From assembly GCA_017484085.1 (NCBI GenBank), contig JAFUTW010000002.1, positions 1 through 51,431 of the forward strand: a DNA stretch of 51,431 nt, written 5' to 3'. The stretch's first letter is position 1. Each line of letters begins with the position of its first letter. This document shows positions 1-51,431 of the stretch, piece after piece. The DNA is from Clostridia bacterium. GTDB lineage: Bacteria; Bacillota; Clostridia; Christensenellales; Aristaeellaceae. The notes below the pieces were generated by a model. That model did no database searches. It had not been told where the DNA came from and was given only the letters and a program-made list of their open reading frames with translations. Position numbers and translations under genes: made by a program.

Positions 1-914
1 ACTGGAAGCTGCTCTCCGACGACTTTGACTGCCTGTATATGATCGCGGATCTGCACTCCATCACCGTCCGCCAGGAACCCGCGAAGCTGCGCGAACAGTC
101 CAAAAACCTGCTGGCGCTGCTGCTGGCCATCGGCCTGGATCCGCAGGAGAACGTCCTCTTCTTCCAGAGCCACGTGCATCAGCACGCGGAGCTCGCCTGG
201 CTGCTCAACTGCTACACCTACATGGGCGAGATGAGCCGCATGACCCAATTCAAGGACAAGAGCGCCAAGCACGCCGACAACATCAACTGCGGCCTGTTCA
301 CCTATCCCGTCCTCATGGCGGGCGACATCCTGCTCTACCAGGCCAACCTCGTCCCCGTGGGCAAGGACCAGACCCAGCACCTGGAGATCTGCCGCGACAT
401 CGCCACGCGCTTCAACGGCATCTACGGCAACGTCTTCACGATCCCGGAGGGCTACTATCCCAAGCTGGGCGCCAACATCATGAGCCTGCAGGATCCGCTG
501 CACAAGATGTCCAAGAGCGATGCGGACGACTGCTTTATCTCCATGCTGGACGAGCCGGACGCCGTCCGCCGCAAGATCCGCCGCGCCGTCACCGATTCGG
601 ACGGCGAGATCCGCTATGATCCGGAAGCAAAACCCGGCGTTTCCAACCTGCTGACCATCCTCTGCGCGCTGACCGGCGAGACGACGGAAGCCGCTGCAGC
701 GCGCCTTGCCGGAAAGGGCTACGGCGAGCTCAAAGCGGAGGTGACGGAAGCCACCGTGCAGACGCTCTCGCCCATCCAGCAGGACTTCAAGCGCTATCTT
801 TCGGACAAGGCCTTCCTTGAGGAAACCTGGCGCCAGGGCGCGGAGCGCGCCTCCCGCATCGCGGAGCGCACCCTCTCCAAGGCCATGAAAAAGATCGGCT
901 TTATCCCCCGCTGA
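1..914 (+). CDS. trpS: Tryptophan--tRNA ligase, 5'-truncated by window edge
   Basis: This enzyme charges tRNA(Trp) with tryptophan using ATP in the cytoplasm. The reading frame is already open at base 3, and its first visible residues continue directly into the ATG at 39, so that ATG is internal. Roughly the first 30-40 residues, including the HIGH motif of class I synthetases, lie outside the window. Family signatures present are the IADLHSITVRQ block near the start and the KMSKS ATP-binding loop at bases 504-518, followed by the usual helical anticodon-binding C-terminus ending in KKIGF. About 303 residues remain of a family length near 335. It is followed after 21 bases by the YfhO gene on the same strand. 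The family call is secure; only the start is missing. Confidence 0.95.
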   Translation, partial: WKLLSDDFDCLYMIADLHSITVRQEPAKLREQSKNLLALLLAIGLDPQENVLFFQSHVHQHAELAWLLNCYTYMGEMSRMTQFKDKSAKHADNINCGLFTYPVLMAGDILLYQANLVPVGKDQTQHLEICRDIATRFNGIYGNVFTIPEGYYPKLGANIMSLQDPLHKMSKSDADDCFISMLDEPDAVRRKIRRAVTDSDGEIRYDPEAKPGVSNLLTILCALTGETTEAAAARLAGKGYGELKAEVTEATVQTLSPIQQDFKRYLSDKAFLEETWRQGAERASRIAERTLSKAMKKIGFIPR

Positions 915-935
915 ATCAAAGGGAGGCAAACCCGG

Positions 936-3341
936 ATGAATCGCCCGGACCCTGACAGCCGAATCCCCTGGCCCCGTGTTTTTCTGCTGGGGCTTGCCGC
1001 CGGTTTTCTCTCGCTCGCCCCGGCTATCCTGCCCTGGGGCGGGCGTTTTGTCACCCGCGGGGATTTTATCGAGCAGCAGCTGCCCTTCCTCCTTGAGGCG
1101 CAGCGCATCCTGCGCAGCGGCCTGAACGCCTACAGCTTTTCCACCTTCCTGGGCGCGCCCGCGCTGGGCAGCTATGCCTTTTACACGCTGGGCAGCCCCT
1201 TCGTCTGGCCGCTCGCCCTGCTCACCCCCGCCCAGCTCCCTTACGGCATCGCCGTCATGGCCGTGCTCAAGCACGCCTTCGCGCTGCTCTTTGCCTTTCT
1301 GTGGCTGCGGCGTCTGCTCGGGCGGGATCAGCCGGCGCTGCTTTGTGCCCTGCTCTACGCCTTCTCCTCCTTCACGGTCGTGAACACGCAGTTCTATCAC
1401 TTCTGGGAGGTCATCGCCTTCTTCCCCCTCATCCTGCTGGGGCTTGAGGACGCGATGGACACCCATCCCCATCCCGGGCTCCTCGGCCTCTTCTGCGGCC
1501 TCGGCACGCTGACCAATTACTACTTCATGTTTTCTTCCGCGCTGCTGGCCGGGCTCTATTTCCTCTTCCGGCTCGCTTCGCCGGAATGGAAGAAGACCCG
1601 CAGCGTGCCCCGCTGCTGTGCCGTCATCGCGGAGTGCGCGATCGGCTGCGCGCTTTCCGGCGTGCTGCTGCTCCCGGCGCTGCGCTTCATGATGCAGATC
1701 ACCCGCACCGGCGCGAGGGACTCCGCCCTCCTGCTGGCGCACTACACTCCCTCCGCGCTGCTGGAGCGCCTGCGCGCGCTCCTCATGCCCATCGAGAGCG
1801 GCGTCGTGCACGCCTGGTACGGCGACGCGCCCAGCTGGAGCTCCTGCGCCGCCCACCTGCCCGTCTTCGGGCTTACGGGTACCCTGGTCTTTCTCTCTTT
1901 CCCCGGAGAGCAGCGCTGGCTGCGCCGCCTGCTTCTGCTGCTTGCGCTGTGCAGCTGCGTCCCCGTGCTGTGCGGCGCCTTCGCCCTGTGGAGCAATCTC
2001 GACTACACGCGCTGGTGGTACGGGCTTTCCGCGCTGCAGGCGCTGGCCACGGGCTATGCCCTCTGCCAAAGCGGAGACGGAGGCGCTCTTCTTCCCGGAG
2101 AGCCGGCGCTCCGGCAGCGCTGGCTGCGCGCCTTCCTGCTGTGCTCGCTCCTGTGCCTCGCGCTCGTGCTGCCGGGCCTGCTCCCGGCGCAGCCGCTGGA
2201 AGGTGCGTCGGGCGGCAGCGGTCTGTCTGCCCGGCTGGCCCGCGCGGTGCTGAACCGCAGGACGCGCGCCTTTGCCCCGGATGCGTTCCGCGTCCTTTCC
2301 CTCGCGCTCGCCCTCACCGGCGGCGCCGTGCTGCTGTTCCTGCTGATCAAAAGACCGGGGAACCGCGCGGCTGTCGCGCTCGTCGCGCTTGCGGCCTGCT
2401 GCCAGTACTCGGCTTACATCGCGGTGGGCGATGCGCTCATCCCCGCCGGCGGCAGCGAGCCCGGAAGCGGCCGCTACACCCTTCGGGACATCGCTGAGCC
2501 GACCCTTTCCGCCCTGGAGCTGCCTGCCGCGGAAGGCTATGTGCGCATCGACTACGGGACAAAGCTGCGCAACTACGGCCTCATCCGCGGCGTCTCCTCC
2601 CTCACCTGCTTCCAGTCCCTGCGCTCCTCCACGGTGGGGCGCTTCATCACCGCCGCCGGCTTCGGCTACGACGAAAGCACGACGATCACCCCGCCGGACG
2701 CGTCCGGCGCGCTGCGCGCTTTCCTCTCCGTTTCGGAATACCATCAGACCGATCCGCAGGATGCCGTTCCGGAAGGCTTCGTTTACGACCGCGAGGAAAA
2801 CGGCTTTGCCGTCTGGCGCAACCCGAACGCCGTGCCGATGGGCTTTCTCATGACCGGCGTCGCGCCGGATTTCGCCGTCCGCCTCTCCCGCGCTTCGCTG
2901 GGCGAGACCCTGCTCAACTGCGCCGTGCTGGACGAAGCCGCGATGCGCCTTACAGACGGCCTTCCGGAGGCCGATCCCGCCGCCTTTACGGACTGGCAGA
3001 GCGCCGCGGCAGAGCTGCGGGAAAACGCCTGCGACAGCTTCCGCACGAGAAGCGACGGTTTTGATGCGCACATCGACGCCGCGTCGCCCGGGCTTCTCGT
3101 CTTTACCATCCCTTACGACAAAGGCTTCACCGCCACGGTGGACGGCGTTCCCGCGGCCGTCATCCCCTGCGATCTCTCCTTTATGGCTGTCCGGGTGGAG
3201 GAAGGCGCGCATGAGATCTCCTTCACCTACCGCACCCGCGGGCTTCCGGAAGGCATCCTGCTTTCCCTGCTCTCCGCCATCTGTCTTGTTCTATTCGTCC
3301 TTCTGCGCAAAAAGGCCCTTCGGGCTCCCGCGATCCATTAA
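936..3341 (+). CDS. YfhO family multi-spanning membrane protein
   Basis: This is an 801-residue polytopic membrane protein resembling YfhO, a family linked to lipoteichoic acid or cell-wall glycosylation in Bacillus and Listeria (family knowledge). After a short polar N-terminus there is a first hydrophobic helix (about residues 13-33), then an FIEQQLPF-type extracytoplasmic loop typical of the family, at least ten further hydrophobic segments, a large soluble stretch (about 520-770) and a final membrane helix before the basic C-terminus RKKALR. The start is supported by a GGGAGGC site upstream. The next gene begins 15 bases downstream with its own ribosome-binding site, so the two are probably co-transcribed. 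The substrate cannot be told from sequence. Confidence 0.85.
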   Translation: MNRPDPDSRIPWPRVFLLGLAAGFLSLAPAILPWGGRFVTRGDFIEQQLPFLLEAQRILRSGLNAYSFSTFLGAPALGSYAFYTLGSPFVWPLALLTPAQLPYGIAVMAVLKHAFALLFAFLWLRRLLGRDQPALLCALLYAFSSFTVVNTQFYHFWEVIAFFPLILLGLEDAMDTHPHPGLLGLFCGLGTLTNYYFMFSSALLAGLYFLFRLASPEWKKTRSVPRCCAVIAECAIGCALSGVLLLPALRFMMQITRTGARDSALLLAHYTPSALLERLRALLMPIESGVVHAWYGDAPSWSSCAAHLPVFGLTGTLVFLSFPGEQRWLRRLLLLLALCSCVPVLCGAFALWSNLDYTRWWYGLSALQALATGYALCQSGDGGALLPGEPALRQRWLRAFLLCSLLCLALVLPGLLPAQPLEGASGGSGLSARLARAVLNRRTRAFAPDAFRVLSLALALTGGAVLLFLLIKRPGNRAAVALVALAACCQYSAYIAVGDALIPAGGSEPGSGRYTLRDIAEPTLSALELPAAEGYVRIDYGTKLRNYGLIRGVSSLTCFQSLRSSTVGRFITAAGFGYDESTTITPPDASGALRAFLSVSEYHQTDPQDAVPEGFVYDREENGFAVWRNPNAVPMGFLMTGVAPDFAVRLSRASLGETLLNCAVLDEAAMRLTDGLPEADPAAFTDWQSAAAELRENACDSFRTRSDGFDAHIDAASPGLLVFTIPYDKGFTATVDGVPAAVIPCDLSFMAVRVEEGAHEISFTYRTRGLPEGILLSLLSAICLVLFVLLRKKALRAPAIH

Positions 3342-3356
3342 GAAAGGGGTACTGTT

Positions 3357-4301
3357 ATGAAACGAATCTTCCACGTCCTCTGCCTTCTCCTCCTTCTCGC
3401 ACTCGTCTGCCGGACTGCGCTGGCGGACAGGATGTATCTGATCCCCGACAGCGATACGCGCCGCCTCACCGAGTCGGAGCTCTGGGACTGGGACCGCGAG
3501 TCGCTCAGCTTCATCTTCAACGAGATCTTTGCGCGCCACGGCTACGTGTTCAACCCGGGCGGAAAATACGACGTCTGGTTCTCCGCCATGCCGTGGTACC
3601 GTCCCAACGCCAGTTCGGACAACCAGCGCTACTGCTATCCGCAGCTCAGCCGGCTGGAGTGGGACAACTACCACACCATCAAGCGGGTCGCCGCCGAGAT
3701 GGATTCCTACGGCTACCGCGGACACGACAGCCATAAAAAGTGCTACCGCAACTTCACCCCGCCGAACAACAACTTCACCCTTTCCGGCTTCTACTACGCG
3801 GATCTCAAGGCCGGGCAGAAGCTCGCCGTCTACTCCGCCCCCTCCTCCGGCAGCTGGCGCGGCGCAAACGGCAAAGCGCAGGTCAGCACCAACGGCGGCG
3901 TCTGGGCGGCAGGATGGGACGGCAATTGGCTGCTCGTCTACTACGAGACCAACAACGGCTCCATCCGCGTCGGCTACGTGGACGGTTCCAAGCTCAAGGG
4001 ATCGGCCGGAACCTATCAGAACCTTTACTTCGAGTATCAGCAGGTCATCCTGACGGCCGGCTGTGCGCTCACCGACGACCCGATGCGCTCCGGCAGCGTC
4101 ATGGCGCAGCTGCGCTCCGGGCAGCCGGTCACGTACCTCTCCAGCTATATCAACCAGCGCGGCCAGAACTGGGATTACATCGAGACCACGGTAAACGGCA
4201 AGCAGGCGCGCGGCTTCATCCCCGCCGGCAGCCTCGATTACCCGGCCGATCCGCTTTTCGACGCGGAAGGCGGGTACGACGATGCGGGCGAAGTCGGCTG
4301 A
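3357..4301 (+). CDS. Secreted YARHG-domain protein with SH3-like C-terminus
   Basis: This 314-residue exported protein begins with a classical signal peptide (residues 1 to about 23, cleavage near ALA-DR). It carries a YARHG domain whose ARHG core is residues 59-62, followed by aromatic residues typical of that extracellular domain. The C-terminal half has two stretches (about 140-215 and 225-305) with the glycine, tryptophan and tyrosine pattern of bacterial SH3-like domains, which usually bind cell-wall or surface ligands. A good AGAAAGGGG site precedes the ATG. It follows the YfhO gene closely and is followed by an intrinsic terminator, so the two may form one transcript devoted to the envelope. 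The ligand is unknown. Confidence 0.8.
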   Translation: MKRIFHVLCLLLLLALVCRTALADRMYLIPDSDTRRLTESELWDWDRESLSFIFNEIFARHGYVFNPGGKYDVWFSAMPWYRPNASSDNQRYCYPQLSRLEWDNYHTIKRVAAEMDSYGYRGHDSHKKCYRNFTPPNNNFTLSGFYYADLKAGQKLAVYSAPSSGSWRGANGKAQVSTNGGVWAAGWDGNWLLVYYETNNGSIRVGYVDGSKLKGSAGTYQNLYFEYQQVILTAGCALTDDPMRSGSVMAQLRSGQPVTYLSSYINQRGQNWDYIETTVNGKQARGFIPAGSLDYPADPLFDAEGGYDDAGEVG

Positions 4302-4329
4302 GCCCGTACAAGCCGTGCAAAACTGAATA

Positions 4330-4380
4330 AAAGGCTTTTCGCAGCGGTGCCGGTCAGCCTGCGGAAAGCCTTTATATTTA
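4330..4380 (+). terminator. Intrinsic terminator after the YARHG gene
   Basis: A 15-base-pair stem (4330-4344 with 4359-4373, one G-U pair) closes a 14-base loop and runs into a T-rich tail. It ends the YfhO-YARHG transcript. Confidence 0.85.
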
Positions 4381-4500
4381 TATCGGAATGCTGTCTGCAA
4401 TAAACATTGCAGCCGTCTTTCAACCCGGATGCAGCGAAAAAGAAGATTTGACGGCGTCTTGTTGTCTAAAGAGGACAAATTCCCCCACTCTTTCCGCTAT

Positions 4501-4528
4501 CCTTTCTTTGCAGTATTCTGCAGAAAGG
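4501..4528 (+). promoter_or_regulatory. Hairpin overlapping the ribosome-binding site of the next gene
   Basis: Bases 4501-4506 pair with 4523-4528 and 4509-4513 pair with 4518-4522, around a TATT loop with a two-base bulge at 4507-4508. The 3' arm contains the AAAGG Shine-Dalgarno core for the ATG at 4539, so folding could limit ribosome access. Function is inferred from position only. Confidence 0.4.
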
Positions 4529-4538
4529 TGGGTTCTCG

Positions 4539-4985
4539 ATGAACAAAAACCGGTTTGCAAAAGTCCTTGCCTGTCTCCTCCTGTTCTCGTTGCTCTTCGG
4601 CGCTGTCCGCGCGACGGCGGAAGGGATCGACCTGTCCGCCCTGAGAGATGATGAGATCGTCGCCCTTCAGGACCGCGTGACAGCCGAGTTTGCCGAGAGA
4701 GGCCTCGAAAAGACCGCGACGCTGGCCAAGGGCACGTATATCGCAGGTGACGACCTCCCCGTCGGCAAATACGTGTTTACCTGCCTCGCCAAAGGCGATG
4801 AATGGGGAAATGTGACGATTTATTCCGATCGGGGAGAAGGAAAGCAGCTTCTGTGGAATATCGTCTCCGCGCCGGAGGACGGAGAAGATCCGGATACGCT
4901 CTTCATCACCCTGAACGAGGGCGACCAGCTGAAGTCCGGGGTGGCTTTCAGCCTTACCATTATGAAAGGGATTTTGTTCCGCTAA
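4539..4985 (+). CDS. Small secreted protein of unknown function
   Basis: This 148-residue protein has a clear signal peptide (MNKNRF basic start, hydrophobic residues 9-24, cleavage near ATA-EG). The mature part opens with an acidic helix (ALRDDEIVALQDRV) and then a beta-rich region with GTYIAGDDLPVGKY. That G-x-Y-x-x-G-x-D-x-P-x-G-x-Y pattern recurs in small exported Clostridial and Actinobacterial proteins of unknown role. The SD AAAGGTGG at 4524-4531 fits the ATG but lies in the hairpin at 4501-4528. A perfect 14-base-pair hairpin lies just downstream. It is flanked by the YARHG gene and a small XRE regulator. No enzymatic motif is visible, and the function is not recognised. Confidence 0.75.
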   Translation: MNKNRFAKVLACLLLFSLLFGAVRATAEGIDLSALRDDEIVALQDRVTAEFAERGLEKTATLAKGTYIAGDDLPVGKYVFTCLAKGDEWGNVTIYSDRGEGKQLLWNIVSAPEDGEDPDTLFITLNEGDQLKSGVAFSLTIMKGILFR

Positions 4986-4993
4986 ACCGCATA

Positions 4994-5027
4994 AACGCAG
5001 GCGCTGCTTGACTGCAGCGCCTGCGTT
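4994..5027 (+). other. Perfect 14-bp hairpin after the small secreted protein
   Basis: Bases 4994-5007 pair perfectly with 5014-5027 around a 6-base loop. There is no T-run on either strand next to it (an A-run follows on +), so it may stabilise an mRNA end rather than act as a canonical terminator. Confidence 0.5.
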
Positions 5028-5082
5028 AACTCGCAAAAAAAACAAATGCTGTTGTAGAGGCAGATAAAAGGAGGTAACCATC

Positions 5083-5316
5083 ATGCCCTATAACAGCAAA
5101 GCTTTCGGTATCGTCATCGCCCGTCTACGCGCCCAAAAAGGCCTTACGCAGGAGGCGGCCTCCGGCCTGTCCGGGATCTCGCGGAGCCACTGGGCCATGC
5201 TTGAAAACGGCCGGAAGACCGTAAAGCTGAGTACGCTCTGGCGCATCGCCGATACCCTGAGCATCAGCGCCAGCGAACTCGTCCGGCTCGTTGAAGAAGA
5301 AACTGAAAACCTGTAA
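5083..5316 (+). CDS. Small XRE-family helix-turn-helix regulator
   Basis: This 77-residue protein is essentially one lambda-repressor-like (XRE/Cro) helix-turn-helix domain. Helix 2-turn-helix 3 is about residues 20-42 (LTQEAASGLSGISRSHWAMLE), followed by the conserved KLSTLWRIADTLSI segment. There is no effector or membrane domain, so it probably acts as a simple DNA-binding repressor or as the regulator of a nearby small locus. An excellent AAAGGAGG site sits 8 bases before the ATG. It converges on the NSS transporter gene, and three short hairpins lie between the two stop codons. Its target is not apparent; autoregulation is possible but no clear operator was found. Confidence 0.85.
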   Translation: MPYNSKAFGIVIARLRAQKGLTQEAASGLSGISRSHWAMLENGRKTVKLSTLWRIADTLSISASELVRLVEEETENL

Positions 5317-5340
5317 CCGCAGAAAGCCCCTGTGGATCCG

Positions 5341-5407
5341 CTGCACGCCGTGCAGCACGTTGAGGCGGAACGCCTCGTCCGGATCCCTGACGCCTCCAGA
5401 CGTCAGG
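5341..5407. repeat. Three consecutive short hairpins between convergent genes
   Basis: Three inverted repeats follow one another: 5341-5355 (CTGCAC arms), 5362-5376 (GAGGCG arms) and 5386-5407 (CCTGACG arms). The 11-base word AGGCGGAACGC occurs at 5363-5373 and again at 5405-5415. None has a T-run, so this could be a weak bidirectional end signal or a degenerate repeat element. Confidence 0.45.
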
Positions 5408-5415
5408 CGGAACGC

Positions 5416-6783
5416 TTACATCTGGATGATGCCCAGCACATTTGCAATCGAGCTCGCCAGGATCACTGCGATGAACAGCGGGCAAACCCATTTGATCATG
5501 AAGCGGAAGATCCCCCTGCGGCGGAAGGGCGCCCCGCCCTGGGAGACCTCCTCCTCCACCTTATCAACCCCCATGCAGCGGTTGACCAGCACGCAGATGG
5601 CCAGCGCCGCGACGGGCATCATGACGGAATTGGTGAGGAAGTCGAAGAAATCCAGGAAGGGCATCCCCAGCAGCGTGACGCCCGCAAGCGGACCGTAGCC
5701 CAGGCTGGAGAGCGAACCCAGCACGATCATCACCGCGCCGACGGTGAGCGTGGAAGCCGTACGCCCCCACCCCAACTGATCCCCGAAGGTCGACACCGCG
5801 CTCTCTGTCAGCGCGATGGCGCTGGTCAGCGCCGCGAAGAGCACGAGCGCGAAGAACAGGAAGCCGATGAGCCTCCCGAAGCCCATGCCGGCGAAGATCT
5901 TCGGCATCGTGACGAACATGAGCGACGGGCCGGCACCCAAGGCCTTGGGATCGCCGCCGGAGAAGGAGAAGACAGCCGGGATGATCATGAGGCCGGCCAG
6001 GATGGCAATGCCCGTGTCAAACACCTCCACCTGCCGGGTGGAGACGTCGATGCTGACGTCCTCCTTCATATAGGAGCCGAAGGTGATGAGGATGCCCATA
6101 GCGATGGACAGCGAGTAGAACATCTGCCCCATGGCCGAAACCACCGTCATGAGCGAGAAGTTCGCCGCATTGGGGATGAGGAAGTAGCCGACGCCGGCCA
6201 GCGCGCCGGGGCGCGTCACCGAGTAGACGCAGATGATGAGGGCGAGCACCAGCAGAACCGGCATCATCAGCCGGGACACGCGCTCGATGCCGTTTTCCAC
6301 GCCGAGCAGGATGACGCCCAGCGTGAGCGCCGCAAAGACGCAGAACCAGAATTCCGCCGACGCCCCGCCGGAGATGAACGCCCCGAAGTACCCGTCCCCC
6401 GCCAGAGCCGCCGTATTGCCCATGGCATATTCAAACAGGTATTTGCACACCCATCCGCCGATGACCGAGTAATACGGCACGATGAGGATCGGGATCAGCG
6501 CGTTGATCCACCCGCCCAGACGCGAAATGCCCGTGTTGCTGTACGCCGTAAAGGCGCCGACCGGGCTTTTTTTCGTGGAGCGGCCCAGCGCCGTCTCCGC
6601 GATGATCATCGTATAGCCGAAGGTCAGCACCAGCAGGATGTAGACGAGAAGAAAGATGCCGCCGCCGTATTTTGCGGCCAGGTAAGGAAACCGCCAGATG
6701 TTGCCCAGGCCTACGGATGCCCCTGCGGCCGAGAGGACAAAGCCCAGCTTCCCCGTAAAGCTGGCGCGTTCTTTTTGCTGCAT
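5416..6783 (-). CDS. Sodium-dependent amino-acid transporter, NSS (SNF) family
   Basis: This 455-residue polytopic membrane protein is of the neurotransmitter:sodium symporter fold (LeuT/MhsT-like), which imports amino acids or related solutes with Na+. Helix 1 carries the diagnostic SAAGASVGLGNIWRFPY run (residues about 16-32), with the unwound Gly residues that contact Na+ and substrate. About 11 hydrophobic helices follow. The ATG at 6783 is chosen because GGAAAGGGG lies just upstream and the SNF domain starts immediately; an in-frame ATG at 6897 would overlap sbcC. The gene lies 47 bases after sbcC and may share its transcript. Length fits prokaryotic NSS members. The substrate is unknown; tryptophan, tyrosine or branched-chain amino acids are possibilities by family. 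Confidence 0.92.
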   Translation of the reverse strand: MQQKERASFTGKLGFVLSAAGASVGLGNIWRFPYLAAKYGGGIFLLVYILLVLTFGYTMIIAETALGRSTKKSPVGAFTAYSNTGISRLGGWINALIPILIVPYYSVIGGWVCKYLFEYAMGNTAALAGDGYFGAFISGGASAEFWFCVFAALTLGVILLGVENGIERVSRLMMPVLLVLALIICVYSVTRPGALAGVGYFLIPNAANFSLMTVVSAMGQMFYSLSIAMGILITFGSYMKEDVSIDVSTRQVEVFDTGIAILAGLMIIPAVFSFSGGDPKALGAGPSLMFVTMPKIFAGMGFGRLIGFLFFALVLFAALTSAIALTESAVSTFGDQLGWGRTASTLTVGAVMIVLGSLSSLGYGPLAGVTLLGMPFLDFFDFLTNSVMMPVAALAICVLVNRCMGVDKVEEEVSQGGAPFRRRGIFRFMIKWVCPLFIAVILASSIANVLGIIQM

Positions 6784-6830
6784 GTCGTTTTGCCCCTTTC
6801 CATCATTTAACAAGTTATCAGATTCGTTTC

Positions 6831-9800
6831 TCAGCCGCGCAGTTCCGCGCGGCTGCCCTTTGGCGTCCGCGTCACCCTCAGCTGGCTCTCGATGCATTCC
6901 TCCAGCTTGGCGACATGCGAGATGATGCCGATCTGGCAGGAGCCGCCCGCGATGGTCCTCAGCATCTCCACCGCCGCGTCCAGCTCCCTGTCGGACAGCG
7001 TGCCGAAGCCCTCGTCGATGAACATCGCGTCCACGCGCCTCACGCCCGAGCGCCGCTGCACCACGGTCGAAAGCCCCAGCGCCAGCGACAGGCTGGCCAG
7101 GAAGGACTCTCCGCCCGAGAGCGAGGCCGTATCCCGCGTCTCGCCTGTCAGCGCGTCCTCCACGTCGATGAGGAGACCGCCCTGCGCATTGCCCTTTCTC
7201 GCTTCCTTCCGGTGGACAAACGCGTACTGCCCGCCCGTCAGCTGCCGCATATGCCGGTTCGCTTCCTCCAGGATATCGAGGAAGATATAGGTCGTCATGT
7301 GCCGGCTGAAGCTCTGGTTCAGCGTCCTTGCGCTCTTGTCCGATTTGACGGCCAGCTGCGCGAGCCGCGCCAGCCGCACGGAGGCCCCGTCGCTGGACGC
7401 AAGGCGGGCCTTGGCCTCGCGTACGGTCGTCAGGGCGCCCTCGTGCCGGGTGAGAAGGGTCAGCTGCGCCTTCTGCTTCCCCCGGTGTGTCTCCAGAACA
7501 GTTCCCTGCTGCTCAAGCGCCGCCTCCAGCGCCGCGGTATCCACGCGCTCCGGATGCGCCTTCACCGCCTCTTCGGCGGTCTTCAGCATGCCCTCGCACT
7601 CGCTGACGCTCCTTGCGTACCCGTCCAGTTCCTTCCTGAGGGCGGCGATCCACGCTTCTCCGCCGCCCGCCGGCGGGAGCGCGGCGCGGTACGCCGCCTC
7701 ATCCGCAAAGCCGGCAGCTTTCAGCGCCGTCTCAAAAGCGCTTTCCGCGCTATGCACGGCTTCTGTGCATTCGGCGCAGCGCACCGACGCGCTGCTCTCG
7801 GATGCCCGGGCCGCCTGCAGTCTGCCGTACGCGTCCCGCTCCGCCTGCTGCGCATCCCGGATGCGCCCTTCGATCTTCGCCGCTTTTGCGCGGGCCGATG
7901 CGGCGGCCGCCTCCGCAGCTTCCGCGCTTTCGTAGGCCAGGCGCTCCATCCCCCGCAATTCGGCCGTCAGCGCCGCAACGGTCTGCTGCGCGGCATTCAT
8001 TTTCGCGAAAGCGGCATCCGCCGCGGCTCTGGCTTCACGCGCGGCACACAGCAGGCGCTCCCGCTCCTCTTCCAGCTTCCGCTTTTCCCCAGCCCGGGCG
8101 GATGCGGCCGACAGCGCCGCTGCCGATTGCTTATAGGCGCGTTCTGCCTCTTCGGCCGCGCGTTCCAGCTCGCCCGCGCAGAGGGCGTCAAAGTCAGCCG
8201 TCAGGCCCAGGCCTTCCGCCATGCCGGCCGCGCTGTCGCGGAGCGTCTCAAAAGCCGCCCTTTGGCTGTTCAAAGCAGCGCGGCAGTCGGTTACTTTCTG
8301 ATCGGCCTTCCTTTTCTCCGCCTCGCAGCGCTCGAGCGCCTCTTCGGTCAGCGCGCCCTCTTCCGGCTTAGCGAACCGGACGGGCTGCTCTGCGGTGTAG
8401 AGGGCAAAGCAGACGGGGCATTTGACCCTGCCGACCCTCTCCAGCTTTTTCTGCGTCTCCAGGCCGATGAGGCCCGCCTGCGCGCGCAGGAAAGCGTGGT
8501 TCATATCCTCATACCGACGTTGCTGTGTCTCTGCAGCTGCAGCTGCGGCCCCGCAGGCTTCAACGGCTTTCGCCATCTGTGCGCGCCGCGCCAGCGCCTG
8601 CTGCGCAACCGCCCTGAGCCCGTCCTTTCCCGTCAGCCGCTGCAGCCGCTGCTCCGCCAGCAGGTGCTGCTTTTCGGCTTCTGCCCTTGCCTGCTCGGCG
8701 CCCGACAGGGCCGCCAGCTTCTCCGCCGCCCGCTGCTGTCCATTCTCCGCCTCCGCGGTCTTCCCGGCAAGGAGCCGGCACTCTGCTTCGGCCTTTGCGC
8801 GTTCCGCCTCGGCGCCGGATAGCTGCCGCTGCTTCCCGGCGCGTTCGCGGTACAGGGGCAGTTCCTTTTCGATGCCCTCCGCCAGACCGCGCTGCGTATC
8901 CGCCTCCGGCTTTTGCCCTGCTGCTTCTTCCGCCAGCGCTTTGGCTGCCTGTGCCTGCTCCGCAGCCGTCTTCACCGCCGCTTTGCTCTCTTCCAGCTTC
9001 CGCTGCGCGTCCTGCCGGTCCGCCTCGGCCCGCCGGAGCGCGGCCTCCTGCGGCTGCACACCGTGCAGCGCCCGCTCCGCAAGCGCCAGCCGCTCTCCAA
9101 GCGCGGCCATTTCACCGGCGCGGCTCTGCAGCTGCGCCTGCCGCGCTTTCGCCCTGTCCAGGGCATCCAGCGCGTCGTTCACATGTCTGGCCGCCGCAAG
9201 TCTCCCGGAGAGTTCCTTCTCCCGTGTCTCTTCGCTTTGGATCTCCGCCTCCAGCCGGGCCAGCGCGTCTTTCTCCCCGGCGCACAGCGCCTCCAGATTG
9301 CAAAGCAGCTGCTCGTTGTGCGCCGTCAGCCCCGCGCGCCGCTCCTCATCCCAGTCCTCCGGCATGGGGAAGACGCCCGGCTCCAGCGCCCGCTCGATCC
9401 GGCTTACATCTTCCTCCCTGCGCCGTTCCAGCGCGCGGCTCGCGCGCAGCAGCAGCTGCTCATAGCGCTGGTAGAGCGAGAGCGAATCCTCGAACAGCTT
9501 CTCTAGGATGGCCCCGCGCCCCTTTTCATCCTTCAGGAAGGCGCGGAACTCCCCCTGCGCCAGCATCGCGATCTTCCGGAACTGGTCGGCCGTAACGCCG
9601 GTCAGCTCCTCGATCTTCTTTGTGACGGCTTCCGTCTTCTCCATGGGGAGCAGATCGTCCCCCTCGAGCGTCGCGCTCAGCTTGGGCGCCTCGTCATAGA
9701 AGCCCGTCGCGCGGGAGCGGGTGAAGTGCATCCGCCGCTCCACCCTATACGCATGTCCATTCTGCAGGAAGCGCAGCCGGACGACGGTATCCTCGCTTTT

Positions 9801-10010
9801 TGCGCAGTGGTCGCTGTGCATCATGGCGGGCTTTCGGTCCGGCCCGCTCGCCTCTCCGTAGAGCGCGAAGACGATCGCGTCGAACACCGTCGTCTTTCCT
9901 GCGCCCGTGTCGCCCGCAACCAGGTAGAGCTGCGGGTCCAGGCGCGTAAAATCGATCGTCCCCCGCGCAAAGGAGCCGAACGCCTCCATTGTCAGTTCAA
10001 GCGGCCTCAT
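6831..10010 (-). CDS. sbcC: Exonuclease subunit SbcC (Rad50-like ATPase)
   Basis: SbcC is the ATPase and coiled-coil subunit of the SbcCD nuclease, which opens hairpins and processes DNA ends. At 1,059 residues it has full family length. The Walker A motif GDTGAGKTT is at residues 33-41. A very long Ala/Glu/Lys/Arg-rich coiled coil runs from about 190 to 900 and is interrupted by a zinc-hook CPVC at residues 531-534. The ABC signature LSGGES is near residue 964, and the Walker B/D-loop region follows with AMFIDEGFGTL. The ATG overlaps the sbcD stop by 4 bases (ATGA), which implies translational coupling. The high alanine content of the coiled coil gives many long open frames on the opposite strand; none looks genuine. 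Confidence 0.97.
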   Translation of the reverse strand: MRPLELTMEAFGSFARGTIDFTRLDPQLYLVAGDTGAGKTTVFDAIVFALYGEASGPDRKPAMMHSDHCAKSEDTVVRLRFLQNGHAYRVERRMHFTRSRATGFYDEAPKLSATLEGDDLLPMEKTEAVTKKIEELTGVTADQFRKIAMLAQGEFRAFLKDEKGRGAILEKLFEDSLSLYQRYEQLLLRASRALERRREEDVSRIERALEPGVFPMPEDWDEERRAGLTAHNEQLLCNLEALCAGEKDALARLEAEIQSEETREKELSGRLAAARHVNDALDALDRAKARQAQLQSRAGEMAALGERLALAERALHGVQPQEAALRRAEADRQDAQRKLEESKAAVKTAAEQAQAAKALAEEAAGQKPEADTQRGLAEGIEKELPLYRERAGKQRQLSGAEAERAKAEAECRLLAGKTAEAENGQQRAAEKLAALSGAEQARAEAEKQHLLAEQRLQRLTGKDGLRAVAQQALARRAQMAKAVEACGAAAAAAETQQRRYEDMNHAFLRAQAGLIGLETQKKLERVGRVKCPVCFALYTAEQPVRFAKPEEGALTEEALERCEAEKRKADQKVTDCRAALNSQRAAFETLRDSAAGMAEGLGLTADFDALCAGELERAAEEAERAYKQSAAALSAASARAGEKRKLEEERERLLCAAREARAAADAAFAKMNAAQQTVAALTAELRGMERLAYESAEAAEAAAASARAKAAKIEGRIRDAQQAERDAYGRLQAARASESSASVRCAECTEAVHSAESAFETALKAAGFADEAAYRAALPPAGGGEAWIAALRKELDGYARSVSECEGMLKTAEEAVKAHPERVDTAALEAALEQQGTVLETHRGKQKAQLTLLTRHEGALTTVREAKARLASSDGASVRLARLAQLAVKSDKSARTLNQSFSRHMTTYIFLDILEEANRHMRQLTGGQYAFVHRKEARKGNAQGGLLIDVEDALTGETRDTASLSGGESFLASLSLALGLSTVVQRRSGVRRVDAMFIDEGFGTLSDRELDAAVEMLRTIAGGSCQIGIISHVAKLEECIESQLRVTRTPKGSRAELRG

Positions 10011-11266
10011 CCTTCAACCTCCCGCAGCACGCGGTCCGCCAGCAGGGATGCGGCCCTGTCCAGGTCCGCTTCCTCCCTGAGGCCGCCCATCTCCTCCAGC
10101 ACCGAAACAGCCGACAGCACGATGCGCTGCTCGCCCTCGTCCATCGGCCTGTCCGGATACTGACCGTCGTAATAATCGAAAAAGGACTCCGCCAGCGGCT
10201 TTTCGTCCGGCGCTTCCCCGCCTGTTTCTTCCGCGCTTCCGGAGGCGGTGAAGATCCGCTGGATCTCCGCTACGCGGGTATCCTTGGGCCGGAGCGTGTC
10301 CTCCAGCCTCTGCCTGGTGTCGACCGGCAGCACCTCGTCCTCCAGCTGCACGCGCAGGTATTCGCCCCGGCGCGGCCCATCCGCCTCCGCCTGCAGGATG
10401 TCCGCGAGCCGCCCCCGCACGGTCCTCAGGGGATGCAGCGGCGGCGTCTTGATGCGGCGCAGCTGAATCGCCTCCCCCTTCTTTCCGAGGGTGACGACGA
10501 GGATTCCCAGCCTTTCGTTCCCCTCGTCCGTCTCGCCGGCTTCGCTGAAGTGATAGCACAGCGGCGCGCCCGCGTAGCGCACCGCCTCCCGGCCCACGCT
10601 CTGAGGGCGGTGGATGTGCCCCAGCGCGACGTAGTCAAACGCGCCGAAGCCGGCCTGCCCGGCGTCGATCTGCCCGATCCCGCCGACGCTGGTTTCGCTC
10701 CCGCCGCGCTCCGGTTCGCTCTCCCCGTCCGTCACGAACTGGTGCGCGATCAGCACGTTGCGCCCGGACGGGTCCACCGCCTGCACAGACAGCAGCGCCG
10801 CGGCCGCCTCCGTGTAGGTCCGCAGCTCTTCCAGGCCGAGGCGTTCCTTCACCTGCAGCGGGAAGAAATACGGCATCAGCCAGAAGGTCACCGGGCCGTA
10901 TTCGTCGGTGAGCGTCACGCGCGAAAGGCTTCTGTCGATCCGCCCGGAGGCGTAGAGTCCCTGCTTCTCCAGCAGGCCGGAGAGGTAGCCCACGTTCTCC
11001 CCCGAATCGTGGTTTCCGGCGATCATCAGCACCTTCGTGCGCCCCGCAAGCTCCGTTAAAAACCAGGAAGCCAGCGCCCGCGCCTCAGCGCCGGGCTGGC
11101 TCCTGTCAAATACGTCTCCCGCGATCAGCACGCAGTCCGGCTTCTCGCTGTCCACGGCCTCAAGGCACTGCCGGCACCAGCATTCCTGGCTGCCCCCCGG
11201 CCCGGACAGGGAAAGTCCGTTCAGCTGCTTGCCGAAATGCAGATCGGCAAGGTGGAAAAACTTCAT
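10007..11266 (-). CDS. sbcD: Exonuclease subunit SbcD (Mre11-like)
   Basis: This 419-residue calcineurin-like metallophosphoesterase is the nuclease partner of SbcC. The metal-binding motifs appear in order: HLADLHFGK at the N-terminus (Dx[H]), AGDVFDRSQP, AGNHDSGEN, the mid-domain IAHQF histidine, and GHIHRPQ. The C-terminal third is the capping and SbcC-binding region. The ATG is preceded by AAAGGGG. It sits 27 bases after cotH and overlaps sbcC by 4 bases, so sbcD-sbcC are certainly co-translated. Unlike the E. coli 400-residue protein, the C-terminal region contains an acidic Glu/Gly-rich insertion (about 345-365), probably a linker. Confidence 0.96.
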   Translation of the reverse strand: MKFFHLADLHFGKQLNGLSLSGPGGSQECWCRQCLEAVDSEKPDCVLIAGDVFDRSQPGAEARALASWFLTELAGRTKVLMIAGNHDSGENVGYLSGLLEKQGLYASGRIDRSLSRVTLTDEYGPVTFWLMPYFFPLQVKERLGLEELRTYTEAAAALLSVQAVDPSGRNVLIAHQFVTDGESEPERGGSETSVGGIGQIDAGQAGFGAFDYVALGHIHRPQSVGREAVRYAGAPLCYHFSEAGETDEGNERLGILVVTLGKKGEAIQLRRIKTPPLHPLRTVRGRLADILQAEADGPRRGEYLRVQLEDEVLPVDTRQRLEDTLRPKDTRVAEIQRIFTASGSAEETGGEAPDEKPLAESFFDYYDGQYPDRPMDEGEQRIVLSAVSVLEEMGGLREEADLDRAASLLADRVLREVEG

Positions 11267-11293
11267 GTCATGCCCCTTTGCTCACTTGGCTTC

Positions 11294-12946
11294 TCACCAC
11301 TTGGTATTCAGGAAGGCGATCCGCTCCCGGATCCATTCGGTCAGGTAGTCGATGTTCTCCGCGTAGCTGGCGCCCGTCTTCACTGCCCGGTTGGACGCGT
11401 TCAGGATGTTCCAGCGCTTGAAATTCATCTGTGCGGAATCGTCCAGCTCCGCCGCCATGCTGGCCAGCGGCTGCACCGCACAGCCGTCCCACGGCGCCAG
11501 ATCCCCCGTCAGCACCTGCAGCATCGGGCGGTAGACCGTCGGCCACAGGCGGGAGACCTCCGCGGCAAAGTCGTCTCGGTGCGCCATCGCCGCCCACCAG
11601 CCGTGCTCCGTGATGATGCCGCCCACGCCGAGGCCTTCCGGCGCGGCGATGTCCAGCCGCCCCTCGCCCGCGTAGTTGCCCCAGGCGGAGTCGTAATCCC
11701 ACACCGGGCCCGCGTACAGCAGCGGATCCACGTCGTCGCTGTCCTTGTAGAAGAACTGGCTGCTCTTGTTGCCGTCGTAGTTCTTGCTGATCTCCTCGGC
11801 CATGTACTTGCGCACGAGGGAATCCCTGTCCGCGATGGCGCTGTAATGCCGCCCGCTCTTCGGGTCCACGCCGTCTTTGGCGAAGATGGCCCGCTCAAAG
11901 CCGGAAAGAAGGCCGCTCAGGTACTCGCCCTGCGCCATGGTCATGTACTCCGGCGACTTGACGATGATGCTCTGTCCCTTTGGCGTCACCACGCCGCTTG
12001 GATCGTCGACGTAGCGCTTGTCGTATTCCAGCTGGATGAGGAAGCCGCCCGTCACGTCCTCCGGCTCCTCGGGCCAGGACACGCCCTTGTACGTGTTCTT
12101 CTGCGCGGTGCGCGAGCCGTAGGCGGAAGGGATGACCTCCCTTTCCGCCAGCTCCGGGTTGGCCGCCTCGATCATCTCCTCGGCATCCAGCACGTCGACG
12201 CTGCCGGAGGAGACCGTCACCTTGTTGCACAGCAGATAGCAGCCCAGGTACTCGCCGTTGACGAACAGATCGACGCTCTCGCTCTGCGGCGTGTAGCGCA
12301 GCCCCGCGCCCCGCGCCAGATCAAAGGTGATCCGGTTTCGCAGCAGGGAATTCTCGTGCTGGTTGGCCAGCAGGATGAACTTCTTCTGCGCCGGCAGGCC
12401 CAGGATGTCCGTTTTGTTTTTGAACTGGATCTGGTAGCTCTTCTTTTTGAACTGGAAGGTCGCGTTGCCGTGCCCCTTCATGTTTTTAAGCTCGCCGCTG
12501 TAGAGCACCTTGCCCGCAGGCGACAGCGCCACGAGATCGGCCTTCTCCTTGTGGCTCTTGTCCGCCTGCACCCTGGCCAGCCCGCCTTTGGCGGTCGTCA
12601 GGTGCATCGCGCTCAGGCTGCCGGCCATCACGTGGATGGTGTCCGTGTAGTTGCCGTAGATCGTGCGCAGCGTCTCGCCGCCCGAGAGGGTGATCGTGCT
12701 CCCCGAGGGATAGCTGCCCGCGTCCCCCTTCAGCTTCACGGAGTCCTTGATTTCCACCGTGAGCGGGACGCCCTTCATGTACGCCGGCAGGAACAGATAC
12801 CAGCCGAAGCTGGCCGTCTTGATCGAGGAGACCTCGGCGCCCACGCCGTCCGCACGGCGCACGGTGAAGGTCTCCGCGCCTGCCGCGGCAGAAACCATGA
12901 GCATAAGCGCCAGAATCAGGCACGCCGACCGTATTTTGCGTTTCAT
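11294..12946 (-). CDS. Secreted CotH-kinase-like protein
   Basis: This 550-residue exported protein has a signal peptide (residues 1-24, cleavage near AGA-ET), a roughly 120-residue beta-rich N-terminal domain, and a CotH kinase domain (about 125-470). CotH folds as an atypical protein kinase; in Bacillus it phosphorylates spore-coat proteins (family knowledge). Visible family motifs are KGHGNATFQFKKKSYQIQF, including the ATP-contacting lysines, ANQHENSLLRNR, the FVNGEYLGCYLL strand, and the metal-binding WDYDSAWGN near residue 415. Export and the extra N-terminal domain suggest an envelope or extracellular substrate rather than the spore coat. It probably starts the sbcD-sbcC transcript from a promoter at 12994-13023, but the functional link to DNA repair is unclear. 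Confidence 0.88.
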   Translation of the reverse strand: MKRKIRSACLILALMLMVSAAAGAETFTVRRADGVGAEVSSIKTASFGWYLFLPAYMKGVPLTVEIKDSVKLKGDAGSYPSGSTITLSGGETLRTIYGNYTDTIHVMAGSLSAMHLTTAKGGLARVQADKSHKEKADLVALSPAGKVLYSGELKNMKGHGNATFQFKKKSYQIQFKNKTDILGLPAQKKFILLANQHENSLLRNRITFDLARGAGLRYTPQSESVDLFVNGEYLGCYLLCNKVTVSSGSVDVLDAEEMIEAANPELAEREVIPSAYGSRTAQKNTYKGVSWPEEPEDVTGGFLIQLEYDKRYVDDPSGVVTPKGQSIIVKSPEYMTMAQGEYLSGLLSGFERAIFAKDGVDPKSGRHYSAIADRDSLVRKYMAEEISKNYDGNKSSQFFYKDSDDVDPLLYAGPVWDYDSAWGNYAGEGRLDIAAPEGLGVGGIITEHGWWAAMAHRDDFAAEVSRLWPTVYRPMLQVLTGDLAPWDGCAVQPLASMAAELDDSAQMNFKRWNILNASNRAVKTGASYAENIDYLTEWIRERIAFLNTKW

Positions 12947-12993
12947 CTGTCATCCCGTCCTTTCGCCGCGGCCCCTCTGCAGCCTTTTTATGC

Positions 12994-13023
12994 AGTATAT
13001 CACCGCCGAACGCCGGCGGGCAA
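12994..13023 (-). promoter_or_regulatory. Putative promoter of the cotH-sbcD-sbcC transcript
   Basis: Read on the minus strand, TTGCCC (13018-13023) and TATACT (12994-12999) are 18 bases apart and 47 bases before the cotH start. The fit is fair. Confidence 0.5.
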
Positions 13024-13049
13024 GGCCCTTTGCCGGTTCCTCCGCTTGC

Positions 13050-13685
13050 TCAGCCTGCCAGCGCAGCGCCCTTTCGGAAGACAGCCCTGCACTCCTCCGG
13101 GAACACCGTCTCATGACGGGTCCTCTTTCTCTCCGGGTCGAACATCGACCATTCCCAGTCGGTCCGGCTGTAATCCCTCAGCTGCAGCGTATCGCCGCTG
13201 ACGAAGATCTCCGCGGGCCCCACGAAGCGGCTGAGGGTCTGCCGGTAGCCCTCCAGCAATCCCCTGTAGCTGCCCTCCGGCGCGTTGCTGGTCATGATGA
13301 GCAGCACGGGGATCGGGCGCGCATTGCAGCAGGGCGTCTCCAGGTTGTACGTCAGGTTCTGGAAGATCAGGCGCTCGTAGAGCGCGCGGAAGGACGCCGT
13401 CAGCTCCGAAAGGTAGTTGGGCGAGCCGATGATGAGGCCGTCCGCCTCCCGGATCGCGTCCAGCACGGGCGTGAGGCCGTCCCGGCAGATGCAGTGCCCC
13501 TTGAACTTCTCCCGCTTGCACCCGAAGCAGGAGATGCACCCGGTATACCGTTCCAGGCGGAACAGGTCGAACCGCTCGACGACGGCGCCCGCGGACTCCG
13601 CGCCCCTCGACGCTTCGGTGATGAGGGTATCCGTGTTCCAGCCCGTCCTGGGGCCGGCGTTGACCGCAACGATTCTTTTCGGCAT
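13050..13685 (-). CDS. Flavodoxin-like NADPH-dependent FMN reductase family protein
   Basis: This 211-residue cytoplasmic flavoprotein has the flavodoxin-like fold. The first strand and FMN phosphate loop are visible as IVAVNAGPRTGWNTDTLI (residues 4-21). It has the cysteine cluster CISCFGCK (about 49-56) and a later CIC, the arrangement found in iron-sulfur flavoproteins and related multimeric flavodoxins. GLIIGSPNYLSELTASF (about 83-99) is the second FMN-binding loop. A GAGGAG site precedes the ATG. It follows the flavin-reductase gene after 47 bases, so the pair probably forms a redox module in which one protein supplies reduced flavin. Substrate not identifiable; quinone, nitro-compound and iron-sulfur electron-transfer roles are all known for relatives. 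Confidence 0.85.
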   Translation of the reverse strand: MPKRIVAVNAGPRTGWNTDTLITEASRGAESAGAVVERFDLFRLERYTGCISCFGCKREKFKGHCICRDGLTPVLDAIREADGLIIGSPNYLSELTASFRALYERLIFQNLTYNLETPCCNARPIPVLLIMTSNAPEGSYRGLLEGYRQTLSRFVGPAEIFVSGDTLQLRDYSRTDWEWSMFDPERKRTRHETVFPEECRAVFRKGAALAG

Positions 13686-13732
13686 GTTTCCGCTCCTCTT
13701 TTTCGATCGTCCGGGCCTTCGTCCCCTGCTGC

Positions 13733-14248
13733 TTATTTTTCCAGCATGTAGGCGGCCACGATCTCCCCGTAATAGGCGACGTGTTCCGCCGTCTCAGCGG
13801 CATAGAATTCCCTGCGGATGCTCTCCGGCAGCTTCGCGGCGTCCATCTCCTCCCGGCAGATGACCCGGCACTCCAGCGTCAGCGGCGCCTCCAGGACCGC
13901 CGGCACGGAGATGACCTCCGGCTCCACCAGAGTTAGGCCTGCCTCGCTGATCTTATCCATGTCCCGGCCGCTCTTCGTTCCGCAGACCATCATCGTCTTC
14001 CGGTCCAGCCCCCGCACAGGGATGTTGACGGTGAACTCGGGGTTTGCGTCCAGCATCTCCCGGGTATAGCGGCAGGTGCGCACATAGGCGACGAACACCG
14101 GAAGCTCCCAGATGCGGCCGATATGGCCCCAGCCGATGGCCATCGAATTCACCTTGTCGCCGTTTTTCGTGGTGAGCAGCGCGCCCTTCTCCAGCGCTTT
14201 CGTGATCTCGCCGGCAACCGCCGTCAAGTCGATTTTCCTTCTGTTCAT
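13733..14248 (-). CDS. Flavin reductase family protein (flavoredoxin-like)
   Basis: This 171-residue protein of the flavin-reductase-like FMN-binding split-barrel fold is likely to bind FMN and pass electrons from NAD(P)H or a partner. The family core is visible as NGDKVNSMAIGWGHIGRIWELPVFVAYVRTCRYT (positions about 29-62), followed by FTVNIP and the CGTKSGRDMDK segment characteristic of flavoredoxins. Length is typical. The start has a perfect AAGGAGG site. It is the first gene of a two-gene transcript with the flavodoxin-like protein, driven by a strong promoter at 14303-14331. No regulator is adjacent. Confidence 0.88.
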   Translation of the reverse strand: MNRRKIDLTAVAGEITKALEKGALLTTKNGDKVNSMAIGWGHIGRIWELPVFVAYVRTCRYTREMLDANPEFTVNIPVRGLDRKTMMVCGTKSGRDMDKISEAGLTLVEPEVISVPAVLEAPLTLECRVICREEMDAAKLPESIRREFYAAETAEHVAYYGEIVAAYMLEK

Positions 14249-14302
14249 GGTTTCCTCCTTCGGGTCTTTGCCCGTCTCTAAAAGCTTTCTGCTGATAATC
14301 CA

Positions 14303-14331
14303 ATCATATTCGAAATCGGGGCGGATGTAAA
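14303..14331 (-). promoter_or_regulatory. Promoter of the flavin reductase-flavodoxin pair
   Basis: On the minus strand TTTACA (14326-14331) and TATGAT (14303-14308) are separated by exactly 17 bases. It stands 54 bases before the ATG. Confidence 0.7.
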
Positions 14332-14400
14332 CAGAAAACCGGAGAAACTGCCGTGGGAAGCTTGGGTGCGGCTTTGCTTCGGCAGTAGCCCGGCGGTTTA

Positions 14401-14429
14401 TTGACGGTCATATCGTATGAGGATATAGT
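14401..14429 (+). promoter_or_regulatory. Promoter for a candidate non-coding RNA
   Basis: TTGACG (14401-14406) and TATAGT (14424-14429) have a 17-base spacer. No open frame with a ribosome-binding site follows before the terminator at 14590, so the product is probably RNA. Confidence 0.65.
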
Positions 14430-14435
14430 GTTAGC

Positions 14436-14590
14436 GGAGTTATCTGCAGATCCGTTTAGGGCGTAGACCCCATGGCTGTTTCCGGAAACGGGGGCACGGC
14501 AGGGAGTGTCTGTTGGGCTCCGGCAAAGGCCAGCGTTGCCGCGTCCATCGCCCCAGGCGACCGCGGTTTGAACAACGCTGGTCTTTTCTT
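14436..14590 (+). ncRNA. Candidate stand-alone structured RNA, possibly a raiA-type RNA
   Basis: A transcript starting about 7 bases after the -10 box and ending at the T-rich tail would be about 155 nucleotides. It contains a 10-base palindrome (14442-14451), a GTTT-CCGG-AAAC hairpin (14478-14489) inside a CCCC/GGGG pairing, and a long nested hairpin at 14530-14581. No plausible coding frame with a Shine-Dalgarno site lies in it. Promoter, structure and terminator together support a real RNA gene. From memory the sequence recalls the conserved raiA-motif RNA of Clostridia, but this is an unverified impression; 6S RNA or a leader of the downstream gene are alternatives. The leader reading is weakened by the terminator lying 105 bases before that gene. 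Confidence 0.55.
14530..14590 (+). terminator. Nested hairpin with T-rich tail ending the candidate RNA
   Basis: Three stems nest: 14530-14538 with 14573-14581 (9 bp), 14539-14543 with 14562-14566 (5 bp) and 14549-14552 with 14556-14559 (4 bp). TCTTTTCTT follows. This resembles an intrinsic terminator that is also part of the RNA fold. Confidence 0.65.
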
Positions 14591-14694
14591 AATAAAATCC
14601 GAAAGATCATATCCGTGAAAAAAGAATCGACTGTTAAGTTGCCATCTTGCCTGACACCGATTAAAGCAGATGTCTTCACGAAAGGGAGAAAGAA

Positions 14695-15036
14695 ATGAAT
14701 ACCGTTGATTTGAGAAATGTCTTGGCACGAAGATCATCATTACACATCAATGATGACCTTGCTCTCATGGACTGCTGGGAACAAGAAACTGAAATTCTGT
14801 CCGATGATCTATCTGAGACCATAGCTTTTTTCGATACCTGTACAGACAAAGAGTTTTACTGGCTCAGCGAGGTGTTTGATAATTTGATTGAAAAAACACA
14901 GAGCAGGGAGCTCTTTCAAGCGATTTGCAAACGCGCAGAAAGGGTCAATAACAGGGAATACAAGGTTAGCATAGCAACAGATATTGAACTTGCAAAAGAC
15001 CAGTTTTCAAGGAATGATGTCACAACTATGGTTTAA
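14695..15036 (+). CDS. Small acidic protein of unknown function
   Basis: This 113-residue soluble protein is rich in Glu, Asp and Leu and predicted mostly helical. The segment ETEILSDDLSETIAFFDTC is acidic and LSEVFDNLIEKTQSREL is amphipathic. No signal peptide, membrane helix or catalytic motif is visible. Small acidic helical proteins of this kind are often immunity proteins or antitoxin-like partners, but nothing in the sequence proves it and no cognate toxin is adjacent. The start has GAAAGGGAG upstream. Codon use is clearly more AT-rich than neighbours, suggesting a different origin. A terminator follows at 15053-15088, so it is monocistronic unless read from the RNA promoter upstream. 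Confidence 0.7.
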   Translation: MNTVDLRNVLARRSSLHINDDLALMDCWEQETEILSDDLSETIAFFDTCTDKEFYWLSEVFDNLIEKTQSRELFQAICKRAERVNNREYKVSIATDIELAKDQFSRNDVTTMV

Positions 15037-15052
15037 CACTCAAAACAAGTAT

Positions 15053-15088
15053 AAAAAGGCCTGTATTTCTAACAATACTAGGCTTTTC
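15053..15088 (+). terminator. Intrinsic terminator after the small acidic protein
   Basis: An imperfect stem (AAAAGGCCTGTATT against AATACTAGGCTTTT, with bulges) around TCTAAC is followed by CTCTT. It lies 16 bases after the stop codon. Confidence 0.65.
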
Positions 15089-15169
15089 TCTTATAAAAGT
15101 CGAACAAAATGTCAGTGTTTAAAGTAAAAAGCTGCTTGTCAGCGACTTTTAGGCTCCATCTTCTGCCAT

Positions 15170-16213
15170 TCATATCGTCTTGCGGATATAGTAGGTGGAT
15201 CGCCCTCCGCCGCGCTTTTCGATCTCACCGCTGGCGCAGAGTGCTCTCAAATGGCGTTCGACCGACGTTGAGCTCATCGATGTGACAAGCTCAGCTATTT
15301 CTGCTTTCGTGAACTTTCCAATCTTTGTCTTTACAGCGTTGCGCACGGTATCAAGCGGAGAAGCGGCAACAAGCTCCATCCGTTCTTCAAAATCCCGGTA
15401 TGCCGCGATGATCGTACCCAGCAGGTACTTGATGAATTCCGTGGGATCATCCTTGCTCTCGTGCCAGCCGGACTGTGATGCTTCCAGGGCGTCATAATAG
15501 CTCTCTTTCGTCCGCGCGATCTTGGCTTCCAGCGAGATATACCTGCCGATCTCATACCCGCAGCGATACAGCAGCAGCGTCGTGAGCAGGCGCGACATTC
15601 TGCCGTTCCCGTCGATGAAAGGATGGATGCAGAGGAAGTCGTGGATAAAGCACGGGATGATCAGCAGCGGATCGACCTTGCCGTCACCAACGGCAAAGTT
15701 GTATGCATCGCACAGTTCGCGCATCGCCTCCGGCGTTTCATACGGTGCCAACGGCGTAAAAAGCGCATAGGTCCTTCCGTCCGCTGTGGTCGCGCTGATA
15801 TAGTTCTGAACGTTCTTGAATGAGCCACCGAAGGCGCTGTCGGTGTGGCTGAACATCATCTTATGGAGCTGTAAGATATAGTTGGGCGTAAGCGGGATAT
15901 ACTCAAAGTTTTCATGCACCGTGTTCAGCGCGTCGCGATAGCCGGCGATCTCTTTCTCATCGCGGGTGCGCGGCGTGGTCTTCTCACTCATGAGCTGCCG
16001 CAGGCGCGTATCCGTCGTGCGGATCCCCTCGATCGCATTGGAGGATTCTGTGCTTTGAATCTTTGCGATCTCAACCAACTTCTCGGCATCGGCCGGTTTT
16101 TGCCGCAGGTACAGTATCTGCTTTCCCTTCTGTTCATGGATTTGGGAAAGGTATCCTACGATCTCGTTATCCCAGGTTTTTTCTTTCAGAAAACTGTAAT
16201 CAAATCTCCGCAT
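15170..16213 (-). CDS. Fic family protein, class II (N-terminal inhibitory helix)
   Basis: This 347-residue Fic enzyme probably transfers AMP (or another nucleotide) from ATP to a protein hydroxyl. The active-site motif HPFIDGNGRMSR begins at catalytic His197. An inhibitory motif of the form S-x-x-x-E-G is present upstream (Ser58 to Glu62, SSNAIEG), which places the protein in class II, with the auto-inhibitory helix N-terminal to the Fic core. A C-terminal winged-helix-like segment (about 285-347, TKAEIAELVTSMSSTSVERHLRAL) is common in this Fic architecture. The ATG at 16213 is preferred because it follows AGGTGAAGGG and a promoter at 16242-16270; an upstream ATG at 16345 would lie beyond that promoter. 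Base composition is lower in G+C than most of the window. Confidence 0.9.
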   Translation of the reverse strand: MRRFDYSFLKEKTWDNEIVGYLSQIHEQKGKQILYLRQKPADAEKLVEIAKIQSTESSNAIEGIRTTDTRLRQLMSEKTTPRTRDEKEIAGYRDALNTVHENFEYIPLTPNYILQLHKMMFSHTDSAFGGSFKNVQNYISATTADGRTYALFTPLAPYETPEAMRELCDAYNFAVGDGKVDPLLIIPCFIHDFLCIHPFIDGNGRMSRLLTTLLLYRCGYEIGRYISLEAKIARTKESYYDALEASQSGWHESKDDPTEFIKYLLGTIIAAYRDFEERMELVAASPLDTVRNAVKTKIGKFTKAEIAELVTSMSSTSVERHLRALCASGEIEKRGGGRSTYYIRKTI

Positions 16214-16241
16214 TCCCTTCACCTCGCCTCTATTCTCTTCA

Positions 16242-16270
16242 ATTATGTCATATTTGATGAGAATATTCAA
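16242..16270 (-). promoter_or_regulatory. Promoter of the class II fic gene
   Basis: Minus strand TTGAAT (16265-16270) and CATAAT (16242-16247) are 17 bases apart, 29 bases before the ATG at 16213. This supports that ATG as the start. Confidence 0.65.
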
Positions 16271-16320
16271 GCCTTTGGCGCAATTAAATGAAAAGGGGGC
16301 AAACCCAAAAACAGGGCATG

Positions 16321-16359
16321 AAAAAAAGCCCTGTTTCTTTAACAAAACAAGGCTTTTTT
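16321..16359 (-). terminator. Terminator of the tRNA-Ser transcript
   Basis: A stem of AAAAAAGCC-type arms with a T-run on both strands lies immediately after the tRNA-Ser(GCU) 3' end. It can work in either direction. Confidence 0.85.
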
Positions 16360-16361
16360 CT

Positions 16362-16453
16362 TGGCGCAGAAGGAGGGATTTGAACCCTCGCGACCCTTCA
16401 CGGATCCTACTCCCTTAGCAGGGGAGCCCCTTCGGCCACTTGGGTACTTCTGC
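16362..16453 (-). tRNA. tRNA-Ser (anticodon GCU)
   Basis: The minus strand begins GCAGAAG (16447-16453) and pairs with CTTCTGC (16366-16372). The discriminator G and an encoded CCA are at 16362-16365. The anticodon loop CTGCTAA is closed by CTCCC/GGGAG and gives anticodon GCU. A long variable arm and GGTTCAAATCC T-loop confirm a class II serine tRNA. It is second in a two-tRNA transcript. Confidence 0.95.
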
Positions 16454-16473
16454 ACGACCGAATGATATAAAGT

Positions 16474-16562
16474 TGGCGGAGAGAGAGGGATTCGAACCCC
16501 CGGTACCTTTCGGTATCACTGGTTTTCAAGACCAGCGCCATAAACCACTCGGCCATCTCTCC
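16474..16562 (-). tRNA. tRNA-Ser (anticodon UGA)
   Basis: The minus strand begins GGAGAGA and ends TCTCTCC-G-CCA with CCA encoded (16474-16476). The anticodon loop CTTGAAA closed by CTGGT/ACCAG gives UGA. The extended variable arm and GGTTCGAATCC T-loop identify a serine tRNA. It is separated by 20 bases from the GCU tRNA. Confidence 0.95.
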
Positions 16563-16577
16563 AGAACCAGCAAAACC

Positions 16578-16606
16578 ATTATAGGCCGGGGGCATGGGCT
16601 TGTCAA
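16578..16606 (-). promoter_or_regulatory. Perfect consensus promoter of the tRNA-Ser pair
   Basis: On the minus strand TTGACA (16601-16606), a 17-base spacer and TATAAT (16578-16583) match the housekeeping consensus at all 12 positions. It lies 16 bases before the first tRNA. Confidence 0.9.
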
Positions 16607-16618
16607 GCACTTTTTGTA

Positions 16619-17488
16619 TCAGCGTCCCTCCGCGGAGAACCCTTCACCCAGCACCTCGTTGACGTCGCAGACCGTCATAAAGGCAGCGGGATCGGCTTCG
16701 CTCACGATCTTTTTCAGTCTGGCGGCTTCCATCCGGGGCACGACGCACATCAGCATCCCGACGGAGTGGCCGGAGTACGCGCCCGCCGCTTTGATGCGGG
16801 TGCAGCCTCTGTCCATCTCAAAGAGGATCCGCCGCATGATCTCGTCTTCATGCTGGGTGATGACGGTGAACTGCAGCGCGGTGTTGAAGCCCTTGATGAT
16901 CCTGTCCATCGCCTTGGTGGAGATGAAGCAGGCGAGCAGCGCGTAAAAGCCAGCCTGCGCGCCGAAGCGCAGCGCGGCGGCGAGGATGACCAGCCCGTCG
17001 ATGCCCAGCAGGATCACCGGCGTGGATAAAAACGGGATGAGCTTGTGCAGCACCCCGGCGGCCATGTCCGTCCCGCCCGTCGTCGCGCCGGCACGGACCA
17101 CCATGCCCAGACCCACGCCCATCAGCGCCCCGCCGAAGAGGGAGGCCAGCAGCATATCCCCCGTCGGGTCCCGCATCGGCAGCAGGTCGATGCTGGCCGA
17201 GAGGATCGTCATCGCGATGAAGGAACGCAGCGCAAAGCGCCACCCCACGCGGTGGAAGCCGACCAGGAAGAGCGGCAGGTTGATGAGGAAGCTGAGCAGG
17301 CCGACGCTGATCCCCGTCACGTCGGAGAGGACCTCCGCGATGCCCGTCACGCCGCCCGGCGCGATGGCGTGCGCCAGGAAGAACCAGGCAAACGAGCCGC
17401 CCACCAGCACCGCACCCGGCACCAGCAGGGCATAGTCACGCAAAAGCCGCGGCGCTTCGCGCCGCCAGTCGATCCGCTGCAAGGTCAA
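16619..17488 (-). CDS. YitT family membrane protein (DUF161/DUF2179)
   Basis: This 289-residue membrane protein has the YitT architecture: five to six hydrophobic segments in the first 200 residues, including GAVLVGGSFAWFFLAHAIAPGGVTGIAEVL and the glycine-rich VVRAGATTGGTDMAAG motif. A cytoplasmic ferredoxin-like DUF2179 domain (about 215-280) follows, containing MLMCVVPRMEAARLKKIV. The biochemical role of the family is unsettled. The start is taken as TTG at 17488, with GAGGAAAGGGG upstream; TTG at 17482 is an alternative. Longer in-frame extension into the nnr gene is just antisense-free reading through and is not credible. It ends the birA-acpS-nnr run and is followed by the tRNA promoter. 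Confidence 0.87.
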   Translation of the reverse strand: MTLQRIDWRREAPRLLRDYALLVPGAVLVGGSFAWFFLAHAIAPGGVTGIAEVLSDVTGISVGLLSFLINLPLFLVGFHRVGWRFALRSFIAMTILSASIDLLPMRDPTGDMLLASLFGGALMGVGLGMVVRAGATTGGTDMAAGVLHKLIPFLSTPVILLGIDGLVILAAALRFGAQAGFYALLACFISTKAMDRIIKGFNTALQFTVITQHEDEIMRRILFEMDRGCTRIKAAGAYSGHSVGMLMCVVPRMEAARLKKIVSEADPAAFMTVCDVNEVLGEGFSAEGR

Positions 17489-17523
17489 AAGCCCCTTTCC
17501 TCTTTGCCGCCCGCGGCGGCCCT

Positions 17524-19011
17524 TTATTCGATCCTGAGATGGCGGATGAGGTCCGCCGCCGTCATCGCCCTGGCGCCCAGCTCCGCCTCGGCGCGCTCTC
17601 CGGCGAGCCCATGATAGTAGGCACCGGCCCGCGCCGCGTCCCAGGGCGTCAGCCCCTGGGCCATCAGGCCCGCGATGATCCCCGTCAGCGCGTCCCCGCT
17701 GCCGCCGGTCGCCATGCCGCTGCAGCCGGTCAGGTTCATGGCCAGGTCCTCGCCGCAGGCGATCACCGTCGTCGCGCCCTTCAGCAGGACGCACGCACCG
17801 GTATCCGCCGCCAGCTGCTGCGCGTATTCCACGGGCGAGGAGAGGATCTCCTCCGCGCGCACGCCGCACAGCCGCGCCATTTCGCCGGGGTGCGGCGTCA
17901 GCACGGTGGATGCGCCGGGCTTGCCGCCGTAGCGCGCCAGCAGGAAGAGCGCGTCCGCGTCCACCACCTTGGGGATGTCGCTCTCCACCAGCGCGCGGAT
18001 GCCCAGCCAGGTCTCCTCCCGCCTGCCCAGACCAGGGCCGATCGCCAGCGCGCTCTTGTGCCGGGCAAGCCGCGCCAGCGCTTCCTCCGCGCCGGCATCG
18101 ATCGCCGCGCCGTCGCTCACGACCTCTGCCATCGCGCAGCACTCCCCCGTCTGCAGCGTCTGCAGCACCGGCAGGGGGCAGGCCGCCGTCACGAGCCCGG
18201 CGCCGGAACGCAGCGCAGCGCGCGCGCAAAGCAGCGCAGCGCCCGCCATGCCCTCGCTTCCGGCCACGGTCAGCACGTGCCCGTAGGTCCCTTTATAGCT
18301 GTTCGCCTCGCGCCGCGGGAGCAGCACACGCACATCGTCCGCCTCCGGCACGTCGATCCCCTGCGCGCCGTCCCATTCCGGCAGGATGCCGATATCCGCA
18401 ACGACCAGCTTCCCCGTATAGCTGCGCCCCGGGTAGAGCAGATGGCCGTGCTTGGGCCTGTGGAAAGTGACGGTGACGTCCGCCGAAACAGCCTCGCCCA
18501 GCACCTGTCCCGTCGCGCCGTCGATGCCCGAGGGGATGTCCACGGCGACGACGGGCAGCCCGCTCTCGTTGATGCGGCGCACGGCGAACAGCGCCGCGCC
18601 GTCGATGGCGCGGTCCAGTCCTGTGCCGAAGAGCGCGTCCACGACGGCCGCGCAGCCCTCCGGGATCTCCGGCGCTTCGCCGTAGAGCACGTTCAGCGAC
18701 GCGCCGCACGCGTTCAGCAGCGTCGCGTTGATCCCCGCGTCCCCCTTCATCTGCGAAGGGCCGCGCAGCATCCACACCTCTGCCCTGCCGCCGCGCTGCA
18801 TCCACAGGCGGGCGGCCGCGCAGCCGTCGCCGCCGTTGTTGCCCCCGCCGCAGACGAAGAGCACCACACTACCCTGCGGGACCCGCCGCTGCAGTTCGTC
18901 CGTCACGGCCTGGGCCGCGTGCTCCATCAGCAGCAGGGAAGGGTAGCCCGTCCCATCCAGGAAGGCGCGCTCCATTTCCTGCATATCCTGCGGGGAAATC
19001 GTCCTCAGCAT
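17524..19011 (-). CDS. nnr: Bifunctional NAD(P)H-hydrate epimerase / ADP-dependent dehydratase
   Basis: This 495-residue two-domain repair enzyme restores hydrated NAD(P)H. The N-terminal epimerase domain (YjeF_N, about 1-210) shows VVLFVCGGGNNGGDGCAAARL and the VDALFGTGLDR segment. The C-terminal dehydratase domain (ribokinase-like, about 225-495) shows YGHVLTVAGSEGMAGAALL, TPHPGEMARL and the nucleotide-binding GSGDALTGIIAGLMAQG. Fusion of both activities is usual in bacteria. The SD AAGGAG overlaps the acpS stop region, and the genes are 6 bases apart, so translation is coupled. Adjacency to acpS is common in Clostridia. Confidence 0.95.
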   Translation of the reverse strand: MLRTISPQDMQEMERAFLDGTGYPSLLLMEHAAQAVTDELQRRVPQGSVVLFVCGGGNNGGDGCAAARLWMQRGGRAEVWMLRGPSQMKGDAGINATLLNACGASLNVLYGEAPEIPEGCAAVVDALFGTGLDRAIDGAALFAVRRINESGLPVVAVDIPSGIDGATGQVLGEAVSADVTVTFHRPKHGHLLYPGRSYTGKLVVADIGILPEWDGAQGIDVPEADDVRVLLPRREANSYKGTYGHVLTVAGSEGMAGAALLCARAALRSGAGLVTAACPLPVLQTLQTGECCAMAEVVSDGAAIDAGAEEALARLARHKSALAIGPGLGRREETWLGIRALVESDIPKVVDADALFLLARYGGKPGASTVLTPHPGEMARLCGVRAEEILSSPVEYAQQLAADTGACVLLKGATTVIACGEDLAMNLTGCSGMATGGSGDALTGIIAGLMAQGLTPWDAARAGAYYHGLAGERAEAELGARAMTAADLIRHLRIE

Positions 19012-19017
19012 GCGCTT

Positions 19018-19416
19018 TCACTCCTTCAGTTTCGGTTCGCCTGTCAGTACGGCAAAGGCCGCCGCCATCCCGTCCTCATGGGTCAGGGAGAGGAGGACGC
19101 GGCTGCCGCCCAGCGCCTGCATCCGCCGAAGCGCCCCGCCGGAAAGGGTGACCTGCGGCGCGCCCGCCCCGTCGTGGCTGACGCTGATATCCCGCATCGC
19201 GACGCCGGAGGCAAAGCCCGTGCCCAGCGCCTTGGCCACGGCTTCCTTCGCCGCGAAGAAGGCCGCGGCCGTCTGCGCGCGGCCCGCGCCGCACGCCTCC
19301 AGGATCCCGCGCTCCGTTTCGGTATAGACGCGCGATACAAAGCTGTCTTTTTCGATCGCCTTTGCGATCCTGGCGATCCCGCACAGGTCCGTGCCGATGC
19401 CGATCACCTCAGACAT
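19018..19416 (-). CDS. acpS: Holo-[acyl-carrier-protein] synthase
   Basis: AcpS transfers 4'-phosphopantetheine from CoA to acyl carrier protein, activating it for fatty-acid synthesis. The 132-residue length is typical. The magnesium-binding aspartate is in GIGTDLCGI (residues 6-14), and the second signature FFAAKEAVAKALGTG (about 53-67) contains the metal-binding glutamate. SVSHDGAGA is the conserved third motif. The ATG lies inside the birA 3' end (8-base overlap), so it is co-translated with birA. Confidence 0.95.
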   Translation of the reverse strand: MSEVIGIGTDLCGIARIAKAIEKDSFVSRVYTETERGILEACGAGRAQTAAAFFAAKEAVAKALGTGFASGVAMRDISVSHDGAGAPQVTLSGGALRRMQALGGSRVLLSLTHEDGMAAAFAVLTGEPKLKE

Positions 19417-20374
19417 AGCCCATCAGCCCCCGTACGGATACGTCGCCCGCCAGCACCTCGCAAAGCCGCCCGTCCTCCCGGCGAACCAGCAGCGCGCCCG
19501 CCGGCGTCACCGCCTCGGCCGTCCCCGTAAAGGTCTCCGACGGCGCAAGCACGCGCACCGGCCTGCCCACCGTCGCGGACCGCGCGAGGTAGGCGTCCAT
19601 CAGGGCGCCGGAGGCCCTCAGCGCCTCCGACTCCTCCAGCCTCGCAAGGAAAGCCCTCACGACGTCCGCCCGTCTGAGGACCCGGCCGGAGAGCGGATCC
19701 AGCGCTCCCGCCGTCTTTGCGATCTCCTCCGGGAACGCCTTCTGGTGGACGTTGATGCCGACGCCCGCCACCACGCTGTGCACGGTCTGTTCGTCCGCGT
19801 CCATCTCCAGCAGGATGCCGGAGACCTTCCGTCCTCCGCAGACCACGTCGTTCGGCCACTTGATGCGGCTCTCCAGCCCCGACACGTCCTCCACCGCACG
19901 GCAGCACGCCAGCGCGACAGCCAGCGAGAGCAGCGAGACCTCGGAGGGGTGCGCCTGCGGCCGCAGGATGACCGACATGGCCACCGCTTCTCCGGGCGGC
20001 GTTTCCCAGGTGCGTCCGCGGCGCCCGCGCCCCGCCTTCTGCCAGTCGCAGACCACCAGCGCGCCGTGCGGCGCGCCTTCCTTCGCCCATTCCCTGGCGA
20101 CGCGGTTGGTGGAATCCGTCTCCGGCAGCCAGCGGATGGCCTGCCCGGCCCACACGGTCTTCAGCCCCTTATTTATCACGGGCGCCATCAGCGTATCCGG
20201 CAGGGCAGAGAGGCGGTAGCCGCCGCGCCCCTGGGCGCGCACGTCGACCCCCATCGCCCGCAGCCGTTCGATCTGCTTCCATACCGCAGCGCGGGTCACG
20301 CCCAGCTCCCTGCTGAGCGCCTCCCCCGATACGCTCTCTTCCCTGAGCAGCCGCTCCAGGATCGCTTCTGTCAT
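19409..20374 (-). CDS. birA: Biotin--[acetyl-CoA-carboxylase] ligase / biotin repressor
   Basis: This 321-residue protein combines an N-terminal winged helix (residues 1 to about 62, GEALSRELGVTRAAVWKQIERL) that can repress biotin genes with a biotin-protein ligase domain. Ligase motifs are DSTNRVAREWA, the biotinyl-AMP loop AGRGRRGRTW (about residues 112-121), KWPNDVV and GVGINV. A small C-terminal SH3-like cap follows. The ATG at 20374 is chosen for its upstream AGAAGGGG site and the promoter at 20406-20434; an in-frame upstream ATG lies beyond that promoter. No biotin operon is visible here; acpS and the carboxylase substrate both belong to lipid synthesis, which fits the gene order. Confidence 0.94.
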   Translation of the reverse strand: MTEAILERLLREESVSGEALSRELGVTRAAVWKQIERLRAMGVDVRAQGRGGYRLSALPDTLMAPVINKGLKTVWAGQAIRWLPETDSTNRVAREWAKEGAPHGALVVCDWQKAGRGRRGRTWETPPGEAVAMSVILRPQAHPSEVSLLSLAVALACCRAVEDVSGLESRIKWPNDVVCGGRKVSGILLEMDADEQTVHSVVAGVGINVHQKAFPEEIAKTAGALDPLSGRVLRRADVVRAFLARLEESEALRASGALMDAYLARSATVGRPVRVLAPSETFTGTAEAVTPAGALLVRREDGRLCEVLAGDVSVRGLMGYV

Positions 20375-20405
20375 GGTACCCCTTCTTTGACGCATTCTTG
20401 CCGAT

Positions 20406-20434
20406 ATTCTAGCAAAAAGGGACGGGGCTTGCAA
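20406..20434 (-). promoter_or_regulatory. Promoter of the birA-acpS-nnr-yitT run
   Basis: Minus strand TTGCAA (20429-20434) and TAGAAT (20406-20411) with a 17-base spacer, 31 bases before the birA ATG. Confidence 0.7.
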
Positions 20435-20454
20435 TAGCGCGGGATGCGCCCGGC

Positions 20455-20483
20455 TTGCCAAACCCCTGTGCAGCGCCTATAAT
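20455..20483 (+). promoter_or_regulatory. Promoter of the MoxR operon
   Basis: TTGCCA (20455-20460) and TATAAT (20478-20483) are 17 bases apart, 32 bases before the ATG. It diverges from the birA promoter. Confidence 0.75.
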
Positions 20484-20515
20484 AACCATGATTTCTTCTG
20501 TATTAAGGAGGCTCC

Positions 20516-21460
20516 ATGACAAGCCTTACCCAATTGACGTCCCTCATCCGGCAGAACGTCGCCCTGGCCCTCGTGGGCAAGGAGGAGGCGACGGACCTGC
20601 TGCTGATCGCCCTGCTGTGCGAGGGGCATGTGCTCATCGAGGACGTTCCGGGCGTCGGCAAGACGACGCTGGCTTCCGCGCTGGCCCGTTCCCTGTCCTG
20701 CTCCTTTGCGCGCGTGCAGTTCACCCCCGACGTTACCCCCTCCGATCTCGTGGGCTTTTCCATCCCCGACCGGCAGGGAGAGCTGCACTATCGCCCCGGC
20801 TCGGTCTCCTCGCAGCTCGTCCTCGCCGACGAGATCAACCGCACCTCGCCCAAGACGCAGGCGGCCCTCCTGGAGATCATGGAGGAAAAGCAGGCCACCG
20901 TAGACGGCGTGACCCACCCCATGCCGCGCCCCTTTATGGTGATGGCCACGCAGAACCCGGTGGATTTCGTGGGCACTTATCCCCTGCCGGAAGCCCAGAT
21001 GGACCGCTTCCTGCTCCGCGTCGCCATCGGCTATCCCACGGCGAAGGACGAGGCTGACATCCTCCTGCGCTACAGCGGCCCCGACGTCCCGATGGACGCG
21101 GTCTCCCCCGTCTGCAGCGCGCAGGACATCCTGGAGGCGCAGGCGGCCGTGCGAACGGTTTACGTCTCCTATGAAGTGCGCGCCTACATCGTCGCTTTGT
21201 GCGATGCGACGCGCAAGACCGATCTGCTCGCTCTGGGTGCCAGCACCCGCGCCGCCATCGCGCTGTGCCGCGCCGCGCAGGCGCGCGCCCTGCTCTGCGG
21301 GCGCGATTACGTCATCCCGGAAGACGTTCAGGCCCTTGCCGTATCGGTGCTCGCCCACCGCCTCGTGCTCTCCGCCGATGCCCGCATGAGAGGGGATTCC
21401 ACGGCGGATGTGACCCGCCAGCTGCTCTCTGTCGTCCGCGTCCCGGTCAAGCTCAAATGA
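20516..21460 (+). CDS. MoxR family AAA+ ATPase
   Basis: This 314-residue AAA+ ATPase belongs to the MoxR group, chaperone-like proteins that help assemble or activate partner complexes. The Walker A motif is EDVPGVGKTTLA (about residues 42-53), and Walker B is LVLADEINR (about 102-110). Sensor 1 MATQNP and the C-terminal lid follow. The gene is the first of three overlapping genes (MoxR-DUF58-transglutaminase), a widely conserved arrangement thought to act at the cell envelope. An AAGGAGG site precedes the ATG, and a 4-base overlap links it to the next gene. Confidence 0.94.
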   Translation: MTSLTQLTSLIRQNVALALVGKEEATDLLLIALLCEGHVLIEDVPGVGKTTLASALARSLSCSFARVQFTPDVTPSDLVGFSIPDRQGELHYRPGSVSSQLVLADEINRTSPKTQAALLEIMEEKQATVDGVTHPMPRPFMVMATQNPVDFVGTYPLPEAQMDRFLLRVAIGYPTAKDEADILLRYSGPDVPMDAVSPVCSAQDILEAQAAVRTVYVSYEVRAYIVALCDATRKTDLLALGASTRAAIALCRAAQARALLCGRDYVIPEDVQALAVSVLAHRLVLSADARMRGDSTADVTRQLLSVVRVPVKLK

Positions 21461-22599
21461 CTGCGCGGGCCGTTTTCGCGCTGCTCTTCGGCGGCGGGAT
21501 GCTCCTTTTCTCCCTGCTGACGGGCAGCCGCGCCGCTTTCGTGCCGGGCCTCATGGCGCTGGCCCTGCTGTCCGTCGCCCTGCTCTCCTGCCTTGCCATG
21601 CTGCTGACGCTTCGTTTCACCCTCCATGCGTCGCCGGCGGAAGCGGAGCGCGGGCAAACGGGGACGCTCGTCCTTTCCCTGCGCGCGCACGCCCTTTTGC
21701 CCTGCGCGCCGCTCGTCCTCACGCTGTCCCTGCCCGGAGCACCGGAGGGGCGCTATATCGTTGACATGCGCCCCTGGGGGCAGTCCCTGGCGCACGTCTC
21801 TTTTGTCTGCCCGCACGTGGGCAGCTATACCCTCACGGCTTCCCGTCCCCTGATATCGGACTGCTTCGGCTTCTTCCGCATCCGCTCTCCTCACCGCGCG
21901 CAGCGCTGCGGTTTTCTCATTCTCCCCGCCCCGGCCAGGCTTTCCCTGCCGGAGAGCCGAAACGGCGAAGCCGCCCGCCCCGGACCCCTTGCGGAGCCCG
22001 ACCCGGATGCGCCGGAGGGCCTTCGGGACTGGCGGGAGGGGGACGAGTTGAAGCGCATCCACTGGAAGCTCAGCCTGCGCCGCGGCACCTTCACCGTGCG
22101 CACGCACGAGGCGCTGCGCCGGCCGAATACCGTCCTTCTCCTCTCCTGCAGGCTGCCGGAAGGCACGCCCGTCCCCGGCGATCTCACGGACAGGCTGTGC
22201 GAGGCGGCCGCAGGCGTCGTCCGGCGGCACATTGCCCGCGGCGGCGCCCTTCGCCTGTGCCTGCCGCAGGGACAGGAGCTCTCGATGCCCGTGATCCGCC
22301 CCGCCGATCTTCCCGTGTTCTGCCGCGCTCTGGCCGGCGCGCGCTTCGGGGCGCCGGAACAGACCGCGCAGCGCCTGCTCTCCGCCGCCGGCAGCATCTG
22401 TCCGGCGGACGCGGCCGTGCTCGTGACGGCAGTGCTGGATGCCCGCACCGCAGACGCCCTGATCACCCTGCGCGCCTCGGGCGCGTCTGTCTTTCTGCTG
22501 CTCTGCGGCGCAGCGCCGGACGGGAAGCTTGCCGCCCGACTGCAGGCAGCCGGCGTCGCCCTGATCGCACCGGATGAAAAGGAGGCGGGGCAGCCGTGA
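21457..22599 (+). CDS. DUF58 domain-containing membrane protein
   Basis: This 380-residue protein has two hydrophobic helices at the N-terminus (about 3-20 and 25-45) and a cytoplasmic DUF58 domain. The family signature GLRDWREGDELKRIHWKLSLRRG is near residues 188-210. DUF58 proteins resemble von Willebrand factor A folds and are regular partners of MoxR ATPases. The ATG overlaps the moxR stop (ATGA), and its own stop overlaps the next GTG start (GTGA), so the three products are made in fixed ratio. The long frame upstream of this ATG is only a shadow of moxR. Confidence 0.9.
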   Translation: MTARAVFALLFGGGMLLFSLLTGSRAAFVPGLMALALLSVALLSCLAMLLTLRFTLHASPAEAERGQTGTLVLSLRAHALLPCAPLVLTLSLPGAPEGRYIVDMRPWGQSLAHVSFVCPHVGSYTLTASRPLISDCFGFFRIRSPHRAQRCGFLILPAPARLSLPESRNGEAARPGPLAEPDPDAPEGLRDWREGDELKRIHWKLSLRRGTFTVRTHEALRRPNTVLLLSCRLPEGTPVPGDLTDRLCEAAAGVVRRHIARGGALRLCLPQGQELSMPVIRPADLPVFCRALAGARFGAPEQTAQRLLSAAGSICPADAAVLVTAVLDARTADALITLRASGASVFLLLCGAAPDGKLAARLQAAGVALIAPDEKEAGQP

Positions 22600-24809
22600 A
22601 AAAGCCTTTCTTTGACCCGCCCCGCGCGCTTCCCCTGTACCTCTTGCAACTCCTCGCCCTGTCCTTCGGGCTCCTCCTGCCGCTGATCCCCGCGCTCGGG
22701 CTCCACCTCACGCTGCAGGATGCGGCGCTTGCGATGCTGCTCGGCACGCTGCTCTACGGAGCGCTGTGTCTCCTTCCGCGGCTGCAGGCCGCGGTCTATC
22801 CGCTGCTCTTTGCCGCCCTCTGCCTGGCGCTGCGCCCCTGTCTCTCGGACCCGGAAGCATTCCGTGCGGCGCTGCTTTCCGTCCCGCCGGAGGGTCTTTC
22901 CACACTGGCCCCGTGGGGTGAAAGCCTTACCCATGCCTTTCTGTTTTTCCTCTTTGCCTGTGCGCTCTCCGCCGTTCAGGCCTCCCGGCCCTTTGCGCCG
23001 GCCTTTCTCCTTGCCCTGGCGGATGCCGGCATGCTGGCCTTCCTCGGCGCTGCGCCGTCCCTCCGCTCCCTTCTGCCGCTGATGGCGGCCATCGCGCTGT
23101 GCGCCTGTCCCAGGGAAGGCCGCTGGCCGCGCGCCCTCCTGCCTGCCGCCGCGGCGCTGGTGCTGGCCCTGCCCTTCCTCTCCTTTGCCGGGACAGAGCT
23201 GACCGGCCTGCGCGAGCGCGCGGAGCGCCTTGGCGAAGCGGCGCGCGATTATCTCTTTTACACCGATGCGCGCCTGCCTTATTCGCTGACCAGCGCAGGA
23301 TGGCAGCCGCTTGGGCCGTCGCAGCTGGGCGGTACGGCCGTCCCCGGCGACGCGCCCGTGCTGCAGGCGCGCCTCTCCGGCCCCGCACTGCTGCGCGGCG
23401 CCGTGCACAGCGTCTATACCGGGCACGCCTTCGAGGACCCGAAGCCCGGCACCCGGTATCTCTTTGCGGACCCGCGCTACGCCTCGCTCCGCCGCCTGCT
23501 GTTCGACCAGGAGATACCTGAAGAACGCCTCGCGGCTTTTCTTCCTGCCGAGGAGGAGATCGCCGTCAGCCTCATGGCGGACGGCGCCAACACCCTGTTT
23601 CTGACCCAGCGTTTTTCCGCCCTGCGCACGGACGAACTCATCCCCTACCATTCGGACACGGGGGAGATCTTCGCAACGCGCAGCCTCGCCGAAGGCGACG
23701 CCTATGCCTTCCGCGGGCGCAGGATGACGGGCGACACTCCCGGCATCGGCCGCGTCGTTGAGGCGGCTTCCGGCGGTTCCGCCGCGGATCTTTCCGCCTT
23801 TCTCGCCCTGCCCGGCGGCGTTGAGGAAGGGGTCTCCCGCCTGGCCCGGCAGGCCGCGGAAGGCGCCGGCAGCGATTTTGAGCGTGCCTGGCGCCTTTGC
23901 GCCTGGCTCCGCGAAACCTATCCGTACTCTCTGCAGCAGAACACGCCGCCCGAAGACCGGGACTTCGTCTCCTGGTTCCTCCTTACGGAACGGCGCGGCT
24001 ACTGCACGTCGTTTGCCGCCGCGATGGTCGTGATGGCGCGTACGCTGGGGCTGCCCTCGCGGTATATCGAGGGTTTCTCCGCCGTTCCGGATGAGACCGG
24101 CACGGCGGAGGTGGCCCAGCGAAATGCCCACGCCTGGGCGGAGATCTGGTTTGCCGGCTTCGGCTGGCTGCCGTTCGATCCCACCCCGGCCGACCGGAGC
24201 ATGCCGTCAGCCGATCCCGCCGCCGCTTTGGATTTTTCTTTGCCCCAGCCTTCCGATTCTCCCGAACCGGCAGAGACTCCGGAGGCGCCTGCCGCGCAGC
24301 CGCCGCAGGTTTCCCCTCCCGAAGGCGAAATCGCGCTGCCCGGCCCGCAGGCCAAGGCACCGGCCCGCGGCGGACCGGCAAACGCCGCCATCGGTGGGCT
24401 GACGGCGTTTGCGCTGGCGCTCGCTTCACTCCTTGTACTCGCTGTCGTCCGCATCGTCTTTACCGCCCCGGAGCGCGGCGCGGCACGGCTGTCCCCTTCC
24501 GGCGCGGTGCTCCTCTGGTACCGCTCCTGCCTGCAGCTGCTGGAGTGCCTGGAGATCCCGCAGCGGCCCGGCGAAGCGCCGTCCGCCTTCCTGCAGCGCG
24601 CCGAAGCCGGGCTTGGCGGCACACCGAAGCTCTCCCTGCTGGGAGACCTCGTCAGCCGGGCGCGCTACGGCAATGCGCGGCTGACCGCCGCCGATGCGGA
24701 AAAGGCCGCCCGGATCCACAGAGAGCTCCTGTCACGGTTGACAATCCGCCAGCGGCTAAAATGGATGCGGATGCGCCTGGCTCGCGGCCCCATTCCCCTT
24801 GCGGATTGA
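22596..24809 (+). CDS. Membrane transglutaminase-like protein (TgpA-like, DUF4129)
   Basis: This 737-residue protein contains about six N-terminal transmembrane helices (residues 10-200), an extracytoplasmic region and a transglutaminase-like cysteine-protease core. The catalytic triad is visible as Cys470 (RGYCTSFA), His512 (NAHAWAE) and Asp528 (FDPTP). A Pro/Glu/Ala-rich linker (about 545-600), one more transmembrane helix (about 607-625) and a short cytoplasmic DUF4129-like tail complete it. The start codon is GTG with GGAGG upstream. As the third member of the MoxR-DUF58 operon it is probably the effector acting on envelope proteins. The substrate is unknown. Confidence 0.9.
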   Translation: MKKPFFDPPRALPLYLLQLLALSFGLLLPLIPALGLHLTLQDAALAMLLGTLLYGALCLLPRLQAAVYPLLFAALCLALRPCLSDPEAFRAALLSVPPEGLSTLAPWGESLTHAFLFFLFACALSAVQASRPFAPAFLLALADAGMLAFLGAAPSLRSLLPLMAAIALCACPREGRWPRALLPAAAALVLALPFLSFAGTELTGLRERAERLGEAARDYLFYTDARLPYSLTSAGWQPLGPSQLGGTAVPGDAPVLQARLSGPALLRGAVHSVYTGHAFEDPKPGTRYLFADPRYASLRRLLFDQEIPEERLAAFLPAEEEIAVSLMADGANTLFLTQRFSALRTDELIPYHSDTGEIFATRSLAEGDAYAFRGRRMTGDTPGIGRVVEAASGGSAADLSAFLALPGGVEEGVSRLARQAAEGAGSDFERAWRLCAWLRETYPYSLQQNTPPEDRDFVSWFLLTERRGYCTSFAAAMVVMARTLGLPSRYIEGFSAVPDETGTAEVAQRNAHAWAEIWFAGFGWLPFDPTPADRSMPSADPAAALDFSLPQPSDSPEPAETPEAPAAQPPQVSPPEGEIALPGPQAKAPARGGPANAAIGGLTAFALALASLLVLAVVRIVFTAPERGAARLSPSGAVLLWYRSCLQLLECLEIPQRPGEAPSAFLQRAEAGLGGTPKLSLLGDLVSRARYGNARLTAADAEKAARIHRELLSRLTIRQRLKWMRMRLARGPIPLAD

Positions 24810-24834
24810 CAAATTGCCAACCCTGCATTATACT
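24806..24834 (+). promoter_or_regulatory. Strong promoter of the hydrolase/ATP-grasp cluster
   Basis: TTGACA (24806-24811) and TATACT (24829-24834) with a 17-base spacer. The -35 box overlaps the stop codon of the transglutaminase gene, and the ATG follows at 24882. Confidence 0.8.
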
Positions 24835-24881
24835 GATTCAGTTGCGGTTTCCCGCCGCAGCCTGTTTGGAGGCTTTTACCC

Positions 24882-25631
24882 ATGCTGGAACGCTTTACCT
24901 TGCCCTTTCCCGGTGATCCGGATGAGCGCCGCGTCTTCGTCTGCCTGCCGGAAGGCTATGATGACGAGCCGGATGCGCGCTATCCCGTCCTTTACTTTTT
25001 CGATGGCCAGAACATCTTCCGGGATGAAGACGCCGCTTTCGGCACCTCTTGGGATATGGCCGGCTATATGGCAGAGACCGGCACACCGGTCATCGCCGTC
25101 GGCCTTGAGTCCAGCCCGGTCGGCGACAACCGGCTCATCGAGTATTCCCCCTTTTCCCACGGCACGGAGGACCTCGGGCTCATCCGCGGGCGCGGAAGGA
25201 CGACGCTCTCCTTCCTCTGCGACGTGCTGAAGCCCGTCATCGACGAGCGCTACCGCACGCTGCCCGGGCGGGACTCCACCATCGTCGCCGGCTCATCGAT
25301 GGGCGGCCTCATGGCCCTCTATGCCGTCACCCACCGCAGCGACGTCTTCTCGGCCGCGGCCGCCCTCTCCCCCAGCCTTTGGGTGCACCCCGACAAGGCC
25401 CACCGCATGATCGAGCAGGGTGATTATCCGCCGCACACGCTCATCTACATGGATTACGGCAGCGAGGAGATGGGCAACCACCGTGACAACTGGCGCGCGC
25501 TGACCGAAACGGTCCACACGCTGCTGGTGCACGACTGCGACCTCACCTTCCGCATCGTCCCCGGCGGGGACCACTCCGAGGCCAGCTGGCGGACGCGGAT
25601 CCCGGTCTTCATGAGCTGTCTCGGGTTCTGA
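24882..25631 (+). CDS. Alpha/beta hydrolase, esterase D-like family
   Basis: This 249-residue soluble hydrolase has the putative-esterase (PF00756-type) fold. YPVLYFFDGQNIF (about 35-47) is the family's first conserved block, with the oxyanion region. The nucleophile elbow GSSMGG places Ser139 as catalytic serine, and GGDHSEASWR near the C-terminus carries the catalytic histidine. There is no signal peptide. Relatives hydrolyse acyl esters, including enterochelin and feruloyl esters, but the substrate cannot be inferred. It is the first gene of a tight cluster with a second hydrolase (26-base gap) and an ATP-grasp enzyme, behind a strong promoter. Confidence 0.88.
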   Translation: MLERFTLPFPGDPDERRVFVCLPEGYDDEPDARYPVLYFFDGQNIFRDEDAAFGTSWDMAGYMAETGTPVIAVGLESSPVGDNRLIEYSPFSHGTEDLGLIRGRGRTTLSFLCDVLKPVIDERYRTLPGRDSTIVAGSSMGGLMALYAVTHRSDVFSAAAALSPSLWVHPDKAHRMIEQGDYPPHTLIYMDYGSEEMGNHRDNWRALTETVHTLLVHDCDLTFRIVPGGDHSEASWRTRIPVFMSCLGF

Positions 25632-25657
25632 TCAATCTGCAAAGGAGAAACAATGCA

Positions 25658-26416
25658 ATGGAAGTCCGTTATTTCAAAGAGTATTCCTGGAATCTGGCGC
25701 GGGACATGGAATTCAAGGTCTACGGCCACGCCGGTAAGCCCGTGCTGTTCATCCCCTGCCAGGCCGGCCGCTTCTTCGATTTTGAGAATTTCCACATGGA
25801 CGACGTCTTCGCCCCGTGGATCGACGCGGGCAAGATCATGGTTTTCTCCTGCGACACGATCGACGGGGAAACCTGGGCGGACAAGGGCGGTGACCCGCGC
25901 CGCCGCATCGAGCAGCACGAGCGCTGGTATCACTACATCGTGGACGAGCTGGTCCCCCGCATTTCGGAGCTCGCCGGCGAGCGGAACGGCTGCCACACGC
26001 CCATCCTCACCTACGGCTGTTCCCTGGGCGCGATGCACGCCGCCAACTTCTTCTTCCGCCGCCCGGATCTGTTTGACAGCGTGCTGGGCCTCTCCGGTCT
26101 GTACGATTCCTCCGACGGCTTCGGCAGCTATATGGATGACCTCGTCTACCAGAACTCCCCCTGCGATTACCTGGAGCACATGCCCTGGGATCATCCCTAC
26201 ATCCGGATGTACAACGAGCGCAAGATCATCATCTGCGTGGGTCAGGGTGCCTGGGAAGACGAGCTGAAAGCGGGAACGGCGCGCCTCAAGGACGTGCTGG
26301 AGCGCAAGGGCATCAATGCCTGGATCGATTTCTGGGGCTGGGATGTCAACCACGACTGGCCCTGGTGGTACAAACAGACGGCATACTATCTCCCCTTCAT
26401 CATGGGTGAGCAATAA
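25658..26416 (+). CDS. Second esterase-like alpha/beta hydrolase
   Basis: This 252-residue hydrolase is distinct from its neighbour but has the same overall fold. KPVLFIPCQAGRFFDFEN (about 27-44) is the first block, and the nucleophile elbow YGCSLGAMHAAN gives Ser122. GWDVNHDWPWW near the end carries the probable catalytic histidine. The very aromatic C-terminus and the lack of a signal peptide are notable. The ATG at 25658 is preceded by AAGGAG; a second ATG five bases earlier is out of frame. It stands between the first hydrolase and the ATP-grasp gene, 12 bases from the latter, so the three are almost surely co-transcribed. Confidence 0.86.
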   Translation: MEVRYFKEYSWNLARDMEFKVYGHAGKPVLFIPCQAGRFFDFENFHMDDVFAPWIDAGKIMVFSCDTIDGETWADKGGDPRRRIEQHERWYHYIVDELVPRISELAGERNGCHTPILTYGCSLGAMHAANFFFRRPDLFDSVLGLSGLYDSSDGFGSYMDDLVYQNSPCDYLEHMPWDHPYIRMYNERKIIICVGQGAWEDELKAGTARLKDVLERKGINAWIDFWGWDVNHDWPWWYKQTAYYLPFIMGEQ

Positions 26417-26428
26417 GGAGAGCGGCTT

Positions 26429-27625
26429 ATGAAAAACTTTATCTTCATCTCCCCCAATTTCCCGACCAACTACTGGAAATTCTGCGCAGAGCTGAAAAAG
26501 AACGGCATGAACGTCCTGGGCATCGGTGATTGCCCCTATGACGACCTGATGCCCGAGCTGCGCGGCTCCCTCTCCGAATACTTCAAGGTTTCCTCCCTGG
26601 AAAACTATGAGGAGGTCTTCCGCGCCGTCGCCTTCCTCACCTATCGCCACGGCAAGATCGACTGGCTGGAGAGCAACAACGAGTACTGGCTGGAGCGGGA
26701 TGCCGCGCTGCGCACCGCTTTCCACATCACCACGGGCTTCCAGGAGAGCGACATGCCGAGCGTCAAGTACAAATCCCTGATGAAGGAAAAGTACGCGCTG
26801 GCCGGCATCCCTACCGCCCCCTGGCACATCGTGGACGACGAGGCGGGCTGCCGGGCGTTCATCGAGTCTGTCGGCGGCTACCCCGTCATCGTGAAGCCCG
26901 ATAACGGCGTGGGCGCCAGCCACACCTACAAGCTGAAGAGCGATGCGGATCTTTCCGCCTTCCTCGCGGATCACGAGCCGGTCCCCTACATCATGGAGCA
27001 GTTCGTGTGCGGCACCGTCCACTCCTATGACGCCATCATCGACGGCGAGGGGCATCCGCTCTTTGAGACGGGCAACGTCACCATCGATTCCATCATGGAT
27101 ATCGTCAACACCAACGGCAACTCCTGCTACTACATCGAAAAGAGCCTGCCGGACGCGATGCGCGAGGCCGGGCGCAAGACGGTCGCCGCCTTCGGCGTCA
27201 AATCCCGCTTCATCCACTTCGAGTTCTTCGTTCTGGATGAGGACCAGCCTCTGGGCAAGAAGGGCGATATCCTCGGCCTGGAAGTCAACATGCGCCCCTC
27301 CGGCGGCTTCTCCGCCGACATGTTCAACTTCGCCAACTCCATCGACGTCTACAAGATCTGGGCAGACATGGTCGCCTTCGGCAAAACGGATCTGCGTCAG
27401 GAAGGCCGCGAGCACTTCTACTGCTGCTACTGCGGGCGCCGCGACGGCAAGGATTTCGTCATGGACCATGACGCCATCATGCAGAAGTACGGAGACCGCA
27501 TCAAGATGGTCCAGCGCATCCCCAAGGCGCTTTCCGGCGCGATGGCGGATATGATGTACCTCGTCAACGTCTCCACGCCGGAAGAAAAAGACACCTACTA
27601 CCGCGACCTGCTGGAAGTCCACTGA
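26429..27625 (+). CDS. ATP-grasp domain enzyme of unknown substrate
   Basis: This 398-residue enzyme has the ATP-grasp fold, which ligates a carboxylate to an amine or thiol through an acyl-phosphate. Residues 1-105 form a Rossmann-like pre-grasp domain starting MKNFIFISPNFPTNYW. The ATP-binding core contains YPVIVKPDNGVGASHTY (about 151-167) and the YIMEQFVCG strand. The metal-binding strand LEVNMRPSGGFSADMFNFA (about 286-304) supplies the Glu and Asn ligands. The closest family by eye is the carbamoyl-phosphate-synthetase-like group, but it is not carB or a purine enzyme. Paired with two hydrolases, it may build or remodel an amide- or ester-linked metabolite. An intrinsic terminator follows. 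Confidence 0.85.
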   Translation: MKNFIFISPNFPTNYWKFCAELKKNGMNVLGIGDCPYDDLMPELRGSLSEYFKVSSLENYEEVFRAVAFLTYRHGKIDWLESNNEYWLERDAALRTAFHITTGFQESDMPSVKYKSLMKEKYALAGIPTAPWHIVDDEAGCRAFIESVGGYPVIVKPDNGVGASHTYKLKSDADLSAFLADHEPVPYIMEQFVCGTVHSYDAIIDGEGHPLFETGNVTIDSIMDIVNTNGNSCYYIEKSLPDAMREAGRKTVAAFGVKSRFIHFEFFVLDEDQPLGKKGDILGLEVNMRPSGGFSADMFNFANSIDVYKIWADMVAFGKTDLRQEGREHFYCCYCGRRDGKDFVMDHDAIMQKYGDRIKMVQRIPKALSGAMADMMYLVNVSTPEEKDTYYRDLLEVH

Positions 27626-27631
27626 AACCGC

Positions 27632-27664
27632 AGAGCCTTCCCCGCCGGGAAGGCTCTTTGCTTT
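27632..27664 (+). terminator. Intrinsic terminator after the ATP-grasp gene
   Basis: A perfect 11-base-pair stem (27632-27642 with 27647-27657), a 4-base loop and a TTTGCTTT tail. Confidence 0.9.
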
Positions 27665-27683
27665 GAGACAGGAGGGATACCCC

Positions 27684-28421
27684 TTGAAGCGATTCGGAAC
27701 TTTTGTGGAGCTGGGCGGCGCAAACGTTATGGAATGCCTGGCCGGCACCGGCCTGGATTACGTCATCCTGGATGCGGAGCACGGCCCCTTCTCCCCCGAA
27801 AGCGCGGCCCAGATGCTGCGCGCTGCCGAAAACCGCAGCCTGACCGTTTACGTACGCATCAGCAGCGTCACAAGGCCGGAGGTGCTGCGCATGCTGGACG
27901 TCGGCGCGCGCGGGCTGGTCGTGCCCTGCATCCGCTCCGTCGCGCAGGTGAAAGAGCTCGTGGACCACGCCAAGTTCCCGCCCGTCGGACACCGCGGCTA
28001 CTGTCCCACGCGCACCAGCGCCTGGGGCGCGGATGCCTGGGCAGCCGACGCCGAAGCCTACATGGCGGAGTGCAACCGGCGCGTCAGTGTCATTCCGCAG
28101 TGTGAAACGCAGGAAGCGCTGGAACACATCGAGGAGATCGCCGCGCTCCCCGGTGTGGATGCCGTCTTCATCGGGCCATGCGACCTCTCCATCGACATGG
28201 GGATCCCCCTACAGTTCGACAATCCCCTCCTGCTGGATGCCGTGCGGCGCATCATCGCCGCGTGCCACGCCAACGGGACGGAGTGCCTCATCTTCGCCGG
28301 CAGCCTGAAAGTCGCCAAAAAGTGGCTGGATCTCGGCGCGGATTCCATTGCCTACAGCCTGGATGCCGCCGTCCTCTCCGCAGCTTACCGCCAGGCCGCC
28401 GCGGATTTCAGGGCGCTGTGA
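27684..28421 (+). CDS. HpcH/HpaI family aldolase
   Basis: This 245-residue class II aldolase of the HpcH/HpaI (KDG/HHED aldolase) family cleaves 2-keto acids to pyruvate or a related product. Visible motifs are YVILDAEHGPFS with the catalytic histidine, VYVRISS, LDVGARGLVVPCI and the GYCPTRTSAWG loop. The metal-ligand strands IPQCETQEAL and VFIGPCDLSIDMG are also present. The start is TTG at 27684, because GGAGGG lies 8-13 bases before it, and a TTG 21 bases further upstream lacks a site. It follows the terminator of the ATP-grasp operon, so it may depend on read-through or its own promoter. Substrate unknown. Confidence 0.88.
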   Translation: MKRFGTFVELGGANVMECLAGTGLDYVILDAEHGPFSPESAAQMLRAAENRSLTVYVRISSVTRPEVLRMLDVGARGLVVPCIRSVAQVKELVDHAKFPPVGHRGYCPTRTSAWGADAWAADAEAYMAECNRRVSVIPQCETQEALEHIEEIAALPGVDAVFIGPCDLSIDMGIPLQFDNPLLLDAVRRIIAACHANGTECLIFAGSLKVAKKWLDLGADSIAYSLDAAVLSAAYRQAAADFRAL

Positions 28422-28471
28422 TCCGGCAGTAAAAGCCCTCTCAAGCGCAAACTGAAGAATCAACTCCATAT

Positions 28472-28505
28472 AAAGCCGTCATCCGTCCCGGGTGACGGCT
28501 TTTCC
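28472..28505 (+). terminator. Intrinsic terminator after the aldolase gene
   Basis: A 10-base-pair stem (28472-28481 with 28493-28502) is followed by TT before a G+C-richer stretch. Confidence 0.75.
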
Positions 28506-28578
28506 GTCGGACGTACCGCTTTTTCCGTATGCCGTTAGCAGCCCCGGGCAGACATTTTAAAAAAATATCATGGCCCTG

Positions 28579-28608
28579 TTGCCTTTTCCCCTGCAGTCAG
28601 TGTCTAAT
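28579..28608 (+). promoter_or_regulatory. Possible promoter of the sigma/anti-sigma pair
   Basis: TTGCCT (28579-28584) and TCTAAT (28603-28608) are 18 bases apart, 23 bases before the sigma-factor start. An ECF-type autoregulatory promoter cannot be excluded. Confidence 0.4.
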
Positions 28609-28631
28609 AGGTGAAAGGTGGTGAGGCTGCC

Positions 28632-29153
28632 GTGGAAACTGTCAAGGGCCCGGACAGTAAAGCGCAAAGGATCGAACACATGGTAACCCTGTACCAGCTT
28701 CCCCTGCTGCGCCTGTGCGCCCTGTATTTGCAGGATGAAGAGCAGGCAAAAGACGTGGTACAGGAGACCTTTATCAAAGCATATCGGAATCTGGACAGCT
28801 TCAGAGCTGAATCCTCCGAAAAAACATGGCTGACGCGGATCGCGATCAACCTGTGCAAAAATGTTTACCGCTCCGGCTGGTTCCGGCACATCGACCGTTC
28901 CGTCACGCTGGATATGATCGCCGAGCGGCCTGCGCCCGCAGCGCCGGAATACGATGCGCTCACAGAGGCCATCCTGAACCTCCCCGTACGGCTGCGGGAG
29001 GTGGCGCTGCTCTGCTGGCTGCAGGGGCTGACTTTTGAAGAGGCTGCCGGCATCCTCGGCATATCCCGTCAGGCGGTCGGCAGCCGGCTGAACCGTGCAA
29101 GGAAGAAACTGCGCTTTGCTCTGGAAGGAAGTGATGAGCATGACCCTGCATGA
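28632..29153 (+). CDS. ECF-type RNA polymerase sigma factor
   Basis: This 173-residue sigma-70 family protein has only regions 2 and 4, as in ECF sigma factors. Region 2 spans about residues 16-80, with DEEQAKDVVQETFIKAYRNLDSF, followed by the ETWLTRIAINLCKN motif (here KTWLTRI). Region 4 (about 110-165) shows LPVRLREVALLCWLQGLTFEEAAGILGISRQAVGSRLNRARKKL. GTG at 28632 is the preferred start because AAGGTGGTGAG lies upstream; GTG at 28611 is an alternative without a site. It overlaps the following membrane-anchored protein by 20 bases, which indicates a sigma/anti-sigma pair. The signal is unknown. Confidence 0.92.
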   Translation: METVKGPDSKAQRIEHMVTLYQLPLLRLCALYLQDEEQAKDVVQETFIKAYRNLDSFRAESSEKTWLTRIAINLCKNVYRSGWFRHIDRSVTLDMIAERPAPAAPEYDALTEAILNLPVRLREVALLCWLQGLTFEEAAGILGISRQAVGSRLNRARKKLRFALEGSDEHDPA

Positions 29154-30969
29154 AGAACAGGAAAGGGTGCAGAAAGCGGTCGACCATTCCCTCGCCCACC
29201 TGAAGGGCGATCCATGGCTTGCGCAGCGGGTTCTTGCAAACGCGAAAGGAGAAGAACCTGTGAAAAAGAAGCTTTCTCTCGCTTTGGTCTTTACGCTTGT
29301 CCTGGCGCTGGCTGTTACGGCGACAGCTTACGCCCTGTTCTCTTCCCGTGCCGCCGAATTCTTCGGGCAGCATTGGGGGCACGATTACGGCGACTGGCTG
29401 CAGGGGGGCAGAATCGCCCGGATCGGCGAAACCGTCACGCTGGGCGGCGTTGACTTCACGCTGGATGAAGTCGTCTACCGCGATCTGGGGATCTACGCCG
29501 TCGGCACAGCCCGTGTAACGAACGAAAAGGATATACTGGTTCCTATGGATATAGCAGATGGATGGGAACTGGAAGAAGTCATGCAGGGAGACGAAGCGCA
29601 GTCTCTGATCCGCCGGGCCAGGGAAACAGGCGGCAGGATGCTGTCCATAGACTGCGCTCCGCAGCGCATCGGCGTAGACAACGGTTCAATGATGCAAACC
29701 GGAGATGTTGGCATGTACAATCTCCGGAATGAGGACGGGAGCCTCACCTTCTCCTTTGAGACGGGCGGCTATGCGCTGGAAGACGGAACGACCTACCAGC
29801 TGGAACTCTATATGGATGTGGATGAATGGACAGAGGCCGGGAGAGCCGCAAACGATCCGTCAGAAGGCGGGACCTGGACAGTGAGCTTTCAGCCGGTGAT
29901 CATGACAGAGAGCGCCGTGTCGGAAAAGCCCCTGCAGCACCCGGCCCAGGCCGTGCAGCAAACCGGCTATGAGATCGTGGTTCCCGAACTCTATCGTAAA
30001 ACCGGCACGCTGCCCGTATACCGGGCCTTAGAGGCTGACTTCACCGCAGCCGTGCAGCCGGAATGGTTCAACCGGAGCGGCATCGCAAAAGAAGAAAGAG
30101 CCAAAAAGAGTGCCAATCTGACCTTCAACGATCATGCGGAGCTCTCCTGCAGCGCCGAAGCGCTCTACTACTCGGAATTCACGGACGAGCTGTTCGATTA
30201 CAACTGGAAGGAGCGGGAAAGCCATAACCCGGATATCGGGCCGATGATGCTCCCGAAGCAGGCCCTTTCCCAGGGTATCGCGTTTATGGCGTCTCAAGTT
30301 CATTCAGGGTATGATGATTTTACAAAAGACATTTCCTTCGAGCAGGATCATCTGACCCTTCTTTCTCTTAAAGACGCAGAGCATACTGCCGAATCACTCT
30401 TCGAAAAGCTCGGAATACGGGGTTATGAGCTGGCCTGGAAGCTGGATCTCAGCCTGGACAGGATCCGGTCCCTCGGCGAAGCCTATAACCGCTTCTGGTT
30501 TGAGGGTGAAGGCTACAGCAATGCGCCACGCCACGATTACGCTGCTGCAACGGCGGAGGATGAAGGGTATTTCCTCGTGTATACCCCTCTGGGCGTGGAC
30601 GGGATCAGCAACGGACGGCAGCAGGCGACGCTGCTCATCAACAGCCGCGGCATCGTTTTTGCCAGCATCGTGAGCGCCTACAACCGCGGCGAAGCAGCCT
30701 TTACGCCGGACAAACTGATTTCCCCCGAAGAGGCAGTAACCCGGCTTTACGCAGAAGTCGCCCGTTCCCGTGACGGCGGAGAGATCCGGTCCGTCCGACG
30801 CGCAGCGCTGACATACATGCCCGTACGCGCCGAAAACAAGCAGGACGGCATGGTGTTCGTCCCGGCCTGGCAGATCCTCTATGACGAAGCGCACGACAGT
30901 GAGCAATACTCCCGTTGGGCGGTATTCAACGCGCTGAACGCTGCGATGATCGACGCCGTCTTCCGGTAA
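29134..30969 (+). CDS. Membrane-anchored anti-sigma-like protein with large external domain
   Basis: This 611-residue protein has a short cytoplasmic N-terminus (about 1-40, HEEQERVQKAVDHSLAHLKGDPWLAQRVL) that would bind the sigma factor. One transmembrane helix (about 44-66) and an extracytoplasmic region of about 540 residues follow. The external part has no recognised catalytic motif; it contains repeats of aromatic/acidic beta-strand sequence and a C-terminal block (about 490-600) resembling YcdB/YcdC-like or PepSY-like sensing domains. The N-terminal segment type recurs next to ECF sigma genes in Clostridia. No zinc-binding HxxxCxxC anti-sigma motif is seen. The ATG at 29134 (or 29140) follows GGAAGGAA. 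Confidence 0.78.
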   Translation: MSMTLHEEQERVQKAVDHSLAHLKGDPWLAQRVLANAKGEEPVKKKLSLALVFTLVLALAVTATAYALFSSRAAEFFGQHWGHDYGDWLQGGRIARIGETVTLGGVDFTLDEVVYRDLGIYAVGTARVTNEKDILVPMDIADGWELEEVMQGDEAQSLIRRARETGGRMLSIDCAPQRIGVDNGSMMQTGDVGMYNLRNEDGSLTFSFETGGYALEDGTTYQLELYMDVDEWTEAGRAANDPSEGGTWTVSFQPVIMTESAVSEKPLQHPAQAVQQTGYEIVVPELYRKTGTLPVYRALEADFTAAVQPEWFNRSGIAKEERAKKSANLTFNDHAELSCSAEALYYSEFTDELFDYNWKERESHNPDIGPMMLPKQALSQGIAFMASQVHSGYDDFTKDISFEQDHLTLLSLKDAEHTAESLFEKLGIRGYELAWKLDLSLDRIRSLGEAYNRFWFEGEGYSNAPRHDYAAATAEDEGYFLVYTPLGVDGISNGRQQATLLINSRGIVFASIVSAYNRGEAAFTPDKLISPEEAVTRLYAEVARSRDGGEIRSVRRAALTYMPVRAENKQDGMVFVPAWQILYDEAHDSEQYSRWAVFNALNAAMIDAVFR

Positions 30970-30983
30970 ACGCACATAGAATA

Positions 30984-31019
30984 CCGGCTTCTGCGGGGAA
31001 TCGCGGAAGCCGGCTTTTT
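30984..31019 (+). terminator. Intrinsic terminator of the sigma/anti-sigma transcript
   Basis: A 12-base-pair stem (30984-30995 with 31002-31013, one G-U pair) followed by CTTTTT. Confidence 0.85.
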
Positions 31020-31080
31020 GCATTGGCAGAAAAAGCAGCGTTCCCTTCCTGCGCAGTTCAAGCCCAGCTTGAAGAAAGAA

Positions 31081-31109
31081 TTGAAAACTCAACCCGTATC
31101 CGCTACAAT
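31081..31109 (+). promoter_or_regulatory. Promoter of the XRE-HD fusion gene
   Basis: TTGAAA (31081-31086) and TACAAT (31104-31109) have a 17-base spacer. TACAAT recurs at 31127-31132 and GTAC occurs twice six bases apart (31116-31119, 31126-31129) just after the start point. That is a position where a helix-turn-helix protein could bind its own promoter. Confidence 0.75.
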
Positions 31110-31183
31110 AAAGGGGTACTCATCTGTACAATCTGTTTGCAGCGCAGTTGGAGTGCAGGACCTGACAGCATGGGAGGAAGCAT

Positions 31184-31999
31184 ATGAGTATAGGCGGGAA
31201 TATCCGGGCCCTGAGGCAGGAACGAAGCCTCACGCAGGAACAGGTCGCAGAAGCCCTTGACGTCACTTTTCAGGCGGTATCCTCCTGGGAACGCGATGAG
31301 TACAGGCCGGATACGGACAAACTGATCCGGCTGGCCGGACTGCTGGACGTATCAGTTTCGGCGATCGTCGAGGAGAAAGAAAGGACCTTTAAAACCAAGG
31401 ATGCCATCTATAACTGGGAGCATATGAAGACCTATGTGAAGACGACCGCCAAATGCTGCAAACTGTATAACACGCTGAAGGCCGTCGACTATGCCGTAGC
31501 AGCTCATGAAGGCCAGAAGAGGAAGCGCTCCGCCGTGCCGTACATCTATCACCCGCTGAATCTGGCCTGCCATGCGCTTTCCATGGGCATCACGGAAGAC
31601 GATATCATCGCAGCCTGCATGCTCCACGATGTGGTGGAGGACTGCGGGAAAAAGCTTCAGGATCTCCCGGTCGACGAGCCGGTAAAGCACCTGGTCCGGC
31701 TCCTCACCAAAGAAAAGGTGCCGGAGGACCAGCGGGGAGAAGCCCTGCAGCGCTATTATGCGGCAATTTCACAGGATCCGAAAGCGGCCCTCGTCAAATG
31801 CATCGACCGCTGCAACAACCTGACCACCATGTCCTGGGGGCTCAGCCGGGACAGGATCTACCGGATGATCCGGGAAACGGAAGACTACTACCCGGCGCTG
31901 CTTGCCGTCGTCAAAGCGGCCCCTGAATACAACAGCGCCGCGTGGCTGCTCAAATACCAGATCGAAAGCATGCTGGATATCTACAAGAGGCTGATGTGA
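31184..31999 (+). CDS. XRE helix-turn-helix fused to a RelA/SpoT-type HD hydrolase domain
   Basis: This 271-residue fusion protein has residues 1-65 as a complete XRE DNA-binding domain (LTQEQVAEALDVTFQAVSSWER). Residues about 85-270 form an HD domain most like the (p)ppGpp hydrolase half of RelA/SpoT and small alarmone hydrolases. The metal ligands are His123 (YIYHPL), His148-Asp149 (MLHDVVEDCG) and Asp208 (KCIDRCNNL), with the catalytic-type Glu152-Asp153 pair. No synthetase domain follows. It could hydrolyse an alarmone and regulate transcription directly, or use nucleotide binding to control DNA binding. It is monocistronic with its own promoter and a shared terminator. Activity is inferred from motifs only. 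Confidence 0.85.
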   Translation: MSIGGNIRALRQERSLTQEQVAEALDVTFQAVSSWERDEYRPDTDKLIRLAGLLDVSVSAIVEEKERTFKTKDAIYNWEHMKTYVKTTAKCCKLYNTLKAVDYAVAAHEGQKRKRSAVPYIYHPLNLACHALSMGITEDDIIAACMLHDVVEDCGKKLQDLPVDEPVKHLVRLLTKEKVPEDQRGEALQRYYAAISQDPKAALVKCIDRCNNLTTMSWGLSRDRIYRMIRETEDYYPALLAVVKAAPEYNSAAWLLKYQIESMLDIYKRLM

Positions 32000-32015
32000 C
32001 AGCTTCCCCTATCTT

Positions 32016-32059
32016 AACCAAAGACATCGGACCGTTTTCCGGCCCGATGTCTTTGGTTT
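32016..32059. terminator. Bidirectional terminator between convergent genes
   Basis: A perfect 15-base-pair stem (32016-32030 with 32044-32058) flanked by A-rich and T-rich ends serves both the XRE-HD gene and the ppk1 operon. Confidence 0.85.
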
Positions 32060-32087
32060 CTGATGTCTTTTTGTCCGCTGCTGACTG

Positions 32088-32690
32088 TCACAGCTCTTCC
32101 GTCTTATACCGCTCCATCCCCTCGTAGCGGTAGCTCGCGTCGATGCTGTGCATGAGGATCAGGCGGTCTTCCGTCTGATCCGTCAGCGCCGCCTCCAGCA
32201 GCAGCCGGATCTCCGTGTCCTTCACCGGGCTGCGTTCCATCGCAAGCAGATACTCCTCTCTGTCCACCCGGCTCCAATTCACGACCCTGCCGAGCGCATG
32301 CTTCAGCATCGCATCCAGCCAGATCCTTGTGCTTCTGCCGTTTCCCTCCAGAAAGGGGTGCGCTATGTTCATCTCCACATACTTGGCGATGATCTGCTCA
32401 TAAGTATCCTGCGGCATCGCGCTGATCTTCTCCAGCGCATCATCCAGATACAGTGCGGAAGCAAAGCGGAACCCGCCTTTGGCCATATTCAGCGTCCGCG
32501 TTTTCCCGGCGAACGGATAGATATCCCCGAAGAGCCGGCGGTGTATCTCCTGCAGGCCCGCGTATGTTCCCACTTCAATCGTATCGATGATGTGCTGCTC
32601 AAACAGCTGCTTTGCCCTGAGCTTGCTGATCCGTTCCTCTTCGCAGAGGAGAGCAGCGCCTGTCAAGCCCAGTTTGTTGTCCGGTGTCAT
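32088..32690 (-). CDS. Fic family protein, class III (C-terminal inhibitory motif)
   Basis: This compact 200-residue Fic enzyme is likely to be an AMP-transferase. The active-site motif [12 protein letters not shown] starts at catalytic His111. An S-x-x-x-E-G motif lies after the core (Ser186 to Glu190, SYRYEG), which places it in class III with a C-terminal inhibitory helix, as in the Neisseria protein NmFic. The conserved [13 protein letters not shown] region (about 54-66) forms the substrate flap. It is the last gene of the ppk1-sce7726-SH3-fic run, 27 bases after the SH3 gene, and ends at a strong terminator. Targets of relatives include topoisomerases; here they are unknown. Confidence 0.92.
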
Positions 32691-32717
32691 TGCGTTACTT
32701 CCTCACGCGCCTGCCGC

Positions 32718-33095
32718 TCAATAGGGATACCAGTACTCGGTCGGCACGTCGTCATGGTTGAATGTGCTGGCGTCAAAGCGCTTCTCACCCGTCCAGCCGG
32801 TAAACCCGCTGCCGATCGGATACTCCACCTTCAGCCACCAGATGCTGTTGTTGGGGTCCCAGGCCTTGGCCAGCACCCGCACGGTCTCACCGGCCGAACC
32901 GTAGGTGCCCAGCTCCCTGAAGTACTTCCGCGTTCCGGGCCCGTCGTTGAGGGCCAGCCGGTTGATCGTCTTCGCCGTGATGACGTCCGGCTTCGTGTAG
33001 CCGTACGGCGCAATGTCCGCCTTTGCCGTCAGGATGCTGCTAAAAGCCAGTGCCGCCAGCATCACAAGCGCTGCGATGATCCTCTTCTTCCTCAT
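32718..33095 (-). CDS. Small secreted SH3-like protein
   Basis: This 125-residue exported protein has a signal peptide (residues 1-26, cleavage near AKA-DI) and a bacterial SH3-like domain over about residues 42-110. The SH3-type pattern is NRLALNDGPGTRKYFRELGTY, then GETVRVLAKAWD, then WWLKVEY and GWTGEKRFD. Such domains usually bind cell wall. It is the third gene of the ppk1 operon between sce7726 and fic; a good AAAGGAG site precedes the ATG. An enzymatic role is not indicated. The link of an exported binding module to polyphosphate and Fic genes is unexplained. Confidence 0.78.
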   Translation of the reverse strand: MRKKRIIAALVMLAALAFSSILTAKADIAPYGYTKPDVITAKTINRLALNDGPGTRKYFRELGTYGSAGETVRVLAKAWDPNNSIWWLKVEYPIGSGFTGWTGEKRFDASTFNHDDVPTEYWYPY

Positions 33096-33127
33096 GCCGT
33101 CCTTCTCCTTTCTTCCTGCGGTCCCTG

Positions 33128-33772
33128 TTATCGTGTGCTCTTTGCAGTCCGCTTCTTCCGTTTCCGTTTTCCCTTCGGCTTGACGCCGTGGGCTGCGCGG
33201 TAATCGCTGATCTCCTGCTCGATGGTCGTGTAATCCCGCTCGAAGAGCTCGTCGGTCAGCTGCCAGGCCAGCTCATCCGGGTGCACCCGTTCCAGCAGGA
33301 TCTGGCAGACGGACTTCTTGCTCTTTCCCGCATAGGCCGGAAGAGCGTTGCGCGAGAGCAGGTGGTTCAGCTCCCTGCGCCAGAGCAGAGAGATCTTCCG
33401 CTCTTCCTCCATCTGCGGGTTTGGCTGCGGTTCTCTGGCGACATAGAAATCAAGACTTCCGTCCTCCAGCGCTTCCGCGGTGATGATGCCCCAGTACTGC
33501 GGCAGATGCTCTTCGATATGTGCGGCATGGCTGACGCCCACGACGCAGAAATTTCTGTCAAAGTACCGGTCGTAATCGCGCACCTGGCGCGACAGGCGCG
33601 TATAGCCGTCTGCATCGCTTTTGATCTCGATGCCGAGCAGCTCTCCCGGCGTCACCATCACGATGTCCGCGCGGCTCCTGCCCATCGTCTTCTCTTCCAG
33701 GATGCGGATCTTGCCGTAGCGCTGTTCCAGAAAGGCAAACAGCGGCTCGCGGATGTCCCTGTCGTGCAGCAT
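33128..33772 (-). CDS. sce7726 family protein, PD-(D/E)xK nuclease-like
   Basis: This 214-residue cytoplasmic protein matches the sce7726 family by its opening DRDIREPLFAFLEQRYGK and EEKTMGRSRADIVMV. Residues Asp36, Glu49 and Lys51 (RAD...GIEIK) have the spacing of a PD-(D/E)xK nuclease active site, and a downstream SRQVRDYDRYFD helix fits that fold. I infer a nuclease-like or nuclease-derived function; activity has not been shown for the family to my knowledge. The C-terminus is strongly basic (KGKRKRKKRTAKSTR), which could bind nucleic acid or polyphosphate. It begins one base after the ppk1 stop (TGA-T-ATG), so it is translationally coupled to polyphosphate kinase. Confidence 0.82.
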   Translation of the reverse strand: MLHDRDIREPLFAFLEQRYGKIRILEEKTMGRSRADIVMVTPGELLGIEIKSDADGYTRLSRQVRDYDRYFDRNFCVVGVSHAAHIEEHLPQYWGIITAEALEDGSLDFYVAREPQPNPQMEEERKISLLWRRELNHLLSRNALPAYAGKSKKSVCQILLERVHPDELAWQLTDELFERDYTTIEQEISDYRAAHGVKPKGKRKRKKRTAKSTR

Positions 33773-33773
33773 A

Positions 33774-35927
33774 TCAAAGCGGCTGCTGGGCGGCCGCGTA
33801 CGCCTCCCTGTAGAAGTATTCCTGGCTGGAGAGCGGCGCGTCGCCCGGCCTGCGGCGCTTGTAGCTTCCGTCCGGCAGCAGGTCCCGCGCCTGCGTGTCG
33901 TCCTTCAGCATCACTTCGAACATGTCCAGCACGCGCCTGCGCAGCGCCGGATCCAGGATGGGCGCTGCCACCTCCACACGCCGCAGCGTGTTGCGCGTCA
34001 TGTAGTCCGCAGAAGCGATATAGACCTTCGCCCGCTCCCCTTTCCCGAAGATGTAGATGCGGGAATGCTCCAGGAACCGCCCGACGATGCTGATGATGCG
34101 GATGTTTTCGGTATAGCCCTCGACCCCCGGCTTGAGGCAGCAGATGCCGCGGACGATGAGGTCCACCTGCACACCGGCCCGGCTGGCTTCGATCATCTTC
34201 TCGATGATCGCCTTGTCCGTGAGCGAGTTGATCTTGATGCCGATGTAGGCCTCCTCGCCCAGCAGCGCGAGGCGGATCTCCTCGTCCATCATCTCCAGCA
34301 CGCGGTTCTGCAGGCAGTGCGGCGCAACCAGCAGCTCCCGGCTTTCCTCCACCGTCTCGCCCATGGCCAGCGCCTGGAAGACCTGCGCGGCCTCCTCGCC
34401 GATGCCCTGGTTTGCGGTGATGACACAGAGGTCGGTATACTGCCTGGCCGTCTTCTCGTTATAGTTGCCCGTGCCGATCTGCGTATAATAGCGCATCGTG
34501 CCGTCCTCGATCCTGGTGATGAGGCAGAGCTTGGAGTGCACCTTATAGCCGTCCAGTCCGTAAATCACCGTGCAGCCGGCTTCCTCCAGCCTGCGCGACC
34601 ACTCGATGTTGTTCTCCTCGTCAAAGCGCGCCTTGAGTTCGACCAGCACCAGCACTTCCTTGCCGTTTTCCGCCGCCTCGATCAGCGCCTCGACCACCTT
34701 GCTCTGCCTGGCGACGCGGTAGAGCGTCATCTTGATGGAAGCGACCTGCGGATCCACAGCGGCTTCCTGCAGCATATCCAGGAAGGGCTTCATGCTCTCG
34801 TAGGGATAAGAGAGCAGCTTGTCGCCCTCCGCAACCTGCGCCAGGATGGGCCGCCCCGCCTCGAACAGCGCCGAACGCTGCGGCACCCGGCGCTCGTAGA
34901 ACAGCTCCGTCTTCTGGCGCAGCACGTCCTGGATCCTGAAGAGGAAGGACAGGTCAAGCGGCGTCCTAGTATGGGTCACGAACCGTTTTTTGACGTGCAT
35001 GTGGTCGCAAAGCATCTGCAGCGTCTTCTCATCCATCTCATGGCTGTACTCCATCCGCACGGGATGCAGGCGCTTGCGCCGCTTGATGAGCCCCGCCATG
35101 AACTCGCGGTAATCCTCGTCGTCGTCATACAGCGCATCCGCGTCGATATCCGCGTTGCGCGTCACCCGGATGAGGGATTTGGACTTGACGAAGTAGCCGG
35201 GGAAGACCTTGTAGATGAAGTGCAGGATGAGATCCTCGCAGAGCATGTACTTTTTCTCCTGCGAGGAGACCTCGATCAGCCGCGGTATGACGCCCGCCGC
35301 GCAGGGAACGACGCCCAGCCGCTTTCCCTTGCCGCCCTTCTTCTCCAGGACGACCGTCGCGTAGATCTCCTTGCCGGTGAGGAAGGGGAACGGCTGACGG
35401 CGCTCCACGATGATGGGTGTGATGAGCGGGGCGATCTGGGAATCGAAATAGCGCTCCAGGCGCTCGCTCTCCTGACGGCCGATGCGGCGGAAATCCACGA
35501 TGCGGACACCCTGCCCTTCCAGCTCCTCCATAAGGCGCAGATAACAGACGTCCTTGCGCCGTCCCAGTTCATGGACGCGGCGCAGCACGGCCTCGATCTC
35601 CTCCTTCGGAGACATATACGTCTTGTTTTCCAGCATCTTGGGGGAAATGCGGTCCTGGTCAACCAGCGAACCCACGCGCACCATGAAGAATTCATCCAGG
35701 TTGCTCTGGTAGATCGACATGAAGGACAGCCGCTCACACAGCGGCACACGCGGATCCTCCGCTTCCTCCAGCACGCGCTCGTTGAATTTCAGCCAGGAGA
35801 GCTCGCGGTTGATATAGACCGGCGCCTCCTCCTGCCGCTTCTTCTTATTCTTCTTGGGGGTTTTATCCTCCGTCTCCTGCGGTTTGTTCTTCTTTTTGTC
35901 TTTATTCTTCTTTGCGATGTCTTCCAT
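33774..35927 (-). CDS. ppk1: Polyphosphate kinase 1
   Basis: This 717-residue enzyme reversibly makes inorganic polyphosphate from ATP. The four PPK1 domains are recognisable: the N-terminal helical domain from YINRELSWLKFNERVLEEA, the head domain, and two phospholipase D-like C domains. The autophosphorylated histidine is His464 (YKVHSKLCLI), and His621 (RFLEHSRIYIF) is the second active-site histidine. The Lys-rich N-terminus (KKNKDKKKNK) is an extension before the core. ATG 35927 is chosen for its AAGGAAGA site; a longer in-frame start at 35990 would begin upstream of the -10 box. It is the first gene of a four-gene operon. Confidence 0.95.
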   Translation of the reverse strand: MEDIAKKNKDKKKNKPQETEDKTPKKNKKKRQEEAPVYINRELSWLKFNERVLEEAEDPRVPLCERLSFMSIYQSNLDEFFMVRVGSLVDQDRISPKMLENKTYMSPKEEIEAVLRRVHELGRRKDVCYLRLMEELEGQGVRIVDFRRIGRQESERLERYFDSQIAPLITPIIVERRQPFPFLTGKEIYATVVLEKKGGKGKRLGVVPCAAGVIPRLIEVSSQEKKYMLCEDLILHFIYKVFPGYFVKSKSLIRVTRNADIDADALYDDDEDYREFMAGLIKRRKRLHPVRMEYSHEMDEKTLQMLCDHMHVKKRFVTHTRTPLDLSFLFRIQDVLRQKTELFYERRVPQRSALFEAGRPILAQVAEGDKLLSYPYESMKPFLDMLQEAAVDPQVASIKMTLYRVARQSKVVEALIEAAENGKEVLVLVELKARFDEENNIEWSRRLEEAGCTVIYGLDGYKVHSKLCLITRIEDGTMRYYTQIGTGNYNEKTARQYTDLCVITANQGIGEEAAQVFQALAMGETVEESRELLVAPHCLQNRVLEMMDEEIRLALLGEEAYIGIKINSLTDKAIIEKMIEASRAGVQVDLIVRGICCLKPGVEGYTENIRIISIVGRFLEHSRIYIFGKGERAKVYIASADYMTRNTLRRVEVAAPILDPALRRRVLDMFEVMLKDDTQARDLLPDGSYKRRRPGDAPLSSQEYFYREAYAAAQQPL

Positions 35928-35973
35928 AACTGTGTTCTTCCTTATCTGGCGTATAACGCCGCTTATCCCTGTT

Positions 35974-36002
35974 ATTATACCCTGCCGCAATGGGAAAGTC
36001 CA
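35974..36002 (-). promoter_or_regulatory. Promoter of the ppk1 operon
   Basis: Minus strand TGGACT (35997-36002) and a perfect TATAAT (35974-35979) are 17 bases apart, 46 bases before the ATG. Confidence 0.65.
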
Positions 36003-36038
36003 CCCAAAAGCGCACGCTCTTGTGCTTTCTTGCTCCGT

Positions 36039-36066
36039 TTGCAGCTAAGCGATTTTCGGATATAAT
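36039..36066 (+). promoter_or_regulatory. Promoter of the UlaG-like hydrolase gene
   Basis: TTGCAG (36039-36044) and TATAAT (36061-36066) are 16 bases apart. It diverges from the ppk1 promoter, leaving about 37 bases between the two. Confidence 0.65.
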
Positions 36067-36154
36067 GGGTACAGATTTTGGGCCCTCTCAGTCAGGCCCC
36101 AGGCATGAAACAGATGGCTATGAGCGCCGCACCGTTTCAAAGGAGGTTATCGCC

Positions 36155-36787
36155 ATGATCGAACGCATTTCCATTAATGCGCACAGCAGCATCCGCATCG
36201 GAGGAACCCCCGTCATCTGCGTCGATCCCTTCCGCATCGAAGGAGAGCCGCACGACGCGGACCTCATTCTCTTTACCCACAGTCATTTCGACCACTTTTC
36301 TCCGGAGGACGTATCCCGCCTCTGCCGGCCGGATACGCTCTGCGCCGCACCGCTTTCCATGGAAAGCGATCTGCTGTCCTGCGGCCTTCCGAAGGATCAA
36401 ATCACCCTTTTGCGCCCCGGTGACAGCACCGTACTCCTCGGGATCCCGATCGAAGCAGTCCCCGCCTACAACACCAATAAGCCCATGCACCCCCGTGCAA
36501 ACGGTTGGCTGGGTTACATCCTCACTGTCTGTGGGGAGCGTATCTACATCGCCGGGGATACGGACCGCATCCCGGAAGAAAAAGACATCCGCTGCGATAT
36601 CGCGATGGTGCCGGTCGGCGGGACTTACACGATGAACACCGCGGAGGCAGCCGCCTTTGTAAACGCGATTCATCCCCGGATCGCCATCCCCACGCATTAC
36701 GGCAGCATCGTCGGCAGTCTCTCCGACGGCGAGGCCTTTGCCTCAAAGGTCGCCCCCTCAATACAGGTTGTGCTGAAAATCAAGTGA
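36155..36787 (+). CDS. UlaG-like metallo-beta-lactamase-fold hydrolase
   Basis: This 210-residue soluble protein has the metallo-beta-lactamase fold, resembling the L-ascorbate-6-phosphate lactonase UlaG. The metal-binding motif is THSHFDHFS (about residues 40-48), with further ligands in IYIAGDTDRIPE and IPTHYGS. The HSSIRI and VICVDPF opening strands are typical. ATG 36155 has an AAAGGAGG site 8 bases upstream; the in-frame sequence before it lies within the promoter and is not coding. No sugar-phosphotransferase genes are near, so the actual substrate is unclear. A hairpin follows at 36827. Confidence 0.88.
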   Translation: MIERISINAHSSIRIGGTPVICVDPFRIEGEPHDADLILFTHSHFDHFSPEDVSRLCRPDTLCAAPLSMESDLLSCGLPKDQITLLRPGDSTVLLGIPIEAVPAYNTNKPMHPRANGWLGYILTVCGERIYIAGDTDRIPEEKDIRCDIAMVPVGGTYTMNTAEAAAFVNAIHPRIAIPTHYGSIVGSLSDGEAFASKVAPSIQVVLKIK

Positions 36788-36826
36788 CCTGTGCTTTTCT
36801 GCCTGATTAACCGCTTATCATACCAT

Positions 36827-36853
36827 CAGGGCGGCCGCTTGGTGGCCGCCCTG
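36827..36853. terminator. Hairpin between convergent genes
   Basis: A perfect 10-base-pair stem (36827-36836 with 36844-36853) around a 7-base loop lies between the UlaG-like gene and the lipoprotein gene. No strong T-run follows, so its strength as a terminator is uncertain. Confidence 0.5.
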
Positions 36854-36874
36854 TCTGTATATCGTATGCTGTTG

Positions 36875-38776
36875 TCAGTCTCCCGGCATGTCGCCGTTGG
36901 CGTTGAGTGCGCTGCCGGAGTAGATGAGCTTCAGCGTGTCCGGTCCCGCGGCCCCGTCAACCTTGAGACCGTTCATCTTCTGGAAAGCCTTTGTCGCATC
37001 CACCGTCAGCTGGTTGAAGTTCGCCGTAACGCCCTTCTTCGCCAGATAGCCCAGCTCCTGAAGGCGCTGCTGGTACTGCAGCACGTCCTCGCCCTCGCTC
37101 TGCCACTGCAGAACGATATTGGTGCGGGGCAGCGCCGTCGCTGACGCAGCAGGCACCGCAGCCTCAGGTTCAGGCGTCGTCCTCTCTCTGCCGAAGTAGC
37201 TGCCGTATGATACGACATCATTGCCGAACAGTATAGCCAGCGATCCCGGTCCGGCGATGCCGTCCGCCGTAAGGCCGTTTGCCTCCTGGAAGAGCTTGAC
37301 CGCCCTCTCCGTGCCGGAGCCGAACTGCCCGTCCGAAGAAGACAGGTAGCCCAGCTGCATCAGCCGCTCCTGCAGCGCGGTAACGCCCGCGCCTTTGTCG
37401 CCCTTGCGCATGGTGGACAGCTCGCTTGCGCTGGGGAGTTCTTCGATTTCCTCGGCTGCCGGGCTTCCGGCCGGAATGGCGCGGCTACTGTTCAGCTGCG
37501 ACTGCGTGCCTTTGCCCGCAATGCCGTCCGCCGCAAGCCCGTTCGCCCGCTGGAAGGCGCGTACCGCATCCGTCGTTTCGCTGCTGTAGCGCCCGTCGAT
37601 CCGCCCTGTATAGTACCCCAGTTCGAAAAGCCGCGCCTGCAGCACATACACGTTTTCACCGCTGTCCCCCTCATGCATCGTCGCCGTTTTGGAAGGGGCC
37701 GCCGTCGGCGATGCGGAAGACGCTTTGCTGCTGCCGTTCAGTTTGCGCCAGGTCGCCGCGTTCGTCGTGCCGTCCGCTGTCAGGTTATTGTTCTTCTGGT
37801 AGGCCATCAGCGCGTCTCTCGTCTCCGCGCCGAAAACGCCGTCCGCCACGCCGTCCAGATAGCGCAGCTCGATCAGCCTCTCCTGGAGGGCATAAACGTC
37901 ATTGCCCGTCATACCGATGGACAGCACCCGGTTTTCATCCGGATTGGCTGTGCTGACCGGCGTTGTGTTGTACTTGGCCGTGGCGGCATACAGCTTTTTC
38001 TGGGTCTGCTCACCCGCCTGTCCGTCCGCGCTGAGGCCGTTTGCGCGCTGGAAAGCGCGCACCGCGTCCACCGTCGTGGAACCGTAAAGGCCGTCCACGC
38101 CGCCGGCGTAATACCCCAGTTCCATCAGCCGCGCCTGCAGCCTGCGGACCTCGATGCCGATGGTCCCCTGCTTGAGCAGCAGATAGCTCTCGCTGCCCGC
38201 ATCCGCGCTGATGAGGTTCGCCTGCGCCTGGGAAGAATACAGCAGGTCCTGCGTCTCGCGGCCGGCGATGCCGTCCGTCGTCAGCCCGTTCTTCTCCTGG
38301 AAGGCCCGTACGGCCTCCTGCACAACGGTGGAATACTTTCCGTCGATCTCGCCTTCGTAGTAGCGCAGCGCCGAAAGCTGCCGCTGCAGGTCCGCCACAT
38401 CATCGCCCGTAACACCCAGGCGGAGCACCGGATAGCCTGCATTGTAATCCTTTGTGGAGGTCTGCCAGCTTTCCTGCCCGGGGGCAGCCGTTGCGACCGT
38501 CCTGGGCGTCGTCGTGGGCAGGGTGCCTGCGCTCCAGTCTTCCCAGTCCTCCTGCCGGTTCTGCTGCCAGTCATCCGGGGTCGGTGACGGCTGCGGTTCC
38601 GGCGACGGGGTCGGCTCTGCCGTGGGCAGGGAGGAAACCGTGCCGAACGGGACCGTTCCGTCGCTCAGCGTCAGCGGTTCCAGGGAAGGATCAGGCTGAA
38701 CGAAACAGCCTGTGAGCAGCAGCGCCAGCGCCGAAAGCAGCAGCGCCAGCGTCCCTCTTTTGATCTTTCCGTTCAT
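36875..38776 (-). CDS. Lipoprotein with six peptidoglycan-binding repeats
   Basis: This 633-residue exported lipoprotein has the lipobox LLLTG-Cys24. After a Pro/Thr/Ser-rich linker (about 40-115) come six PG_binding_1 domains of roughly 60 residues, each showing the LQxxLxxLGYY-GxxDGxxG-xxTxxAVxxFQxxNGLxxDG pattern. They are separated by short Ser/Thr-rich linkers. No catalytic domain is present, so it is a wall-anchored binding protein. The ATG 38776 follows AAAGGAGGAG. It is the third gene after the MreB-family and YjjG-like genes, 13 bases from the latter. A scaffold role linking membrane and wall is inferred. Confidence 0.9.
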   Translation of the reverse strand: MNGKIKRGTLALLLSALALLLTGCFVQPDPSLEPLTLSDGTVPFGTVSSLPTAEPTPSPEPQPSPTPDDWQQNRQEDWEDWSAGTLPTTTPRTVATAAPGQESWQTSTKDYNAGYPVLRLGVTGDDVADLQRQLSALRYYEGEIDGKYSTVVQEAVRAFQEKNGLTTDGIAGRETQDLLYSSQAQANLISADAGSESYLLLKQGTIGIEVRRLQARLMELGYYAGGVDGLYGSTTVDAVRAFQRANGLSADGQAGEQTQKKLYAATAKYNTTPVSTANPDENRVLSIGMTGNDVYALQERLIELRYLDGVADGVFGAETRDALMAYQKNNNLTADGTTNAATWRKLNGSSKASSASPTAAPSKTATMHEGDSGENVYVLQARLFELGYYTGRIDGRYSSETTDAVRAFQRANGLAADGIAGKGTQSQLNSSRAIPAGSPAAEEIEELPSASELSTMRKGDKGAGVTALQERLMQLGYLSSSDGQFGSGTERAVKLFQEANGLTADGIAGPGSLAILFGNDVVSYGSYFGRERTTPEPEAAVPAASATALPRTNIVLQWQSEGEDVLQYQQRLQELGYLAKKGVTANFNQLTVDATKAFQKMNGLKVDGAAGPDTLKLIYSGSALNANGDMPGD

Positions 38777-38789
38777 ACCGCTCCTCCTT

Positions 38790-39473
38790 TCATAACAAGG
38801 CATCCACCTCATCGAGGCTCCTGATTTCATACCGGACGGCTGTGCCGGACGTGTTTTCCTTCGCGCGGGGATTGTACCAGCAGCCGTCCACGCCCGCGTT
38901 GGCCGCTGCCGCCATGTCGCTGCTCAGCGAATCCCCGAGCACGAGCACCCGGCGCTTGTCAGTGATGCCCGCGCGCGCCATGGCGATCGCGATCATCGCC
39001 GGGTCCGGCTTGGCCGCGCCGACCTCCTCGCTGATCACCAGATCCTTTTCCATCCACGGGAAGGGGCTGGCGGCAAACCGGCCGTGCTGCACGGCAGCGA
39101 TCCCGTTGGTGACGATGATGACCCGCACGCTTTCCCGCCAGCGCTGCAGCGCTTCCGCCGCGCCCGGGAGCGCGCATCCCTGGCGGGAGAGCGCCTGTTC
39201 ATAGGTATGGGACAGCGCCGCAGGATCCACCGCGCTGCCGATTTCACAGAGAAAATCCGCATAGCGCTTGACGCGCAGCTCCGGCTGGGTCAGACGGCCC
39301 TGCTCAAACAGCTTCCAGCAGGCGAGGTTGATCGCACTGTAGCGCCGGTACGCCTCGCCATCGACGGCCAGAGCATGGGCTGAGCACGCCTCAAAGAAGG
39401 CGTTCTCCTCCGCCTGCGCAAAATCCAGCAGCGTCTCGTCTGCGTCGCAGCACAGCAGGTCATATCGGCTCAT
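38790..39473 (-). CDS. HAD hydrolase, YjjG/YfnB-like nucleotidase family
   Basis: This 227-residue haloacid-dehalogenase-like phosphatase has motif I DADETLLDF (residues about 8-16), the YjjG-type variant DADxTLxDF. Motif II is IIVTNG, motif III has the Lys in VGAAKPDPAM, and motif IV is VLVLGDSLSSDMAAAANAG. The helical cap lies between motifs I and II. YjjG-type enzymes dephosphorylate pyrimidine nucleotides and non-canonical bases. AAGGAGGAG precedes the ATG. It is sandwiched between the MreB-family and lipoprotein genes with gaps of 10 and 13 bases, so it belongs to that transcript although its link to shape or wall is unclear. Confidence 0.88.
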   Translation of the reverse strand: MSRYDLLCCDADETLLDFAQAEENAFFEACSAHALAVDGEAYRRYSAINLACWKLFEQGRLTQPELRVKRYADFLCEIGSAVDPAALSHTYEQALSRQGCALPGAAEALQRWRESVRVIIVTNGIAAVQHGRFAASPFPWMEKDLVISEEVGAAKPDPAMIAIAMARAGITDKRRVLVLGDSLSSDMAAAANAGVDGCWYNPRAKENTSGTAVRYEIRSLDEVDALL

Positions 39474-39483
39474 GGTCTCCTCC

Positions 39484-40509
39484 TTACGCCTCGCCGCGCC
39501 GCCGCTCGGAATAGAGGTCGATGAGGTCATAGCGGTCCGGGTCGTTCAGCAGATTCTCCAGGCCGTGCGCCGTACACAGTTCCGGTTCATCTGCCAGCGT
39601 CGTTTCAATGTTCAGCTGACTCGTGATCAGCTTGTCCAGCCCGTAGAGCTTCGCGCCGCCGCCGCTCAGCGTGATGCCGGCATCGAAGATATCGCTCGCC
39701 AGCTCGGGCGGCGTGCGCTCCAGCGTACGCCGAAGCGCGATCATGAGCTCGCGCATCGCCTCATCCAGCGCCTCGCTCATTTCCCGGGACTGGACGGTGA
39801 CGCTGCGCGGCAGGCCGCTGACCAAACTCCTGCCGTAAGCTTCCGCAGAGAGGTTCATGTTCTGCGCGCTTGCGGAGCCGATATCCGTCTTCAGCTGCTC
39901 CGCCGTTTTTTCGCCGATCAGCAGGTTGTGCTTCTTTCGCATGTAATCCACGATCGCCTCATCAAACCGGTCCCCGCCGGTCTGCAGGATATCCCAGACG
40001 ATCTGGTGACCCAGCGAAAACACGGATACATTGGTCCGGCTGCCGCCGATGTCGATGTTCATGCGGCCGTACTGCTGCCCGATATCCACACCGCCGCCGA
40101 TGGCGCTTGCCACGCTTTCATCCACCAGCCGCACTTCCCTGGCGCCCGCCTCCAGCACGATGTCGGACAGGGTCTGCCGCTCCGCCGGCGCCAGGCCGCC
40201 GGGCATCACCAGCAGCGCGCGCGGCCGGAAGCCCCGCCGTCCCGTCACCTGGCGCATGAAATGGCGCAGCATGTCGCTGACCAGGTCGAAGCTGTGCACC
40301 CATCCTTCACGGAAGGGGCGCTCAACGATGATATTCCTCGGCGTGCGCCCCGCCATGCGCGCCGCCTCTTCCCCGATCGCAAGGACCTGGCGTGAGAGCC
40401 GCTCATAGGCAACGCAGCAGGGTTCGCTCAGCACGACGCCCTTCCTGCGCATCACGATCGTCAGCGTGGAAGTGCCCAGATCAAGGCCCAGATCATCCGC
40501 ACCGAACAT
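39484..40509 (-). CDS. MreB/Mbl-family actin-like protein
   Basis: This 341-residue bacterial actin forms membrane-associated filaments that guide cell-wall synthesis. The phosphate-1 loop is GLDLGTSTLTIV (about residues 7-18), phosphate-2 is IDIGGSRTNVSV (about 160-171) and the adenosine motif is ITLSGGGAKLYGL. Length equals that of MreB. The sequence diverges from standard MreB at several usually conserved places, and no mreC or mreD follows, so it is probably a paralogue (Mbl/MreBH-like) rather than the primary MreB. ATG 40509 follows AAAGGAGGAG. The gene lies 62 bases downstream of truA and heads the HAD-lipoprotein run. Confidence 0.88.
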   Translation of the reverse strand: MFGADDLGLDLGTSTLTIVMRRKGVVLSEPCCVAYERLSRQVLAIGEEAARMAGRTPRNIIVERPFREGWVHSFDLVSDMLRHFMRQVTGRRGFRPRALLVMPGGLAPAERQTLSDIVLEAGAREVRLVDESVASAIGGGVDIGQQYGRMNIDIGGSRTNVSVFSLGHQIVWDILQTGGDRFDEAIVDYMRKKHNLLIGEKTAEQLKTDIGSASAQNMNLSAEAYGRSLVSGLPRSVTVQSREMSEALDEAMRELMIALRRTLERTPPELASDIFDAGITLSGGGAKLYGLDKLITSQLNIETTLADEPELCTAHGLENLLNDPDRYDLIDLYSERRRGEA

Positions 40510-40571
40510 GCCGGCTCCTCCTTTCCGTTCCGGTTCATCTTTCAATTGCCGCAGGGCGATCCCCGGGGCTG

Positions 40572-41408
40572 CTAATCTTCAAAATAAGCCAGGGCTTTCT
40601 CTTCCTCGCCTTCATACAGCGCGGCCTCCAGCGTCAGCCCGCAGGCCGGCGCCGTCACACCCAGCTGCAGGCGGTCCCCTGTTTCAAGGGCCCGGGGGAT
40701 GCAGCCTGCATCCCGCTTGCCCGTGCCGATCTCGGCCAGCGTTCCTGCGGCGATGCGCACCATGTTGTAGAGAAAGCCGTCCCCCAGCATCAGCAGTTCC
40801 ACCGCGTCCCCGCGCCGCTGCACCTGCACGCGGTAGATCGTCCGAACCGTGCTGCGCGCCACCGAGCCGCTCGCGGCGAAGGCCGCAAAATCATGCGTCC
40901 CCACGAGCGCCTCTCCCGCGGCCGCCATCCGGTCCGTATCCATCGGCAGGGGCACGTGCGCCGCGTACTGCCGCCCGATCGCGCACGCGTGCCGCGCGTT
41001 CCAGAAGCGGTAACGGTATACCTTTCCGCACGCGGAATACCGCGCGTGAAACCCCTCCGGCGCGGGTGCGGACTCCCGCACGCGGACATCATCCGGCAGT
41101 ACGGAGTTGAGCGCGAAGGCAAACTTTTCCGCCGGGATGCGCGAGGCGCTGTCAAAGTGGGCGACAAGGCCTCTCGCGTGCACGCCGGCATCCGTCCTGC
41201 TGCTGCCGATCACGGTGATCCGTTCCCCGGTCAGCGCAAGCAACGCCTCCTCCAGCGTCTGCTGCACGCTGGGGCCGTTCTCCTGGCGCTGCCAGCCGCA
41301 GTAGGCGCTCCCGTCAAACTCGACAGTCAGGCGGAAGCGGCGCTCCCCTTCGGGCGGCCTGTCCGCCGCAGAAGGCCTGTGCCGGGCGGAAAGATGCAGC
41401 TCAGCCAA
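40572..41408 (-). CDS. truA: tRNA pseudouridine(38-40) synthase TruA
   Basis: TruA converts uridine to pseudouridine at positions 38-40 of the tRNA anticodon arm. The catalytic aspartate is Asp73 in SSRTDAGVHA. Other family motifs are FDGSAYCGWQRQ, the YRYRFWN strand and FLYNMVRIAAGTL. The start is TTG at 41408 with GGAGGGG about 8 bases upstream, and it overlaps the ecfT stop by 8 bases. Gene order ecfA1-ecfA2-ecfT-truA is the standard Firmicutes arrangement; the usual rplM-rpsI genes do not follow here. The 278-residue length includes about 25 extra N-terminal residues before the core. Confidence 0.95.
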   Translation of the reverse strand: MAELHLSARHRPSAADRPPEGERRFRLTVEFDGSAYCGWQRQENGPSVQQTLEEALLALTGERITVIGSSRTDAGVHARGLVAHFDSASRIPAEKFAFALNSVLPDDVRVRESAPAPEGFHARYSACGKVYRYRFWNARHACAIGRQYAAHVPLPMDTDRMAAAGEALVGTHDFAAFAASGSVARSTVRTIYRVQVQRRGDAVELLMLGDGFLYNMVRIAAGTLAEIGTGKRDAGCIPRALETGDRLQLGVTAPACGLTLEAALYEGEEEKALAYFED

Positions 41409-42207
41409 GAAGCATCCCCTCCGCGATGATCAGTACGAAGAAAGCAATCATGCACAGCAGCGCATAAAAGTCCAGCCGCGTGTAGCGCAGTTCGCGCAGG
41501 CGCGTCCGGTGCTCGCCGCCGCGGTAGCAGCGCGCCTCCATCGCCATCGCCAGATCATTGGCCCGGCGGAAGGAGGAGACGAACAGCGGCACCAGCAGCG
41601 GGATCATCGCGCGCGCCCTCGCCATCAGGTTGCCGGATTCAAAATCCGCGCCTCTGGCCATCTGTGCCTTCTGGATCTTGTCCGCTTCCTCCAGCAGGGT
41701 GGGGATGAAGCGCAGGGCGATCGTCATCATCATGGCCAGCTCGTGCGCCGGAAAGCCGAAGCGCGCAAGCGGATGCATGAGATGCTCCAGCGCGTCGGTC
41801 AGCTGTACGGGGCTGGTCGTCAGCGTCAGCACGGAGGTCCCCATCACGAGGAAGACGAGGCGCAGGGAGAAGTATATGGCATTCTCCAGCGCTTCCCGCG
41901 TCAGCCTGAAGAAACCGACGGCAAAAAGCACCGTCTGCCCCTGGGTAAAGGCCACGTTGAGGATGAAGGTGAACACGAGGATGAAGCGCAGCGGCTTCAG
42001 CCCGCGCAGCAGATAGGAAAAGCGGATGCCCGAAACCCGCACCACCAGCCATAAAAACGCCAGCGCGAGCAGATAGCCGGGCAGATTGCCGATGAGAAAC
42101 ACACCGACGATATAAGCGACCGTCAGCAGCAGCTTGCAGCGCGGGTCCATGCGGTGCACAGGGGAATTGCCGGGATAGTACTGCCCGAGGGTGATGTCAT
42201 TCAGCAC
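41401..42207 (-). CDS. ecfT: Energy-coupling factor transporter transmembrane protein EcfT
   Basis: This 268-residue membrane protein couples the two ECF ATPases to interchangeable substrate-binding S proteins for vitamin and metal uptake. About five hydrophobic helices are visible. The two Ala-Arg-Gly coupling motifs in the cytoplasmic helices appear as AQMARGADF (about residues 180-188) and MAMEARCYRGG (about 220-230). The start is GTG at 42207 with AAAGGGGGAAG upstream, overlapping the ecfA2 stop by 7 bases. No S component is encoded in the window, consistent with a shared (group II) module. Confidence 0.95.
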   Translation of the reverse strand: MLNDITLGQYYPGNSPVHRMDPRCKLLLTVAYIVGVFLIGNLPGYLLALAFLWLVVRVSGIRFSYLLRGLKPLRFILVFTFILNVAFTQGQTVLFAVGFFRLTREALENAIYFSLRLVFLVMGTSVLTLTTSPVQLTDALEHLMHPLARFGFPAHELAMMMTIALRFIPTLLEEADKIQKAQMARGADFESGNLMARARAMIPLLVPLFVSSFRRANDLAMAMEARCYRGGEHRTRLRELRYTRLDFYALLCMIAFFVLIIAEGMLLG

Positions 42208-43067
42208 GGCTCTTCCCCCTTTCCCGCAAAGGCGAGGATTGCGCGGGCGACCTCTCCCGGCAGATACGCGCCCTGCGGCACGGGGATACCCCGCGCGCGC
42301 AGTGCCTCGGCCAGTTCCACCGCCTGCGGCACATCAAGGCCCATCTCGCGCAGACGGTCACCCCTGGAGAAGACCTCCCGCGGCGTGCCGTCCATCGCCA
42401 CGGTGCCGTGATCCATGACGATCACGCGCTCCGCCAGATTGGCGACGTCGTCCATGGAGTGGCTGACCATCACGATGGTCGTACCGCTCTCCGCGTGCAG
42501 CCGGCGGATGAGGCCCAGGATCTCTTCCCGCCCGTGCGGGTCCAGGCCCGCGCAGGGCTCGTCGAGCACCAGCACCTTCGGCTCCATGGCCAGCACGCCC
42601 GCAATGGCGACGCGGCGCATCTGTCCGCCGGACAGCTCGAAAACGGAGCGCTGCGACAGCTCGTCATAGGACAGCGCGACGCGGCGCATCGCATCCTTTA
42701 CCCGGCGCGAAATCTCCTCCTGCGCAAGGCCCAGGTTCTTCGGCCCGAAGGCGATGTCCTTTTCCACCGTCTCTTCAAACAGCTGGTTTTCGGGGTACTG
42801 GAACACGAGACCGACGCGGAAGCGCACCGCCCGCTTGTCCGTCCCTTTCTGCGCAAGGTCCTGTCCGTCCACCAGCACGCGGCCGGACGTCGGCGAAAGC
42901 AGCCCGTTCAAATGCTGCACCAGCGTCGATTTGCCGCTGCCTGTATGCCCGATGAGCGCCACGAACTCGCCGTCTTCGATGGTCAGGTTCACGTTGTCCA
43001 GCGCCTTCGTCTCATACGGGCTTCCCGCCATGTAGACGTAGCTTACCCCTTCGACTGCAATCGGCAT
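42201..43067 (-). CDS. ecfA2: Energy-coupling factor transporter ATPase 2
   Basis: This 288-residue ABC ATPase is the second of the ECF pair. The Walker A motif is [14 protein letters not shown] (about residues 37-50) and the Q-loop is [13 protein letters not shown]. The ABC signature is [14 protein letters not shown], and Walker B is [15 protein letters not shown]. The D-loop aspartate and the H-loop MVSHSMDD follow. It overlaps the ecfA1 3' end by 25 bases, which indicates translational coupling, and is followed directly by ecfT. The C-terminal extension contributes to heterodimer formation in the family. Confidence 0.95.
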
Positions 43068-43897
43068 ACTTCCTCCACCATTTCTTCCACGGTCAGCACG
43101 TCAGGGCGCACCGGCAGCCCGGCCTTTCCCAGCGTCTCGGCCAGCGCCGTCATCGGCGGCACGTCCAGCCCCAGCGCGCGAACTCTCCCGATCTGCGAAA
43201 AGACCTCCCGCGGCGTACCCGTCATCGCGATCTTTCCGCCGTCCATCACGTAAATCATGTCCGCCTGCGCCGCTTCCGTCATAAAATGGGTGATCAGCAC
43301 GATGCTGATGCCTTCTTCGCGGTTGAGCCGGCGCACGGTGTTCATGACCTCAGCGCGGCCGCTGGGGTCCAGCATGGCCGTCGATTCATCCAGGATGATG
43401 ACGGAGGGGCGCATCGCCAGCACGCCCGCGATGGCCACCCGCTGCTTCTGTCCGCCGGAGAGCATGTGAGGCGCTTTTTTCGCCCTTTCGCTCATCCCTA
43501 CGGCGGCGAGCGCCTCATCGATGCGCACGCGGATCTCCTGCGGCGGCACTCCGTTGTTCTCCAGCCCGAAGGCCACGTCCTCCTCCACCACGGTCGCCAC
43601 GATCTGGTTGTCCGGATTCTGAAAGACCATGCCCGCATTCTGGCGGATATCAAACACCAGTTCGTCGTCCTTCGTATCCATGCCGCACACCCAGACCGTC
43701 CCCTCCGTAGGGACATACAGCGCGTTGAACAGCTTGGCCAGCGTGGATTTTCCGCTGCCGTTATGGCCCAGGATGCAGACGAATTCGCCCGCGCGGACGC
43801 GCAGCGCGACATCCGATACGGCGTCCCTCTCCGCTTCCGGGTACCGGTAGGAAAGCCCGTCCGTGATGATCCGGTTTTCCTTTTGCCGATTCTCCAA
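43043..43897 (-). CDS. ecfA1: Energy-coupling factor transporter ATPase 1
   Basis: This 284-residue ABC ATPase is the first gene of the ECF module. The Walker A motif is [14 protein letters not shown] (about residues 39-52), and the Q-loop is [19 protein letters not shown]. The signature is [14 protein letters not shown], and Walker B is [15 protein letters not shown], the EcfA1-type variant ending DEST. The start is TTG at 43897 preceded by GGAGGT, 7 bases away. It lies 75 bases after the G3E fusion gene on the same strand, with a hairpin between the two. Together with EcfA2 and EcfT it powers vitamin import. Confidence 0.95.
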
Positions 43898-43920
43898 TCT
43901 TTATACCTCCGGATTCAAGC

Positions 43921-43956
43921 AGCGGCGCCCGAGGTTATCCGCCTGCAGGCGCCGCT
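43921..43956 (-). other. Hairpin between the G3E operon and the ECF operon
   Basis: Nine perfect base pairs (43921-43929 with 43948-43956) close an 18-base loop. It may separate the two transcripts, but no T-run follows in the minus-strand direction. Confidence 0.45.
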
Positions 43957-43972
43957 AAGCCGATCGTCTCGA

Positions 43973-44920
43973 TCAGCGGTTGAAATTCACAACTTCCTCT
44001 TCGGGCGCTTCCGCCGGCTCCATGTACTGCACGTACAGCACGGGGCCGAGGCCCTTGTATTCGCGGCGCTCCTCGGCGCGCACCAGCGCCGTCACCGTCT
44101 GCCAGGACTTCTCCTTCGGCAGCGCTTCGCCGTTTTCGTTTTTAGCGATAAAGCCCACAAAGCGCACGTCCTCCGCGCAGCAGACCATCGCCATGCGGCC
44201 GGGCACGAACTCGTCGCGCCCGATGTTGCGGCCGCGGTAGATCTGTCCCTTGAAGCGGACCGTCTTGCCGTCGTACGCCTCCGGGTTTTCGGAAGCGTCG
44301 AGGTAGAAGATGCCGAACCAGGGATCCTTGATGTCGATCACCGGCGCATCCATGTCGTAGGGCGGCGGCATGCCGGCGCCGTAGTCCTCGCTGGTGCCGT
44401 CGTCGTTTTCAAAGTACAGCGCGCCCTGCGGATTCATGCTGCGCACGTTGCGGTCGCGGATCAGCTTCCGCGTCTTCTCCGTCGCGCGGTTGAAGATCAC
44501 CATGTCCGCATCTGTGATGTGCTGGAGCATGCGCTGGCCCATGTTGGCCGCATACAGCTCAAACGTCTCGGCGTTCACCGTGGTGATGATCTGATAGACC
44601 TCCAGCACCTTGGGTGTCCTGGCGATGGCCGCATCCAGATCCCACATGCCGTTCATCTCGACGATGACGCGGTCCGGGTGGTGCTTGCGCACGAAGGCGC
44701 GCAGCGTCGCCTCGTTGTACTCGTCCTCGTCCTCGATGCACTCCACGACGCTGTGGGTCTTCTGCAGCATCGCCGGCTCGTACTCCTCGATGCCCTCCTC
44801 GCACTGGACGATCAGCGTGTGCTCGTTCACCGTGAAGCTGGGGTCCTGCAGGATGCCTGCGATAAAGCTCGTCTTCCCGCTTTCCAGGAAGCCGGCAAAG
44901 AGATAGACAGGAATAGCCAT
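43973..44920 (-). CDS. G3E (COG0523) GTPase fused to a YcgQ-like C-terminal domain
   Basis: This 315-residue protein has an N-terminal G3E GTPase domain: Walker A AGFLESGKTSF (about residues 9-19), Walker B-like RVIVEMNGMWDL, and a G4-like IFNRAT in place of NKxD. The metal-binding CxCC motif is replaced by QCEEGIEEYEP. The C-terminal third (about 190-310) resembles the soluble domain of YcgQ/TIGR03943 proteins. Those are encoded beside DUF318 permeases in zinc-responsive loci; the shared features are KTVRFKGQIYRGRNIGRDEF and GRMAMVCCAEDVRFVGF. Such a fusion is unusual. It is 12 bases after the His-rich G3E gene, and both probably act in metal (likely zinc) allocation. Confidence 0.8.
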   Translation of the reverse strand: MAIPVYLFAGFLESGKTSFIAGILQDPSFTVNEHTLIVQCEEGIEEYEPAMLQKTHSVVECIEDEDEYNEATLRAFVRKHHPDRVIVEMNGMWDLDAAIARTPKVLEVYQIITTVNAETFELYAANMGQRMLQHITDADMVIFNRATEKTRKLIRDRNVRSMNPQGALYFENDDGTSEDYGAGMPPPYDMDAPVIDIKDPWFGIFYLDASENPEAYDGKTVRFKGQIYRGRNIGRDEFVPGRMAMVCCAEDVRFVGFIAKNENGEALPKEKSWQTVTALVRAEERREYKGLGPVLYVQYMEPAEAPEEEVVNFNR

Positions 44921-44932
44921 GGGGTCCTCCGA

Positions 44933-46177
44933 TCAGGCGACGCCGAAGAGCTCGCCCAGCGCCTGCGTATCCAGCTTGGAGCCGATCACGCACAGGCGGC
45001 CGGTGTAGTCCGCCGGGCCGCGGCGCACGTTCTGCTCGCCGGGGGTGTAATCAAAGTGGATCCAGCCGCCGTCCGCAGCCGGCACGATGCCCTTGGCGCG
45101 CAGGATGACGCCGTAGCGCTCATCCTCCAGCGCGGATAGCATGGCGGAGAGATCCGCCTCGCTGAACTTGCGCACCGTTTCCACGCCCCAGGAATCGAAG
45201 ATCTCATCCGCGTCGTGGCCGTGGTGGTGGTGATGATGGTGATGATGCCCGTCATGGTCGTGATGGTGGTGATCATGATGCTCATCTTCCTCGTTTTCAT
45301 GCTCATGGTGGTGATCGTGGTCTTCATCATGATCCTCATCGTGGTCATGGTGGTGATGATGCTCATGCTCATGCTCGTCCTCATCATCATCGTCGTCGTG
45401 ATGGTGATGCTCGTGCTCATGCTCATCCTCGTCATCATCGTCGTCGTGATGGTGATGATGCTCGTGTTCATGCTCATCCTCATCGTGATCATGATGGTGG
45501 TGGTGATGATGCTCCTCTTCTTCCTCCTCGTCATAGGGCTGCGCCATGACGGCGGAAAGCATCTCCTCGGCCAGCGTGTGGTCCTCGTTCATCGCGGCCA
45601 TGATGACGTCGCCCGAAAGCTCGTCCCACGGGGTCGTGATGATGCGCGCCTTCGCGTTGTGCTCGCGCAGCAACGCGACCACCGCTTCCAGCTTCTCCTG
45701 GGAGAGGTTCTGCGTGCGGGAGAGCAGGATGGTGCCCGCGTACTCGATCTGGTTGAGGAAGAACTCGCCGAAGTTCTTCACATACATGCGGCACTTCACC
45801 GCATCCGCCACAGTGACGAAGCTGCCCATCCGGGCCTCGTCGATGTCGCGCTCCACGCCCTCCACGGCGCGGATGACGTCGCTCAGCTTGCCCACGCCGG
45901 AGGGCTCGATGAGGATGCGGTCGGGGTGATACTGGTCGATCACCTGGCGCAGCGCCACGCCGAAATCGCCCACGAGGCTGCAGCAGATGCAGCCGGAGTT
46001 CATTTCGGTCACCTGGATGCCCGCTTCCTTCATGAAGCCGCCGTCGATGCCGATCTCGCCGAATTCATTCTCGATCAGCACGACCTGCTCGCCCGCGAGG
46101 GACTCCTTGAGCAGCTTTTTGATCAGCGTCGTCTTGCCGGCTCCGAGGAAGCCGGAGAAAATGTCAATCGTAGTCAT
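44933..46177 (-). CDS. G3E (CobW/COG0523) GTPase with long His/Asp/Glu-rich insert
   Basis: This 414-residue metal-chaperone-type GTPase has Walker A GFLGAGKTTLIK (about residues 9-20), the zinc-binding motif SGCICCSL (CxCC) and the Walker B region ILIEPSGVGKLSDV. Its G4 position reads LLSRTQ, not NKxD, so nucleotide preference is uncertain. Between about residues 214 and 320 lies a low-complexity stretch of His, Asp and Glu with over 50 histidines by eye, a likely metal store. A normal CobW C-terminal domain (about 325-414) follows. AAGGAG precedes the ATG. A promoter with an overlapping palindrome is at 46235-46267. The metal is probably zinc by family, not proven here. Confidence 0.88.
   Translation of the reverse strand: MTTIDIFSGFLGAGKTTLIKKLLKESLAGEQVVLIENEFGEIGIDGGFMKEAGIQVTEMNSGCICCSLVGDFGVALRQVIDQYHPDRILIEPSGVGKLSDVIRAVEGVERDIDEARMGSFVTVADAVKCRMYVKNFGEFFLNQIEYAGTILLSRTQNLSQEKLEAVVALLREHNAKARIITTPWDELSGDVIMAAMNEDHTLAEEMLSAVMAQPYDEEEEEEHHHHHHHDHDEDEHEHEHHHHHDDDDDEDEHEHEHHHHDDDDDEDEHEHEHHHHHDHDEDHDEDHDHHHEHENEEDEHHDHHHHDHDGHHHHHHHHHGHDADEIFDSWGVETVRKFSEADLSAMLSALEDERYGVILRAKGIVPAADGGWIHFDYTPGEQNVRRGPADYTGRLCVIGSKLDTQALGELFGVA
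45215..45535. repeat. Low-complexity tandem repeats encoding the His/Asp/Glu tract
   Basis: Irregular repeats of CAT/CAC, GAT/GAC and GAG codons, read on the minus strand, encode units of the type DEDEHEHEHHHHHDDDD. Three adjacent units (about 45,350-45,500) are nearly the same, with one to two codon changes, consistent with slippage or unequal exchange. The opposite strand shows long Met/Val/Ile frames that are artefacts of this tract. Confidence 0.85.
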
Positions 46178-46234
46178 GAATCTTTCATCTCCTTAGATGG
46201 TTGGTGGAACTCCGCACTGTGCGAAATTCCGAAA

Positions 46235-46267
46235 GAGTATTTTACTCCTGTTTGTCAAGAAATACAA
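46235..46267 (-). promoter_or_regulatory. Promoter of the G3E pair with an overlapping palindrome
   Basis: Minus strand TTGTAT (46262-46267) and TAAAAT (46239-46244) are 17 bases apart. The -10 box is spanned by the perfect palindrome GAGTA-TTT-TACTC (46235-46247), extendable to 17 bases with one mismatch. A site in this position is a candidate operator; it does not match the Fur or Zur boxes I know. Confidence 0.5.
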
Positions 46268-46302
46268 GACTTTACAGGGCATCGGCCGCCCGGCTGCATC
46301 CC

Positions 46303-47307
46303 TTACTGCTTTGCCGTCTCCTCCCGGACGCGGTAAAGCTTGTCCGGATAGTCGGACATGATGCAGTCCGCGCCGATGGAGATGAGGTAAGCCATGTCCT
46401 TTTCGTCGTTCACCGTCCAATACTGCACGGCCATGTCGTGCGCATGCGCGTAGTTGATCACCTGCGCCGTCCCCAGATTGATGCCGTAGCTCTCCTTCGG
46501 GATGCCGAAGGGGATCTGCAGAGCGCGGCACGGCGGCTGATAGTCCTTCTTGCCCGTGAGCGCCGCAAGATAGAAATCCAGCACCTCCGAGGCGTACGCG
46601 CCGCGCTGAAGGTCGGGATACGTTTCATCCACGTACGCGGAGACCTCCCCGTGGAAGGAGCCGAAGAGCACGCGCTCCAGCAGGCCGCGCTCCGTCAGGA
46701 TCCCGTAAAGCAGGTCCGCCGCGCGCTTCCCCAACTCTCCGCCGTTTTTGAGTTCGATGATGTAGCGGAAGCTGCCCACCGATTCCAGGTAATCCAGGGC
46801 GTCCGGCAGCGCGACGATGCGCAGGTCGTCCGGCAGGGCATCGCCCGAGAGCGCGGCATACGGCGACTCGCCCGCGTCGCTTACAAACTTCGCCCCCATG
46901 TTGAGCCTGCGGAGCTTCGCATAGGTCATGTCCTCCGCGCGCACATGCGCCCGGCCGAACACGCTTTCCGAATCGGAGGTGCGGTCCAGCTCGTCGTCGT
47001 GCAGCAGCACAAGCACGTCATCCTTTGTGATGTGCAGATCGAATTCGAACCAGTCCGGGGTGAAATCCGGGTTTTCGGCGCACCAGACGAGCGCCCTCAT
47101 CGTCTCCTCCGGCATGACGCCCGCGCCGCAGCGGTGCGCGCTGACCTGCGTGCGCTCCGCGATGTGCGGGTTCGTCGTTTCGTATTTCTTCACGGCAGAA
47201 GGCTTGCTTCGATGGAAATACGCGATCAGCAAAACCGACAGCAGCAAAACGGCCAAAAGCAGCAGGACCAGAAACAGCCTGAGCAGAATGCTCCCCAAAA
47301 CCTTCAT
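46303..47307 (-). CDS. Glycerophosphodiester phosphodiesterase, membrane-anchored
   Basis: This 334-residue phosphodiesterase hydrolyses glycerophosphodiesters (or related lipid headgroups) to glycerol-3-phosphate. One N-terminal transmembrane helix (about residues 5-30, with a long Leu/Val run) anchors the enzyme. The GDPD domain starts at VSAHRCGAGVMPEETMRA, carrying the first catalytic His and the Glu of the HR(x)nEN/T motif. FEFDLHITKDDVLVLLHDDELDRTS follows with the second His and the metal ligands. VQYWTVNDEKDM is near the end. ATG 47307 has AAGGAAGG 10-12 bases upstream. It diverges from an aminotransferase gene, each with a consensus-type promoter. Confidence 0.9.
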   Translation of the reverse strand: MKVLGSILLRLFLVLLLLAVLLLSVLLIAYFHRSKPSAVKKYETTNPHIAERTQVSAHRCGAGVMPEETMRALVWCAENPDFTPDWFEFDLHITKDDVLVLLHDDELDRTSDSESVFGRAHVRAEDMTYAKLRRLNMGAKFVSDAGESPYAALSGDALPDDLRIVALPDALDYLESVGSFRYIIELKNGGELGKRAADLLYGILTERGLLERVLFGSFHGEVSAYVDETYPDLQRGAYASEVLDFYLAALTGKKDYQPPCRALQIPFGIPKESYGINLGTAQVINYAHAHDMAVQYWTVNDEKDMAYLISIGADCIMSDYPDKLYRVREETAKQ

Positions 47308-47343
47308 CCGGTTTAACACCTTCCTTTTTATAACACTGCGCCT

Positions 47344-47372
47344 ATCATACCACGACCGGGAGCGGCAAACAA
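47344..47372 (-). promoter_or_regulatory. Promoter of the glycerophosphodiesterase gene
   Basis: Minus strand TTGTTT (47367-47372) and TATGAT (47344-47349) with a 17-base spacer, 36 bases before the ATG. Confidence 0.55.
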
Positions 47373-47415
47373 GCGGCGCCCGCATCGAATCACAGAAGGA
47401 ATTTGAATAATTCAC

Positions 47416-47444
47416 TTGATATTTGCCCGGATTAACGGTATAAT
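47416..47444 (+). promoter_or_regulatory. Promoter of the aminotransferase gene
   Basis: TTGATA (47416-47421), a 17-base spacer and a perfect TATAAT (47439-47444). Transcription would start near 47451, giving a leader of about 42 bases. Confidence 0.8.
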
Positions 47445-47492
47445 GAGCCATCAGTTTTGCAAATGATGCAGGAAAGGATTTTAAAAATTGCA

Positions 47493-48788
47493 ATGAAGCC
47501 TTATCGTGACATGACTGCGGAAGAACTTTCCGCCGAATACCAGCGGCTGAAGGCCGACTACAAGCGGATTCAGGCGCTCGGCCTGCATCTGGATATGAGC
47601 CGCGGCAAGCCCTGCCAGGAGCAGCTGGATCTCTCCATGGGGATGATGGACGTGCTGGATTCCTCCTGCGACCTCACCTGTGACGACGGCACGGACTGCC
47701 GCAATTACGGCCAGCTGACCGGCATCAGCGAGGCCCGGGAGCTGCTGGGCGACATGATGGAAAACAACCCGAAGGACATCATCATCTACGGCAACTCCTC
47801 CCTCAACGTGATGTTCGACACCATCAGCCGCGCCTGGACGCACGGCATCATGGGCAACACGCCGTGGTGCCGCCTGCCCGTGGTGAAGTTCCTGTGCCCC
47901 GTTCCCGGCTACGACCGCCACTTTGCCATCACGGAGTTTTTCGGCATTGAAATGATCCCCGTGCCCATGACGCCCACCGGGCCCGACATGGACATGGTGG
48001 AGCAGCTTGTCCGCGAGGACGAGGCCATCAAGGGCATCTGGTGCGTGCCCAAGTATTCCAACCCGCAGGGCATCTCCTACTCCGATGAAACCGTGCGCCG
48101 CTTTGCCCGGCTGGAGCCTGCCGCGCCGGATTTCCGCATCTTCTGGGACAACGCCTACGGCATGCACCACCTCTACGACCACCGGCAGGATTACCTCATC
48201 GAGATCCTCGCCGAGTGCAAACGCGCCGGCAATCCGGACCTCGTCTACAAGTTCTCCTCCACCTCCAAGATCACCTTCCCCGGCAGCGGCATCGCGGCGG
48301 TGGCCACCAGCCCCAACAACATGGAGGACTTCCTCACTTATCTGCGCCATCAGACCATCGGCCATGACAAGGTCAACCAGCTGCGCCACGTCCGCTTCTT
48401 CGGAGACATCCACGGCATGGTGGAGCACATGCGCAAGCACGCGGATATCATCCGCCCCAAATTCGAGGCCGTCGAAGCCATCCTGGAGCGCGACCTCTCC
48501 GGCCTGGATGTCGGCACCTGGACCTGTCCGCTCGGCGGTTACTTCATCATGTTCGACTCCTTGCCCGGCTGCGCGAAGGACATCGTCGCCCGCGCCAAGA
48601 AGGCCGGCGTCATCCTGACGGGCGCAGGCGCGACCTGGCCCTACGGCAAGGATCCGCAGGATTCCAACATCCGCATCGCGCCGACCTATCCCAGCCTCGC
48701 GGATCTCACGCAGGCCATGGAGCTGTTCACCCTGTGCGTCCGCCTCTCCAGCCTCAAAAAGCTGATGGCGCAGAAGCAGGGCGCCTGA
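47493..48788 (+). CDS. PLP-dependent aminotransferase, AspC-like (PF12897 group)
   Basis: This 431-residue pyridoxal-phosphate enzyme of fold type I has YGNSSLNVMFDTISRA as the cofactor-phosphate region. WCVPKYSNPQGISY is the conserved Asn/Pro block, and FRIFWDNAYGMHHL carries the Asp that contacts the pyridine ring. The Schiff-base lysine is Lys259 (SSTSKITFPGSG). The pattern matches the aspartate-aminotransferase-like family PF12897, common in Clostridia. ATG 47493 opens the conserved MKPYRDMT start, although the purine-rich AGGAAAGGA lies 14 bases away; in-frame ATGs at 47463/47466 are alternatives. The promoter upstream is strong. Substrate preference for aspartate is likely, not proven. 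Confidence 0.92.
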   Translation: MKPYRDMTAEELSAEYQRLKADYKRIQALGLHLDMSRGKPCQEQLDLSMGMMDVLDSSCDLTCDDGTDCRNYGQLTGISEARELLGDMMENNPKDIIIYGNSSLNVMFDTISRAWTHGIMGNTPWCRLPVVKFLCPVPGYDRHFAITEFFGIEMIPVPMTPTGPDMDMVEQLVREDEAIKGIWCVPKYSNPQGISYSDETVRRFARLEPAAPDFRIFWDNAYGMHHLYDHRQDYLIEILAECKRAGNPDLVYKFSSTSKITFPGSGIAAVATSPNNMEDFLTYLRHQTIGHDKVNQLRHVRFFGDIHGMVEHMRKHADIIRPKFEAVEAILERDLSGLDVGTWTCPLGGYFIMFDSLPGCAKDIVARAKKAGVILTGAGATWPYGKDPQDSNIRIAPTYPSLADLTQAMELFTLCVRLSSLKKLMAQKQGA

Positions 48789-48934
48789 CAGGGCTTGCGC
48801 CGAATCCTCTCCATTCTGCAGAGCGCACAAAAGCTGCGGGAATGGCAGGTATCCATAAAACAGTATTAGCCAGAAATTCAGAAAAGGCATCTGCGTACTG
48901 GATTGGTCAATACTGAATTATGGAGGAAAACACA

Positions 48935-49312
48935 ATGAAATCCCTGTTTGAAGAGCTCGGCGGAACCTATACCCTGAGCAAAGACGGAATGTACTATCCA
49001 AACCTGACGATTGATGATCGCGACCAACGCCCCATCGGAAAATGGGGAAGGATGCACAAGGATTATCTCGAAAAGAAGCATCCGAGCCTATATCAACGAC
49101 TCATCCTGAAAGGAACTTTAGGCAGACATCTGGCTGATGCAAACGAAAGAGCGACAGAAATGCTTGAGAACCTGATTATGCAGATGGTCAGGCAGGAAGG
49201 CATCACTGAGCAGCTCAAGGCCGAGCAGCCCATGGTATGGGTGGGCAAAATGAACAGCATTCGCAGCCGAGCCGAAGAGATCATCATGGCAGAAGTCATC
49301 AACATCCTGTAA
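48935..49312 (+). CDS. tnpV: TnpV family protein, orphan
   Basis: This 125-residue protein is recognised by its family pattern: MKSLFEELGGTY start, YYPNLTIDD, KWGRMHKDYLEKKHPSLYQRLILKGTL, and a C-terminal MVWVGKMNSIRSRAEEII. TnpV is encoded by integrative and transposon-like elements of Clostridia (Tn4451-related and others); its function is unclear. ATG 48935 is favoured because GGAGGAAAA stands upstream; an in-frame ATG at 48920 is alternative. No transposase, resolvase or repeat was found around it. Its lower G+C and its place just before a sortase cluster suggest a relic or transferred segment. Confidence 0.85.
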   Translation: MKSLFEELGGTYTLSKDGMYYPNLTIDDRDQRPIGKWGRMHKDYLEKKHPSLYQRLILKGTLGRHLADANERATEMLENLIMQMVRQEGITEQLKAEQPMVWVGKMNSIRSRAEEIIMAEVINIL

Positions 49313-49367
49313 ACAAAGCAGCCGCTGGCGGGATCGTACCGATCTTGTCAGCGGCCTTTGTTTTTTG
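49313..49367 (+). terminator. Terminator after tnpV
   Basis: A long hairpin beginning one base after the stop (ACAAAG pairs with CTTTGT; GCCGCTG region pairs with CAGCGGC) ends in a T-run. It also separates tnpV from the convergent sortase gene. Confidence 0.85.
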
Positions 49368-49376
49368 GTGAAACTA

Positions 49377-50342
49377 TTATCGTTTCCGACTATTTTCCAC
49401 AAACTTTTTGAGTGTTGCCTCATCCTCCCCATCCCGGACACGCCGTGCAACGACCACCCGGCGATCCTCATCTTTGTCCACGCAGGTCACCAGCACTAAA
49501 AGCTGATCGTCCATCTGCACATCAATGGGACAAGTATGAACCGAGGCAGCAATCAGGGTTTCGATGACCCTCTGACGCTCAGGAATATTGACAGAGCGGA
49601 GAGCGTAGAAATCCACATAATTGCTGTCTCCTTCCTCTGTGCTGACGATGCCCACAGCGAAGATCACATAGCGACCCGTTTCGTACAGGGTATCGAAGGT
49701 GATGAAGGGATCATTGTGATAAAAGGTGCTGTTTTCATAGTTCCGCAGACTGCCGAACATGGCTCCGCTTTTCATGTTGTGACCGTAGATGATATAGGTA
49801 TAGGGCCTGGTTTTCAGATTAATGCCGCTGTCCAGGAACAACGCTCCGTTTACGTTGCTGTTGCCCAAGGCGTCGTGATCGAGATAATAGACGTTATCCC
49901 GCTGCACCACGGCTTCATCCAGCATCCTATGAATCGACAGCCAGCCAACGATGTATTTGCTTTCCTTCTGCAATGTCTTGAAACGGCTGCTGACGGTCAA
50001 CTTGGGATTGCTTGGATAAATGACGCTGGGAAGGCGCGGAATGGGTGATTGGGAAGGTGTCACAGTGACGGTAGGTGTCACGAACGGTGTTTCTTTAGTG
50101 GATGGCACAGGCGTTAGGGTTGGTGCCTCTGTTGCGAGGATCGGCTCCGGTGTTGCTTCTGCGTAGTATGTTTCCCGCAATTCCTGAGCGGTGTGTCGGG
50201 CTGACAGCAGATTGACTCCATAGCCAATCAGTTTGATCAACCCGAAAGTTGCCGCGATCAGTCCCATGAGCACTACCAGCAGCCGTTCCCAACGTATTCT
50301 GCGGTATCGTCTGCGTCTTCTCCGCCTGGGCTGCCAATCCAT
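49377..50342 (-). CDS. Class B sortase
   Basis: This 321-residue membrane transpeptidase covalently links surface proteins to peptidoglycan or builds pili. The N-terminus is very basic (DWQPRRRRRRRYRR), followed by one transmembrane helix (about residues 21-43) and a Pro/Thr-rich linker (about 66-105). The catalytic triad is His188 (YGHNM), Cys287 (LVLVTC) and an Arg in DEDRRVVVARR. The layout (YGHNM, then GAMFGSLRNY) is that of class B. AAGAAGG stands before the ATG. It follows a pilin-like substrate gene after 70 bases that contain a hairpin; a second sortase fragment lies beyond that gene. Confidence 0.92.
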   Translation of the reverse strand: MDWQPRRRRRRRYRRIRWERLLVVLMGLIAATFGLIKLIGYGVNLLSARHTAQELRETYYAEATPEPILATEAPTLTPVPSTKETPFVTPTVTVTPSQSPIPRLPSVIYPSNPKLTVSSRFKTLQKESKYIVGWLSIHRMLDEAVVQRDNVYYLDHDALGNSNVNGALFLDSGINLKTRPYTYIIYGHNMKSGAMFGSLRNYENSTFYHNDPFITFDTLYETGRYVIFAVGIVSTEEGDSNYVDFYALRSVNIPERQRVIETLIAASVHTCPIDVQMDDQLLVLVTCVDKDEDRRVVVARRVRDGEDEATLKKFVENSRKR

Positions 50343-50361
50343 ACTTATACCTTCTTGATAG

Positions 50362-50395
50362 AACAGGCCATACCAAATTGCTGATATAGCCTGTT
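50362..50395 (-). other. Hairpin between the surface-protein gene and sortase
   Basis: AACAGGC (50362-50368) pairs with GCCTGTT (50389-50395) across 20 bases. It lies in the short gap of a same-strand gene pair, where partial termination or mRNA processing could set the ratio of pilin to sortase. Purely positional inference. Confidence 0.4.
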
Positions 50396-50412
50396 AGTAT
50401 CCTCATCATACC

Positions 50413-51273
50413 TTATTGATGGGTGTTCTTCTTTCTGCTGAATATCAGCGTGCCGCACACGGCGCTGACGCCCAGGAGCACACATCCCAGCCACAGCCAC
50501 AGATCGAAATCATCGCCTGTCTTGGGCACCTTGTAATTGATGATGGTGCCGCCATTGTAGCAGCGATCCGTTTCCCCGGCGTGCGCGCCTACGTTTTCAT
50601 ATCGGACTTTGTAGCCATCGGGGATCGTTTCAATTATATAGCAGTCATCCACAGGCTCCGGGAACCATGCTTCATAATACCATTCGTTTTCGCTGATATA
50701 GCGCTTGTTGAATTTTTTATGCAGCACTGAGCCGTCCGGCCGATACAGTATCCAATCAATGCTGTCTTCGTGACTTCCCTGCCACAGCTTGGTAAAGGTG
50801 AAGCAATAGGGATAGGGAACGGGCGTGGGCGGCGGCGTGATAATGACATTGTAAAACTCCAGGGCTTCTTTCTTCCCTTGGGATGTTTTTCCCAGCACCC
50901 CGTAGGTATCAACGATAATTGAATATCCAACCTGATCCTCTGAATTGTAATACAGAATCACTCTCAGATCATATTGTGTGTGGTCATATTGAACTGTTTC
51001 TGTATCATGATCGGCCAGGCGAATAGAAAAATCAAACTGTTTGAGCCCAACACATTCAATGGTGAAGGAAGACGGCACATCCTTTATCAGCCGTATTGTT
51101 TGCAATTGAATGCCGTCACTGCCATACAATTCTGCCGTGCAGTCTGCACCATACGCAATCACCGGGATATTCACTTGGGCCGATTCCGAAGCAGCGGCAT
51201 GGGCCATCGGCATTATCCATAGGAAGGCGCATATAAGGAGCGCACCCAGGATCATATCAGTTTTACCTTTCAT
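50413..51273 (-). CDS. Sortase-anchored FctA/Cna-B-like pilin protein
   Basis: This 286-residue surface protein has a signal peptide (residues 1-27, ending AHA-AA). An N-terminal beta-rich domain (about 30-145) resembles the Spy0128/FctA pilin domain with isopeptide-forming potential. A second domain (about 150-240) follows after a Pro-rich hinge (PPPTPVPYP) and resembles a Cna-B domain (FTKLWQGSHEDSIDWILY). The C-terminal sorting signal is VPKTGD, with a 21-residue hydrophobic helix and RKKNTHQ tail. Its ATG overlaps the stop of the sortase fragment upstream (ATGA). A partner pilin and the substrate of either sortase are plausible; adhesion is likely. Confidence 0.85.
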   Translation of the reverse strand: MKGKTDMILGALLICAFLWIMPMAHAAASESAQVNIPVIAYGADCTAELYGSDGIQLQTIRLIKDVPSSFTIECVGLKQFDFSIRLADHDTETVQYDHTQYDLRVILYYNSEDQVGYSIIVDTYGVLGKTSQGKKEALEFYNVIITPPPTPVPYPYCFTFTKLWQGSHEDSIDWILYRPDGSVLHKKFNKRYISENEWYYEAWFPEPVDDCYIIETIPDGYKVRYENVGAHAGETDRCYNGGTIINYKVPKTGDDFDLWLWLGCVLLGVSAVCGTLIFSRKKNTHQ

Positions 51274-51431
51274 AGCGCTCCTTTCTCCTCATCTCTGTCC
51301 AGAATCATGGCGAATACCAATAGTCTGGATGTTTCGTTTTCTCCGGCGCAGGTGGATAACGCAATGATCTTTGCGCCTGGTTTATATGCTGTATATATTT
51401 CAGCCTTATCCTCGATGTAGCTCAATACATC
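51270..51431 (-). CDS. Sortase, C-terminal fragment cut by window edge
   Basis: The minus-strand frame is open from base 51431 to a TGA at 51270-51272, giving 53 residues. IIALSTCAGENETSRLLVFAM contains the catalytic Cys of a sortase followed by the conserved Arg, as in class B enzymes, and the tail is ILDRDEEKGAL. Only the C-terminus is visible. The stop overlaps the pilin start by 3 bases of ATGA, so the two are coupled. It is a second sortase in the cluster, distinct from the one at 49377-50342. Confidence 0.85.
   Translation of the reverse strand, partial: DVLSYIEDKAEIYTAYKPGAKIIALSTCAGENETSRLLVFAMILDRDEEKGAL

Follow-up and report, generated by a model that had tools for sequence, protein, structure and literature searches.

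The locus considered here raises the question of whether a short interval between two genes of a Clostridia bacterium encodes an RNA that is made and acts on its own, and if so, of what kind. The window, that is, the whole stretch of 51,431 nucleotides that was analysed, forms contig C31 of the draft genome G000, which is 81% complete. The interval lies between a flavin reductase gene (PF01613 match) and a small AT-rich gene encoding 113 amino acids (GC content 0.398 vs 0.622 for the window), which is where the first-pass annotation had placed a candidate stand-alone structured RNA with its own promoter and terminator. Below, the window copy is termed W, and the copies at G000:C40 and G011:C14 are termed C-A and G-A, respectively, where G011 is a genome from the same genus as G000; further units are C-2 at G000:C40, and G-B and G-C at the G011 locus.

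The promoter TTGACG-17-TATAGT proposed for W is present and matches the consensus at 10 of 12 positions (Table 1). Both strands of the region 14000-15200 contain seven promoter-like sites vs 1.6 expected in shuffled sequences. By sequence match alone the W promoter is a weak case, and the conservation of its hexamers at two other loci is the stronger evidence. The stretch AGTAGCCCGGCGG directly upstream of the -35 box has counterparts in the other two copies, AGTAGCCCAGCAGG and AGTAACCCAGCAGG, offset by one base, and is possibly a regulator site. The predicted transcription start is the first base of a GGAG sequence at the foot of the closing stem, and the predicted transcript of about 155 nt would extend to about position 14590. 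It ends, as the annotation had it, in a hairpin with a T-rich tail, whose stem (14525-14586) has 14 outer pairs with a nested hairpin inside, followed by the tail TCTTTTCTT; folded alone, this terminator has a z-score of -5.35 and was equalled in stability by none of 200 shuffles. It was absent from the output of a simple terminator scan because the latter admits loops of 3-8 nt only. The plus strand of 14434-14592 folds at -71.6 kcal/mol (z -2.98, 1 of 200 shuffles as stable) and its reverse strand is ordinary (z -0.68, 54 of 200). The 5' domain of W folded by itself is unremarkable (z -0.93, 31 of 200 shuffles), and the terminator hairpin is, according to these folding models, the outstanding part of the W fold; thus, a single-sequence fold cannot settle the structured-RNA question.

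Table 1. Predicted features of the W locus (window coordinates).
Feature	Position	Strand	Basis
AGTAGCCCGGCGG, directly 5' of the -35 box	14384-14396	+	sequence rows
Promoter TTGACG-17-TATAGT	14401-14429	+	sequence; hexamers kept in both other copies
Predicted transcription start, 7 nt 3' of the -10 box	14436	+	same spacing in W, C-A, G-A and C-2
5' domain leading to a three-way junction: P1 (14435-14440/14517-14522), P2 (14443-14450/14509-14516)	14435-14522	+	RNAalifold and pair counts, three sequences
P3 hairpin CGU-UUAGG-GCG (CGU-YUNGG-ACG type common to units elsewhere)	14453-14463	+	alignment, motif search
Arm P4 with P5 hairpin (14477-14496)	14467-14507	+	RNAalifold, pair counts
Small open reading frame of 48 aa overlapping the RNA	14472-14618	+	first 14 codons align with a 14-codon frame in both homologues
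Terminator hairpin and T-rich tail	14525-14591	+	fold; 77% identity over 61 nt with the G011 terminator

A DNA search with W across 60 genomes, its own included, matched the terminator region at G011:C14 (Table 1), and the same promoter and 5' domain were found some 230-390 nt upstream of that match. Using G-A as a query, we identified C-A at G000:C40:61077-61241, which is 83% identical to G-A over 168 nt. Matches at E up to 0.1 occurred in 17 of the 60 genomes, again counting its own; those beyond its own genome and G011:C14 were weak, and three of them lie outside the family of genomes scanned as described next. A covariance model, R1, was built from W, C-A and G-A. R1 scores 101-110 bits on its three source sequences and 12.7 bits on the next best match within the window. 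Among 308 genomes of the family (strict filters, E up to 0.1), it recovered the three copies only, in two genomes, and in a 396-genome sample of the order it recovered G000 and one false match inside a protein gene. One of 14 loci from pattern scans of the genome_contigs set was strongly matched (L054, which is the G011 sequence itself) and 13 were not; the L054 record is a 'Clostridiales bacterium' metagenome assembly, RUG12645, a name that we take to mean rumen origin. Likewise, R1 matched none of three loci from viral pattern scans, it scored strongly only at the known C40 copy among 24 further stretches, and plasmid and phage BLAST searches together with the viral pattern scans gave no further true copy. 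Several lesser candidates were set aside: matches in G208 and G271 from the search with G-A look by eye like coding sequence, and R1 matches lie inside a terminase-like frame (viral locus L044, 14.3 bits) and a phosphoglucose-isomerase-like frame (G641, 22.6 bits), both named by eye, or, for the next-best match among the 24 stretches, within a 300-aa regulator-like frame on the other strand (L094, 18.3 bits). As judged by these searches, the RNA family is narrowly distributed.

Anchoring the three loci on the -35 box revealed an uneven pattern of conservation. The -35 hexamer is identical at 6 of 6 positions in all three pairwise comparisons and the -10 hexamer at 5-6 of 6, vs only 4-8 of 17 positions in the spacer and 1-4 of 6 in the discriminator. 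GGAG follows the -10 box at the same 7-nt distance in all three copies, as it does in the fourth unit, C-2, and the RNA is well conserved from GGAG onward across the three copies. Retention of the promoter and RNA with loss of the stretches between them is the pattern predicted for a functional, independently transcribed RNA.

Compensatory changes in stems among homologues, for which the annotation had proposed to look, are present: from the alignment of three copies alone RNAalifold predicted 32 pairs, four of which are changed on both sides, and two of these four sit in the P4/P5 arm (alignment columns 35/75 and 46/63). The P5 loop is of GNRA type but varies, with GAAA in W (14485-14488), GCAA in C-A and UUAA in G-A. 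In a hand-drawn structure, 93.3% of cells are paired vs 38-48% when the structure is slid along the alignment; it contains three double changes, and its pair count was reached by 21 of 500 shuffles, while a control on further pair types was reached by 212 of 500. Folded singly, C-A and G-A do not exceed shuffles in stability (z 0.53 and -0.31), and their minimum-energy folds depart from the consensus, which also contains conserved bases outside pairs. The covariation evidence, which comes from three close sequences, is real but modest.

Both loci outside the window contain possible further units with the same kind of hairpin. At G011, the locus runs on for about 394 nt with two more such hairpins, G-B (CGUCUUGGACG) and G-C (CGUCUAGGACG), and the run ends in a terminator like that of the window; at G000:C40, a second promoter-like site, TTGACA-17-TACAGT, lies upstream of C-2, which carries CGUUAUCGGACG. 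The closing stem of G-B has 12 pairs around the hairpin, and 2 of 500 shuffles matched the expected closing pairs; that of C-2 has nine pairs, with 23 of 500 shuffles as good. Only these two of the six units stood out in this way, and W did not (123 of 500). R1 scores are 16.2, 11.1 and 8.7 bits for G-B, G-C and C-2, respectively; since unrelated stretches in the same search reach up to 12.1 bits (12.1 and 8.8 bits vs G-C and C-2), kinship of the last two with the RNA family is suggestive only. The hairpin motif CGTYTNGGRCGT is rare, with two matches in G000 that both fall within these RNAs, vs 26 for the reversed pattern, and seven in G011, three of them within 254 nt at the RNA locus, vs 24 for the reversed pattern. 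Three of the four extra G011 matches are in long open frames; a further one (L109, G011:C8:57944) seems to lie just past a stop codon. The hairpin contains GGAC in C-A, C-2, G-A, G-B and G-C and GGGC in W.

A stand-alone small RNA has its own promoter and its own terminator; here the former is a sequence conserved at fixed spacing at three loci, and the latter is predicted from sequence. On the basis of the conserved hexamers at fixed spacing, one consensus structure and the strong predicted terminator, comparison of the three copies supports the original proposal, and we consider it highly probable that the interval encodes a structured stand-alone RNA. The fuller reading, which we favour on balance, is that this RNA, about 155 nt long, belongs to a family without an Rfam entry that resides in accessory or mobile islands within a single Clostridia-type genus. 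Such an RNA would be transcribed on its own and would act in trans. The P3 hairpin, a motif recurring in every unit, is a probable protein-recognition element, and its constancy while the other helices change would suggest a specific partner. A protein would bind the invariant P3 hairpin and the junction, with the RNA serving as a decoy or a ribonucleoprotein scaffold, and the surrounding helices would be free to change in sequence while P3 stays. We put forward this protein-binding mode, rather than a base-pairing one, tentatively, as the most likely mode but at clearly less than an even chance. Action by base pairing, with the conserved GGCCCCAUGGCU stretch and its neighbours targeting mRNAs in trans, is the strongest of the alternatives, albeit in our estimate an unlikely one. 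Its stand-alone architecture is typical of base-pairing regulatory RNAs and the conserved bases outside pairs fit such a function, but the consensus places much of the conserved sequence in pairs.

Conservation could also reflect coding, in which case the transcript would be the messenger for a very small protein (M-A-x-x-x-N-x-G-T-A-G-x-x-C). On the same strand, two frames of 40 aa or more overlap the interval, one of 48 aa (Table 1) and one of 61 aa (14513-14698); frames of 79 and 94 aa are present on the opposite strand. Opposite-strand frames with a start comprise 94, 60 and 49 codons in W, C-A and G-A, respectively, and may be coding, which we counted against an RNA. The frame with the conserved ATG has 29 of 42 pairwise amino acid agreements vs a column-shuffled mean of 23.7 (p 0.037), and third positions are favoured where W differs from either other copy (7 of 13 in each comparison), but only one of five differences between C-A and G-A falls at a third position, and some of the changes at third positions affect bases of pairs that are maintained. 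The frame is 14 aa long in two copies and open to 48 aa in the window, where the stop after codon 14 is missing and the frame runs through the terminator. The ribosome site of the 14-codon frame is weak (-4.1 kcal/mol vs -7.7 for the 113-aa gene), and strong conservation extends beyond the frame to GGAG, P3 and the promoter. Taken together, we regard a small-protein mRNA as improbable, and a structured RNA is retained as the preferred interpretation.

The genomic setting of the copies suggests an association with integration sites. At G000:C40, a 92-bp stretch comprising the 3' half of tRNA-Thr(GGT) and a terminator (67336-67427) is repeated with 99% identity at about 61718-61809. Between the repeats lie genes for a single-stranded DNA-binding protein (SSB) and an AAA ATPase (Pfam) as well as integrase-like and helicase-like genes (by eye), and the C40 RNAs sit just beyond the displaced tRNA-Thr copy; the bracketed stretch corresponds to L035 and L101 (G000:C40, about 61.7-67.5 kb). 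In G011, the RNA and an intact tRNA-Thr(GGT) are 3.5 kb apart, separated by a phage-type integrase and an ArdC-type gene. Within the genus, 24 of 29 genomes gave partial matches to a 901-base query, mostly at its tRNA end, and in four relatives (G026, G021, G006 and G019) a single contig carries two such tRNA-Thr 3' matches, which suggests that the genus has an integration hotspot; R1 revealed no further RNA in the stretches scanned around these two-match regions. W lies elsewhere than the tRNA-Thr sites, beside the AT-rich gene, and comparison of the window with itself gave no direct repeat of the tRNA end that would link W to a tRNA-Ser pair at 16362-16562 (-). We infer that the RNA is island cargo.

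Several other features of the neighbourhood were recorded. A Fic-family gene (PF02661, 15170-16345, -) lies directly downstream of the tRNA-Ser pair. The 113-aa gene (14695-15036, +) has no Pfam match and has a 62% homologue in G011:C3; it looks like an orphan immunity gene because that homologue lies immediately downstream of a gene encoding a bacterial EndoU nuclease domain. The self-comparison also showed internal direct repeats at 45203-45534 and 37251-38318, about 70-86% alike. The convergent gene beside the G011 RNA (L038, 1756-1965) has a translated match of 54% at window positions 50488-50697, near its end; by eye it resembles part of a cell-wall-anchored protein.

The same setting might instead indicate a decaying piece of a mobile element, functionless and alike among copies through recent shared descent only. 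The patchy distribution, the location of two copies beside tRNA-Thr and the lack in W of the middle segment present in G011 would agree with decay, but conservation is uneven as expected of function, with the hexamers and RNA kept and the spacer and discriminator not, and we give this explanation little credence. Still less probable is a role as the 5' leader of the AT-rich gene at 14695-15036, or as its attenuator, in which the terminator would act as a switch. The gene has the same orientation, its start codon is 108 nt from the terminator stem, and the sole promoter-like site listed between them (14569-14598, 9 of 12 matches) overlaps the terminator. However, the C-A copy is followed by a TlpA-like gene that is itself preceded by a further terminator-like and promoter-like site, the G-A copy by a convergent gene, and the G011 homologue of the 113-aa gene follows the EndoU nuclease domain, with no R1 match nearby. 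Three different downstream contexts argue against a leader, which we rejected, and for an RNA that likely acts in trans. A chance hairpin was rejected on the basis of the homologues found with R1, the two-sided pair changes and the kept promoter hexamers.

A bolder extension of the stand-alone RNA reading, which we offer as a long shot, is a modular mobile-island system in which serial three-way-junction units, with the CGU-YUNGG-ACG hairpin in common and their other helices rewritten, would form a ribonucleoprotein or decoy array read through that hairpin by a protein of the element or host, for example as an RNA antitoxin or a counter-defence decoy. If the favoured reading is true, this locus represents a structured RNA family that Rfam 15 lacks, although of a known general kind, that is tied to integration hotspots in little-known Clostridia-type bacteria, and the P3 loop and junction provide a concrete handle for finding its partner.

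Comparison with known RNA families favours the novel RNA that the first-pass annotation had left open beside raiA-motif and 6S-like identities. A search of the whole window with all Rfam 15 models at gathering scores yielded two tRNAs only, and a permissive search of 14200-14800 (E up to 10) yielded three low-scoring eukaryotic families, neither raiA nor 6S nor any other credible match; the two homologous loci gave only weak unrelated matches below cut-offs. Among the titles and abstracts listed by searches of an open-licence literature library, none describes this RNA. GOLLD and ROOL RNAs are linked to mobile elements. The RNA reported here resembles them in being a bacterial structured RNA, but they are described as large and ornate, and it has no Rfam match. 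In CsrB/RsmZ-type sponge RNAs, short hairpins carry GG(A) in the loop, and similar GG(A)-loop hairpins occur here, several in a row in G011; however, W has GGG rather than GGA, and the units are large and far apart. A search for CsrA detected it in neither G000 nor G011 (81% and 89% complete) and in 3 of 14 controls, and a CsrA sponge was rejected on this result together with the lack of GGA in W. The 6S RNA is one long hairpin with a central bubble. The present RNA is likewise a stand-alone RNA of similar length, but it has no match to the 6S model (RF00013) at the locus; a separate 6S RNA of G000 was found elsewhere (L060, G000:C48:35347-35533; 62 bits, above the gathering score). The raiA model (RF03072; 209 positions, gathering score of 101.3 bits) gave no hit here at E values up to 10, so that the suggested raiA identity is not upheld; the absence of raiA from the G000 scan is weak evidence because control genomes were silent too. 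The raiA motif, or ModT, is described as a stand-alone structured RNA of Clostridia with eight paired regions and two pseudoknots, present in more than 2,500 species (PMC11706538). The RNA reported here shares that general character with raiA; its predicted consensus shows one closing stem, a single three-way junction and two arms, and it differs from raiA in its occurrence in 2 of 308 genomes of the family.
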